A stretch of DNA of 64,000 nucleotides, from positions 1 to 64,000 of the forward strand of contig JNDT01001358.1 in NCBI GenBank assembly GCA_000697055.1. Reading direction: 5' to 3'. Of the stretch, positions 1 to 64,000 are shown piece by piece. Under the pieces are notes generated by a model. That model was not told the DNA's origin. It worked only from the letters and a program-made list of their open reading frames with translations, and searched no databases. Numbering within the stretch: the first letter of the stretch is position 1; each line of letters starts with the position of its first letter. Made by a program: the position numbers and the translations under genes. Source of the DNA: Saksenaea vasiformis B4078 (lineage: Eukaryota; Mucoromycota; Mucoromycetes; Mucorales; Saksenaeaceae).

Positions 1-1
1 T

Positions 2-1382
2 CAAACCCTCGCTTCCATTTCTAGCTCAGTCAAACAAAACGATAACTTTGAAGATGCAGCAACCAAAATTTTCAAATTTGACTATCTAAATGGAGGCGCT
101 CATCGGCTTTGGTCTATAGCTACTGACGGCTATTCAATTAATTTTACGTTTGCGCGTAAGAAAGTTTCGACCGAAACTCGACAGAAAAATCAAAAAACCA
201 TTGAAAATTTTCACCGTTCGCTGGATGAGTATGACGTGAAAGGCGTGGATCCAGGGATAACGGACGCGTATATTGCAAGCAATGGCTGCGACAAGTACAG
301 CCATGAGGTGCTGAAGTCATCGACGTCGGAATTCTACCACATCGCCCATTACCATGCAAGCCGCGCAATTACTGAGAAACTTAAGAAAGAAGACTGCGAC
401 ATTATAGATATAGAAATGAATATTCTAACTTGCAAAACTACACAAATAGCGAGCTATGAGCATCATATTACCTACCTGCTACTCCATATCAAGAAGTTGC
501 ACAACTTCTACGATCGTCGATTCGCAAGTTTGAGAATTTGGAGGCAAGAAATCGCAATGTAAGATACATATGATAACACCTATCTTTTTCAGATATCAAG
601 GAAAGCAAGAAGCCACGAACGAGTTCGCCGAGAGGCTTATCTCAGGTGGCGAGAAATACTATACCAAAAATACACGTAACCAAAGGAAACATAGAAGACA
701 AAAAAGAAATAGGAAAAGGAAAAAGAAGTTGTAAGTACGTTTGCCTTCAAAGCTTCATCGTACTCATTTTGACAGCTTATCGAGACCAAAGATGAAATCA
801 CAGCTGGTACCAAAGCAGCCAAGGTAAGTCATTTATTGACGTGTGATCATCTTGAGACTTACAAAGATATCCAGCAAGGAAGACCCAGTTCCTATTGGTC
901 GTCGAGTACTACCACCGTCGTTCAGAAGGTAAAGTTATTGTCATCCGCAATCTGTAGGTTGATTGTTGTATGGTGTTTCCAGAAAGAAGTGGAAGAAATC
1001 AGAACCCTCACGTACAAAGGGAAAATCGCTGATCGCATATGGAGCCGCAAAGTTTAGTGGAACAATCGGAAGGAAACATACAGGGGTATCGAGTCAGATT
1101 CTCAAGGCACTCAGAACGAAGGAAAAAGAAGGACGATGTGTCGTTGTGGAAGTGGATGAGTTTCGTACATCCAAAGTATGTTCCGGTTGCGGCAATGACA
1201 AATTACAGAATGTGAAAGGAGTGTTCGGGACGTCTCTCCACGCCGTTGTCAAATGCAAAAAATGTAAAGCGGTCTGGACCCGCGACGTGAACGCGAGCCG
1301 CAACATCTTGTCAGTAGCGACTCACATGGCTGGGAATGGAAACGAAAGGCCCGTGCCATTCCGACGCTCATTGCGGAGATAG
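2..1382 (+). CDS. Fanzor (eukaryotic TnpB-like RNA-guided nuclease), 5' partial
   Basis: Open at the left window edge; five exons join in one frame: 2-558, 593-730, 776-823, 875-928 and 983-1382 (1197 nt, 398 residues plus stop). Visible landmarks: a TDGYS segment as in Fanzor N-terminal halves; RuvC-I motif GVDPGITDAY with the acidic residue at nt 248-250; a basic KHRRQKRNRKRKKK linker; an IAYGAAKFSG segment where TnpB normally carries the RuvC-II glutamate; DEFRTS (Glu codon 1158-1160); a zinc ribbon CSGC..CKKC (Cys codons 1179, 1188, 1254, 1263); RuvC-III WTRDVNASRN (Asp codon 1284-1286). The family is known for RNA-guided DNA cleavage, with a 3'-encoded guide RNA and a relocated catalytic glutamate; the DEFRTS Glu is the likely substitute here (inference). 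The N-terminus lies outside the window. No disruption is seen. It is followed by a hairpin and a dispersed repeat. Confidence 0.9.
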
Positions 1383-1398
1383 ACCTCCAGCATCAGAT

Positions 1399-1436
1399 AC
1401 AAGTTGTTTTTCTGTAGAAAAACTGAAGATACTTGT
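1399..1436 (+). other. Hairpin just 3' of Fanzor stop, candidate guide-RNA scaffold
   Basis: Seventeen nt after the stop codon lies a nested inverted repeat: outer arms ACAAGT (1399-1404) and ACTTGT (1431-1436), inner arms GTTTTTC (1406-1412) and GAAAAAC (1417-1423) around a TGTA loop. Fanzor and TnpB guide RNAs are known to arise from the 3' end of the gene and its downstream flank, so position and fold fit. No transcript evidence; an ordinary 3'UTR hairpin is the alternative. Confidence 0.35.
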
Positions 1437-1460
1437 TATAAATAACATAATTACATCCAC

Positions 1461-1965
1461 GCACCAATCGGAACGCGCAAAATAGCACTATTTAAAGGGT
1501 CGCATGAATTTCTTTTCCTTTCCCTTTTTTCCTTCGGCTCTGTTTCTTTAAAACGTCCCCGGTACGTACTGGAATTAAATATACATACAGAGTTACTCGT
1601 GTTCTTTGATGCATTGTTTGGGCCACTTGATCGTCACCGTTCAATCGACTGGTTCATGGCATGTCCACCTTATCTCCCACCTTCACCTGTCGTGGTGTGG
1701 GAAACAGTCTCCACAAACGCATGGAATTGCTCCTGAGAGGCAAATAAAGATAGCCTTCAAGTACCATGCCATTCACTAACCATGAATCGATCTTTATACT
1801 GCTCAAATGAGTTCCCTGTCCACAACGAGATCAGTCTGATGTAACTTATCAGTTCTCCATTTTATGTGGTGATGACCGCGCATGGGATTCCTTGTTTAGC
1901 GCAAACTTGGCTCTTCGTAGACGCGTACTTTATTTAGAGTAGCGTAAATCTTTCAATTACCGGTA
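1461..1965 (+). repeat. Dispersed ~500 bp repeat, copy 1 (3' flank of Fanzor)
   Basis: Starts near CACGCACCAATCGGAACGCG, then a TATTTAAAGGG block, a pyrimidine run, a CGGCTCTGTT block, CCCCGGTACGTACT, a CATTCACTAACCATGAA block at about 1771, and ends with GCGCAAACTTGGCTCT, an ATTTAG block and GTAGCGTAAA. The same blocks occur in the same order at 12614-13130 and 40725-41275. It is noncoding and sits directly behind the Fanzor gene, so it may be the 3' part of the same mobile unit. Confidence 0.7.
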
Positions 1966-1992
1966 ATTGCGACTCTGCACCATAGCTGACGA

Positions 1993-3890
1993 TTAAACGA
2001 AATTTTTCTCTTTCTCGGCCCATTCTTTCCATTTACATTTGATAACAATCAAAGCGATAGATGCAAAGCATAGAACTCCTCCAAACAACGTAAATACAAT
2101 ACCGGTTCCAAGTGCCTTTATAGCATCGTATGCAATCCAGGTACTGGTTGCACCCATGATAGATCGTATAAAATTACTGCATGCTAAATGGAAGATAATA
2201 ATTAGTTTCCTTGATAACAACTTCATTTCTCCTTACAAACAACCGACGCGCTACGTTTCGGAAAACAATCAGTCAAGTAAGCAGAAAGAGTGACGTTGGG
2301 TACCGTCACGCTTAAACCGACTACGAAAGTTTTTTGGTTAACGACGTCCTTCTTTTGTGGGGTTCATTACAAAAGAATTGGCCAATAAGGCCATAGGCCC
2401 AGTGGAGGTTTAACTGAACGCACCAACCATATTCGATCAATGCAATCCATTGCATCACAATTGCTCCCCAGAATACACATCCACCCAACCGCATCTCTGG
2501 ATGGGTTTCTCTGTTTGGAGCTTCTCTGACATGCTGCTTGTAGATCCTGTCAGAATATTGACCACCAACAAAGCCGCCACATATTGATCCAAGAGCTAGT
2601 GGCAGATAGCATAACCCCACAGTCCCAGTGTCAAGATGGTACTGATCGTTATACGTTCGTGTGAAAGATGTGGAAACAAGATAAATATTAAAAAAGCTAT
2701 ATAAAAAGGAAGGTGAGAAGATAGATCTCTTCCTTCATGTAGTAAAAGATAAACTTACAGGAAACCTATAAAAAAGGCTGCTAGAGACACCCTGGGAAAC
2801 CTGAATAAGGACAGAGGGGATAGTGGATTCATCAGACGTAGGCTGCGTTTCTGAACGTGTACTTCGGGTTTATTCTCGGCTGTTGGCAAGGTTGGAGGAG
2901 CTCTCCACGTTTCCGGTAGAAAGAAAATCATGGACAACCATACACAGCCCATGTAGATCGCAAGAAACCATAAATTACTCCGCCAACCAAATGCATCATT
3001 CAGGTAGCCTCCAATGATCGGCCTAGCAAGAGACAGATTTAATTTTCTAGAAAAGCCGAGAATATCCACTATTTACCCGCTTGCGAGGCCGAACAAAGGT
3101 CCGCTTGTATAAAACGCAAAGGCCTTCCCTCGTTCGGCAGGTTCAAATATATCAGAGATTGTTCCTGCGCCCATAGATAGAGCCTATGATATGTGTCAGA
3201 AAGGGATCAAAGTTGCGGCAATCAATCGAGTTACACAGGCTACACCAATACAACCGACGACACGAGATATAATAAACATAACGATGTTAACAGAGACTGC
3301 GCAACATATGTAGCCAACCGTTCCGACGAAGACGGCCAACAGATACGGTAATCTTCGGCCTTTTATAAGGCCATGTCAGTTTACTTATTCTTCACGATCC
3401 ACGGTTGTTACCAAATGTATCTGCTAACGCCCCCCATAGTATCGGCTAAAATCGCTTATAAGACACAAGACATCATTATAGCAGTCATGTACATACAAAC
3501 ACAGCAAGCGTAAGAGAGCCTGCAGATACTAATAACGACCTGTTAGCCTCCCTGCTTATTTTTACTACATACATGATGAATTGACTGCTATCGGCGTAGT
3601 GTTAAGCGATTCTTGCACATCAATAAGTGCAGGTAACTTCTGAAGTGAAGTCCGTTATTCATTTGATGACGAAGTATTGGAACTCGTTACGTATATGGTA
3701 CTGCTCATTACGCTTCTGAGCTTTCAAGTTTAGACCAGGATTACAGGACTGCTTCCCATCTTACATCAGGTTCGCTGCAGAAACAATGGCTAAAATGGTA
3801 TATTTCTTCGTTTTGCCGAAGGACCGTGGATCTGTGTCATCGTTTTTGCCATAGGCATGCACCCATGGCCATCTTATACAGCATGTCTGC
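1993..3890 (-). CDS. MFS transporter, Qdr/Tpo-like DHA1 family
   Basis: Drug:H+ antiporter-type major facilitator by recognisable segments read right to left over many short introns: a first membrane segment KYTILAIVSAANLM (about 3800); LPALIDVQESLNTTPIAVNSS (about 3590-3650); ILWGALADTFG joined to GRRLPYLLAVF (3320-3445, the DRxGRR loop); GAGTISDIFEPAERGKAFA (3090-3185); PIIGGYLNDAFGWRS (about 2980-3020); FFLPETWR; then a half with QYSDRIYK (2321-2620) and a last membrane segment GIVFTLFGGVLCFASIALIV before a basic Lys/Glu tail ending at 1993. These match the fungal Qdr layout (known). The exact start and some N-terminal exon joints are unresolved and a few residues between the first two membrane segments seem missing, so mild decay is possible. 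Substrate unknown. Confidence 0.65.
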
Positions 3891-5464
3891 TTTTGCGCGC
3901 TAGCTAATACTTTAACTCTTTGTTATTAAAACTGTTATAACGCACAATTCGTCGTTTATCACCTCGTAGAAATGAAGCGTTCCTTATTGTCGAATGGATA
4001 TCCTGGTCCACCTGTTCAACCATATGGAAGTGCAAAAAAAAAAAAAGGAACCAGCGCTTTATATATGCCTCAGGGATTACCGCTTCGGGTATCATCCTTA
4101 TTTTAAGTCAATATGTGCATTTGTTATGTACGCACGACGTCGTCATTCATCATCTTAAAACATCGGCTATCCATGGGAATCCTTTCCGTCGTAACTGATC
4201 GCTAGGTCGATACGGTAATATTGCCGGTTAAATCACTTCCAAAAATGCCATTGCATAAATATCATTTCCATCCCGATTTTCTCGTTATCAAAGGAAAAGT
4301 TACCAATTCCAGCTATAAAAAGATATATTCTTTTGCGCGCCTTAACAATAAGGAGAACGTATAACAATATAGACGCTACACAAGGCGTTTCTATTTACGA
4401 TTGCCAGATCCTTCTTTTCTTTTATCTTTCCGTATATAGCCAATGTCCCTGATGATAGTTTCTTGGCTACGGCTCTTGTAATGTAAGCATGACTTATTTA
4501 TTGCTTGTTCATGGTATTGCTTTTTCTTGTGCTTCTTACCTTTTGGGGTTTGGCTGCTTCTTTCGTCTTCTCCTTGTTGATGTTGTGTTTGGATTGTTCT
4601 CGCATGCAATTTTGATTTGTTCTTGATGGATGCTTTCTCTATTCTTGTTATTGTCGTCTTTGTAGATCTTGATTGCGCTCGTCGATATAAACAGCTTTTG
4701 TACGTACTTGAATGATTGTTGTATTTGGGTTTTCGTTGTAGTTGACACCTTCTGTTCAAACCTTTTTTTTTTATATTTTCATGTCTTGACTTTTGTTTTC
4801 TTTGTTCTTTTCTTTTGGATTTCCTTCTCTTGATTTGACGATTTCGGTCTCTTGCTTATCCTTGGCTTTAAGTTGTTCTTTTGTGTGTGTCTGGTATTTG
4901 TATTCCGTTGAATTAGTTGTTGTATTTCTGTGATTTCGTTGCTCTTGTACTCCTTTGAGTTCGCTGTTTCTGTGCTTGTTGCTTTTTTGTTCGTATTCTT
5001 GTTTACATTCTTGTTCAACCCCTCATTCGTACTCTCGTAGGTATTTTCATTGGTATTCTCGCTTCTATTTGCGTTCATATTTTCGTTCATATTGTCACTC
5101 GCATTTTCGTCCCTTGCTTTCGTACTGTTTCTCTGGCAACAATGATGGTTATTGATGCGGCACCTAATATATCTGGCAGAAAAAAATACCTTCTATTAAA
5201 GGTAAACCGGGGTTAATGATCGGAGAGAGGAAAGGGGACCAAGCGCTGGATGTTGTTATTGTTGCAATGCTGGACATTGTGATACAATTGATTTTGGGTA
5301 AAGAAAGGGAAAAAAGACTCTACTCCTATACGAGAAACGCCCTTTTGTTTCGCGACTTTTTTTTTCATCGCTTCTTTGCGTGTTTCACTTGTCTTCTTAC
5401 AGCTTTCATCTTCCATCAGACGCACTGTTCCCTATCTCATAAAGAGCTACTTTTATTCGATAAG

Positions 5465-5466
<2 letters not shown>
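3891..5466. other. Low-complexity AT-rich intergenic region
   Basis: No supportable gene. From about 4400 to 5150 the + strand is T-rich; minus-strand frames read as Asn/Lys/Glu/Thr-rich strings that switch frame near 4760, as expected of compositional bias. Between about 4975 and 5115 a degenerate ~12 bp unit resembling TTCGTTCATATT is repeated. Confidence 0.6.

Positions 5467-5501
<35 letters not shown>
5467..5501. repeat. (TC)n microsatellite
   Basis: An uninterrupted CT dinucleotide run of about 35 bp. Confidence 0.95.
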
Positions 5502-5505
<4 letters not shown>

Positions 5506-5508
5506 TTA

Positions 5509-5596
5509 CATGCCGATCGGACTTGTGCCACTTATGCATCCGCAGTTGATCCTATTACTGTGGCATCTGTATGTGCATTACTGTTCAACTATGAAT
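5509..5596 (+). repeat. Direct repeat unit A (partner at 5961-6049)
   Basis: The block TGCATCCGCAGTTGATCC plus a following GGCATCTGTATGTGC recurs about 450 bp downstream as TGCATCCGCCGTTGAGCC plus GGCATTTATACGTGC, same orientation. The two units bracket the long inverted repeat at 5702-5891. No coding potential is evident. Confidence 0.65.
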
Positions 5597-5701
5597 ACCA
5601 TCTCAGTAACGGTGGTGACACACGTAATTCAGCAGTTACAAGTAAGCACATCGTTCACTTAGACACGACCACCGCGATCCGCATGTTTTTTTCTCGAAAA
5701 A

Positions 5702-5891
5702 CACTTCTACACTATGGGAAAGGCGTTTCCGACAATTCACCTGTTTTTGTCATTTTCAGGTAGATAATCGCTGCAGTGTAGCACATTACTGCCAAGTATG
5801 TCTTGAAGCTGATACAATGATTCCGACTATTTACCTGAAAATGACAAAAACAGGTGAATTGTCGGTACCTTTTCCCCATAGTGCTAAAGTG
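5702..5891. repeat. Long inverted repeat (hairpin-forming)
   Basis: Arms of about 69 bp (5702-5770 and 5823-5891) are near-perfect inverted copies. A 34 bp core (5729-5762 against 5832-5865) pairs without mismatch; the spacer is about 52 bp. Such structures occur in MITEs and in small-RNA hairpin precursors; no transposon ends were recognised. Confidence 0.8.
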
Positions 5892-5960
5892 ATGATTAAC
5901 GCGGCAGGGACTTATTTCTCTTTTTTTCTTTCTTTCCCTTTTTCATGTTTTTTATTTTGA

Positions 5961-6049
5961 CATGCATGGGCCAATCGACTTGGTAACGTTCATGCATCCG
6001 CCGTTGAGCCTATTACTTTGGCATTTATACGTGCTCTATGATTGAAAAG
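5961..6049 (+). repeat. Direct repeat unit B (partner at 5509-5596)
   Basis: Second copy of the repeat described at 5509-5596, same strand, with scattered substitutions. Confidence 0.65.
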
Positions 6050-7702
6050 AAAATCAGGTACACTTTTGTATAGCTTATTTCACGCAGTGTAATACAGCTG
6101 TCGTATTTACCACTCCGAGAAGGGGCCATCAATGTATCCCATGTAAGTTGGAGTTACGGCGCGGTTCAACCTTCCCTTCCGATTCTGGAATAATACCCCA
6201 CAGAGATTGAGGTCAGAATTCTGCATTGTCTGCTGAATAGTCTATGGCCGGTCTTTCTCTCTTCAGAGATATGTTTGTTACGCTTATTTATTTTCTGTTT
6301 TACTACTTACTTTGAACGAACTCTAGGTAATGAGCTATGGTATGGCGGTTTGTTATTTATCTACCACACGTGTCCATGATTCCTTTCTGTTAAACTCTCA
6401 GGGAAATAGTGATCTTCTTTCTAAAGACTTCTTCTTAAATAGAAGAGGACCTTCAGAGGATGCGAAGTTATCCAGACAGGATAAGATATTCGTTGTCAGC
6501 AAATAGAATGACATTTGATATCATTTTACTTGAACTCCCAAAGATAAATCTGCCTCTGTATCAGAGACTGGAACTAGAAGTGGAATGTGGTAAACAACGA
6601 CGAGGTATGAAAAAGTGCACACTACGAAGGACTTGAAGCGATGCAAAGTCTGGCGATCTGTTGTAGGAGGTGAGTGCAGCACTTACCTTGGTAATGAAAC
6701 CAAGTTACACAGACGCGCAGCCATGATGGTTCGAGATAGGCAACGATGCACAAAATCACACGAATGATTCTGTGTATTAATTAATCAACACCCTCGCCGG
6801 GCTGTTCTTCAAGAACAGATCCAAAGAAATATCGATGTTCTTCTCAAATATCCGTCGCATGCTGTGACCTGGATCGTCCCTTATGTGAGGTAAAAGAATC
6901 ACAGTATTGACATGTCTTTTGTTACGAGATAATATAACTCCACTGGCACGTCTCTTGCGCTAGGTAACGGCAATTTATCACCAATACAAATGCGACATGG
7001 AAGGAGATGTTGTGCAAGTCGTAGTATTGCGCTATCGTGTGAAAAATCGTAACAGGCACGATCCTGAGCAGAGCTGCGCATGTGGTAAAGGTAGTACAGA
7101 TGATCGAACGTCATGCAAGTCATGCGGTCACCTCTTAGAATTCCACTTTGTTTATATGCATTGATAACCGCTCGTTTTATGACGGTTCCAGCTGGCGCAG
7201 TCCCTATATATATACTTTTCCAGCCCTTTCGCATTCTTTTTATTTCACAATGTGTACATGCTCCTTTCTGAATTGTTGGAGTGGTCCCTGTGGGTGAAAT
7301 TCAATGATTCAGGAGTTCGCCTTGATGTTAGCAATTTCAATTGCACACGAAGAAAATTTCAAATAGGTTTGGCTACTGCTCTTGTCTGATGAACCTATGT
7401 CTCCTCCCAGCTATCTCCAAATAATGCCGGTTTGAACTGTCTAAACAGAAGGTTGAAAGACAGCGAAGTGACGCTGGTCTTTTTGATCTATCAAAAAAGC
7501 TGCACGTGTTATAAACCAGAATTAGAAATATGGTCAGTGATGGGGGACACGGTAGACAAGGACTAGCGTTTAGATCGTATAGAGCACATTTTTCTGACTA
7601 ACATCCAAAATCAAAGCGATTAAATTTTGTACAGCTTTTTATTTATAATATATAAACAAAACAATATAACGATAACTACAATTCGTTTATGACTTTGGCT
7701 TT
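6050..7702. other. Intergenic stretch, no gene recognised
   Basis: Only short unconvincing reading frames. The longest, 111 codons on the minus strand at 6899-7234, has no recognisable motif and no splice partner. Two AT-rich blocks near 7630-7670 may hold the polyadenylation region of the minus-strand gene that ends at 7703. Confidence 0.5.
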
Positions 7703-9237
7703 TCACACTCGCACGAGTCCAGGTTTGCCATTATAACCACGAAAGACCAATGAATCAGACAAGACTGTATACTTCCATCCTGTCATAATGTATTCCCTGA
7801 GAACGGTTATCAGCACAAAAATTATGTAGTACTTTTTCAACACTTACCGAGAGTGCGGATGATGGAATGCAATAATGAAGGTGCGATCGAAGGAATAATA
7901 ATGTGCTCGACGACCGGTTAGTGTTCCTATTTCCAAACAATAACTTAGATATCCATATTCCTAGTTTTCCTTGTGCATACCTTCACGAAAATAGCCATGT
8001 ACCGTTATCATCAAAACATCTTCAGAAACCTTCCATGTATCCACGACACAATTTTCAGGTCGACTACCGTCGTGTTTTGTAGGCGGCAATGTCATAAGCA
8101 ACTTTACTATGTCTTGCTTTCCAAATGCTGTTTTCCGTGCCATCTCTAACATATTTTATTTTAGAGGGTCAACAACAGCTGTTTTTAATACTTACGTTTG
8201 TGTAAAGGCATATGCGTACTGGAAACCATAGAGAAGGTGGCTTTTGCATCATAGAGGTCACGAAGACCAATGCGATTAGTGTCAAATAGTGAATAGAATC
8301 TAGTATGAAGCATTAGATTACTCGGTCCAACCGCAGCAACATGCAACTACAAACATACGTCGATAGGAAGTCTTGACTGATTTCTCGAAAGCTATTCTGT
8401 TCAAAAAATCCTGGCTGAACAGTCAAGTTGGAATAGACGGATTGCAAGTTGCAGCCATTAAGGATTACAAGTGTTGGAAATCGTCTTCTGATTTCACTAA
8501 AGCAGGAAGCGGTCACCATTTCTATTACCATGTCATGAAGACAACTTACTTTTGGTACGTTTGCAGTTCCGCTTGATCAAGCGGATTATCAGATAGTAGC
8601 AGTTCGCGTAGCTTTGGTAGCTTGTTTGAAAGGGCATCGAGAGTTTGAAACGTTCGGAGATCGTTTGACTGGAATGATAGATTTTCAATATTGGGAAAGA
8701 GATGAATCATATCTGAAATGGGTGAGAGTGACGACAAGTTGTTACGAGCAAATGATACAGTGATAACCTTAGGGGCCGTATTAGCATGGTTTGAATAAAC
8801 TCATTTTTATATTACCTGCGGACCGATGTACCTGTGCGCTACACTCAACAGACCAGAAATCAGCGCGGAACGGCTGTAAGGCGAAGGAGGAATTGAATCC
8901 AAGTTGAGATAGCCGGTTGTGTGATTCCACCGAGTATTTAGAAACGATGCCATCGTCTGAATATCCGGTCTATAAAGAAAAGTTATCAATTTAACAAGTA
9001 CTCAAGGAGAGAAAGAAAAACCAGATGCTAATCTACTTACGTATTACTGGAGTAAATACTAAGATCTTTCATACCAAGAGATCTGGTTTTATTCACTTTT
9101 TCCTGGGCTTGATGCGCAGCAAATATCGCTTCTGCATTTACAGCCGCTGGATGCACATTGTTGTATGAGCTGACGGTAGGTGCTTGATAACCAAGCCGTT
9201 GATTGTAGTAGCGGGAGATAGAGCAAGTAGAATCCAT
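7703..9237 (-). CDS. Mex67/NXF1-like mRNA export factor, short form
   Basis: Eight exons (9237-9041, 8969-8816, 8767-8550, 8496-8359, 8299-8196, 8145-7981, 7926-7848, 7796-7703) give 1149 nt, 382 aa. Residues about 70-190 form leucine-rich repeats (FLNTRWNHTTGYLNLDSI, LFPNIENLSFQSNDL, LPKLRELLLSDNPL, then EIRRRFPTLVILNG). Residues about 205-380 match the NTF2-like fold of Mex67/NXF1 (FFEQNSF, FYSLFDTNRIGLRDLY, VHGYFREG, SFDRTFII, GWKYTVLSDSLVFRGY). The family carries mRNPs through nuclear pores with an Mtr2/p15 partner (known). Unusually, no RNA-recognition domain precedes the LRRs and no C-terminal UBA-like TAP-C domain follows. The ATG at 9237 is chosen over one in the same frame at 9306 because a TATA-like element lies at 9307-9316. 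Confidence 0.85.
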
Positions 9238-9306
9238 GATATATACGTGTGTAGGAGGAAGAAAAGGAGCCGTGTTGGTTGTGTGGGAGATGGAGGCTGT
9301 GTGCAA

Positions 9307-9316
9307 TTTATATAAA
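9307..9316 (-). promoter_or_regulatory. TATA-like box upstream of the Mex67-like gene
   Basis: Palindromic TTTATATAAA about 70 bp before the chosen ATG at 9237, a plausible core-promoter distance. Assigned by sequence alone. Confidence 0.4.
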
Positions 9317-9858
9317 CTTTCCTGTGGTTGCTATAGCAACACTCTTTGATTGACGGCGGAGTTTTTGGTTCAAGCAAAGGGGTAAACATTCTGAGATCGT
9401 TACATTTCTTTTGCAAATGACACTGATAATAACAGTGAGTTCTTTATCTTTTTCTTTTTTTTAGTACAGTAAAAGCAAACAGGTTTGGTTGAATGTGTAT
9501 GATGGCACTCATTATTCGGTGATTGAGATCGGGAATGTGTCAAGCTAGAACGGAGATGCATGCGCTGCGGAAGCAACCAGCTGTAAAGCGAAAGAAATAC
9601 AGAAACCACTGCTGTTCATGGAGAACAGAAAGGCTTCATCCGATTCAGTTATCAAGAAAGCAGCATTGGTTAGTCATATAGGTATTCCAAGAGTTCATTA
9701 CTGCGGTAAATTATCAATGAGGTGTATATATAAAAACGACAAAAAATAAGAGCAAGTTTTATTTAAGAGAATATTTTCTTCTGTATGTATGATGGCAAAG
9801 TTTTACATATGGTGGGGATCTGATGAAAAGAAAGAAGACAAGTGCAGAGGGCGTTTTT
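9317..9858. other. Intergenic region between deaminase 3' end and Mex67-like promoter
   Basis: No gene recognised. Small frames on the minus strand lack motifs. The stretch should hold the deaminase terminator and the upstream promoter of the Mex67-like gene. Confidence 0.5.
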
Positions 9859-10982
9859 TTACTCGTAAGGACCATTCATGGGTGTTCTGGGACGACCAGA
9901 TGGTGTCGGGATTTTAAGCTGTTTCACACCACCTAAATTTTTTGTTTTTAGATATTTCATTTCCCGCCTTTGTTTTCATTTACCTTGCAGTGAGAGGTTT
10001 TCAGCACCAATCAATGCTTGATGAACATGTTCAATAGATTTGAAGTATTTGACAGTCTTCACATGAAGTTCCAAAGTGGCATCTTCATCGCATACAATCA
10101 AACCCTTAGGATGCATTTGAATAGCTGAAACAGTCCACATATGGTTGACACCTTCTTCAATACATTTGGCCAATGCGATAGACTGATTGAAAAACGTGAG
10201 ATCTTTGAACAGAAATTTTTTTTTCTTTTTTCCTTTTTCATTACCTTGTGAGCACCAGTGATAATCACAACGACTTCACGAGCATCCATCACGGTCCTAG
10301 AGTCAGCCGGATTTCTTTTAGTTCTCTGTAAAAGATATAGCTATTGAAAACTTACGCAACACCGACTGTCAAAGCTAACTTGGGAACCTTGCTAACATCG
10401 CCATCAAAGAAACGTGCGTTAGCAATGATGGTTTCGTAAGCCAGTGTCTTGACACGAGTGCGGGAAGTCAAAGAAGAACCAGGTTCGTTGAAAGCGATAT
10501 GGCCATCGGGACCGATACCACCCAAAAAGAGTTCGATGCCTCCAACGCGGGCAATCTCGGCTTCAAACTTCTTACATTCTTCATCCAGATCGGGTGCATT
10601 ACCATCCAAGATATGGACATTTTCTGGCTTGATATCGACATGCATAAACAAATGCTTCCACATGAACGAGTGGTATGATTCAGGATGGTCACGAGGCAAA
10701 CCGACATACTCATCCATGTTGAAAGTAACCACATCCTTAAAGCTCATTTCTCCTGCTTTGTACATTTCCACCATCTTCTTATATACACCAATAGGAGAAG
10801 AACCGGTAGGAAGACCCAAAACAAAAGGACGTTCGGCGGTAGGTTTGAACTGGTTGATACGCTCCTTAATGTAGGTGGCTAGTCGTTTTCCTTTGGATGA
10901 GTACCCAAGTAAATGACCCTCGTTATCACTTACCGATATAAGTGGATACTTCTTCGTAATCTTCGCGAATAATCAATCTCAT
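9859..10982 (-). CDS. Glucosamine-6-phosphate deaminase/isomerase
   Basis: Five exons (10982-10934, 10878-10356, 10296-10245, 10182-9984, 9932-9859) total 897 nt, 298 aa, close to the usual eukaryotic length. It converts glucosamine-6-phosphate to fructose-6-phosphate and ammonia, the step that returns amino sugars from chitin turnover to glycolysis (known). Signature segments: [13 protein letters not shown] at the start, LGLPTGSSP phosphate-binding loop, [10 protein letters not shown] with the catalytic aspartate, [19 protein letters not shown] with the ring-opening histidine, [15 protein letters not shown] and [12 protein letters not shown]. The last exon starts at GTGGTG (9932); the next AG would give an immediate stop. 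It is cytosolic by family and no defect is seen. Confidence 0.95.
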
Positions 10983-12613
10983 TGTATGATCGTTGTATAG
11001 ATGTTAGGTGAAAAGAAAAAATGGGGAAAAAGCAAGGATTGCGAGTTTTTTATGGTTTAAGGGTAGACCGGCGGATAAATTTTTTACCTTATTTGGGTCA
11101 CGGAGCTCAGAATATTACGTCAAGAAATTTTAAACATCCGCAGCACAAGATGAAAGTTACCTGACGTTTCAACCAGTGAAGAACACATCTATTCCATTCA
11201 AAAAATCACACTACAAATGAATAATAAGATAAAACACGAAGTTATGAAAAGAAAATAGAAAAGAAAACGAATGAAAAACAACAGGTGGTAATACAGGGTC
11301 CATTCGGATGAAACCAAAGCAAAGTTATGTAATCATATTACCCAATGAAAATTTTGCTTTTTTGCTTATGAAAGCTATAATTTAAACCCATCTCCGCGGT
11401 AAGTTCTATCGAAACACCCTATTCTTGGTCTTTATCATCTAAGCGGAATACCGCCAAGGGAAATCACTTCTCTATTCTACAAATACACTACCTAACTATG
11501 TTTAAACAAATCAGATAGCTATAACTTGAAGAGATCTATCGTTTAAACCGATGATCGAATAGGTTTATTGAAAACCTTATTTCGTAACGTAAGGAACCAA
11601 TCTCACATAGCGCCGATGCATCTAAAACATACACATTAGGGCGACCATGCACTTGAGTATACAACAACTAACCCTTTCTTTTTTTTCATTCTTCGAAAAC
11701 ACAATTCTGCAATCACTGTCACAAATACAAGAGGATGCTTAGTATGATGACTAAGGGCACCTCAATTTTTTTTTGGATGACGTATAACTGCAAGAAGTTC
11801 TGGGAGGGTCTAAGATCCGCCTTCGGGGATGCCACCCCGCGGATTCCGAATCACGCGTTGTTCTTCGGCGTTGGAGCGCTATGAGACGATCATTTCAAAA
11901 TGTTTACAGATGACCATCAGCAACTTGACTACATACATCATTTCAAATTTCAGTGATACAGTCACTACCCCGAATTAACTATTATTTTCCTATTGTAAGT
12001 TAATGCATCTAATCCATAAGCAGTTTTGGGGGAACCTTGTTTCGCCTCGTCTTAGAGTGAGAAAGAAACGGGACCTCCGACGACGGAAGTCAATTGTTGC
12101 ACGTGGTGATTTTCATTGGTTACAGCGCTTACATAACATGATTCAACTTCATTCAACTGAACCCTGCATCGTTCGTTTTAGCCACAGAATATAGCCTGAT
12201 GTTACCGTCTGCTGTGCTTCATTATTTGAATGATACGGCACCATAGGATGGAACACCTAGCTATAAGCGCGAACGCATTGTTCTGGGTGGTGTTGTCTGA
12301 AAAGTCACTCCAAACAACCGTCATTTACTGAAAACTGTCCATAGGTTATTACTAATGGCGCGGTAAATCATAACATTCGCTTATATACACATCCTGAAAC
12401 TTAAAAATCTTCGACACCAGAGCGCGCCTTTGTCGAAAGAAAAGTTGAAAATACTAGATTTTGAATACACATTTGCGTCATCCAAATATTACTTAGCGTC
12501 GACACCACTTCAATCCTGCAGTAAGCAGCAGTGGTTCTTTGCGCAGAGAAGCAGATATCTTCACTTCTAAATCAAAGGTGTATTGTGCTGGTCCATTGTA
12601 ATAGGTTCCCCAA
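10983..12613. other. Intergenic stretch with one GC-rich hairpin
   Basis: No coding frame with a recognisable motif. It includes the deaminase promoter on its left. At 11814-11846 an ATCCGC/GCGGAT stem encloses GGGG/CCCC, a compact GC-rich foldback in otherwise AT-rich DNA. Confidence 0.5.
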
Positions 12614-13130
12614 CGCACCAATCGGAACGCGTAAAGTGATCGTATTTAAGCGGACGCATGAATTCTTTTTCTTTTTTTTTTTCTTTGGCTCTGTTCGTTT
12701 TACATCCCCGGTATGTACTTTTAATGGAATACGCATCCAGGATCACTCATCTTGTACAATAGATCGCTGGACGTTGTATCGCTTCAGGTCCTCTGCGGCG
12801 CGTTTCAATTGGTCACTCTCAGTGCCAGTCTCCTCCCTCTCCTGCCCCCGCCCATCGCGGTGCGGGGGGCCGCCATGAAATCATGGAAATACCCTTCGGG
12901 AGGTAAGTAAACTGACATCCAAGTATTATTCCATTTACTAACCATGAACAGATTTTTATGCTGTCTATATGAATTTCGCGTCCATCCAGGGGCCGCATCA
13001 ATGTAAGTAGTGTATGAATTTGTTGCCAACTTATGTATTAACGAACGCATACTTGATTCTTTTTTTTTAGCGTAAAAGTGGCTCCTCATGGACGCAAAAT
13101 TTATATAGATTAGCGTAAAAACTTGTTCGA
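12614..13130 (+). repeat. Dispersed ~500 bp repeat, copy 2 (no Fanzor ORF)
   Basis: Begins with the same CCAACGCACCAATCGGAACG block as copy 1 at 1461, then TATTTAAGCGG, a pyrimidine run, CTTTGGCTCTGTT, CATCCCCGGTATGTACTT, CATTTACTAACCATGAA near 12935, and ends GACGCAAAATTTATA and TTAGCGTAAAA. It is collinear with copies 1 and 3. No Fanzor-like sequence lies upstream. GC-rich inserted sequence near 12830-12870 is unique to this copy. Confidence 0.75.
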
Positions 13131-13784
13131 TAAACAGTATGTCGCCTAAACCCCACATTTGTATTTCAAGTCGAGCAGCTGTGACAAATATAACCGAGCT
13201 TTGCTAATTCTCCTAGCGAGAGCATACGGGGTAAGCGTGCGAACTCTTATGTTCCAGGTTCTAACACCGAGCAATACTTTTCTCATTAGCTACTATCAGT
13301 TCGGTTTCCTAAAAAAAAAACACAGAATCAGTGCCATTTCTTCAGGCCGGTGACGCCCTCTGTGTTTGTCAATAAGGCTCGGTTGGGTCCGGAGGACAAA
13401 GACCGTTTGTACGATACAGTCGAGACCAAGGTACGTGCTCAAAATAATTCATCCGTGAGCAGCACTTGAAGAATAGCAAAGGAATATCGAGCAAAAGACG
13501 AAAAAAAAGTAATGTTGTATCAGCTTGATGCCACAAGTAGTCGGATTTTCCTAACCGCCATGGAACAAATGCTCAAGAGTGCTACCGAGGTGGCTATGGG
13601 ATCAGGATTCAGAGTACAGCGACGAGGAAGAGAAGATAACAGAAGGCATGCAGCTGGCGCTGACGGATATACGACGGCCTTTGCTGCGCGTTAAAAACGA
13701 CAAACTCCATTTGCTGAACGCCTGTCCCACTTATCAAATAACTTCATGCCATCAACTTTTGGTCAGGAAATCAATCAATTTACA
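13131..13784 (+). other. Degraded sequence between repeat copies
   Basis: Short open pieces only. Near 13345-13430 a + strand frame reads FVNKARLGPEDKDRLYDTVET before a GT donor, and near 13590-13700 two overlapping frames are open. No family recognised; probably eroded mobile DNA. Confidence 0.35.
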
Positions 13785-13960
13785 TGAACGTGGTCTCTTC
13801 AGTGGACGCAGAACTTATCTGATAGCATAAAGTAATTCATGGTGGCAAAATGGGACGCTTCAAGCGCAGAGTTCATGTGGAAGTGACGCTGAATAAAATT
13901 AATTTCAAATGACGCAAAATCATACAAAAAATCACATAAATCCTGCTGTTGCTGCCTCCT
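13785..13960 (+). repeat. Repeat terminal module plus tail (partner at 56385-56555)
   Basis: GTGGTCTCTTCAGTGGACGC, AACTTAT and ATAGCATAAA, followed by AAGCGCAG and TTCATGTGGAAGTGACGC blocks. The same succession occurs at 56385-56555. The first part also matches the ends of the ~500 bp repeats at 1905-1965, 13075-13125 and 41205-41265. Confidence 0.6.
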
Positions 13961-13986
13961 CACATTTCTGTAAAAGTTCACTAGCT

Positions 13987-14954
13987 ATGGATGAAGATCC
14001 GTTTGTTATTGTAAAACAGTATGTATGACAATACAACGTCGACTGCTTCTGACCCTCGTTTAAAGTCAAGTGGAAGAAGCACTTGTTAATGCATCGACCT
14101 TGTTCGATTCTTGGAAGCGCATCCAACAAACTGTTTCGTCACCAAAGAATCAGGAACTCGTTTGGACGTCTGACGAATTGCATGCATCTTTAGAAGCCAT
14201 CGAGCAGGATCTCGATGATTTGGATGAAGCATTTGCAGCATGCCAAGCGAATCCAAATCAATTCCACTTGACTGCAGCTGAAATGAATTCACGGCGCGCA
14301 TTTTTGAGCGAATCACGTAATACACTCCAGAAAATACGGAATACATTAGCGAACCCTCCAGCGAAAAGTACTTGGCAGGTATGACAGAGAAGAACAAAAC
14401 GTTGTGAGGACTGACTATGTATCGACTATCTACATGCAGAGTCCGTCGACTAGTTATTCATTTACGCGGGAGGCAGAGAATAGTCGTTTTATCGAGGAGC
14501 AAAGTCAACAGCAAACGGTAATGATGAATGACAGATAATAATAGGATACTCATACTATTCATAAGGTGATGATGGAGCAACAGGATGTCCACCTTGAGAA
14601 TATGTCAGGAACGTTAGTTAATCTCAAAGAAATTGCTGGTACAATGAATCAAGAGATTGACGACCATGTTGTGTAGGTTCACTATTATAAACAAATATGT
14701 GGGATGTTAAATATTTTATTCAGATTATTGGATGAACTGGGTGACCAGGTGGATAGATCCGAAGGCAGATTAAAACGAGCAATGCACAGAGTGACGGACA
14801 TTTTGAAAAAGGAAGAAGGTAAACAGACAATGTTGATGGTTGACTTTTTATACTGATTTTCTTCTTTTTCTGCATAGAAACTAAATCAGGCTATTGTATC
14901 TGTTGTCTCATCATTGTCTTAATTATTCTGCTGGTACTTGTCGTGTTGATGTAA
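13987..14954 (+). CDS. Syntaxin-6/Tlg1-type t-SNARE
   Basis: Six exons (13987-14018, 14066-14378, 14440-14517, 14566-14672, 14724-14818, 14878-14954) total 702 nt, 233 aa. The N-terminal three-helix domain has the syntaxin-6 hallmarks DEDPFVIVK at the start, LVWTSDELHASLEAIEQDL and DLDEAF with CQANPNQF. The C-terminal half holds a SNARE heptad helix (residues about 145-205, centred on QDVHLENMSGTLVNLKEIAG; a Qc-type SNARE by family) and a single tail anchor ICCLIIVLIILLVLVVLM. The family works in endosome to trans-Golgi fusion (known). A flippase of the same compartment (Drs2 type) lies next on the same strand, though nothing suggests co-transcription. Confidence 0.92.
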
Positions 14955-15873
14955 CCAAGCAGTTTTTGGACTCCGTTATGGTGGTGTTGGTGGGAAAATC
15001 ATATTGTTAAAACTGCTGCTTAGTCAAAAGCAATACATATAAAAATACATTAAGCATACAACCTTTTTGATACTACTTTCATTTATCGACTATGTGTAAA
15101 GAGTCATGATGAATGAATGAAAGAAAGAAGGAACAAATCTGAGAGCACAACGCGACAACTGTACATGCGGATGCGACAAGTAGGACAAGTCCTGCAGCTA
15201 TCAGTATGGTATCGTTTCCTGAATAGTATGTCTGTATACTTGGTTTATCAACATAGTCATGTTACGCCCTTTATAGTTTACTCGTTTCTATTCTTCTCTT
15301 AAGAATTATTCGTAAATGGAAGAAAGAGAAAGGAACCAAAAAAGAAGAAGAAAAAAAGAAACAGGGATTCTTCCAGGGATATCCATGAGCTAGTGATGCA
15401 TGACTGCATGTATATTACTTGTGACTAACGACCAGCACAATATATAAACGCCACTTGGCGAACGTAAACTTCGCTAAACTGTCTATTCTAGCTAAAAAGT
15501 TTGATGGTGTTAAGGCTGTTTGTTAATGTATTTAAATTGCGAGCAACAACGGAGTCGCGTGCTAGGAGGTTGTTCCTCGTTGTGTAACACAAACGACCAC
15601 CCCGTTCCTACTGGATTGTTATTTTGAAAGTCCCTCTGTGGGTCTCCAGCTATTAGCGTTGTTGGCCTGGAACCTTAGCTCGATAAGTTTTGGCTGGCTT
15701 GGCTGCTGCTTTTTCTTTTTTGCTTTTTTTTTAATACTTTGCCATTACTTGTGGGGGTCATTCCTGCCAAGACCTTTTTCTCCTCTTCTTTACTTCTTTT
15801 CTTCTACCCCGTTCAGTTCATCGTGCCTGTTGATTCTTAATACCTGAATTAAAAAAACCAAACTTGAGAGGAC
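14955..15873. other. Intergenic, with long pyrimidine-rich leader before the flippase
   Basis: No gene recognised. From about 15690 to 15835 the + strand is strongly pyrimidine-rich, typical of a fungal core promoter or 5' leader, and ends about 40 nt before the flippase ATG. Confidence 0.55.
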
Positions 15874-18800
15874 ATGTCACACTGGCCTAGCACCTCAAAG
15901 GCTGGGGATAACGTCGACCTGAATACATTCTCCAGGGCCAGCGAGACTTCTACATCCGAATGGCCTTCCAAGAACACCCAATCACATAGCCACTTGAAAA
16001 AAAATGGCTCCTTTGAAACGGGTAAGGCAGCCGGTCCAAATAGCCTTCAGAATAATGTGGCTCCTCACCTAGCTTCTGTTTCGGACGATGGCCGGACAAT
16101 TCCAGAAGATAATGAAGAAGGTTTACTACTGCTTTCGCATCCCTCTACAATTGGACGTCCTCCCTTTATGCCTGCACACTCTTTCTCATCGATACATTCA
16201 CCTCATGTTTCTCAGTATGACAACGAATCGACAGAAATGCTCGAACACTCTTTTGCAAAACAACACGCGTTTGATGATAAGGATGCCGATGTATTCAATC
16301 GCAGGCTGGATCCCGCTAGGCAAAGCATGCGTCGTTCTCTTCTCAAACCCAAGAAACAGACTGAAAAGTGGTGGAACCTCAAACTTCTGTGGAACCGTCG
16401 CCGATCCCCGCCTGAAGGGACACCACGCATCATTTATCTCAATAACCCCGGTTTGAATCTACAGCAGAAATTCGTCAATAACTCCGTATCCACTGCTAAA
16501 TACAATCCCGTCACCTTCCTCCCAAAGTTTCTCTATGAAGAGTTTAGCAAATCTGCAAACCTTTTCTTTCTGTTCATCTCTGGTATTCAGGTGAGAGAAA
16601 AGATAAACGAGTTGGCTGCGAACTTCTATCTCATGCCTGCTCTAGCAAATACCCAACATTTCTCCGACGTCGCGCTACACCACACTTGTACCACTCGTCA
16701 TTGTGCTTTTCATTACTGCAGTCAAAGAAGTCATTGAGGATTACGTACGTCGCTCATTCTGTCTGTTTACCTACTCGTGCAGATCTAATAATAATAACAA
16801 CAACAACAACAATAATGATAATAATAATATCCCTTTAGGGTGTTCACCGATCAGATCATGAATTGAATGCACGCAAATGCAAAATCTTTGACGGCACCCA
16901 ATTTGTAGAACGACGCTGGCGTGATGTCAAAGTCGGTGACATTTGCAGAATCGAGAGTGGTGAATCGTTCCCTGCCGATCTAATTTTACTTAGCAGTTCC
17001 GAACCTGAAGGTCTATGCTATATTGAGACAAGTAATTTAGACGGGTATGGCATGACTCTTTTTTTAATATGAAAAAAACACTAACATACCAATGTTGTGC
17101 TTGCCAAGTGAGGTCAACCTCAAAATCAAGCAAGCATTACCTGAAACTGCGAAATATGTATCACCTTCACAGCTAGCATGCATAGAAGGTGTTATCAAGT
17201 CAGAACAGCCGAATAATCGGCTTTACAACTACGACGGCACATTAACCTTGACACCTGACGACGAGGTGGGCAAGTCAAAAGACTTCCCGCTTGATCCGAA
17301 CAAGGTGCTTCTTCGAGGTGCGCAGCTTCGCAACACGGGCTGGATTTACGGCGTCGCGATCTTTACTGGTCACGAGTCCAAATTGATGTTGAATTCGAGG
17401 TAGGGATCGGCTGACCAAACTGGACTTTGTAACAGGTTGGTTCCTCAGCAAGAAGCCATCAAAGGCTTCCAATGTCACCCGTATCACGAATCGAAATATC
17501 CTGTATCTGTTCAGTATGTTGGTCTTAATGAGCGTACTTTGTTCCGTTGGCAACCTTGCAATATCTGTAAGTTCTGAGGTTTCAGCTCCACTGCGACCTA
17601 ACCCAGCTAACGCCAAGCCAAAAAAAATACTTTAATTAGTTACGAGAAGGCTCTAAATTAAGTTATCTCTCCATGCCCGCCTCCGAAAGAGCCCGCGAGT
17701 TTGGGTTCAATATCTTGACATTTATGATTCTATTTAACAGCTTCATTCCTATTAGGTAACAGAGGAAGAGAAAAAAAGGTGACGTTGCCGTCTTTTTATA
17801 TTAATGAATGGTTTGTTTAGTTTGATGGTCACCATGGAAATTGTGAAATTTATCCAATCCACCATGATCGATAACGATCTTGATATCTATTACGAAAAGA
17901 CCGATACGCCGGCTGTCGCACGAAGCAGCAGTCTAATAGAAGAGCTTGGACAGGTTGAATACATTTTTTCGGACAAAACGGGTACCTTGACATGTAATGA
18001 AATGGAGTTCCGCGAATGTTCGATTGCTGGCCTATCCTATGCCACGGTTGCCGATCCCGATCGACGTCCGCAGTCCGAACATGATAGCGCCGCACAATAC
18101 TCGTTCAAACAACTGGACGAGCATCTTCAAACTTCACCCAACGCACATATTATTCACGAATTTTTAACAGCGTTGATGCCCTGCCATACTGTGATCCCAG
18201 AAACAAACGAAGAAACAGGAGATATTGTGTACCAGGCATCATCACCAGATGAAGGTGCACTCGTGAAAGGCGCCAGTGAGGTCTTTGGTTACAAATTTTA
18301 TGCACGAAGACCTCATTCAATCAACTGTTACTGTAAAGACGTGGATCAGGAATTCCAGATCCTTAACGTTTGCGAGTTTAACTCGACACGTAAACGCATG
18401 TCCGTCGTTCTTCGAGGGCCAGATAATAAGATCAAACTCTATTGCAAAGGCGCAGATACTGTTATCCTCGAACGTCTTGCACCAAATAACCAATTCACCG
18501 ATGCAACCTTGTCACACCTTGAGGTAAACTACTACTACTACTGGCATGGCCCGAGGACAGCTAGTTGATACATCTGGCTTAGGAATTTGCTTCAGAGGGA
18601 CTTCGAACGTTGTGTTACGCCATGCGAGAGGTCAGTGAGGAGGAATACGCACGTTGGTCCCAGATATACGATGCTGCATCAACAACGCTAGTGAACCGCG
18701 CTGAAGAGCTGGATAAAGCTGCCGAGATCATTGAGAAAAATATGGTGCTTCTTGGCGCTACTGCCATTGAAGACAAGCTCCAAGATGGTGTTCCAGATAC

Positions 18801-20524
18801 TATACACACATTGCAGGAGGCCAATATCAAAGTATGGGTGCTGACGGGTGATCGCCAAGAGACAGCTATCAACATTGGCTATAGCTGCAAACTATTAACA
18901 GAAGAAATGGAGTTGATGATTTGCAACACAGAGGATCACGAATCCACAAAAGACTTTTTGGAAAAAGCACTCGACGATGTCAAGGCACATGCTGTCAGCG
19001 GCGAGGTAAACAGAGAGTAAAAAAGAGATCATCTAATTTTTAACCTTCGTCCTTTGCTAGCCACTGGCGCTTATTATCGAAGGCAAACCACTGACGTTCG
19101 CTCTTGAGAAAGATGTAGAACGTATGTTTTACGATCTTGCCACGCAATGCAAAGCTGTTATTTGCTGCCGTGTATCACCATTGCAAAAAGCGCTTGTGGT
19201 TAAGCTTGTGAAAAAATTTTCAAAGTCGATCTTACTCGCCGTGGGTGATGGTGCCAACGATGTTTCCATGATCCAGGCAGCGCATGTAGGCGTTGGTATC
19301 AGTGGTGTGGAAGGGTTGCAAGCAGCCCGTAGTGCGGATTTCGCCATTTCGCAGTTCCGATTCCTTAAAAAACTACTACTGGTTCATGGTTCCTGGGCAT
19401 ACCAACGTCTCAGCAAAATGATATTTTATTACTTCTACAAAAATGTCGCACTCTATCTCACGCAGTTCTGGGTATGAAACACACGAACAAGGTCCTCGTG
19501 AAGCAAGTGACTAACTGACTAACTGGAAACTTAGTATGCCTTTTTCAACGGATTTTCGGGACAAACACTTTACGAGTCATGGACCATGTCTTGTTTCAAC
19601 GTGATATTTACATTTTTACCACCCATGGCGATTGGTATATTTGATCAGTTTGCGTCAGCTCGGCTGTTGGATAAATACCCGCAAATGTACATGCTTGGGC
19701 AAAAGAATGAATTTTTTAACCAGAAGCGATTTTGGGGATGGATCCTCAATGCTGTGTACCATTCAGCTGTAAGTATATAGAGAGAGATCGACATCAGTTG
19801 TATGCTTACATCAGAAAAGGCTTTGTTCTTTATTGGGATGGCTGCCTTTACGGACGATGCTGTGTTTAGGCACGGATGGACTGGAGGTCAATGGTGGGTC
19901 GGTACAACCATTTTTAGTGCCACACTGGCGACGATCTTATGGAAAGCTGCACTTATATCTGAGTAAGTTCGGAAAAACATCAAGTTGCTGTTCGCGAATT
20001 AACATGACTCTTTTTTTTAATAGCATCTGGACCAAGTATATGTGGATTGCTATTCCTGGATCCATGGTGATTTGGTATATCTTCTTACCATTTGTAGCTT
20101 ATGTTGGGCCGAAAACACCATGGGATATTTTCTTGGAGTACGAAGGCATCATCCCGCAATTATTTGGCAACGTCAATTATTGGTTATTCTTTGTCATGGT
20201 TCCATTAGCGTGTAATCTTCGTGATTACTTATGGAAGTAGTAAGTAAAACTTTTTGTTATCTCTTTGATCTTTGATAACTTACATATGAGACTAGCTACA
20301 AACGAATGTATCGCACACGGAGCTATCATCACATCCAGGAAATTCAAAAATTCAACTTGCCGGATTACCGACCTCGCATGGATCGGTTCCGCCAAGCTGT
20401 CAATAAGGTCCGCAAGATCCAGAGACTGAAGCAAACACGTGGTTTCGCATTTTCACAAAATGATAACGATCAAACCAAACTCATTAGATTGTATGATACA
20501 ACACAGCAAAAGCCAATCGGTTAA
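15874..20524 (+). CDS. Drs2-type P4-ATPase (phospholipid flippase)
   Basis: Thirteen exons (15874-16590, 16646-16744, 16839-17044, 17109-17399, 17449-17566, 17640-17755, 17821-18523, 18583-19005, 19061-19471, 19535-19768, 19820-19962, 20024-20239, 20296-20524) sum to 3906 nt, 1301 aa. It pumps aminophospholipids to the cytosolic leaflet, mainly at the trans-Golgi (known for Drs2/ATP8A). Seen: a long Ser-rich cytosolic N-terminus, [26 protein letters not shown] with the phospho-aspartate at residue 567, [38 protein letters not shown] at residue about 953, [16 protein letters not shown], and the Drs2-specific tail [13 protein letters not shown] and [12 protein letters not shown] with YDTTQQKP at the end. 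All motifs are intact. It probably needs a Cdc50 subunit (family knowledge), not seen here. Confidence 0.97.
16786..16829 (+). repeat. (AAT/AAC)n simple repeat in a flippase intron
   Basis: Imperfect trinucleotide run in intron 2 of the P4-ATPase gene, just before the CCCTTTAG acceptor. Confidence 0.9.
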
Positions 20525-20831
20525 TGGCATTGTTTATTGAAATTCACGCTTAACCAAATAAAATCTGCATACTTATAGGAGTTTCATTCCTTCAAGCACC
20601 TTTGTGATTCACTTATCGATGCCAATGTTCGTTGTTCTTCTTCTTCTGAGACAGATGCCAAGAAATTTCCTTGGCTTTTGATGAGCTTTTTCATGTTCGT
20701 AAGGTGCAATACGAAGAGCGGAAAAATTCTAAATTTGGTTCGACCTCGAGGGCCGGACTGACGTTATGCATTTTCGACTTAGTGCTCTGCGCCTTTTCTC
20801 TTATCTTCTTCCTTTCTTTTCTTCTTTGATC

Positions 20832-22433
20832 ATGTCCGAGCCAGTTTTGACCACAAATCCACCTAATGAACTTCCCGCATCTGTACGCACATTGAAGGAA
20901 GCTTTTCCAGATATCGATGTTGAGATTATTGAAGCTATCTTGGAAAGCCAACGTGGTCAGGTAGAGCAGGCCTTTGAAGTCCTGTTAGGCATGTCCGATC
21001 CTAGTTACAAATCTGAACCTACACGACCTGAAGCAACTCCAAGAAGGACCACTGCTACCACAGTTGAAGATGCTCCAGAAGATAATGACGATTTACCCGC
21101 ACCCCCAATGCCGCCACGGCCTACACAAGAGCGCTTGGCAAGGGATGAACAACTCAGAAAGGATGAAGAATACGCCAAGCAATTGGCTTTAGAAGACGAA
21201 CGACTTCGCATGGCTCAATACCAACGTAAATACTTTCTTACTGAAGGAAGGAAAAACTCTAAGCACGACTTTAGGTCAACAACAACTACTACGACAGCAG
21301 CAGCAACAGGAGGAGGAGCCCTTGTTCAATTTCCAAGGTAACGCAGAGAATCAAAAAAAAAAGGGGGGGGAAAGGAACGTTCTAAATAAGATGCAATACT
21401 AGAGGAACTTCCTGTGATCAAGGAGAAGGTTATTGAGGCAGGCAATGGTAGGTTGAAACAAGTATTTACTGGGTTAAGAATATAACCTCCTGGATTAGCT
21501 GCGAAGAAAAAGGTGATGGATTTGTACAACCAGTTCAAAGCGAGTAGGGCAGTCAACGCAAATGCTCCTTCTCCGTCTATTCCTACAACCAATGCACAGT
21601 ATAGGTTTGTCTTTGTCTACTCCTGACTTAATTTAACTAAAAGATCTGTGTATAGAGGATTACCGAGTGATGATGGGGATGATTTATTAACGGGTGATAT
21701 GACGGCCTTGCATCTATCAGACAACGACGTCTATGCGCAGACCAGAAAGAGACCATCGCACGGTAAGTTGCTTTCCTCTGTAGTGGGACAGTATCTCTTA
21801 CGATTCGATTAGAGACGTCTCCGAACGTTATTCACGTGAACCCGCCGTTAGCACAAGCGCCAAAAACTTCCACTACTGAAGAACAGTTGCGTGCTGACGA
21901 GGCCTTTGCGAGACAGCTAGCCAATGACCAGTATTTCCAGGAGAGAGATGGTACGATCATGAGTAGCATCATGGAGAAAGCTCATACACTGTGTTAGCTA
22001 CCCCTACAGCACCGTCAGCTCCCGAAGCGCCGGAACAATTTAGAGAAGCAACGGCAACTCCAGAAAAGCCTGCAAGGAATGTTTCACCAAAAGCGGAAGA
22101 GAAACCAGACATTACTCCCAGAGGTAAGCTAAAAGGATTATGGAAGGACAAGGGAGAACTCATGTTGGATATAAAGAAACTTCGACCAGTCCATCTGATA
22201 AAAAGGCAACCACGGCAACTCAGGACGATGCACGACCCTATGTCATTGGCGACGACGACGAGGATGATTTGGTGGATGCAGACGAAGAAGAGGAAGAGAA
22301 AGGAAAAGGAAAAGAAAAACTCGACGATAAAGAACAAGGTAACGACGTCCAGTTGTTGCAGCCTGGTGAATCGACGTGTTCAGGTGGTTTAGTCGACAAC
22401 GCAGCTGTGCCAAAACCAGATGAGAAAAAATGA
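20832..22433 (+). CDS. CUE-domain protein, Cue5-like
   Basis: Eight exons (20832-21225, 21275-21337, 21403-21447, 21499-21604, 21656-21762, 21813-21950, 21998-22123, 22177-22433) give 1236 nt, 411 aa. Residues about 15-55 are a CUE ubiquitin-binding fold (VRTLKEAFPDIDVEIIEAIL, then QVEQAFEVLLGMSDP). A Pro-rich stretch, RDEEYAKQLALEDE, a Gln tract, ELPVIKEKVIEAGN, a second ADEAFARQLANDQYF block and a strongly acidic tail (GDDDEDDLVDADEEEEE) follow. Cue5 of yeast links ubiquitinated cargo to Atg8 (known); that role here is inference. The ATG at 20832 is preferred over an in-frame ATG at 20766 because the extension is hydrophobic and not expected in this family. The last intron is optional in the C-terminal exon. 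Confidence 0.85.
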
Positions 22434-24213
22434 AGAAGCAAGAAGGATAAACGATAGTCAAGCTAATTCTAATAAGCGTTGAGTTGGATCTGAAAAGATG
22501 CTATCAAAAGTCGGTGGGCATTCATCGGACCCATTCCTATACTTTTACCAGTCAGCTTTGATTGTATAAATACTGTTGTAATCTATTACAAGAAACCCAT
22601 TTAATCCTGGCTAGACAGTCAGGCGCCGCAAGCACGACTCCTTCAAGTCAGCTCACGACTTTTAAGCGCTCTAAATCGGATTAAAAAAAATGTGTTTAGT
22701 ACATTGGGAAAGGAAGGCTCTGAGGCAACGCGACTGTTTTAGCTAGCCTCATGACATCCAGTTCTTAAGCATGATGAATTGAAAGCCTCATGACGTTTCC
22801 AGAGGAACTATTTTTTGTCATACACTGTGAGGAAAAGAGTCTGCACGCAGCTGGCAGACTCCATGAATTCGGGTCAACTACGCAATATTTTTCCAACGAT
22901 ACATGTACTATTTATTGAACATGTAGACTAAATCATAGATAAAAATCATGAACAATTGTGTATATAACAAGTTTCCCTGTTAAGGAGTGTCTAGTTCTTA
23001 CATTCCAGACAATGATTTAATGGATTTAGGTCTCTTCAATGGATTTGGTCGTTCGTTATTGTTTTTCATCATGTGCTTCAACGTTGTGAGGATGTTTTTT
23101 TCTGCGAGAACGTCGCGCTTCCAATACTACCGCAAAGATTACATCGAAGTATAGCATGTAATTCTGCACCAGATTTACCGTGAGCGTCGGGCCGCTCCTT
23201 CTGATTCTTCAACTCTTTTTTGTTGCACGGTGTGCATCAACCATGATCACCCTCGCTGGTGCCTATACAAAAGGTATCCTCGTGAGAACTTGATATTAGT
23301 TCTCTTATCAGATTACCTTATGCTGCTTGCATAACGTGTACAACCAGTTCCCACCGTCCTCGCTGAAGCGGATAGGTTCCCGCGGATGTTGCATGACATG
23401 ACTCCGTTTCCGAACGCGACCAGGATAGGTCGATCTTACTCCTCCTTTTCATCTTTATTGCTTTTGCTTTCCCACTTCGCTTCCTTTTTTTGTCGCTTTT
23501 CTTTGTTTCAACGTCGATGTTGCCGGCACTATACTGTTTACTACTCGTCAAAAGCCGTTTTGCGATCTCCGTTACTCCTTTTTGCTTCTGCATTGTCAAA
23601 CTTCAGTCTCAATTTGCTAAATCTACTCCACTTGTTAGTAGTGTTGAAGTACTTTATTTTTTACCTGTTGTCTAAGATCATAGAGACCGGTTATCTGTTG
23701 GTGGTGTTGGTATCGGTACCGCAGAGATAAAACAAGACTTTCGATATTTGCCGATTTCATGCTTGGGATGCGGTCAATGATTTCTTTTTATTTCGGGATC
23801 ATTTTTGCTATACGAGGCACGTTTCCGGGTGGCATGGTTATATCCGCATATTCCATAATACTCCACCGTACTCGTCTTTCGAATCCTGTGTGCCCCTATA
23901 CCACTGCCGTCCACTGACACATTCGTGGCAGTGTAGCCTGGATATCCCCCCAAAATGGTGGCATCAGCAACCAGTCGTTGCATACCAGCGGGTGTCAACG
24001 GTTTCTTCGACGCTTCTCTTTTAAGACGTTTGAAGACGAATTGGACATCACAACCATCAATCCGGATAGTGTCCCTAACAGATAACACTGTAAGATGCGC
24101 AGAAGCGCCAACCGATATCCTTACCAGAATACAGACTTTTCGGTATCCAAGCTTTCTAAAATAAGGTATCCTACTTTTTTCATGGAAAACATGTCAAAGT
24201 ACAGCCTTCGTGC
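22434..24213. other. Intergenic, no gene recognised
   Basis: AT-rich sequence with small frames on both strands and no motifs. From about 23774 to 24088 a 104-codon minus-strand frame (VRDTIRIDGCDVQFVFKRL) lies just 3' of the helicase remnant and could belong to the same dead element, but I cannot identify it. Confidence 0.45.
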
Positions 24214-25741
24214 TCATTCAGGAGAGGGTATGGCGAGGCGAAGAGGATCGCCACAGTCGCGTGGAAGCTTCCCTAAAGATTGTCTGTCTACCATTACATG
24301 GCGACATTGGAAAAAATTTACAGGAAGCAAATTGAAGCGCCTGCATCCACGAGTGTCGGTGTACTTGAAAGGGCGAAAAGTCTTGTTCTCTATTGCCGAT
24401 ATTGCTGCTGTAATCAACTTGCGAGAGAACTCTCTGCAGATAAGGCGACATCCATTGGATAGCCCGTTGATGGGATCGAGATTCCCAATTGGCACTACTG
24501 GCTGATTAAGTTTCAGGCGCAGTTTGTGAGGTGACAAGCTCGCTAACACAATTGGATTGAGGTACTCCACGGGACACAGTGCGGAGTGTTCTGTGTCATT
24601 AACGCCATCGACGGATAAATACTCTTGAATGTTCCCAGGTAGTTTCTCCATTGCCTTCAGGCTTACTCTGTCAACATCTGCATTCCGAGGAGCAAAAGCA
24701 GCAGACTTGATGATATTGATGGCGTCTTCATGCGATGTCGTATCAATATTGGGCCATGTAATATCAACTATTTCTTCAATAGTCTTATTGGTATTGTACC
24801 GTTCCTCCGACAGTTGGATGATATTACAGTCTTCGGATGACATTCCATTGGGAGTGGGATGGTCGCCATTGCCGACATCAAGCAGGAAATTGGAAAATCA
24901 CTGAATGGCCGACGCATCAATCTCATTATGGGCATGTCATACGCGCATATTCTCGATAAGTCGCAATTTATGCACCTGAGGCCACCATGGCAATCGTGAG
25001 ATGCATGACTCAACAATCTGATTACGACTACCACACGGGATAATGGGCAAGATCTGCCTGAAATCGCCACCTAACACGACGATCTTGCCACCAAAGGGGA
25101 TGTCCTCTAAAGCAGGTGAATGGCTCGCATGATGTCGCGGAAAAGAGTATCAACGCATTTGATAGCTTTCTTGTTCATCATGGGTGCTTCGTCCCAGACA
25201 ATGATCGCAGCATCTTGAATGAGTCTTGCTTCGGGTGATTGAGACCTTATGGAAGGTGGAGGATAGAGGTCAAGGTTCAGAGGAAATTTGAAACGTGTGA
25301 ATGTGCAGCTGTGCTGCCTTCAAGGAGCATAGCGGCAATTCCAGAGGTTGCAACTGCAAGGGCGATATGATGATGAGAGTGTACGTATGCAAGGATCGTA
25401 TTGTAAAGGGATGTCTTCCCGGTACCTCCAGGGCCATCAATGGAGAACACATTGGAGTTGGGAGTAGACAGACCTGATGAATTGGCATACTGCAGATCTT
25501 GTTTTATGATGATGAAGGTACGCTTCTGATCATCATTAAGCAAGGGCTCTCGCTGCAATACCTGCTCATGAAGAATCTCTACATCATAATCGAGTTCAGC
25601 GGCAAAAAAGGCAGTCTCTGAATCTTCATCTTGCAGGAACAACTGAGGTAAGCTTAGGAATTCAGAGAGTGTCCCGTCGTTGGCTGCGTAGTAGCCGCTC
25701 CATGTCACGTAGTGTAGCCGAAAGACAGGTCTCTTCAACAT
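24214..25741 (-). pseudogene. Broken PIF1/Helitron-type helicase
   Basis: Superfamily-1 helicase motifs lie in order on the minus strand but in different frames. Walker A FSIDGPGGTGKTSLYN and an SGIAAMLLEG block are in the frame 25741-25277; the Walker B block AAIIVWDEAPMMNKKAI is in a second frame near 25190; [17 protein letters not shown] is in a third near 25070; YLNPIVLASLSPHKLRLKLN and DPINGLSNGCRLI lie in the frame 24843-24214. At least three frame shifts or splice failures separate them. This arrangement is known from Helitron helicases and related PIF1 proteins of fungi. No Rep nuclease domain was found upstream, so the family is Helitron or PIF1-like without a firm choice. Confidence 0.8.
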
Positions 25742-28700
25742 CTAGGTGCTCTACTGGACAAAGGAGTTTTTGTTAATTGACATCCTTACCGGGGATGTGT
25801 TTTTGATAAACAGAGCCAAAGAATTTCAAAATGATTTATACATGCCTTTAAGTACAGATCATTCTGGATGAAACCTCTACTTATCTCGAGATATTTTTAC
25901 TGCTTCCTATGGGATACTGGGAACCCACCACTGAAGCACGTCAATGCATGGCTCTAATCACCCAGGTGCGAACTATTCCCTGGATTAACACAAAACGAAC
26001 CACTTCTCGGCGCAAAGACGCATCGCTTTCCAGCGCTAGACGCACTTCGGCTTGAGCATAAAAGGCGATTTACTTGACGCAAACATTTGTTTCACATCCA
26101 GTAATACAACAGCAAAATCAAAAAAAAAGAATACCCACCTGAATTGTTGGATTATTTCAGCAATGTACCTCTCTAATAGTCTTGCATGGACGCGACCTAC
26201 GTTTCATAGACGATTTGAGAGTTGGGGTGCCGTTCCTCCAGCAGAGCGGACTATAACTGATCAAGCTTATGCTTCTAGTGCCTCTGATCTTCTAGACAAT
26301 GCCTCGCCTCATCCCTGGTGCTCTCCATCCGGGACAAAGTCTGGGCTTTCTGCAGGCCACTCTAGCAAAGTGGCGATATGGTTCTTTCTTTCCAGAGTTT
26401 CGCAGTTTATCCTCCTACAAGGAATACTTTCTGGCTCCATTTTTCCTTAAGCACGGAAGGAAGTTATTTCTGGGGACGTTAATGCATACGCCTTACTATC
26501 CGCTCTACCTTCGACTGCATGAGTGCGCCCGACTCCGCTTACATTTGTCATAGATCGTTTTCGGAAAACATTGACTAAACTTTGGAAAGCCTTAGAAAAA
26601 TTTACGATATATGCACAAAATCATCCCTAGCGACATGAATGGGAGTCCGTCGACTTAGGTTCCTTCAAAAACGTAATTCGTACAATAAAGCCAATAGCCT
26701 AAACTTTCTCATTGCTGAGGCGTGCAAGGCTCTGACTACGGAAGATCAAATGGCATGGATAAGGCAGTCTGAGCATTAGCGGGATAAATATCGCCCAAGA
26801 GAGATCGGCTGAAGTGTTGTAGTCTCAAGTCATGAAGGAGTTTGTCCGATAAGGATCCCAAGTCGTCTCAAAGAGAAGTCCATGAACTTTAGCATCGCCT
26901 CAGTACTTCATTTACCTTTCGAATTATCGATTGTGCACTGTGCTGCTTATTGAATCAAATTCTACGCTGATCCATATGGATTTGTCTACCAATTCATGTG
27001 CTGATCGCCTATCTAACTCTTGTTTAGCACAAACATGACTCTTCATGAACCCTATCTGTATAACAAAACGTTTGTCCAGTAAGCATAAGAATAGCATCAT
27101 TGTATAGCATACCAGCTAGTGTCTGCCCGTCACGTACCCTTTATTGAATCTGTATCGGGAGTCATTTGGTAGTATAATAACTTCGCTCTACGTATATAGT
27201 TCGTATTACTGTAATAAGGATAGAATGAAACACCAGAAAGGTTAGTTTCCCACAAGTCCGAGAGATTTTCCGCGCGAACTGTAGCCGAAAAGAAGGCGCT
27301 TTAGAAGACGCCTTCTTGATATACGCTTCGTGTGTTACATTTTTCTGAGGAGAAAATATCTGGGGTATTTTCAATAGGAACAATGTTGCTAAACGGAAGT
27401 CAGGGGAAAAAAAAGCTTTGTGCGTAACCAATTCCTAAATTTGTGTTCGCTATGCGTTGGCACTTGCTGTTCTTCTCGTCCGTGGAAAACACGTCAAATG
27501 ACTCGATTTGTTTGGAAAGAAACTCGTCGGTTTCTTATCATCTGCACAGAGGGGACTATGTGATCATAGTGTTCAGGAAGCAACCATTATATAATAAGGG
27601 TGGCACAAAGTTGTAGATCCTCCGCTGGCTATTTAGTCCGGTTACTATCATAACTAAACTACTTATGAATTAGAGCCTTAAGAAGTATTTCATTAATAGT
27701 TTTTCTCTCGTTCACAAAGTTTCTGGTGACTAAATAAACTAAAGGTAGTAGGCGTAGATGTACTAGAATGACGCTTCAATACAGAGCTGAAACTGACTGT
27801 GCGTACGGCTTTCATACTCTATAATGGCGCTCTCGTTTCACAACGTATTTCATAACACATAGTTTTTTCTCAATTTGTGTGCTTCGGAACGATCTTTTAT
27901 GAGAACCCCTGAATGTATTGTGCTCCAGGAAACAATTTCAGCTGGAAGTTTTGTACTCATCCAATTACGTTAAAAAATTTTCTGTGGAACAAGTCGTTTA
28001 GCGTAACGGCTCACGCTCCGACGGCGTGTCTCTCCGTGCGTAGAGCCACGAAAGTATTTGTCTTCACTGATATGCTACCCAGATTCTGCAAAGGATGAAC
28101 AAAGCATGCCGCGAGTAGTTGTTGTCTTTAGAGAAGAATCGATCTTATCTGCAATTGCGTTTAGCAACGTGTCCTTACAAAACGGGAAAGGATAATTACT
28201 GCGCATGAGCCAAGGAGCTCAAAATGCTATGTTTCAGGACCAGATGTTAGGACTCGTGATTTTCGGCGACGAACAAACGTTTAGGCAGGCTGTCAATTAT
28301 TATCGTACGTGGCGGAATGCGTGTCGCCGTTCCGAAATCAGCACCGCAGCAACGCTAATTTTTCTCAGCCAAACGCCTAATCAGTTCTGATTTTGGGTTG
28401 TTCAGAAGGCTTAACAAATGTATGTTGTGTTTCATTAACATGTTGTGTATCGGTTTTGGAATAGTGCAGCGCATTGCCAAGGTAGCATTGACAATTGTGG
28501 AATTCTTGCATAAAAACCATGCTTCATGCTTTGCTTTATTTAGAAGTGATGGTATGGAAAATTGTAAAGTAAAAAATGCGTAGCTCTTTTCTGTAAAAAA
28601 AAAAACGAAAGGAGCGCCAAGAGAAATTCCCAGGGCGCCTACACGCGATTGCTCGCTTCTATGCCTATTACTTAGATTGTTTTAGTGATATGCTTATGCA

Positions 28701-29694
28701 ACGTTAAATATAATAGGGTTAAGCCCCACAATGTTCCTGGTGACGCCAGCTAGAGCTCTCCACAGGCAGTGGCCAAATTAAAATGTCTACCCCGGCATTT
28801 CCTTTGTGTTATTCAAATAGCGCTTAATAGCCATAGGCAAAAGTGTACTACGGGAATGCGTTGATATTATCTAGACGATCTTCATTCAATCACGCTTCGC
28901 GATCTATTTCAGAAAGCTTAGTAATCGGTCTTCTCAGCAATGATCCCCGGCCAATCTTAACTCTCAAGTACGTATACTGATGCATAAATGGTCGACAAAT
29001 CTGAGAATTGACAAATAAATCGAGAATTTCCTGGATTTCAGTAGAGAACAAGATAGAGAGGATTAAGGCCGGGGATGAAACTATCGCTAGGTCATTGCAT
29101 ATCGCTGCTAAGCGGATGATAGCGGATCCTGTAGCTAAACATGTCGGCTGCGCCTGCGAGGATTTCTTTAGTTTTATGTTGCCATTATCATCTGGTTTCC
29201 GGCAATTCAACACTGCCCCTATTCTTTTCATGCTAACCAGATCGAAGGTTTTTCTCTCGCAACAGCTGACCTACTGCCGTAGTAGTGCATGAACATAGTC
29301 AGACGCCAAAAGTTCTGGACTGCGGCAGAATTCATGCCCAGCCATACAGACTACGTTTTCCAGCGGCGACATAGCTTTCAGCAACACTAACAAATGGGGA
29401 AGGTCATAACGTATGGAAGCTTGGTATCTCCGCCAGGAGTCCATCTTTACCGAGAGGCACTATCCTAGGCACGTGAAATACAAGACCTAGCAAACACAGA
29501 CAAGGAGGAGCGCGTGTTTTTCAAGATGATAGTGTTGAAGATAATCACGATTGACATCTTGTGAACAATTATTCCTAGAAACCAATGCTATCAACTACAA
29601 CGAAGAAAACAAAAAGAAAGCAAATAGAAACAGGATGCCAAAGGGAATTCCCCTTATTGCAAGGTATCATTGAATGGGAAAATTAAACCACTTT
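25742..29694. other. 4 kb without a supportable gene
   Basis: Short frames occur on both strands, some overlapping (26052-26553 in two + frames, 28890-29292 on both strands), but none shows a recognisable domain, a splice chain or a membrane pattern. Probably old mobile DNA left of the kinase gene that ends at 29695. Confidence 0.5.
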
Positions 29695-31394
29695 TTACAT
29701 AATTAATGGCTCGTCACTGTTGGAGAGTCGATTGAGATGAAGATACGCATCCGTACCGTAGCTAAAGATGGTCCACTCAGTACAGTTACCAATGTCTTAC
29801 GCATTTGCCTTACCCTTCCATCGAAATCAATTTCAGATCACCGCCAAAATACCGTGCATACTACACATTGCGCAAATAGTATCTCTAATGCTTTCATTTG
29901 CTGTATTCACTTACCAGTCTGGCAATAGGCAACCCATAGCCAAAGCCTGCCATGGGTGCTTTGAATTCTGTCTTGTTGAACTCGGGCTCCAATTCTTGCC
30001 TCTCTGCTGTTGTGTACTGCACATCCAATGTGAAAACCGGATTCTTCTTGTCATATATTTACCATGTATGTCCAAACAACTGGGATCGCTGAACGTGGAA
30101 TACCACCTCCCTCATCCGAAATCTTGATCGTGATATCCTACACACTCAACGTCGTCGTTATTATGTTGTAAAATGAAAATAAACGGTACCTCCTTGCCAT
30201 GCGCAATCACCAATTTTATCTTTGGATACTCGTCTTCGTAATCCACTCCATACCGTTCCACCACCGCACGTAACGAGTTTTTAAGCAGTTCAAAGAGCAT
30301 ATGGTTGAGATGGGATGGCACATACATAAATTCAATATCTCCCGGAGAAAACATCTGAACCTCAGGTGCCTTAAACAGGCCGTAATGCTCTTCGCAAATA
30401 AAACGCGCATTGGCTATAGCATCCTGGGCGATCTCGCGAATATTGGTTCGTGTGCAGATCACACCTACATAATCCCTCCGCGCCGGACCCCGGTAAAGCG
30501 CTGAGTGTTGCCCAATCAACATACGAATGCCGATACGTGACATGTAGAAACGATCAAGAAATTGCTGGATATCTGGATCTAATGGATGCTCCTTGTATTC
30601 TAAAACACCCTGGGCTGCAAAGAGTACAATGAATTCTTGAACGCACATTGTTCTCTGTCACAAACCAATAGTTGTCACCACAGGGTCGTGCCTTCGCTTG
30701 ATTCCTTCAATCGTCTTGACAAAGTTCTCGGTATATGTTACAATTTCTGGTGAGCATTGTACTTCGTCCATTTGATTATAATAGCTGATATGCGTTAAAT
30801 AATCTACTTGGAAAGGTATCATTCTTTACCGATGGCCATTAGGAACTTTAAATATGCCATTCTTTTGATTTGCTGGATGGGGAACACTTTCTATAGAGTG
30901 TTTCGACCTTGTGGCGCGTTTGAATTCTTCTTTCATTGCACTTGATAGCCGCGGTCGCGGCAACTCCATCAATTCCTTACGCTTTTTTAAGAACCAAGAC
31001 GCGTTTTTTTTTACAAGTTTACCTCGAATGACTGAGCATACCAATCCTTCACTTTGAGAATGGAGGGCATACTAGACAGATCTCGCGGTAGTTCTTCCAA
31101 ATCCTTGACGCGATGCGCCAGTCGTATAGGTAATTCCTCTATAAGAAGTGTCAACTATTCTTTGTCCAGGTTGAATGCCTCCTGTTCTGGTTACCATGCA
31201 GAAATTGGCTAGCTCTAAACATGGTGATTGGGGATGGTTTTTGGCCTATACATGTTCAAAGTCCATACATGTCGTCCTTATTTTATACAAGTGACGTTAC
31301 CAAACATCACCATTTGCCTCAAAGAGACACCTGTTTGAGGGAATTTCGCAAAGTGTTTTATTTTCTCGTAGAGCTTAGGCGTGATTCTGAACAT
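29695..31394 (-). CDS. Mitochondrial pyruvate (or branched-chain) dehydrogenase kinase
   Basis: Ten exons (31394-31301, 31245-31195, 31138-31023, 30975-30830, 30784-30666, 30614-30190, 30137-30063, 30016-29915, 29860-29814, 29761-29695) total 1242 nt, 413 aa. It should phosphorylate and switch off the E1-alpha subunit of a mitochondrial dehydrogenase complex (known of the family). Seen: KHFAKFPQTGVSLRQMVMFG and FRASQFLHEELPIRLAHRV of the N-terminal helical domain, RHDPVVTTIAQGVLEYK, then the GHKL ATPase fold: N box ELLKNSLRAVVE, G1 DEGGGIP, and G2 GFGYGLPIARL followed by ARYFGGDLKLISMEGYGTD. Several segments are closest to classic PDKs, so PDK is preferred over branched-chain kinase. All ten splice joints keep frame. 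Confidence 0.93.
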
Positions 31395-31700
31395 GATACA
31401 CCAGAAAGAAGGAGGTCAAAGAACAAGCCCGATCATGTCGGTCTTTTCTTTCACGTATCACATGGTCAAGAAGATGGGTTGATTTTTGTTTTTGATCAAC
31501 ACTGGCAAGTTCGTCATGTAGCAACAGAAGTGAGCGCACACACGGATACGATACATATATTTATATTATTATTTGGGAATTTCGTCCAAGCGAATATCTC
31601 AATGGGTCTCCGTCTTCGGCATAAGATCATTAATGTCATACATAACAACTGGCTAACTATTTTAAAGAACAGCAATAAAAAGGAAAAAAAAAGGATTATA

Positions 31701-32958
31701 CTATGATACAGGCTTCTGTGCAAAACATACGCCAAAGGACCACTTTGCTTCTGGTAACAATTGACACTCTTTACATAATTGGTTCAGAAACTGCGGGTAT
31801 TCTTCAGTGGTGAGACCTAGCGGTCCCAATAACATTGGTTCGCCTGTTTTGAAAATCTTGGTAACGTCCCACAAAAATTCCCGATTGAGTCGGTCAGATC
31901 CCCCTTTGTAGAAAGAAATAATTAAAAATTTATCCTTTTCCAAATTCCGAAAAAGCATACTTAGCGGAACATCTTTGATTTCGTGGTGAAGGACATCAAA
32001 TCCCGCCTGATGAGCTAGTGCCCCTAGTTTCTTTGACACGTGGGGATCTTGACCCAATCGTTCAATGGCGTTTTCAACTGTTGCCATGTTATTTACCTTG
32101 TCGTTACAACAGAACGGTAAAACTTACATTCTTTTCCAGCACGGAGAACAAAATCGTTTCCGCGATCCAACATACCAGCTTCGATAGACTGTATACATCC
32201 CCCCGGTTTGGTAACCCGGAAAAGCTCGGAAAGAACAATAGGCCATTGTTCTTTTTTGAGCGCAATGATAAATAATCGTATGTGAACAAAATCAAACGTA
32301 TTATCCGGGAATGGTAGTCGTTCGAGTACATTTGCAACTTGAAATGTTACATTGGGTGGTCGAATGTTCGTAGGAAATACATCACTGATATCAACACCAA
32401 TGAATTCACTTGCTGGGTATTCCGTAGCGATATCCTAGATAATGTTATATATCTTGGCTGATTAGCGGTTCTTCTTGTTCTTCTTACCATAATCCAAGTG
32501 CCCGGGCCGCAACCAACGTCGAGTATCCGAGCATTTGATTCCAATGGAATAAGAGGCAATCCTATATCAAGAATATTCCTAATAGTTTGCCACTCAGCAA
32601 CGAATGTTTTCATAAACAAAAAAACAAAGTTTTGGTTTACCCTTGGAACAGCGCTTTTAGTGCAAAATGTTGCTACATAAGAAAAAAAAAGACCTATCAA
32701 CACACGCTAAACGGTGCCTATTTCTATGCCACTTACACCGACGAGTCTGTCTATTTCTTCATCATCGTTCGGGAACCAATAGGCTGAGGATTCGACCCCA
32801 TGAAATTTACGTCCATTCCGAAAAACATAGTCAGACGAATGACTTGATGTAGTGAGTGAATCACGGGAGATATTGGAAACGGTGGTGTTGGTGGTGGTGG
32901 GCGTGGTACGATTTGAACGTTCGTAACGTTTCTTTGGAAATGAGAGTTTATTACCCAT
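31701..32958 (-). CDS. SAM-dependent methyltransferase with N-myristoylation signature
   Basis: Five exons (32958-32737, 32672-32641, 32578-32488, 32434-32128, 32077-31701) sum to 1029 nt, 342 aa. A class I Rossmann methyltransferase: motif I ARILDVGCGPGTWIM, motif II acidic residue in EFIGVDISD, LPFPDNTFDFVHIRL, then VTKPGGCIQSIEAG. The first residues MGNKLSF fit the N-myristoylation rule (Gly2, small residue at 6), so membrane attachment is likely (inference). Residues 8-50 are Ser/Thr-rich. Substrate unknown; similar proteins abound in Mucoromycota but I cannot name a function. It lies 307 bp upstream of the PDK start on the same strand. Confidence 0.88.
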
Positions 32959-33369
32959 TCGTCATTAATAATTTAAAAAGAGTGAATAAAAAAGAAAAAA
33001 AATGAAAGTGAAAGAAAGCTTGTAGAGATTCGCACGAGAAACCGAGAAAAAAAAATAACGAACGCTCGCGCCATGCGGTTGTTAAATGAAATGTAATGAT
33101 CGTTTTCTGTACTACCGAGCCTAATTTGGGATTGAAAGTCCACCAGTCGCTTGTGTAACCCCATTTAGTGACAGGTTAACTGGGGTGTTTAGGACAGCCA
33201 CCACGAGTTTGGGGATACATCGTGGATTGCTGAGTTGTGAATAAACGCATCCTTCCTTATTCTTTATGCATAAAAGAGCAATGACTAGGGGAAAGTGGAA
33301 AAATAAAGTGAAAAAGGTTGAAGGTCAGGTTTCCCATGCTGGGTGTCCACTACCAGGGAACCGTTGTCT
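32959..33369. other. Intergenic, no gene recognised
   Basis: Contains the methyltransferase promoter side. No convincing frame or repeat was seen. Confidence 0.5.
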
Positions 33370-34360
33370 CATTAGAATTGTCCCCAGAAAAATACTCCTT
33401 TAAACTTTAAATTGATCCAGACTCTTTTACACACCCTTGACGAAGAAAAGTACTTACAGTACAACAGCAGACCAATGTTTGTCTGCCCATAGTTGACCAG
33501 AGCATCCACCCAAAAAGAGCAGATCAGAAATTGCACAGAAATGACGGAAAGAAAATGAGTACTACCATTAGTTAAGCAACCTTCTTGTTGTGCTATGTTT
33601 CCATTCCATTTCCCGCGTGCCAATTCTTTTTTTTTTTACGTGACGTTCGATTAACCGATCCCAATCAGCGAGAGGCTGAGGCAGATCTTATCAGAAGCCT
33701 AATCTCTCCATTTCTTTTTAACCAAATATGTTGCCTTGGCTCAATTGTTTCTTTTTTCATTCTCGCATTTCGTATTTCCTCCTTTGATCAACCTAAGCAC
33801 CTGTTATCAGATTAAGCTTTTAAAATTAAGAGAACAGACATCAGTCCTTTCTCTTATCAGCTGCTACAGTTTTAGTTTTGATGTTGCCACGCATCGTATA
33901 CATGGTTACGCGAACATTGAATGAACGTTTTCTATCCATTTTTCGAAAACGTGCGTTCAAAACCGTCTCAAGGTCAAAAAAGAACAATGCGTCACAAACA
34001 AAATGATAAATAAGGGGTCAGGGGCCCACCCAAGCACACTTTTGGCATCAACTTTTGTATCGTCGCGATGACCGTCATTGCTTCCCTACATTCGCGATCG
34101 ATTGCCATGCCAACACACGATTCATCGCCATTCCGGGCCAACATCGGTACACTCATTCTACAGCTTCTAAGCTTAGTCCGTTAAGAGGAAAGATAACAAA
34201 GGTATACGCACGACCGACTGCTCGGTTGAGCCCCGAGGGACCGGTCCTATGTGTCCACATGATGATGATCCGATCCTGGAGGACACGGAGCACTTTGAAA
34301 CAACCAGCAGTTCCCGCTCAGTGTCCTACAATGCGGTTGCCAGATTGTGGTTTAAGTGAT
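33370..34360 (-). pseudogene. Decayed tandem copy of the universal-stress-protein gene 3' half
   Basis: Aligns block by block with 35110-36115, offset about 1.74-1.76 kb: ATTGATCC near 33412/35150, GAAGCCTAAT near 33693/35430, CAGATTAAG near 33808/35536, AAAAAAGAACAATGCGT near 33976/35732, TTCATCGCCATTCCG near 34121/35887. The minus-strand reading of the C-terminal block meets stop codons where the intact copy reads LLRRSVSTFL and VPVVVIR, so the copy is dead. Confidence 0.8.
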
Positions 34361-35232
34361 CTTTTTAGCATATGATTTGACAAATCTTGATTTGGGCAAC
34401 TTCAATTTAGGAAATTATGATTCTGATTTGTCATTGTTATTAACAAAGGACACCTGCTTTCTCTTTCTTTAAAGGATTCTGAACAACGCAAATGTTCTGA
34501 CAGGATGCTTAGAATAAATGTGACCCATGAGCACAGATGCTTGCAAGATATGAATTTAGATTATTCCAGGTGATGTAAACGTCGAATCCGGTTCTTTAGG
34601 AGACTTGGAAATCCGCTATGATAAATTCACTAACTCACTAACCGCGTCAAAGTGGCGCTCTGTAAGCTTCATGGGAATTCGAGAGTTTTATCGCTGTCAA
34701 TTAGGTCATCTAGCACGGACGTCGTTGAAAGTTTCTCATTTCTCTTCACCTTCTCTTGCGTGTTTCAATAACCATCGCCGTTACGTTGAAGTGACAAGGA
34801 TCAGGAGGGATGGAGAGCTTACGAAGTAAGTCACCGACATACAGCATAAAATTCTCTGACTTGTATCCCATGAACAGGATTCAGCAATGCAACGATCTTT
34901 ATTGTTTTGAGTTATTTGAGGCTGAAAGTACATGTGCATCGAAGGCGACCCGACGATCAGACGATGGCGCAAAGCGCTCGCGTTGAGACTTTATGACGCA
35001 CTTAAGTGCCATCCTGGAAGTGCAATGAAAAGAGTTCCTTCGTTGAAAAATGCGGAGGGAGTGCTTTGTAAATAGTATCGGAATAGGCAGGAGCCTGCTA
35101 GCTCATTAGAGTTGTTCCAGGGAAAAGATGCTTCTTCAAACTTTAAAATTGATCCGGAGACTTCTGAACACTTTTGACACAACGAGAAGCTTGTAGCACG
35201 ATGGCGGATTAGATTCAACTATTGCAAGGCGT
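34361..35232. other. Spacer between the two stress-protein copies
   Basis: A + strand frame at about 34580-34829 reads LEIRYDKFTNSLTA then KWRSVSFMGIREFYRC, faintly like a PC4/Sub1 ssDNA-binding domain, but lacks its second half. Otherwise no gene is recognised. The right edge from about 35110 belongs to the duplicated unit. Confidence 0.35.
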
Positions 35233-36384
35233 CTACGCAAAGTACCTAAAGTACGTTTCAGATATTACACAGAAATGGCAGAGAAGATGAATATTACCTT
35301 GGCTAAGCGGCATTCTTGATGCATTATGTGTCTGTCTCGCGTCCTGCGTGCGTTTTTTATGTGATGTTCGAATGACAACCACTGGTACCGTCGATTTGTC
35401 CATCAGAAAGGTTGACACAGATCTCCTCAGAAGCCTAATGGTCGTCAGTCTTTTAACCAATCATACTGGATTCCCGTCTGTTTGTTACCCTCGCATTTTG
35501 CATCTCGTTGTTTGGCCACCACAAATGACCGTTGTCAGATTAAGTTTCTGAATCTAAGAGAAAGCTTTAGTCCACCCTTGCTTACAATTCTTTCACTTTA
35601 CCAGCTCATACAACTTGTGTTTAACATTGCCCCGTATAACATGTACGGTTATGCGGATACTTGACAAATGTTTTCCATGTACCCTGTTCGCAACATGCTC
35701 TGTTAATGCATTTAACATCGTCTCGACCTTAAAAAAGAACAATGCGTTACAAACAAATCGATAAACAAGGGGGCAAGCGTGAGGGGACGTACGCACACCT
35801 ATGACCTTAAGTTTACGTTGTTGCGGTGATCGCCATTGCTTCATTGCTTGGCTGGTTTTACGATCGACTACCATGGCAACATGCAATTCATCGCCATTCC
35901 GCACCAATGTCCGTAGAGCCCATTCCATGGCTTCCAAACTTGGTTCCCGAAGGTCACAGGCAATAAGATATGCACGCGACCGATGTCTGGATAGGAATTG
36001 CTCTGAAGTCTCGACCCCGTATGTCCACATGGTGGTAATGCGATCGTGAAGGGCACGGAACAGTCTAGGTGAAGATACTAGCTGTTCCCTTTCATTGGAT
36101 GAACTGCCAGGTGACGGATCCGAACGCCAATAATGGTACCTCACCGAATCGGATACCGTCGTGTTTACCACATTCCATGCTGTGTTTTCCAAAACAGACG
36201 ACGTCGTATCACTGATATCATCTTGGTCCCCCTCTTGCAGACGATCTTGTACAGTGAGCAAATGATTCAACAAAGCGTCTTCTTGTGTTTGCTCCAATGG
36301 CCCAGGTTCGTTATTCCACGGGTGCCATGGTTCTTGCTGTACAACAGACTTATCCGTGGTCTGTGGGTAAACCCTATCGACCAT
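35233..36384 (-). CDS. Universal stress protein (UspA-fold) family protein
   Basis: Three exons (36384-35602, 35553-35489, 35434-35233) sum to 1050 nt, 349 aa. Residues 1-125 are an unstructured, acidic leader. The Usp fold follows: RAYLIACDLREPSLEAMEWAL, RNGDELHVAMVV, then SIRITVHVIRGNVKH, a LNLTTVICGGQ strand, and RSVSTFLMDKSTVPVVVIR, the nucleotide-side C-terminal element. In many family members that loop binds ATP (known); here the G-2x-G-9x-G pattern is not obvious. A segment of about 26 codons near 35735-35815 reads like an in-frame retained intron with poor splice sites. A decayed duplicate lies just downstream (33370-34360). Confidence 0.8.
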
Positions 36385-36719
36385 GCGTGCGGACGAGCAA
36401 AAAAAAAAAAAAAAAAAGAAGGCGTAAAATAAGAAGGGAATGGATAGTGATGAGCACCCGCAAACGAGAAAGAGGGAAAAGGAGCAGATAATGACAGCAT
36501 GATGTTGCTGGTGTTCTTATCTGCTGCCTGCATAGAAAAGAGTGCGCTTTTCTTCTTCTCATTATCTCACTTGCATCAACATTTGGGTGGACATGTCAGA
36601 GGATTTCAACTTTTAAGAAAAAAAATCGACATTTTCATATTTACATTCATTACAGGTGTGCATGTTGTTTGTTTTTGTTTTGTGTGTAATGGAGTAAAGG
36701 GGATTGGGGCGGGAGTGAT
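36385..36719. other. Intergenic, with poly-A tract
   Basis: A run of about 19 A lies at 36399-36417, right upstream of the stress-protein ATG. The rest is the 3' flank of the kinase; no gene. Confidence 0.6.
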
Positions 36720-38481
36720 CTACCAGGTATCATCGTCTTCATCATCTGTTAAATAACTGCTTCGTCGATAACTTGCTTCTCGAACATAACTAAATCCTCG
36801 GAAAATCGATTGATTAGATGGACTAAGGGATGTCTCTTTCCGGGATAAGAAGGAAGCTGCTTGTGAATCAATAGAATCGAACGTTCGTGCAGTTGATGTG
36901 GTGTTCTTCTTGGCTGGAATTCCGATTGGTCGCGGTCCATGTGGTTTATCATTCGCCGAGATGCATGGTATATAAGGAGCCCGCACGCGCTTCTCGGCAA
37001 CCATAGACCATTGTACATTTTTGAACCACGGATGAGCCTTCACTTCGCTGGCACCGCTTTTTCCTAATCGCTTCTCCGGGTCGCGCTGTAACAGTTTGGT
37101 TATGAGATCTTTGCAGTCGTCTGATAAACCTCGTGAGGCTGGAAATCTGATGGGTGCTTGGCAAATGCGAGAATAGAGTGTATCAAGTTGGACTGAATGA
37201 AAAGGTGGGTTCCCAGTAAGCATCTCGTACATGAGAATGCCAAGACTCCACCAGTCGACCATGGCTGTGTAGGAGGGGTGCAGAATGATCTCGGGAGCTA
37301 AATATTCGGATGTCCCACAGAACGTCGTCGCTTTCTTTTCATCTTTTAACTCTTTTGAAAGACCAAAATCAGTCAAAGCGACATGGCCATCCGCATCGAG
37401 AAGAATATTTTCGGGTTTCAGGTCGCGATAGACGACATCGTGTGCATGAATAGCTTCCAGTGCGCATACGATCTCGGCGAGATAAAATCGTGCGTGTGAC
37501 TCGTCGAGATGGCGTTGCTGCTGCAGATAGGAGAACATCTCACCGCCAGGAATATAGTCCATGACTAAGAACAGATAATCGGCGGTTTGGAAACTGAATT
37601 TTAATGAGACGACGTAAGGATGTTTAAACGTGCGTATCAAAACGTTGCGCTCTGTCAGTGTGTGATCGACTTCATTCTGAGCAATCAATGCGCGCTTGGA
37701 AAGAACTTTCATGGCGTAGGTTCGATTGGTATCGCGTTTTACGACTTGATAAACTTTGCCAAAAGAACCGTGTCCTAGCAGTCGAACGATCCGAAACGCT
37801 TCAGGTGTCAGCTTAGCTGTAGATTCCAACGTCAGGGTGGCTTGCACTCGAATCTCACCGGCAGCTTCTTTGCCACCATCATGAGCTTCCAGTTTGAGCC
37901 ACATGTCAACTGTCTTTTTCGCAACTAACGTTGGCTTCACTGTCACCATGCCTAGACAGCGTTCGTCGCCATTCGGGAGCCGATTGCCACGATCATAGAC
38001 AAACACTTGGTACTCGATATGATCACCGGTAACATCACTATAAAAAAGTTTTCTTAATAAATGAAGCATGGGGTAACATGATAGCACACGCTTACAATGT
38101 TGCATTGTACTGCCATTTTGGACAGCTGGCTTTGATAGAAAGTTCGAAAGGATCAGTAGACGGGTCTGTCCGGATACTTGGTGTTGACGTGACGGCACCT
38201 TCGCAGGCGATGAGGCAATAGATATCGGCTTTTGTTGGATTGGCGACAGACAGGTTACGGCCCTCAACCAAATGAAGTCCCAATGTACCATTTGATGATG
38301 TATTAGAAGATGTGGATTTTGTACCAGTCAGAACATGGGTAAGGGAAGCTAGAGATAACGACGATCGGGCGTAGCGAAGTGCTTCTGTCAAGTGAGTCAG
38401 CCTCTCATTTAGACTGGTAGATGATAATATAGGTGCACTGTGCACTAAGTTTTTAATAAGTGAATCGGTATAATCAGCCAT
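36720..38481 (-). CDS. AGC protein kinase with N-terminal C2 domain, Sch9-like
   Basis: Two exons (38481-38096, 38037-36720), 1704 nt, 567 aa. Residues about 65-175 form a C2 domain (GTLGLHLVEGRNL, KWQYNATFDVTG, YQVFVYDRGN). The kinase domain (about 215-470) has GHGSFGKVY, YAMKVL (Lys), YRDLKPENILLD, DFGLSKEL, T-loop TTFCGTSEYLAPE, and VDWWSLGILMYEM. An AGC tail follows with hydrophobic motif FRGFSYV near residue 545. C2 plus AGC kinase is the layout of fungal Sch9/Sck, effectors of TORC1 and nutrient signalling (known); orthology is inferred from layout. The ATG at 38481 (MADYTD) is preferred over the in-frame one at 38508. All catalytic residues are present. Confidence 0.92.
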
Positions 38482-40379
38482 GAAGAAATGGGAAAGAAGA
38501 AGAGGCAATTAAGGGACGGTCCATGGAATTCTTTTTTTTTTATTCTTTGATCCTTGGATGGGGTCCCCCAACAGATCGAAAGAAATCATTGCCTTTTAAA
38601 GAAGGCCAGTCGCCCCACAACGATTTCTTTTTTTGAGACCCAGAAGGCTTCCAGTCACCCGGAATGCAACTGCGATTGAAAAAAAAAGATACTGGGTTCT
38701 ATACTTTGCCCATAATGAACATCAAGTAGGATAAAAACTTGTACACTACACCCCGACAAGAGTAAAACAAAGTAAAGTTGCATATTAAACCTCCTAGACA
38801 TGGTCCATATTGAGCAGTTGAATGGTAAAACTATTTACCCCTCTTATCTGCATGATCAGTCCGTTATGTCTTGGACCGTGTTATCAATCAACGAATGGTT
38901 CCATCACGACATACACAATTAATGACTTCTTGTTGTCATGAAACATGTGGCAATTCACGATTAGCTGCATTCTGTTCAATTACTATTGACAACCTAACTT
39001 CAGGATTTACGGATATACGTTAATACTCAACGTGACATTGTTCTATTCATGTATCCTCATCCAGTAATCCCTAAACTTTTTTATTTTTACATCATTGCTT
39101 TTTTACTTAATTCGGTCAATTGCCTAACTATCAAAGTGAAGAAGTCGGAGTACAATTAAAAAAAAAAGATCCAAATGGGTGCTTTCTAATGATAGCGGCC
39201 TCTAGAAACTGATGATCCTGCACTATTTAGCTTATGAAACTACGCAGTCCACATCCCAAATAAACACTACTTCTCCATTCTATCTTTCATAGCGACTGAA
39301 AAGACATCATTAGAGGTTTTATCGGGAACATGAGGATGGATCACTGTAGCTAGTATACCGTGTTTTGTAAAGGTCTCTCTGCTGCATCGATTGGCATGTT
39401 GGACAAACATGGCGTGGCGTGGCGTGGCGTTTCAACTGATACATCTAATTTAGTGAACGTTTAGGCGGCTTCACTGACACGAGGGTCCAGGGGCAAAAAA
39501 GAAAAATACATGTACAATACTTGTCTCGGGAAAATAAGGGACGATAAAACAGATTGATTAGGTGACAATGCCATAGGGAGCGTCATGCCACATCCGTAGG
39601 GATTTTGTCATTGCTCAGAACTCCAAAGAAAGTAAATAGTGACAATCTCGGAAAGCCAAAACTACAGTATTTCAAGAAAAGAAAGGAAGAAGTCAGCATG
39701 AAGCTAATAATACAATGAAAGGAACGTCCGAATGAAGCCCTAATGTCACACTTGGTGATGTACGGAATCCGTAGGCTTTACTCATAAATAGTAACCCGAG
39801 AATATCATTATCTTGCGGTCGTTAACCTGACACTTTCCCAAACGTAACCTCCGCTATGCTGGGCTGCGTCACATCCAAATTTTCAAGCATGAACTCCTAC
39901 CTGTCAACCGACTGTGAATTGTACCACTGAAGTTTCCATTTTCCACGATCTGATTTAGTGCACATCACCGAGTCAGCAAACGAATCCTAACACCTTCGCT
40001 TATGTCCAATCCGTGTTTTTTTGTTATCTTACCTTAAAACTGGGAGAAACGTATAGGGAGAGTCGTGCATTTTCCCATACTAAAAGATCTCCGAGCCTTG
40101 ACTGCTGCGACGCATCGTGGGTGCCATGGATCGCCCTCTCTTTGTTTGATAGAAGTTGCTCATCGTATAGAGGTAAAACATGTTTCGTTGAGCAATTTTT
40201 TTTCTAGGTTGTATCCAAGGATTTACGAAATTACTGGATTTTTCTCATGACTTTGCGTCTATTGGAAGATATTTGACGTTACTTCCCAGATAAACTCTGC
40301 GTCTTGGAGCACGTATTTTTACGTTCATACGATGCTATGATCTGCGTATCATACTCTTCCATGTTACGTTTCTGTCACA
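38482..40379. other. 1.9 kb intergenic, no gene recognised
   Basis: Only short frames. A four-fold GTGGC mini-repeat lies near 39410-39431. Confidence 0.5.
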
Positions 40380-40720
40380 GATAGCTTCCCATTATCTAAC
40401 GCAAAAGATATGTCAGAGACAGGGTTTCATTGTCTCGTGGAAAGGGCATGTTAAAGATAGGGCTCGATTATCCCGTATTAAACATAGGATTCTTTGTCTC
40501 ATGCAGAAGACGTGTCTGTTATTGCCTTATCATCTCATGCAAAAGGTGTGTGAAAGGTATGGTGTTTTGATTTCAGGCAGAAAGCGTGGCGGTGATAGGG
40601 TACCATCGATTCATGCAAATGGACGTACCAGTGATTGAATTCTTTTGACTCATACAAACGGTGTCTCATGCGGAAGTCGTGTTGAAGATAGATTCCTTTT
40701 CTCTCACACAAAAAGAATGT
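40380..40720 (+). repeat. Degenerate ~38 bp minisatellite
   Basis: Blocks such as TCTCATGCAGAAG, TCTCATGCAAAAG, TTTCAGGCAGAAAG, ATTCATGCAAATG and TCTCATGCGGAAG recur at about 35-40 bp spacing, linked by GTGATAGGG-like segments. At least seven decayed units run directly into the dispersed repeat at 40725. Confidence 0.65.
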
Positions 40721-40724
40721 CTCA

Positions 40725-41275
40725 GATAGCGGAAAGCGATGCATATTTAAAGGGACCACTTCTTTTTCCTTTTTTCTTCTTCTTCTTTGGCTCTGTTGGT
40801 ACAAACATCCCCGGTACGGATGTCAACTTTTTATCACATATGGAGGATCACTCATTTCTCTGTATGTCGTTTAGGCTACATGACCGCTGTCCCGAACCGT
40901 CTTGGCCGTGTTGGTGCTTTATGCCCACGCTCAAAGTACATAAACGTCGTCGCACATCCAGAGTCGCTCATCTCCCGTGATAAATTGCCAGACAATGTAT
41001 CGCTTCAAGTCCTCTGGACGCCATCCAAAAGTGGTGGGATTACCTCGTCGGGTTAAGTGAAAAGGCATCCAAGCATCATTTCATTTACTAACCATGAATT
41101 ATTTTTTATGCTGCTGGAATAAATTTTGCGCCCGCTGAAGACCAAGCTCATGTACGTTGATTAATCTTCGGTGTACTGATGGCCGCATATTCGATTCTTC
41201 TTCAGCGCAAACTTGGCTCTCCAGAGACGCAAGATTTATTTAGTGTAGCGTAAAAGATAATTCAATAAAGAGTAT
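40725..41275 (+). repeat. Dispersed ~500 bp repeat, copy 3 (no Fanzor ORF)
   Basis: Collinear with copies 1 and 2: CGGAAAGCG, TATTTAAAGGG, pyrimidine run, CTTTGGCTCTGTT, CATCCCCGGTACG, CATTTACTAACCATGAA near 41085, AGCGCAAACTTGGCTCT near 41200, ATTTATTTAG and GTAGCGTAAAA. It ends about 45 bp before the 3' end of the Sof1 gene and may serve in its 3' UTR. Confidence 0.75.
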
Positions 41276-41318
41276 TATACAGAAAGTTGTTGTGTGATAC
41301 AAAAGTATGCGAGTGAGG

Positions 41319-42926
41319 TTATTTGGCAACACCAACGACTGCCTTCTCGCGTTCCGGGACTCTCCTTTCCCGATCTTCTTCCTTGCGACTGTTGCGCATT
41401 TTTTCTTCCTTTCGCTTCCGGGATGCCAGCATAGTTTTCTTGAGTTTGTCCGCCCGCTTGATATCCACTGGAACATGTCGATGCTTGTCGATTTTTCGGA
41501 TCTCGTCCATGTGACTGAAACGTTCCTTGAGTTTGGAGGCATATTCCAAATGATTCTTCTCACGCCAATCTTTGACTCCCATTCTCTCTGATGCGTTGGC
41601 CCTCCACAGACGAATGTTACCATCGTCCGAACCAGAAAGTACATATTTGCTGTCCATGCTGAACTGCACACAGAATACTCTACAATGAAATCATCAGCGC
41701 GACCCTTCTTCCTCAATTTTTTTTTTTTTTACCTCTGCATTCGTTTTGTGTGGTACACATCTCGGCTGTGGCCACTACGGGCATTGAAAATACGGAGCGA
41801 TCGATCATATGATCCGGTAACAATATCTTGGCCTGTGGGTGAGTAGTCCACATCCATCCTAAACCATTCAATATCAGTTAATCGGCTGTCTAGCGGACAC
41901 GACTTTATCTCAAACTTACAAAGCGGATACGTGGTCTTTCAATACATTTTGGGCTGAATTCATTTTTCGCATATCGAATGTATACGCGTTATGATCTTCG
42001 TTAGCTGCTGTAAAGATATAAGCTTCGATAGGATTCCATGCAAGAGCATTTGTTCGCATCTGAAGAAAAATATCAGTTCACATATTCCTCCTCTTCCCTT
42101 GTACTTACAGCCAACACAAGTTTAGATAGCGGCTTGTTCGTCCTCAAATCGTACAGAACAATTGTACGATCACTGCCACAACTAGCAAGAATGTTCGTCT
42201 CAACTTGATTGAACTTGACTGTCTGGTAAGAGTCTGCGCCCCATTCGAACTCATGAATAGGTTCCGATCGCGACTCGTCCCAAACATCCACAGTGGAACC
42301 AGCAGTGGCAAACAGAGCGTCGCTGCGATGATGTGACAAACCGTTGAAAGCATGTTTGCCCAGGTATGTCTGTACTGGATCGGTACCTTCACTAGCATTC
42401 CAGATTTTAACCGTCTTATCTGTCGAACAACTCAAGAATTGACCGTGGCTGTGGCCTGCACAAACGCCTTTAACAATATTTTGATGTCCTCGCGTATGCC
42501 ATGTCGTCTTCTGTTCCGAAAGGTCCCAGATACGGATCTCTAAGAGAAGAAAGTAAAGTTAAAAGGGGAGTTGCATAGCTTAAACGCCATGTTCATTACC
42601 TCCGTCACCACTACCCGAGATCATGGAGGTGAGTCGATGCGGATGCTTCACCATGCTATAAACGCCATCAATGTGGCCGCTCAGAGCACCAACAAATGGT
42701 TTGGCAAACATGCGTTCCAATTTAACCGTGTTGAGTGCACGGACATATTCTCGTCCCTGTTCGAAAGGATGCACTGACGGGTCAAGGTTGCGTTGTACTT
42801 TGTGGATATCTTGGGATCTTTCACGGACGTAATCCGACGACGATCGTGACAATGCTTTGACTTTCTACATATAATCACTAGCGTGTTAAAAAAAAGAGAG
42901 AGATCTCGACCGTGCCTGCCTACCAT
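41319..42926 (-). CDS. SOF1: Sof1/DCAF13 WD40 protein (U3 snoRNP, 18S rRNA processing)
   Basis: Six exons (42926-42924, 42864-42600, 42539-42109, 42059-41920, 41858-41733, 41679-41319) total 1326 nt, 441 aa. The first exon carries only the ATG; the next begins KVKALSRSSSDYVRE, the family's usual start, which fixes the choice. WD40 repeats follow (ISGSGDGEIRIWDL, CSTDKTVKIWNA, ASCGSDRTIVLYDLR, TGSYDRSIRIFNA, SGSDDGNIRLWRA) and then the Sof1-specific C-terminal block ERFSHMDEIRKIDKHRHVP and an Arg/Lys-rich tail. The protein acts in the nucleolar small-subunit processome (known). A ~90 bp sequence in its upstream region resembles one before the Cak1-like gene at 59602. Confidence 0.94.
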
Positions 42927-43011
42927 GTGTACTGCGATCAATGAAGAAAGGATTTGCTTCTGGAATAGCACGAAGTCACAATGTCCATGATGGGCAACTT
43001 TTTTTTTTGTC

Positions 43012-43101
43012 CACGTGGCTTGTGGGGACCCTGTCGCGCACAACATTAGGAGCACGTAACATTACCTGGAGATACTCAGTTTTTATAGAATACAACATAG
43101 A
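43012..43101 (-). repeat. Upstream sequence shared with the Cak1-like gene
   Basis: On the plus strand CCACGTGGCTTG then GGGGACCCTGTCGCGCAC, and later GATACTCAGTTTTTATA and CATAG, parallels CCACGTAACTTA, GGGGACCCTGTGGCGCAC, CAATCTTCAGTTTTACATA and CATAG at 59602-59706. Both lie within about 90 bp upstream of minus-strand genes. Confidence 0.6.
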
Positions 43102-43359
43102 ATCGAACGAAAAAAAAAAACGCTTTGATACATGAATAACCTGCAGAGAAAGCATGAAACATTGAAAGACCAAAGAACACAATAAAGAGGTATTCCAAAA
43201 CCATTACACTGACTACCTAGCACTACCTATGGCAAGAAGGTAAATTGTATTTCGTATACGGCATTATCAGAATGTAAGCAGAACATTAGTTAGCATATAC
43301 GCTATTCTGCAATAAACGTAGAGTACTTTTTAAACGATAGCTTAACAGCTGCCACTTAG

Positions 43360-43460
43360 TAGGTCGTTGTTGTGACTCAGCCTGCGACAGAGCCGGAAGT
43401 TAAGCGGGCGGCTGTGAGCCATGTACTGGTCCCGATCAATGTTACCGGGACGCTTATAAA
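43360..43460 (+). other. Structured sequence with weak 5S rRNA resemblance
   Basis: Contains GGAAGTTAAGC, a 5S-like internal motif, then GTACTGG and a perfect GTCCCG/CGGGAC hairpin (about 43428-43452), preceded by an ACAG-AGCCG / CGGCTGT hairpin around the GTTAAGC loop. The rest does not match 5S rRNA well; at best a degenerate or 5S-derived copy. Confidence 0.25.
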
Positions 43461-43602
43461 TATAACATTTTCTTTTTGTTTTAAGGCAGTAGTTGTACTT
43501 ATTCTATACGAAATTCTATTCAAGTCATTTTTCTCTGTGTATTCCACCTGGGAAACAAGGAAAAATGTATTTTCAAACAATAAACAACATGTTTTTAGTT
43601 TA

Positions 43603-46141
43603 CTATGCTCCCCGAAAACCATATCCACTAGGATTCCCGGATTCATATGTCCCGCGTAAGGTACTTGCATTCGATGAAGGCTCAACCATACCCGATGGTG
43701 AGAAAGACTGCACGTTTGATGCCGAGGTATACGGTTTGACGTGTGATGCCGGTAGCTGATGTTGTTGCGGGGGCGGAGGAAGAGGCATAGGATACGGATG
43801 CGAGTAGGGATGTACCTGATGCGGGGAACTTGGATGCGAGTTAGGATGAGACGGATGGTGTGGATGTGGAAGGGGAAGCGGCATGGAAAGTGCTTGCTGA
43901 TGTGGATGGGATGAATGCTGGTGTTGATGGTGTGCCTGCACGGGCATCGACGAAATCTGGTGGTTCAAATAGTCGACAGGTACCGGTCCCGCGATACTGT
44001 AAGCTGTCGTAGCAGTATAAGGAATACCAGAGGAGGATGCCGCCATCTGCTGCACTTCATGTATCTTCTCGTGCTTTTTGAGCGATCGAGAATGATAATA
44101 CGCCTTGCCACAACCCTTTGCTGGGCAGATGTAAGGTCTCACGTTGGAATGTGTCTTGATATGCGTTGTAAGAGAATCTGGACGAGAAAATCGTTTGCCA
44201 CAATCTACACACAAAAACAAATGAGCCTCATGCTAAAGAACAAACGGCGGATTCTTACTTTCTTTTGGACACACGAACGGACGCTCGCCTGTATGCGTGC
44301 GTAGATGGTTATACATCTTATGACGTTTTGTGAATGGTTTCTGATTGCGTGGACATCCTTCCCACTCGCAACTGTACGTAGGCTACTCGCAATATCAGTA
44401 TTGCTGAACGAACAAGGTTTGTACCATTTACCTTTCCACTTCCCACGTGTGTATCACTGATATGAGTAATGAGCATTTTCAATTCGTTGAATTTTTCATT
44501 GCAATCTTTCCAGCGGCATTGCACTTGTTCTTTCGATTCCTCATTTTCTTCATGATGCTCACTCTCTAATTCATCTTCCTCTTCCTCGTCTTCCTCTTCT
44601 GCTTCATCGTTCTTTTCTTCTCCATCTGCTGCACCACTGCGGCTTTCTTGGGCATCGGATGGAGTGTTCGGACCATCTTCCTCATCTGCATTTGTGCTTG
44701 CTTCCGACCGCATTTCAGCCATCACCTCCTGGGTAATATCTGTCTGACGGTTCGATTGTTCCGTAACAGCCGCGTCCATTGGGCTCGTCTGCTGAGATCC
44801 TGTGCGCTTTTCTTGCTCCAGGACTACCAATCGCGCAATTAACTCTTCTTTTGACATACTTTCGTATTCAGCCACTGAAACACTCGTCGATTCTTTCTGA
44901 TCATCCGTTTGCTCGATTTTAACTTTGGCTTGATGTACTTCAAGTCCTAATTCAGCAGGCGTTGGTGGGGGAGGAAGTTCAATTTGAAGAGCCTGCTTGT
45001 GTTGTTCTTTAGCCATGCGTCGCATCATAAGCATGTGTTGATCATCAGAGAATTTTGGCGGTGTAATCACTGATTCTCTCGCTGCAGGAGTTGAAGCACT
45101 ACTTCCAAAGCTGATACGTCGTTCTTCCTCATTTTGCGGCATCACTATTGCAGAATGCGGTGCACCTTGACCGGACAAATTGTTGGTCTGAATATGTAAG
45201 TTGGACGGATAAGGGCTAGACAAAGTATGTCTTCGTGCTTTTCTTCGCGATTCATTGGCTGAATCGTCCTGTAAGGTACGTTTTGCAGCTGAAGTCTTAT
45301 TTTCGTTTCCATTGGTAATCATCATCAACTTCTCTACACTTGGTGTACATTGTTGCTGTTGCTGTTGTTGTTGTTGTTGTTGCTGCTGCTGCTGCTGTTC
45401 TTGTTGTTCTTGCTGGTGCTGCTGGATTAGAGCATTCTGTAATGTAGATGCTGGATCGTGCGGTAGCATGTGATGCGCATTTGTTTGTTGCAGCATCATA
45501 GCATTGGCGTGGGTATTAGTCATTTGCGGTAGAACTACATGAGCCGTCTCTTGTTTAACAAATGACATCGACACCATAGGATCCATGCTGCGTTGTTTCA
45601 TCATGGAAAAGATATTTTCTGAAGAAGGTTGTCCTACTGCTGTACCTTGCAAAATTCCGTCTAAGACATTCGATTCCTGTTGCTCTCCCACTGGATGATG
45701 AGACGCCGGGTGTTGGGAAGATGCTACAGCAGCAGCGGCAGCAGCTTGTGCTTGCTGTTGGATCATGGCAATTTGTTGGGCAGCCTGTTGAGCAGCTTGT
45801 TGAGCGGCAGCTTGTTGAGCGGCGGCTTGTTGAGCGGCGGCTTGTTGAACAGCAGCCTGTTGAGCGGCAGCTTGTTGAGCGGCAGCTTGTTGAACGGCAG
45901 CTTGCTGGGCTGCAGCTTGCTGGACGGCCATTTGTTGCGCCATTACTTGCTGTGCCGCTGCAGCGACTGCTTCACGTTGTGCGTCAATAACTTGCTGATC
46001 AACAGCATTCTGATGAATCGCACGCTGAGGAGGAGTATCTAGGCTAGCCTGCGAAGAAACTATCGGATTTTGTGGATGGCTTAATAATTGCTGCATCATA
46101 TGCTGCTGTTGCTGCTGCTGCTGCTGTTGCTGTTGCTGTTG

Positions 46142-46177
<36 letters not shown>

Positions 46178-47261
46178 ATGCTGTTGTTGTTGTTGTTGTT
46201 GTTGTAATTGGAGATGTTGTTGAATTTGGATTTGTTGCTGTTCACATTGCTGCATCTGCAATTGATGTTGTGTATGCTGCTCATGCTCATGTAGCTGTAT
46301 CAACTCCGGTTTGATTTGCTGTGAACCAATCTGTGCTTGCGCAAACGTGCAACTTTGTGAATTATCTGCCCTACAGATAGCCGGTTCCTGAGGTTGTTGT
46401 GGCAGTGGCTGTTCCTGTGATGGTTGTACCTGCTGCTGCTGTTGCTGCATTATCATATTAGAAATACCATCTGGTTGCTAGGTAAACAAGTAGCTAATTA
46501 GCAAATGTAAAACAAGAGAGAATAATGGTGCTTACATTCAATGCGTCCATGACAGTAGGACTATTTTGTGAATGATTCATTCCTGTTGTAGGAGTATGTG
46601 GCATGGTAAGTGATGGTTGGGTTTGTATGGCAGGATCCATGTGTTGCTGCGGTGACATTCCCGGAGAGCTTTGCTGTTCGGTCAACAAGGCCATATGTCC
46701 GAGATCAGTTTGTGGATGCGTACTGACGACACCATGAGTTAGACTTTGTGCTGGTACGGGAGGTATGTCTACAGGTGCGCTGTAAATCTGTTGCATTTGA
46801 CAATTCTGATCTTGATTTGCTCCAGTGACGCTTATCATCGCAAGCGACAGCTGCTGATCATAGGGTTGATTCAGCATAGCAGTCGGTTGCGGTTGCGGCT
46901 GTTGTTGTTCTGGTTCTTGCTTTATATTGCCTATCGGTTGTGACTGCGTTCGAGTCAAACCAGGAAGGTGTTGTTGTTGTCCTGGCGTCGTCGGTAATGG
47001 TGGCGTCACTGATGCAGTTGCTGAGTGGTCGGTCATGTTCATGGACATGTGTACCATGTGTTGTCTATCTTCATGTGCACTAACTGTGAACTGTTGATTT
47101 GCTGAAGTAGAAAAAGGGAAAGAAGCATCTGTAGGTGCCGCGGTAAGAGGAAGTTGTGCAGATGGTAGACTTTGAGGGACTTCAGTTTCGGTCACGCAAG
47201 GTAAATTTGGCGTTTCTGCATGGGAGTGAACGGTATGTATATCGGCTTGACGTGTATCCAT
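43603..47261 (-). CDS. Gln-rich C2H2 zinc-finger transcription factor
   Basis: Four exons (47261-46536, 46477-44432, 44382-44259, 44204-43603) total 3498 nt, 1165 aa. Residues 1 to about 640 are low complexity: long Gln runs, a [13 protein letters not shown] array and His/Pro segments. About residues 860-910 are acidic. C-terminal fingers: [57 protein letters not shown] and [23 protein letters not shown], spacing and TGERPF linker like GLI/ZIC-type fingers (known to bind GC-rich DNA). A Pro/His-rich tail follows. A nuclear transcription factor is likely; target genes unknown. The Gln tracts are mostly CAG/CAA and are read as Leu, Cys or Ala strings in other frames. Confidence 0.92.
45340..45425 (-). 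repeat. (CAG/CAA)n tract coding polyglutamine
   Basis: In-frame Gln run of about 25 residues inside the zinc-finger gene. Confidence 0.9.
45765..45935 (-). repeat. Tandem 15-18 bp array coding QQAAA units
   Basis: About ten near-identical copies of a CAACAAGCTGCC-like unit encode [14 protein letters not shown] repeats. In-frame length change would keep the gene open, so the array is likely polymorphic. Confidence 0.85.
46095..46210 (-). repeat. (CAG/CAA)n tract, longest polyglutamine
   Basis: An uninterrupted Gln run of over 30 residues with one His interruption in the N-terminal half of the zinc-finger protein. Confidence 0.9.
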
Positions 47262-48680
47262 GGTAACAAAGACGGAAGCTTAGGATTTAGATTAAAGATG
47301 TATTGATAAGGTCCCCGAAGGGAGAGCTAAGTAACAAAAAAAACTGAAAGTAACAAAAAAAACCAACAAAAACTGTGAAAGATAGAAAAGTTTCAACGTT
47401 GATGATGATAATTTCACTATCGGATTAAAAATCAGCGGGAAAGAATATGTAAAATAGAAAGAAGGTGACAAAGGCACAGGTGGGCTGAAAGTGTTACTTT
47501 TTTCAGATTGTCGGAAATCTAAACCGTCATACCCAACCCATAAGCTTGGCCGTTTTACTTTTTGTTTTTGTTGATTTGTAAGTAAACATGATTATACTTC
47601 ACCCCTTTTTTTTCGTCTTCAAAGAGTTTTACACCTAATATTTGAGGTACAAATTATTGTGAATCGTGCTATGTCTTGGCTAAAGAAAATACTATGTTCC
47701 TTCGCTTATGATTGGTCGAGATTCTGATGATCTTGTTTCAATTACATATATGGGATTTTGCGGCATTTGCGAAGTTTAAAAAAAAAACTGCATCAACCGA
47801 AAGCCAATCCTGCATTCAAGCGAGTGAAATCCCAAAACATGAAAACTACTTGATATCTGTTGTATTGTAGCCGTCGTCGATGAACAAGCATTATCACTAT
47901 CTCAACCTCGTGGGGGAAGAGGACATGTGTTGCACATACGTTACTGTTTTTAGTCGAAGTCCGATCAGCCTGGCCACATCCAATTGTAAGTGGTTGGTTG
48001 GCCGAAGCACAGTGGTTTGGCTACAGGCACCCTACCGGCACACCCGACACTCCATAAATGACGTAGTTTTAGGATTTAGTGATGTAGCTTATCTGACAAG
48101 GAGCGCGGATCTGCGATTTATGTACGTACTGTGTATGGCAGCAGTAAAGGTATGATAACGAAAGATCAGGAAGGTGACGTGTTAAACAGAATTTCTTTTT
48201 ATTCATTCGTTATCACTTCTCTTTTTCTTTCTGCCTTTCATGTTTTTATTTTGTGCTTTATCGGTACTGTAAATAATGTGCGTTAGTGGCTGAACTACAC
48301 TGAAGGGGGTTCGATCTATAGCGCTTGAGACCAGATTAGCTGAGAATGAAGTAGAGTGATAGCAGGAAGAGGCAATCCGTGGAATACGCAGAATTCTTCT
48401 ACAGTCATCATTAAGCGCGAGTCGTTCACAATTAAGGTAATATCTATATGATTCATCAAATGAAATTGAAACGTATATTGTGCTCCCCACTATCTACTTT
48501 CTTCTGCTATGTTGTTTTATTTATCAAGTTCGCACAGACCAATGTTTCCAAGGATTTCTGGCGAACTTTAAGTTATTAAAGACCAGGCTACTGGTTTTTA
48601 GTTAGGCAATTTGCAGCTTTGCACACTGATATATCAGGGCGTGAAACTCCATTGTCTGTGGTGACCTTGCTTATATCTCG
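47262..48680. other. Intergenic, zinc-finger gene promoter side and unassigned DNA
   Basis: No gene recognised. A + strand 91-codon frame at 47880-48155 has no motif. The stretch ends at the left terminus of the CACTA element. Confidence 0.5.
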
Positions 48681-48912
48681 CACTATGGGAAAGAGCATAA
48701 CGCGAATCTAACAGAAATCTAACAGAAATCTAAACTCAGAAAATATAACGCAAATCTAACATTTTTCCGGTTAACGTTAGATTTGTGTTAGATTTTTGGA
48801 GCCATATTTGTGTTAGACCTTCGTCAGATTTACGTTATATTGCATTAATTACTTTTGAGCATTCTGGTGCCATATTATCTCTAGCATTTTTAGTTTGCTG
48901 ACGTTTCTTTAT

Positions 48913-49673
48913 TTATTCATCTTCATTAAACGACCGGGAAACATCTAGCTGAGCATCTTCCTCATCGAAAGACCATCTATCATCACCGTCCTCAGATTCA
49001 CGTACACCTGAATTCCGGTATTCCTTAATCAATGAACCGATAGATAGATGATCCTCTGTTTTGACGTACCTGAATCCTTCTCGGTGATACGGCGTTTCTT
49101 GGATTGACGCTGCAACCAGAACCGCTGAAGTAGTAGTCTGGCACCCCACCATCCTTCACACTTACCAAGAGGTATCGCGGGGTCAGCATTGCACTCCAGC
49201 AAGCCATAGGCATGATTTTTGACATGCCTCTTGACCTTGGCCCAAGGAACGCCATGAACAGAGAATGCTGCCTTTGTTTGATCAGCAACTATCCTCGTCA
49301 GACTTTTCAGCTCGTCTATTAACTCATCGATCTTCCCTTCTGGTAGCGGCGGTAGATCCATTTGCGTCTCTCTTTCCGAAACGATAAGTTTTGCCAAAAC
49401 GGCATCATTCAGTTGTGCCTTTCGGATTACTGTAGCCGTGTCGCCAGTTTTCTGGTATGTCGGCTGTGGTATGGTTCTTTTCCACACAGGGTAAGGAGAC
49501 GGGATACTCGATGGTTCGGGAAGTGATGTAACCCTGCCATTCAGCTTCTGGTCATCGCGCTCCACTTCGAGATGGTCCAAATGGTCCGCAATCTTCCTGA
49601 CCTCTATCCTTGTCCCATCCACTTGCTCCTGGATGTCGTTAATCTTGGCCATAATTCGTTCCTCCATCCGCAA
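48913..49673 (-). CDS. Second CACTA-element gene, coiled-coil protein of unknown role
   Basis: Two exons (49673-49070, 49007-48913) join in frame to 699 nt, 232 aa. The N-terminal 60 residues (EERIMAKINDIQEQVDGTRI, HLDHLEVERDD) look like a coiled coil; a Pro-rich segment and LPEGKIDELIDELKSLTRIV follow, then a Trp/Arg-rich block (GWWGARLLLQRFWLQRQSKK) and an acidic tail. CACTA elements usually carry a second DNA-binding or accessory gene (known); I cannot assign a family. Open upstream frame extends beyond the first Met, so the true start may lie a few codons or one exon earlier. Confidence 0.6.
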
Positions 49674-49950
49674 GAAACTCGTCCAGAATTTCCCTTGGAG
49701 TAATTTTGTTTTGGGACATAGTAGGACGCGGTTGTTGATCGAATATAGTTAAAGAAGAAAAAGAAACAAGGTACTGATCATTTTCCTTAGCATATACTTA
49801 CACACAGAGTCCAATAAAAGAAAGTCAATATATAGGTTATTAATTAGCATGTTACTTATAATAAGCGCAACTCTCCGAAGCTGGCTAATTGCTGCGTCGT
49901 ACTGAAGGACATGCCCGGCCAAACGATATACTGGCGATTCTGTGCCGAAG

Positions 49951-52601
49951 TTATACGACCTGCCATGCATCAATATCTTCAACGGCAATCACTTTCAGAC
50001 GGTACGGGGCAGATGGCTGTTTGTAAGGGAAGCGCGAAGTTGGTACAACTACACTGAAGATCTTGACAACGGCAAGTAATCGCGTGCAATCTTGCTGCTT
50101 ATGCTGTAAAAAGCACATAATTTCGCCAAAGTATGTTCGCGGTTCCCGGCGAATTGCCTTGCTCCTTCGATTGACATCCACATCAATGGTAAGCTTTACA
50201 AAAGCATTTTCGTGGTCTGTGTCTTTAGCTCTATGCGCTGATCCAATCACCTCGCCATTGCATTTCCACAGTCTGCTTGCGATAATTATATCCGATCTAA
50301 TAATTCCAACTTGCTGAAGGTGGATGCTCCAGAATTCTTGCAAATGCTTTGCTAGCTGCAAGTTCTGGAACTCCTCCACAGTACTCTCCTCAAACGGGCC
50401 CCAGAGCTCTGGTGAATCTGCGTCCGTCGATTCGGTCAGCACCTGGAGTTGACGCGGTGATTCTTCTGTGTCAGATAGTCTCTGATAATGCCTTTGAGCG
50501 GCCAGATCACACATCACGTTTCCAGCATTTACACCTGGGCGCGCTTTTGACTTGATACAGCGCTTGAATTCTCCAACAGCACGTTCTAACGGGAAAGCAG
50601 AAGTGAACGGTAAGGGACCGATATTCTCGATCATGACGGGTATGTGCTGTAAATAGTGCTGCGTGATCGTAAAGATCGCACTACTGACAGCTTTCCTTTT
50701 CTCCAGATCGCGAAGATATCGATACCAAATGGTTACTCCCCGTTTGATCGTTTGGACGTCACGGGTGCTGATCTCTCTGCTCATTGTAAGCATAACCACT
50801 TCTACCACAGCGAGTACGGCTTGTCTACTACTACCATCGTCGATGTATTCCATCACAATCGTAGGAACTGCGTACTGGAGGAATACTAACCAATCAACAG
50901 CACGAAAGTATCCAGAGTGTGTCACAATATCCAGCAACTTTCCGGAGAATGAGATCGGTAGTAAAGCCTGAGAGTTCGCCAACATCTGTCATATCTCTCT
51001 CTGAACGGAAGGTCTCAGATATAATGGGTTGTCAGTCCCGTATTTGCCGCATATCAGATTCCAGAATTGTTTGGATACTCCGTGACCAAGAAGGTGCATC
51101 GGGTCCAGACCAAAGAATATCGAGCCTCGAAACGTCTTTAAATCTGCAAATGGCGAAGGATTAACTATGCCGTGTTCCACGTCTCCGTTCACAAAGCTCT
51201 CCAAACTTCGTTCGCGATATGCAGTGCTACTTGGCGGGAAACACATGCCTGCTTTTCTAACATTAGCCTCCTCTGATCTGTTAGGCGTATCTGTCGCTTG
51301 TGTGCCACTGGATCCAGGTATTAGACACTGACGGCATCCATATTTCGATGTGTGGTCTCGATGGTAGGCGATCTTGGCCACGGCAGGGATATCACCGGAT
51401 GCTAGTAGTAAATGTACTTTTGCAGATATTGTGGTTTCACCTGCCGTTACTTTCAACCCTGCTGATTGCAATATCTTCAGTTCTTGTAATGTCGGCTGTA
51501 GGAACGTGAAAATATCCTTGGGCGCTTTTGGACCTGGTGTAATGCATATCTGTAGCATATTTTGGAGTTCGTAGCGTATCTCAGGTGGTAAATTGAGAAT
51601 GATGACGAGAACAATTGTCGTTTGGTGACCACCTCTTTTAAATAAACAAAACCCATCTGTGTAAAGTGCTAATGCTATGTCGTACTCCCCTGGAAACATA
51701 CTTTCACGAGATTCATCATATACTTTGCCGTCAAAGACGTCTCTGTACGTATTGTGGTCGTCTCTTTCCCGCTCGGCACGATATCTTAGGAGTTTCCGCG
51801 TCTTTTCCACTGCAAGTAAGAGCCCTAACTGTTGACTCAGCGACAACTGCTTTACCTTTGCTCTTGCTTGTTTCTTATCAGCCAGTTCGCCGTCGTGTGT
51901 TCGCTTTCCACCACTCTCCCACTTATCCTCGCCGCAATGACTGCACTCACTGTCTTCTTCATCGTGTAGAAACATCTTGCATCCGTTCACACATACGTCA
52001 TATTCTTCAGGACGGACGGGATATAGATCCTTCAACAAAATCCCGCTAGAGTATGGCGTGTACAGTGGGTCAAGTACGCCAGCAATGTAGTCGTTAAAGA
52101 TCCTTGTCGATTCCTCTAAGTATGCACGCGGAATTGCAAACTTCTTTGCCAACGTTGCCAGCTTCAAGCTGATTTCGGCCGCCTTATCGACTGTTTGAGG
52201 TTGACTATCAGCTTGATGCACATATTCGATTGGTTCATCTGTATTATCATCAGGAACGACGTAGTTATCATCAACAACATCATCCATATCGTAGAACCAG
52301 TCGCTTTCCTCTTCAAAGTCGCTAACGTTGCCTTCCAGGGACGTGCCTGAATCCTATGAAACACAGGTAAGTCTTGATTACGCGCCTCTAGCAAGTGTGA
52401 ACTGTATTTCGTTCGAAACTCACGAGTCTCTAATGGCTGTGCAGCATGCATCATATAGGAAGACATGGCTTGCACTTTTGCCATCATGGTAGGACATTTA
52501 CGTTGGTGTGGGGAGAGCGTTCCATGCTTCGACGTCGCAAACATCCGCTTACAATGTTTACAGTAAAAAGTAGATTTTGTACCGCGTTTTGGCATATTCA
52601 C
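49951..52601 (-). pseudogene. CACTA tnp2-type transposase, one in-frame stop
   Basis: An N-terminal C2H2-like finger (FYCKHCKRMF) opens at 52601; the main frame runs from about 52287 to 49951. Recognisable tnp2 features: VCVNGCKMFL with CSHCGEDKW, FPGEYDIALALYTDGFCLFK, NLPPEIRYELQNM, KYGCRQCLIPG, FFGLDPMHLLGHG, then SFSGKLLDIV, RAVDWLVFLQ and LPFTSAFPLERAVGEFKR. A lone TGA at 50989-50991 interrupts it between QREI and QMLANS; both sides are in one frame and fully open. The joint between the finger exon and the main frame near 52350 is unclear. The family cuts the element out by DDE chemistry (known). Confidence 0.85.
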
Positions 52602-52929
52602 AATCGTTGTAAGATGAAAATAGAAAAATAGACAGTAAGAAAAAAGTTTTCACGTGGGACCTTAAAAATTGTGCAGTGAATCTTTGAACTAAAGAAAAGA
52701 CAGGTCCCTCTCTTTGTTCATACACATGTTATATGACTGTACTCAGTATCTTTTTGCTGAAATCGTATTTGTACCAGTCCTCTCTTACTTTCTTTGTCAT
52801 TAGATATATGTTAGGCTTACATGAGATTTATGTTAGATTTGTGTCATGCATATTATACTGCTTCTAATGTGTTAGACAAATTAAATTTATGTTAGATTTT
52901 TGTCAAGTGTCACAAATTTTTTCCTAGTG

Positions 52930-53323
52930 CTCTTTTCATACATACATGGCAGACCTGAAGATATAGCTTGATAAAAGTGGATAAAAAACAAAGCGAACTG
53001 ACCTGGGACGTCTAGAACTTGCCGATTGTCACCGCGATCAGTTCGCCACGCCGTTCCCTTCTTTTGATTGTTCGCCAACATTTGTTCATCACTGCCTATT
53101 TTTCCTTTTTCTTGTGGCGTGCTTGCTCGCACCAAACATTGCAGGTCCGAAAATGATCAGAGACGTTCTTTCTGCTGCTCAAAAAGATGCAGGACACCAT
53201 TTTCTTCTATGCGGACGCGGCTTATTGAGAGTGGATCTCAACGTTGATTCCCTTGGACTGAAACAAGAAATCTTCGTCAGTATCTATACTTGCAGTTGGA
53301 TATCGTTACTTGCAATAAAATTC
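52930..53323. other. Right flank of the CACTA element
   Basis: No gene recognised. A short + strand frame after 53150 reads KMIRDVLSAAQKDAGHH and has no known match. Confidence 0.4.
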
Positions 53324-53742
53324 GGATGTATACTCAGCATAACTCGATCAACTCGATTAAATGGATATTAGCCTTTCATGAGAGTTCCTCCTTCTTACGC
53401 TCAATAAAATATTTCTATCGGGTCTCACGTGCTCCACAGTCTGATTGAACACCACCGCTTAACCGAAACTTCATCTTCGCCCGTTCTACCGCTTCTTTAT
53501 GCGGCTCTGTTCCACATGTGATTTTAGACCAACTATAGGGTGCAGTTTAACCTGTTGTATCCAGACTTCTTTGTCATACATTCACACTATAATGTATACT
53601 CAGCATCACTCCGTCAGTTCGGTTAATTGGATAACAGATTATAATTCAGTCCCTTGTTCTTTCACTGAATAAAACTTCCATACCGAGTCTCACGTACTCT
53701 TCAGTCCGATTGAACACACTACATTAACCGACATCTCATAAC
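53324..53742 (+). repeat. Pair of ~150 bp direct repeats, 267 bp apart
   Basis: TGTATACTCAGCAT, then TCGGTTAA or TCGATTAA, TCAATAAAA / TGAATAAAA, GGGTCTCACGTGCTC / GAGTCTCACGTACTC and CGATTGAACAC (TGATTGAACAC) are shared by 53324-53480 and 53591-53742. The AATAAA signal and TG start are reminiscent of solo LTR or SINE fragments; the class is uncertain. Confidence 0.6.
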
Positions 53743-55434
53743 CACATTGTACCAAATGGCAAAGTGCGTGACGAACCTTTGGATTCCTTGAATGTTTATC
53801 TTTGGAACTCTTGTCTCGATGCTCACGGAGCCCGCAAGAGTGCATGGAGACTGATATGCTGATATTTATTGTACCTATTAACTCGCCTTCACGAAAGTAC
53901 GTGTCTACCTTTACCCAGCTTATTCTTTTACTGTAACTGCCTTTCTAATTCGATATCGGCAGCCTCTTTTTTCTTCCAAATGCACTCTTTGCCTGCGGAA
54001 GACAGGCAGAGTCGACATAAGAAGAGCGCGATATGAGCGACCGGATATAAAAGCTGGAGATCGTCCATGAGGATACAGCAATATAAAGAGGAGAGGAAGG
54101 ACAGGACGAAGAAAAGTGAGTTTTGGGCCATAGTCACATCAAATCTCTTTTTAATGACAATACTTACCGCCGCCAGTAATTTATCGACCATCTATTTACA
54201 AAGAACATCAGAAAGAGTCTCCTCTCCAAGTAGGGACGACAGATGTCCATAATATTACATTTTACGTCAGCACCTACGCATCAACTACTTAGAACGCATT
54301 CTTGAAGTTCATTATCTTCTCTTCTCAGGATCAGCAGACGCGAAGTATGCAAACCTCTCTGCTGTATTCTGATATGCGCATGTACAGCGGAAACTGTCTC
54401 CTGGTAATACAAATTGTAAGTTCGCTGGCGAGAACCTTCAATCCAATGCTGATTATATATTATCCAAGTCACAACTGTACCAGAATAACAAGAACAAGGT
54501 GTTCCATCATCTTCTGTGTCGCCGATTTTATATTACCAGGTAGAGATGCAGAGCACAGCTTATGTTGAAGTGAACAAATAACACAACGGAATAGATATCT
54601 ACACTCAAATTTAAGAACCGATAAAATACGTGAAAAGCCGAATAACTTACCACAGTAATTGCCCTTCCGGGCGTTGCACCTGTCGAACCTGGGTTGGTTG
54701 ACCAGCAAAATGGTTATCGAGCTGGAAAGTGTCCTTGTGCTTAGAACTGAAGGGAGTCAAAGGGATCCTGTCGGCGGAGATGACCATAGAGATTCCTTTC
54801 AAAGCGATGTTTCTTGAAGCATTGATGTCTCAGCCCAAGCTTGATATCATTCATAGATTGCCGTTTTGCTCCGTTGCTTTTCCGGATTTGACCCTCTGGC
54901 GTTCTGGACTTCTGTAGTTTAGTCGGCTTCAGGCACCAATGACCAGGACTCAGTTATGTTTCCTTGTAACCGTGAATGACTCAGCGCAATAAGCATCGCA
55001 AGACAACCTTTAAATACTTTTTGAAAAACGGAACTATGTCATATCTAGTTTTTATAGTGCTACTTCCATGTTGTCATATCTCTACACTTGAGTCATGTTG
55101 ACCACACAAGGCGTCATCGATCTACCATATCAATATTCTATCCGTGTTCTCAAACTTTCCGATTTTGATTGCACTGGCCATGTTGTATACATCACATACA
55201 GGGACATAGATCCATATCTTAAAACTGGAATAATTACTGAAGGTTAAGATCACTTATAAACGTCAACGATATCATTCTGCTGCCCTGGGACAACCCAATG
55301 AACAGAACATAATAAGGGCACACGCACGCACAAATACAACATCATCTCTTACCTTCTCTGTGAAATAAATAAAAGATTCAAAGGACTTGCTACCTATCGC
55401 TGACGATGAAACAAACAAAATCCACAAATAAGTA
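53743..55434. other. Intergenic; unassigned minus-strand frames
   Basis: Between 53928 and 54708 three minus-strand frames (87, 63, 79 codons) have splice-like boundaries, and one has hydrophobic stretches (NSLFFVLSFLSSLYCCILM). They might be a membrane-protein gene fragment, but frames do not join convincingly and no family is recognised. Remainder empty. Confidence 0.35.
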
Positions 55435-55887
55435 CAGTGTGTCCCCTCTTAATTCAGGGCCTTGGTAACAGCCCAAATGCTGACAATAAGCGGGGGATGA
55501 ATTAAGAGGAAAGGTCACTGTGGTTCACTCTGTGGATTGGATATAGCAAGTCTCTGTTTGTCACACAGGGAGAACTGAAGAATCATCTCCGCAAACTGAA
55601 GAAGGATCTCCATTAAGAGTGGTTGGATAGCCTACATCAGTTTTTGATTACTTCATACTTTTCCAAACAATAAAACGTTGGCATAGTAATGGTCAAAGTT
55701 CTCTGATATGTATGTTTTATGCCTCACAAAGAGGTCCCTGATTCTTTTCAACCCTCTAAAACACCTTGAATGTTGGCATTGGTGAGGAACTGAAAGTTTT
55801 TATAAGTGTTTCTTTGGTCACAGCGAAAATCCTGAAAATAGGCGAGGGATGAAAAGTTTGGGGACTGAATTAAGAGGGGACACACTG
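55435..55887. mobile_element. MITE, Tc1/mariner-pogo type, 453 bp
   Basis: The ends are perfect inverted copies: CAGTGTGTCCCCTCTTAATT onward at 55435 and its exact complement ending at 55887 (identical over about 23 bp, 25 with the flanking TA). TA dinucleotides at 55433-55434 and 55888-55889 are the expected target duplication. There is no coding capacity. Internally, GCGGGGGATGAATTAAGAGG and GCGAGGGATGAAAAG form a direct subterminal repeat. A transposase in trans is required (family knowledge). Confidence 0.85.
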
Positions 55888-56289
55888 TACTGCACCATCA
55901 TCAAATTGTCACCAGGTAATATTCAATTCGATGGAAGACCCCTTCCACGCGCCAACATGACACTGTGAGAACTTTGAACCTAAGGATCTGCATGTAAGAA
56001 TACTACGAGAATCTCTGAGCACCCAAATAGCTGCTCCAACAACATTAGGTAGTGGTTATAAGCGTCTCAAGTAGTTACAGGTAGAACATGCGTCGATCCT
56101 GATATTCATCACAGTGTAGTGGTACGAAGGAACTTCGAAGGCGCTTTTTTGGGGGAGGGACTAGATCCACGCTCGTTACAACTGCGATTTTTGCAACTGA
56201 CGACAGACTGTTCTCATAGATGCTTAACAACGAATCCCTGCTTGTTGTAACGTACTGCTTATTGAAAAAAAATTGACACTACACTAAAT

Positions 56290-56555
56290 GAGCCTTGCGT
56301 CTCTGAAGAGCCAAGTTTGCGCTAGAGAAGAATCGAATATGCGGACGGTAGTACATCAATCTTACGTCAGAAGATTCACCAACTCATATGAACTTGGTCT
56401 CTCCAGTGGATGCAAAATTTATTTGAGTAGCATAAAAAATAATTGCATGAACGTAAACATACGTATCTGGAAGCGCAGACTTCATCTGGAAGTAACGCCG
56501 AGTGATTTCAAACAGACGCAAAATCATAGCAAGAATCCTGTAAATAGAAAGGTTG
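56290..56555 (+). repeat. Fragment of the dispersed repeat terminus with tail
   Basis: ACTTGGTCTCTCCAGTGGATGC, ATTTATTTGAGTAGC and ATAAAAAATAATTGCA, then GAAGCGCAG and TTCATCTGGAAGTAACGCC, match 13785-13960. A piece in reverse sense, AGAGCCAAGTTTGCGCTAGAG at 56308, resembles the complement of the same terminus. Confidence 0.6.
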
Positions 56556-58377
56556 ACGTCCTACCTGTTCTTTGTCCGTAATTTCAAGTAGTCCTCATTG
56601 GGGAACTCTATTTTTCCAGAGTGGCGATAAAAAGTCGGACCTATGATAGCTTCAACCTATCACCATACATATGCTATGCATCCTGCCACACTTGTAATTG
56701 TGAATATTTCCACAGGTATCTATTCGTTTTATAGAGAACTTATTGTTACGATGTATCCAATTCTGTCGGCGTAGTTTGGGGAACACCAATGCTGGCACCG
56801 ATAAGAAAATGGTTTATCTCCTACGTGTGATTTTTCACCCCTAAAACTCGTAAGCTGCAGATTGATATGCCCCTTTGCATAGAGGCTGTAAAAGATGGCT
56901 TAGTCCGCACTGATCGGCAAAATAGTAAAGGTCGGGAGGGATCAACGTGTACTACAAGTTGGTTTGAGTAGTCTGAATCGGTAGAAGCTGAAGACTTGAG
57001 CAAAATGGTGAACCCGCCCAGAATGAAGCATGAAGACACAGCACAAGAAAGGAAGAAGAAAGCTGTATTCGCAGCATCTCCAGTCAGCGAATAGGCTTTT
57101 TCGTTTTCTGCATTTGTGACTTAGTCACATGTTCAGTTGATCATACACATTCTTACATCGGCGTTGCATTATTTTTACCGTCCATTGGGGTGTACTTTAC
57201 ATTACTTCAGCCAAATTATGCGTTCCTCCGGAACCAATTTTGTTTTGAAAGAAAATAAATACATTAGATTATACCGTTTACTGAACGAACTTAGTCTTCG
57301 CTATAGACATGAATTTCATTGGAGCAGCGTAAAGTACATTTCACGATATAACTAATGGCCTCCACTTACCCGGAAGGTATTCGCCGCTGCTACAGGTGAC
57401 AATACCGCAATAAATTCATGGTAAATGGGACCAGGAACGCGAAAACTGGAGAAGGAAGTATTCACTTACCCACCCGTTGTCCTATGAGGATTGTCTCACT
57501 TGGTTGTGTCTTTAGACTTAAGAGAACTAAGGTGGTAAGAACCACTCTGCGGTTGATTTCTTCCCCCTGTGTCCGAAATATTTGGATTGCCGAAGTCATG
57601 CGCTGCCTCAATAACCGTTGACGTCTATACCAATTGGCGACAATTATGCATTCAATCAAGCATACAGGTGAATACATATTGCGTTTCGAGGTTAGACAAC
57701 TCCATAAGAAGAGTAGCTGTCGGACATTGTAGGACGGTTTTCGTCAAATGTTGCTTTAGGGGACGCCTCTTGTGTTCTTTCTTCCCATGATTAGCGGGTT
57801 CTACTAAGGCATGACATTGGTTGTCAATATTTGTTGTTGTGAAAGTTGTCTTGATTAAAAGCGCTGCATATTATCCTCCAGAGGGCATGTTTGGATATAG
57901 CTGAGACCATACGGTTGGACAACCTCTGAATATCTTTCATGATTGTGTATTCCCTCAAACCTCCACCGCATTCCTTTACCTAAAACGTTCTCTTTCTCAT
58001 ATAATCGAATCGAACTCTAGCGCGGAGCGGCAGGGAAAGTGCAGAACGGCAATGCAGCTGTTATATCAACGGAAAAAGGGCTCAACACAAAACTCATTTG
58101 GTGGAAACGCCGAATGGACTTGGTCTCACGAAAGTACGAGAAAAATCCAGTAAACTTACCAAACTTTAAATTGTCACCTGTATTTGAAGAAACTTTACTT
58201 TCAGTTAAATACTAGTTTGCGTTGATGCCGAATGAAACTTGCGCCGAGAGATAGTCAACTTCTTCTAGGAAGTTGAGCTTTTCAAATCAACACAAAGGTG
58301 CACTCCTTATGAACACATGTTTTATTTAGTATAGAGTAAGACGCTATTCAGCAGGCAGTACGTTTCTCCAAGAGGTA
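56556..58377. other. Decayed repeat-rich DNA, no gene recognised
   Basis: Weak copies of the same terminus occur near 57290-57345 (GGAGCAGCGTAAAGTA) and 58305-58345 (TTTTATTTAGTATAGAGTAA). Small frames have no motifs. Confidence 0.45.
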
Positions 58378-59565
58378 TCACAATGCCTTTTTCTTTTCAC
58401 TAAACAAAACAGATGGTTTAAAAGGTTGTCTGATCAGCTGCTTGTATGTTTTGCAAATGCAAGTATCTACGGACCAATGAGCACAGATGCCCTTGTTCCT
58501 TATGCTATCTTTTACCTCTTCTGTAGAAATGCGAGCTCGGATAGACCATGTCAACATCCGTCGGATAAAAATTTGGTCTTCCGGTAACACGCATTTGGAT
58601 TCCAAAATATGCCTCAGGGATTTTGGCCTTTCCCACTCTTCGTCGTCGTCCGTATCCTGTTCCCCCTCGTCTTCTGTATCGGCGTTCGCGTCATCTATTC
58701 CGTCACTGCCGAAGAAAATGAGTTTGTTTGCATCAGGATACTGGTTCATTTCCTTCTCATCAATTCGTTAATGTTTATCTAATTCGGTATTCCAATTTTT
58801 TCAATCTAACCTCTTCTATCACCGTTTTTGATGGAACCCCGAGAGCTCGTTTAATCCTACCAATCTGTTCTAGGTCGCTGTCGCCTGGGAATAGATAAGA
58901 TCCAATGAGAAGCTCGGTAAAGATTACGCCAAGTGACCAAACATCCGTAGCAGGTGTGTACACACGATATCCAAATAAATGCTCTGGTGCCTTATAGAAT
59001 CTGGGAACCTTAGCCCACCCATGGAACCACCATGCTATGGCTTACCTTGTTCCTATTTCGTCCATGCTCTCATCATCATCTTTCTCGGAAGTGACATGAG
59101 CGCAACCAAAATCGCTGATTACTAGATGACCGTGGCCGTTCATGAGAATGTTCGCGGGACTCAAATCGCAATGGATAATGCTTTTGGAATGTAAAAAGGA
59201 TAAGCCTTCCGCTATCTGATAGAGCGCACTCAGAGCGAGACGACGGTTCTTTTCTGCGATCCAGTCCACGAGCGTATTTTCGTAAAAGGGAAATATTAAG
59301 TTATTGCTAGTACTTGTTGTCTCAATATTCATCAGAAATAAGATCTATAAAAGAGATAAGCATGTAGCATGGGCATTAGATCATCTACATGATGTTTGGA
59401 AGCTTCATTCAAGGACCGAAGGGCTAATTTCTGTAATGTCAACAGTTCTCGTTGATAGTGCAGATGTACAAGTAGGCCGTGATGCTTCGCATATCGTTTG
59501 ACAGCGACGAAGCCATTACAATCATTCAGCGCCCGTTTCTCAATCGAAGCGAATGTCCCCGCCAT
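58378..59565 (-). CDS. Cak1-like protein kinase (CDK-activating kinase group)
   Basis: Four exons (59565-59389, 59344-59046, 59000-58811, 58755-58378) sum to 1044 nt, 347 aa. Kinase landmarks: VAVKRY (ATP lysine), YQRELLTL (helix C Glu), FPFYENTLVDWI, IIHCDLSPANIL (catalytic loop with Cys in place of the HRD Arg), ISDFGCAH, GTRFYKAPEHLFG, TDVWSLGVIFTELL. Yeast Cak1 is a monomeric single-subunit CDK-activating kinase that lacks a normal glycine loop (known); here too only AGTFAS remains. A short acidic insert (DTEDEGEQDTDDDEEW) splits the C-lobe. The start is uncertain: the frame is open upstream to an AG acceptor at about 59596, so a tiny first exon may exist as in Sof1. Confidence 0.8.
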
Positions 59566-59601
59566 GTCAATCGAAGGAGTAGTTAGCAAACTCAACTGAG
59601 G

Positions 59602-59706
59602 CCACGTAACTTAGGGGGACCCTGTGGCGCACTACACAGAGAGAGCCAGCGTATGCGCTCCAAAACTTATCTTTTGCGGACAATCTTCAGTTTTACATAA
59701 CATAGC
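59602..59706 (-). repeat. Upstream sequence shared with Sof1
   Basis: See 43012-43101; this copy lies 37 bp from the proposed start of the Cak1-like gene and carries a short GAGAG/CC insertion. Confidence 0.6.
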
Positions 59707-60219
59707 CGGTACAGAATCATCAACCCCTCATCCATGCACATAAAGCAGTATTGGAACCGCTTCCTAATAGACCATTTCTTCCCCAGTACGTCCCTGTTTA
59801 TCGCAGGCTTTCTATATTGTCTTCCTTACGTTGTTCGTATCCTACCTTGGCTAGTCATATTATTAGATCAAATAAAGTTCATAAGAAAAAAATCGGCTGG
59901 ACTATACACCTGTTAAAGTGCTTCATGAGTTGAGGCAGTATGCTTAAATGCCAAAGGCTAAATGATTTCCCATGTAATGTTTGCTGGGTTTTGCTGCCAG
60001 CTTTAGAGACCATCGGATATATGTTCATCAAACAAACACGGTGGATTGATCGATTGAGATCATACCGGGGGTTTAGGACGGTTAACTTGGTCATCTTTCA
60101 GTTCAAACGTTTCGTTCTAACAAAGACTATGCTTGCTATTTAAACAGGCTTCGGAGGAGGAAGTAAAAGAAAAAAGTTTCCTAGGCCTCTTTTCCAATTC
60201 CCGGTTTCTTTTCTCTATT
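59707..60219. other. Divergent intergenic region, Cak1-like and chitin deacetylase promoters
   Basis: No gene recognised. Ends with a pyrimidine-rich stretch (60187-60219) directly before the chitin deacetylase ATG. Confidence 0.5.
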
Positions 60220-61388
60220 ATGCATCATTATCAAGGTCTATGCTTGGCATCAATTGCCGTACTCGCTGTTTACGTACAGTTCGTTCGTGGTCAAGGAGAA
60301 CCGCAAGATATACACGTACCTCAAAAAAGCTCCTGGCTTAATGAGGTAGATCTGTCTACTGTACCGGATATAGAGGTCCGACCCGTTGGCTCCGGTGTAT
60401 GTGAAAACGCTTTATGTGATGGCGAGGATAACGACCGTTGTTTTGAAAGCTGCGGTAACGCGCCCTCACCTAGTGACATCTATGGATGTCCTCGCGATCA
60501 CGAGTGGGCACTTACGTTTGATGATGGGCCCAGCAGCTTTACCGGCCAACTGCTTGACATCTTAGACAAGTACAACATCAAGGCTACATTTTGTGTGATG
60601 GGAGTGAACGTCAAAAAGTATCCCAATGTACTGAAACGTGCTTATGAGGCTGGTCACCAGATAGCCTCTCACACCTATTCACATCCACATTTAATGAGTT
60701 TGACAAATGAACAAATTATCTACGAAATCAAGGCTACAGAGGAAGCAATACAGAACGCCATTGGGATAAAACCAAAATATGTCCGCCCACCATTTGGAGA
60801 AGCTGATGACCGTGTCAAGGCCTTGTTGCGGGCAATGGGCTACAAGGTACTACTGTGGAATGTCGATCCAACGGACTACGATGTTTATATGATGAGCGAC
60901 GCTTCCAAACGCATCCAAGGTGCATTTAAATTGGCAGCTGACGGTAACGACACTGGTCTGAATGCTCATGAAGATCCCGGTTTTATTAGTTTACAGCATG
61001 GTAAATTTGTCGGATAATTTTTGGTAACCAATTCTTAACTCCCTTACGTATAGATCTCTACAAACAATCAATCGATCAGGTTCCAAAGATTATAGATCAC
61101 CTCACGAATCTCGGCTATAAATTTATGACCGTGGCTGACTGTGTCGATGACAATGAACCTCACGATCTATTAGAGCATGTCGAAGCAGCTCACGTCGGTC
61201 GGCTTTCCAATGCCACCGAGAATACCCCAAACATTGCCTCTACCATGTCATTGGGTTCCTCTTCCGGAACTTCTGCTGCTTCACCTACTGTCCGAGCAAA
61301 AGCAACTGCGGCAGCTCCTGAAAGTGTTAAAGCGGGTCTTTTCAGTAGCATCGCACTCATGTGTGTGGTCGCCCTTCGGCTGTTTTAA
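60220..61388 (+). CDS. Chitin deacetylase, secreted and GPI-anchored
   Basis: Two exons (60220-61000, 61054-61388) total 1116 nt, 371 aa. Signal peptide MHHYQGLCLASIAVLAVYVQ; the ATG at 60220 is chosen over the in-frame codon at 60133 for this reason. NodB domain of carbohydrate esterase family 4: TFDDGPS (motif 1, catalytic and metal Asp), SHTYSHPHL (motif 2, metal His), RPPFGEADD (motif 3), LWNVDPTDYD (motif 4) and FISLQHDLY (motif 5). The enzyme turns nascent chitin into chitosan, the major wall polymer of Mucorales (known). A Ser/Thr/Ala-rich stalk and terminal AGLFSSIALMCVVALRLF indicate a GPI anchor. Catalytic residues are all present. Confidence 0.94.
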
Positions 61389-61819
61389 TCCCTAAAGGAA
61401 AAGGAAAAAATCAAATTCAATTTGTACGACAATCCCACGCAGTTATAGACAGTAATAAAGGCGTCCCAGTTCATGGAAGCTCTATCATGGGAATCATCAA
61501 AAACAGATTGTACTTCAATACTTAGTTTCGTTTTTCTTGCAGTAATGATCATGACAAAGTTGGTGGCAAATATGTGTGTCGGTAGCGAAAGGGTCATGGG
61601 AAAACAGCACAAGCGTTGCACAACACACCTGATAATGCTGATCCGGACACAGATGGAAAAATACAAAGATAGTTTTCTCTGGAATAGAAAGTACATGCTC
61701 AGTATACGTAGCTCGACTAGTTTTAATTTCTACGAGTTGTTCTAATACTACATATATGTAATGTGAGTATATATAGAAGGGACTGTATCAAATTTATAAA
61801 TAAAATGGATGTAATACAA
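61389..61819. other. Convergent 3' region
   Basis: Lies between the stop codons of two genes pointing at each other; holds AATAAA-like signals near 61796-61804. No gene. Confidence 0.6.
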
Positions 61820-62822
61820 TTATGCCAGCCATCCAAACGCAAGCAAGACGGAGCCGACAGTGAGTAAACTAGGGTTGATTATGCCAGCAGCATTTCGGTT
61901 ATCAACAGATTGCGCTGAAACAGTTTCATCATTTGCTGCTCCAGACTTGGAAGGGCTAGCCAAACCGCCATTGGAACCTGAAGAGGTAATTGGGGGTGCA
62001 GCTTGAGATGAGGACGACGCTATTATGCCTGATGTGGCAGCTGACGTACCAGAAGAAACGGCAGGAGTTGTAGAAGAAGAAGGAGCAGTTGCACTACCGG
62101 TCGCAGCATTTCCACTGGAACTGCTGTTCAATGGTGTTTCCGTCGAAGTATTTGCGGTGGTTTGGCTAGCTGTAGTTGTAGTGGAGGTTGCTGCAGTCGT
62201 AGTACCCGTAGTTGCACCAGAGGTGGTGCCGGCGGCTGTCGTTGTCGGGCTGGACCCTCCGCCGGGACCACTGTAGTCACCAGGGATAATATGCTGGCAT
62301 CCTTTCTCGGAGATTCCGCGGTTACAGTTTTTCGTATCATTCTGGATGGAAGATGGTAAATCGAAGCTGATCGACAAAGAAGGTCCAATGACTTACACAG
62401 CACCGGATGCAATAGATATTGTTAACAGGCTCGATGAGGTTAACGTAATAGTCCCATCCAGCACATGAAGAACCTACAGGTGCCCTGATATCGTACTGGC
62501 CGCCATCATCTGTAGCATTCAGCTTGGCCTTGGAGGGGTCGATCTGACCAGTAACTTGCACATAATCGTCCATAGCAACGTAGTGAGCAGAAGTAATGAA
62601 GCCGCTTGGTAAGGGATCGGCGCCTGTAGCTTTGGGCGTGCTGCCCATACAAAATGCGTTGGCGTTCCATTCAGTGTCTGCAATGTTTCGATCAGAAGAA
62701 TCTGTTGGTGGGAGGAAAATGCAGAAGTTTGTAGAATCAACAACCTGAGCAATCTGCCCCTTGGCTTGGGCCAAGGAAAACAACGATGCAGCGGCTAAGA
62801 TGGAGCCAAGACGAAATTGCAT
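61820..62822 (-). CDS. GPI-anchored Ser/Thr-rich surface protein, function unknown
   Basis: Two exons (62822-62397, 62341-61820), 948 nt, 315 aa. Signal peptide MQFRLGSILAAASLFSLAQA (start chosen by this, over 62870). Residues 21-170 are a Cys-containing globular part (NFCIFLPPTDSSDR, NAFCMGS, SAHYVAMDDYVQVTGQID, SSCAGWDYYVNLIEP, YCIRCCND, KGCQHIIPGDYSGP). Residues 175-290 are an O-glycosylation-type Thr/Ser/Ala stalk. The end SLLTVGSVLLAFGWLA is a GPI signal. The domain looks conserved but I cannot name it. It converges on the chitin deacetylase gene, another GPI-anchored wall protein. Confidence 0.85.
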
Positions 62823-64000
62823 GTTAGCGAGGAAAGAGTGGTGATCTGAAAAGAAAAAAATGATTTTCAAAGTTCTTTTAGCTTATAAGACAAATTATGT
62901 GCAACCAAATGTAACACATGCATTCGTTCCCAGCAACACGTCGGGTGTAGTGCTTCCCATTTTTTTCGCTTTTTTAAGACAATAACAGAGAATATGGTAA
63001 CTTCCAACGAAGTATCGAACGTTCAGTTTATTTTTATTTTTTCCATATCAAGACATTTATCCCCTGCACTTTGTTATCGTGTCACTATGATCGTTTCTCC
63101 GACCACGGCACACTTTAAATGTGAACAAAATCGCAGGGTGTAAGGATATTCTTCGTATACTTGTATCAGCCTTTGTTTTGACTCAATTTCATTGAAATTG
63201 ACAAATCGATTATACACATATTTGACTTTATGAGTTACAAAGGATGCATACCGGGATCGCCGCTGATTAATCATTGGGCCGAAGTGAATGCCAAGAATTC
63301 GAGGTTGTTTTCTTTCGTAACACGGACCACCGATTGGTGTGGGTAAACGATACGAAAAAAGCTATTATTAAATATACAGCAGGTACACGGTTCTATTCTT
63401 GGCGACTAGATCATGGAGGACCCTTTTGGTCACACAAGACATCAGTCAAATAGCCGATCATTTTCCATTGCGTTCTTCGACGTATCGATTCTCCGCAAAA
63501 CCTGACGATAGAAAATTTTGTTTGGTATCTCTGTTCTAAGACAAAGTTTTGGGGTCGGGTGATAAATGAACGCCACGACAGGAAGAGATCTGAGATGCTA
63601 TTAATCTCCTTTTTAGAATCAGGGATTATACTTGCTGTCCTTGGCTGTTGAGTATCCCGATCTAGGTTGAATGCAGATCTCCCGGTTAAGTGATTCTTCT
63701 ATCATTGTATTGTTGGATAGCTTCCCTTGATTCAAATTATGAAAAAGTTCTTTAATTGGAAGATTTCAAGGCAACTGTTCACTCGCTTTATGCAGTCAAC
63801 ACATTTCATCGAGGAGGTTGATGCCATACTTTTCTCATTTGATAGGGCAAGAATGATGGTAGGGCACATGCATAGCCATTTAATTTGATGTCAAAAATGA
63901 TTGATTGAGCGCATCAAGGTACAAAAGGACTCCTGATTCATTTGACAAAAACACCTTTACATCCTTTACCCCGATGGGTATTTGCTGCATCTTCCATATG
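62823..64000. other. Intergenic to right window edge, no gene recognised
   Basis: Promoter side of the surface-protein gene, then AT-rich DNA. A 66-codon minus frame at 63074-63274 has no motif. Nothing else can be supported. Confidence 0.5.

Follow-up and report, generated by a model that had tools for sequence, protein, structure and literature searches.

The window analysed here, 64,000 nucleotides of Saksenaea vasiformis B4078 DNA (contig JNDT01001358.1, C184 below), opens on the 3' part, roughly two-thirds, of a Fanzor1 gene, followed by the right end of the mobile element to which it belongs (Table 1). The contig begins at window base 1, where the assembly truncates the gene, so that the original prediction of a gene running off the left edge holds. 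As first read, the fragment has introns at 559-592, 731-775, 824-874 and 929-982, all four with GTAA..AG ends; their removal from window 2-1382 leaves 398 codons plus a stop in one frame, while the unspliced frame reaches a stop at 560. The frame contains no stop or frameshift inside those 398 codons, which are the part of the gene over which intactness can be checked. In the protein so obtained the putative catalytic triad falls at residues 83, 325 and 367; a hand count puts these at window positions 248, 1158 and 1284.

Table 1. Fanzor1 gene fragment and element right end at the start of the window
Feature	Position	Strand	Remarks
Exon 1, Fanzor1, 5' end cut by contig end	2..543	+	Through RuvC-I with DPG; first reading extends to 558
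Catalytic D codon, exon 1	248-250	+	RuvC-I DPG
Intron 1, preferred GC-AG form	544..592	+	AG^GCAAGA...CAG; GT-AG alternative of the first reading, 559-592
Exon 2	593..730	+	Very basic stretch at its end
Intron 2 (probable)	731..775	+	GTAAGT..CAG
Exon 3 (tentative)	776..823	+	Variable linker
Intron 3 (tentative)	824..874	+	GTAAGT..CAG; C392 donor differs
Exon 4 (tentative)	875..928	+	Variable linker
Intron 4 (probable)	929..982	+	GTAAAG..CAG; identical in C392
Exon 5: RuvC-II alternative glutamate, CxxC..CxxC zinc ribbon, RuvC-III aspartate	983..1382	+	PF07282; profile alignment to SpuFz1
RuvC-II alternative glutamate codon	1158-1160	+	Exon 5
RuvC-III aspartate codon	1284-1286	+	Exon 5
Stop TAG	1380-1382	+	End of exon 5
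Element 3' end, candidate omega-RNA scaffold	1383..1438	+	Boundary in 6/6 copies; consensus fold
ACAAGT, can pair with ACTTGT at 1431-1436	1399-1404	+	Around an imperfect palindrome
Right flank; guide segment on the omega-RNA reading	1439..1458	+	Flanks unrelated between copies

The five-exon chain of the original prediction does restore the frame, and two parts of it need revision. Its first intron, of 34 bases, leaves in the product five residues, QEIAI, that relatives lack. The homologous joint in the paralogs C380 and C193 reads ..FWR^YIGRQ, intron-less paralogs in the same genome read ..NYQGRQ or ..NYRGRQ straight across the site, and RY or RF stands there in most of 12 aligned homologues from outside the genome. 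At the homologous donor site, position 544, the window has GC, and C392, the nearest copy, is identical. Because of these joints, paralogs and outside homologues we prefer a GC-AG intron 1 of 49 bases; the first splice joint was probably placed 15 bases off, and the product would have 393 residues. The second part concerns exons 3 and 4 (48 and 54 bases), which introns 2-4 flank within a poorly conserved linker. Both are multiples of three, skipping either leaves the frame intact, and under loose donor rules 172 stop-free chains of four introns link exon 1 to exon 5. These two exons are tentative, one of many stop-free solutions, with splice consensus and a single close copy as their support.

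The original prediction had named the gene a Fanzor and proposed a profile search, and such a search matched both the TNB domain and solved Fanzor1 proteins, at E values that exceed chance. The TNB zinc-ribbon domain (Pfam PF07282) was found with an E value of 3.1e-13 on the spliced protein and 3.1e-14 on exon 5, and a family profile that included the window protein reached SpuFz1 at 2e-37, GtFz1 at 4.8e-31 and PpFz1 at 4.5e-28 (chains 8gkh, 9cer and 9cf0). In the profile alignment D(248), E(1158) and D(1284) align with D383, E541 and D606 of SpuFz1, as numbered in PMC11423790 and with a chain offset of 394 derived by hand, which supports the catalytic residues named in the original prediction. 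In a single-sequence search the window protein gave an E value of 0.012 at best, with OrfB/TnpB-type chains, and its best database homologue is 29% identical across 40% of the query; it is therefore a divergent member of Fanzor1.

Public data yielded 25 homologues, and an alignment of the window protein with 12 of them left D83, P84, G85, D319, E320, C330, C352 and R361-D362 invariant (393-residue numbering), so that the RuvC-I DPG, with its aspartate at residue 83, is common to all 13 sequences. The RuvC-II glutamate sits, by count, six residues before the first CxxC, an alternative position described for Fanzors in PMC10711439. The motif that Bao and Jurka gave for Fanzor1, D-X(125,275)-[TS][TS]XX-C4 zinc finger-X(5,50)-RD (PMC3627910), is present, with 244 (or 239) residues from the D to the TS and five from the last C to the RD. 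The spacing CxxC-x(12,18)-CxxC of Yoon et al. is absent, the two CxxC of the window protein being 21 residues apart; that pattern was designed for finding TnpBs that carry the Fanzor-type glutamate and is no definition of Fanzor1 (PMC10711439). On sequence grounds we regard the fragment as part of a real, if divergent, Fanzor1 gene carried by a fungal mobile element, and as a known kind of system. Among the papers searched, none has Fanzor together with Mucoromycota, and one, PMC11423790, has it together with Mucorales.

The variable linker is part of a basic insertion of about 70 residues that lies before the strand SLIAYG. It is found in other copies in the same genome, and the 12 outside homologues lack all but a few of its residues. 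PpFz1 of Parasitella parasitica (PDB 9cf0), also a fungal Fanzor1, has a RuvC insertion too, the FRI domain (PMC11423790), but there 110 residues lie between two matched stretches that meet at profile positions 473/474, whereas the insertion of the window family is elsewhere, just before SLIAYG. An FRI domain was rejected on this difference in position.

The right end of the element is sharply defined. All six copies of the window's subfamily that reach it share a boundary, within a base or two, at about position 1438, and continue into unrelated DNA. The 56 bases from the stop codon to this end include ACAAGT, then the palindrome, and finish in ACTTGTTA. The terminal TA(C/T)TTGTT(A/G) recurs in two other subfamilies (nine right ends of type B and three of type D), whose upstream sequence differs and whose flanks are again unrelated. 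Upstream of the end, and starting 40-109 bases from it, the motif A(T/C)(A/G)CAAG(T/C) occurs in 15 of 18 right ends from the three subfamilies, as against 2.3% in mononucleotide shuffles, a count in which copies within one subfamily are not independent; the three ends without it are the B-type C60, C602 and C641. Complementarity of six pairs at the motif, with G-U allowed, was found in 13 of the 15 (C458 and C421 fail), and in several type B and D copies (C380, C576, C542 and C421) the motif lies inside an open frame.

In SpuFz1 the omega-RNA scaffold lies between the stop codon and the element end, and a variable 3' extension is the guide (PMC10432273). By analogy the right end in the window is a candidate omega-RNA scaffold. 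The competing explanation is that this end is conserved purely as a transposase recognition site, a hairpin in DNA with no RNA scaffold, and we rate it a serious contender at somewhat under even odds. It gains from three results: Rfam gave no match in the window at gathering thresholds; the single-sequence fold of the right end is weak, with a z-score of -0.39 and 69 of 200 shuffles as good; and although the consensus fold of the six copies has a hairpin near the 3' end, RNAalifold found one pair changed on both sides (in C458) and a covariation term of +0.58, which is unfavourable. Against it, besides the position of the omega-RNA in SpuFz1, stands the retention of ACAAGT and ACTTGT at differing distances in three subfamilies; it is on this cross-subfamily motif that the argument for pairing is built, since the single-sequence fold was unremarkable and the covariation term unfavourable.

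The left end, defined by four copies only, is preceded in all four aligned copies by an A-rich flank, AAAAAG, which may mark the target site or belong to the element itself. A dispersed repeat ends at the left end in C527 and C458. This repeat, of about 190 bases (about 3600-3797 in locus L040), ends there in an A-tract, and 51 of the 59 matches in one search fall in or around it; it is a possible insertion hot spot.

Three possible pointers to the mobilising enzyme were looked for and not found, namely repeats of at least 14 bases joining the ends, a Y1 transposase and a demonstrated link to the resident Helitrons. Terminal inverted repeats of at least 14 bases, the limit of the test, were absent from locus L043, and none of five pairs in L041 joins both ends; a TIR transposon (Mariner or MuDR) carrying Fanzor would be expected to have such repeats at its ends. 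The IS200/IS605-type Y1 transposase (PF01797) had no match in the genome. Helitron Rep gave 23 matches, 20 of them over the cut-off, and resident matches lie in long open frames of up to 1130 amino acids (for example G000:C648:79108-79653). The CTRR 3' end of Helitron1 is absent, the elements ending in ACTTGTTA or close variants. The Chlamydomonas Fanzor1 Helitrons CRe-1 to CRe-3 (Bao and Jurka 2013) resemble the window family in their multi-exon genes, internal deletions, 3' ends better kept than 5' ends and 3' hairpin (PMC3627910); in contrast, the ..ACTTGTTA end of the window element is not shared by the one resident Helitron 3' region examined (L077, 3501 bases); a second stretch, L078, is truncated to 526 bases by its contig end. 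A Helitron carrier is accordingly unsupported, if still conceivable.

Fanzor copies are abundant in this genome assembly (38.7 Mb in 666 contigs). At least 137 matches to the TNB domain were found with 150 of 388 candidates scored, and at least 130 exon matches to the window protein with 104 of 561 candidates scored. The window's own subfamily comprises C392 (96% over 1-1444), two loci in C527, C458, C653, C623 and C257; more 5' pieces lie in C22, C393 and C370. Loci L041, L043, L045 and L044 are internally deleted derivatives. In C458, C623 and C257 the 5' region runs directly into exon 5; in C527 the second locus, likewise such a derivative, resumes at window 1173. C458 is frame-broken besides its deletion.

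The WED/REC region lies mostly outside the window. The right end of C527 carries a 5' part, consisting of an N-terminal exon, exons that look REC-like by eye and have no Pfam match, and then the overlap with the window. The N-terminal exon has a C-x2-C..H..C-x2-H pattern and a weak match to Zn_ribbon_2 (E value 0.13, below the cut-off). N-terminal exons with this pattern were seen in two Fanzor subfamilies, at L040:4415-4810, where no Pfam match rises above the cut-off, and, by eye, in L055. A separate Fanzor1 fragment, 32% identical and with no internal stop, lies on the minus strand about 9 kb past the window (G000:C184:72756-73328).

C527 is the only contig found to dovetail with C184. Its end overlaps the start of C184 by 402 bases (window 1-401) at 99%, and this end-to-start overlap suggests, short of proof, that the two are the same locus. 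Relative to C392, C527 has lost four bases within the 28 bases upstream of window base 1, which breaks the frame; C380 and C193 share the C392 frame at this site (C392 frame by eye). The original prediction had held that a frameshift in the missing N-terminal part would undo its case, and C527 has one, which counts against the window copy only if C527 and C184 are one locus. The four differences between C527 and the window, including one extra base in the overlap, all fall in 161-202, and because of this clustering contig-end errors in either contig are possible.

The nearest copy, C392, has two frame lesions in exon 1 relative to the window, losses of one base and of eight bases. The two copies have 27 coding differences, of which six are private to the window, six to C392, two mixed and 13 unpolarisable; for four of the twelve polarised changes, one in the window and three in C392, C527 is the sole evidence of direction. 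The window-private changes comprise five nonsynonymous and one synonymous, or 4 : 1 once the change polarised by C527 alone is omitted. Among them is the change of the RuvC-III NRD to TRD, at which the asparagine base is retained in all five other copies. The dN/dS ratio between the window and C392 is 0.70 over all exons; for exon 5 it is about 0.27 against C653, whose exon 5 itself contains 1-base indels, 1.0 against C458 and 0.88 against C623. The numbers are small; on them the window-private coding changes look neutral, and constraint, once present in the family, appears to have been lifted recently from this copy, past selection on the family being argued from the ratio of about 0.27 with C653.

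The evidence leans towards a decaying relic, or at least a copy unproven as a working gene, and away from the view that it may be active and not fossil. An alternative, which we consider unlikely, is that the Fanzor1 gene in the window is whole and expressed, and that the lesions in C527 are contig-end errors or belong to another copy. The stop-free 398 codons with the triad in place speak for such a gene, as do the packing of the C527 differences into 42 bases, much as in an assembly artefact, and the past purifying selection seen with C653. It is opposed by the 5 : 1 excess of nonsynonymous changes, with the N to T beside the RuvC-III RD, by the broken state of C392, by the four-base loss in the sole candidate 5' part, and by a first joint that needs a GC donor or else adds five residues absent from relatives. 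The description of the gene as spliced is sound, a single frame being left after removal of four introns; its description as uninterrupted and perhaps active is not supported, the 5' part being cut off here and frame-broken in the C527 candidate.

Taken together, window 2-1438 is in our estimate, at a probability of roughly 0.8, the 3' portion of a transposable element of the Fanzor1 kind, in a copy that is presumably a relic or at any rate unproven, with the scaffold at the right end and its role put forward by inference. Its product would be a member of the TnpB/Fanzor family, a RuvC nuclease guided by RNA. By analogy with SpuFz1, an RNA from the element's own right end could supply the scaffold, as far as about position 1438, and take its guide from the flank, and guided cutting of DNA would perhaps help to retain the element in the genome. 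That the gene has instead been domesticated and has lost its mobility is hardly credible, given an element end common to six copies with unrelated flanks, a copy at 96% and the internally deleted derivatives, even if the past purifying selection on exon 5 seen with C653 speaks for it.

As a transposable Fanzor1 element, the window family is readily compared with SpuFz1 of Spizellomyces punctatus (SPu-1 element, PDB 8gkh). Both have a RuvC D-E-D with the alternative glutamate and a zinc ribbon; both belong to multi-copy elements with a short conserved stretch from stop codon to element end, and the deletion derivatives of the window family are comparable to ghost loci (PMC10432273). They differ in that the window gene has several introns whereas SpuFz1 is one ORF, that the family has no terminal inverted repeats of at least 14 bases that we could find, that its RuvC carries the basic insertion of about 70 residues, and that a related copy, in C527, carries the N-terminal zinc-binding-like pattern. 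It is tempting to speculate on a fungal Fanzor1 group without ordinary terminal inverted repeats and with a hairpin at the right end, in which pairing of the final ACTTGT with a conserved ACAAGT close to the stop codon closes the omega-RNA scaffold beside the guide and an unassigned form of mobility leaves 3'-anchored, internally deleted copies that retain only the guide RNA; we would wager against this generalisation at about three to one.

A genome so rich in Fanzor copies is a natural setting in which to ask what benefit Fanzor brings to its transposon. Useful for that question are the well-defined right end of this subfamily, its deletion derivatives, the candidate guide-RNA scaffold that is conserved in all three subfamilies, and the basic nuclease-domain insertion, which other copies in the genome also have. 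A further lesson is that a spliced frame may look intact in a single contig and yet say little about activity.

Several other sequences were observed near the element and in the genome. A dispersed repeat of about 160 bases lies just to the right of the Fanzor end (window 1459-1634), and 31 of the 40 DNA matches listed for window 1-1900 fall on it, at 72-80% identity. The chitin synthase N-domain (PF08407) has six matches in this genome and none in 14 control genomes. On the minus strand of the window, an exon-like frame at 2758-3069 matches the Major Facilitator Superfamily at 5.9e-6, below the curated cut-off, and a frame at 10355-10819 matches the Glucosamine-6-phosphate isomerase family at 1.8e-13.
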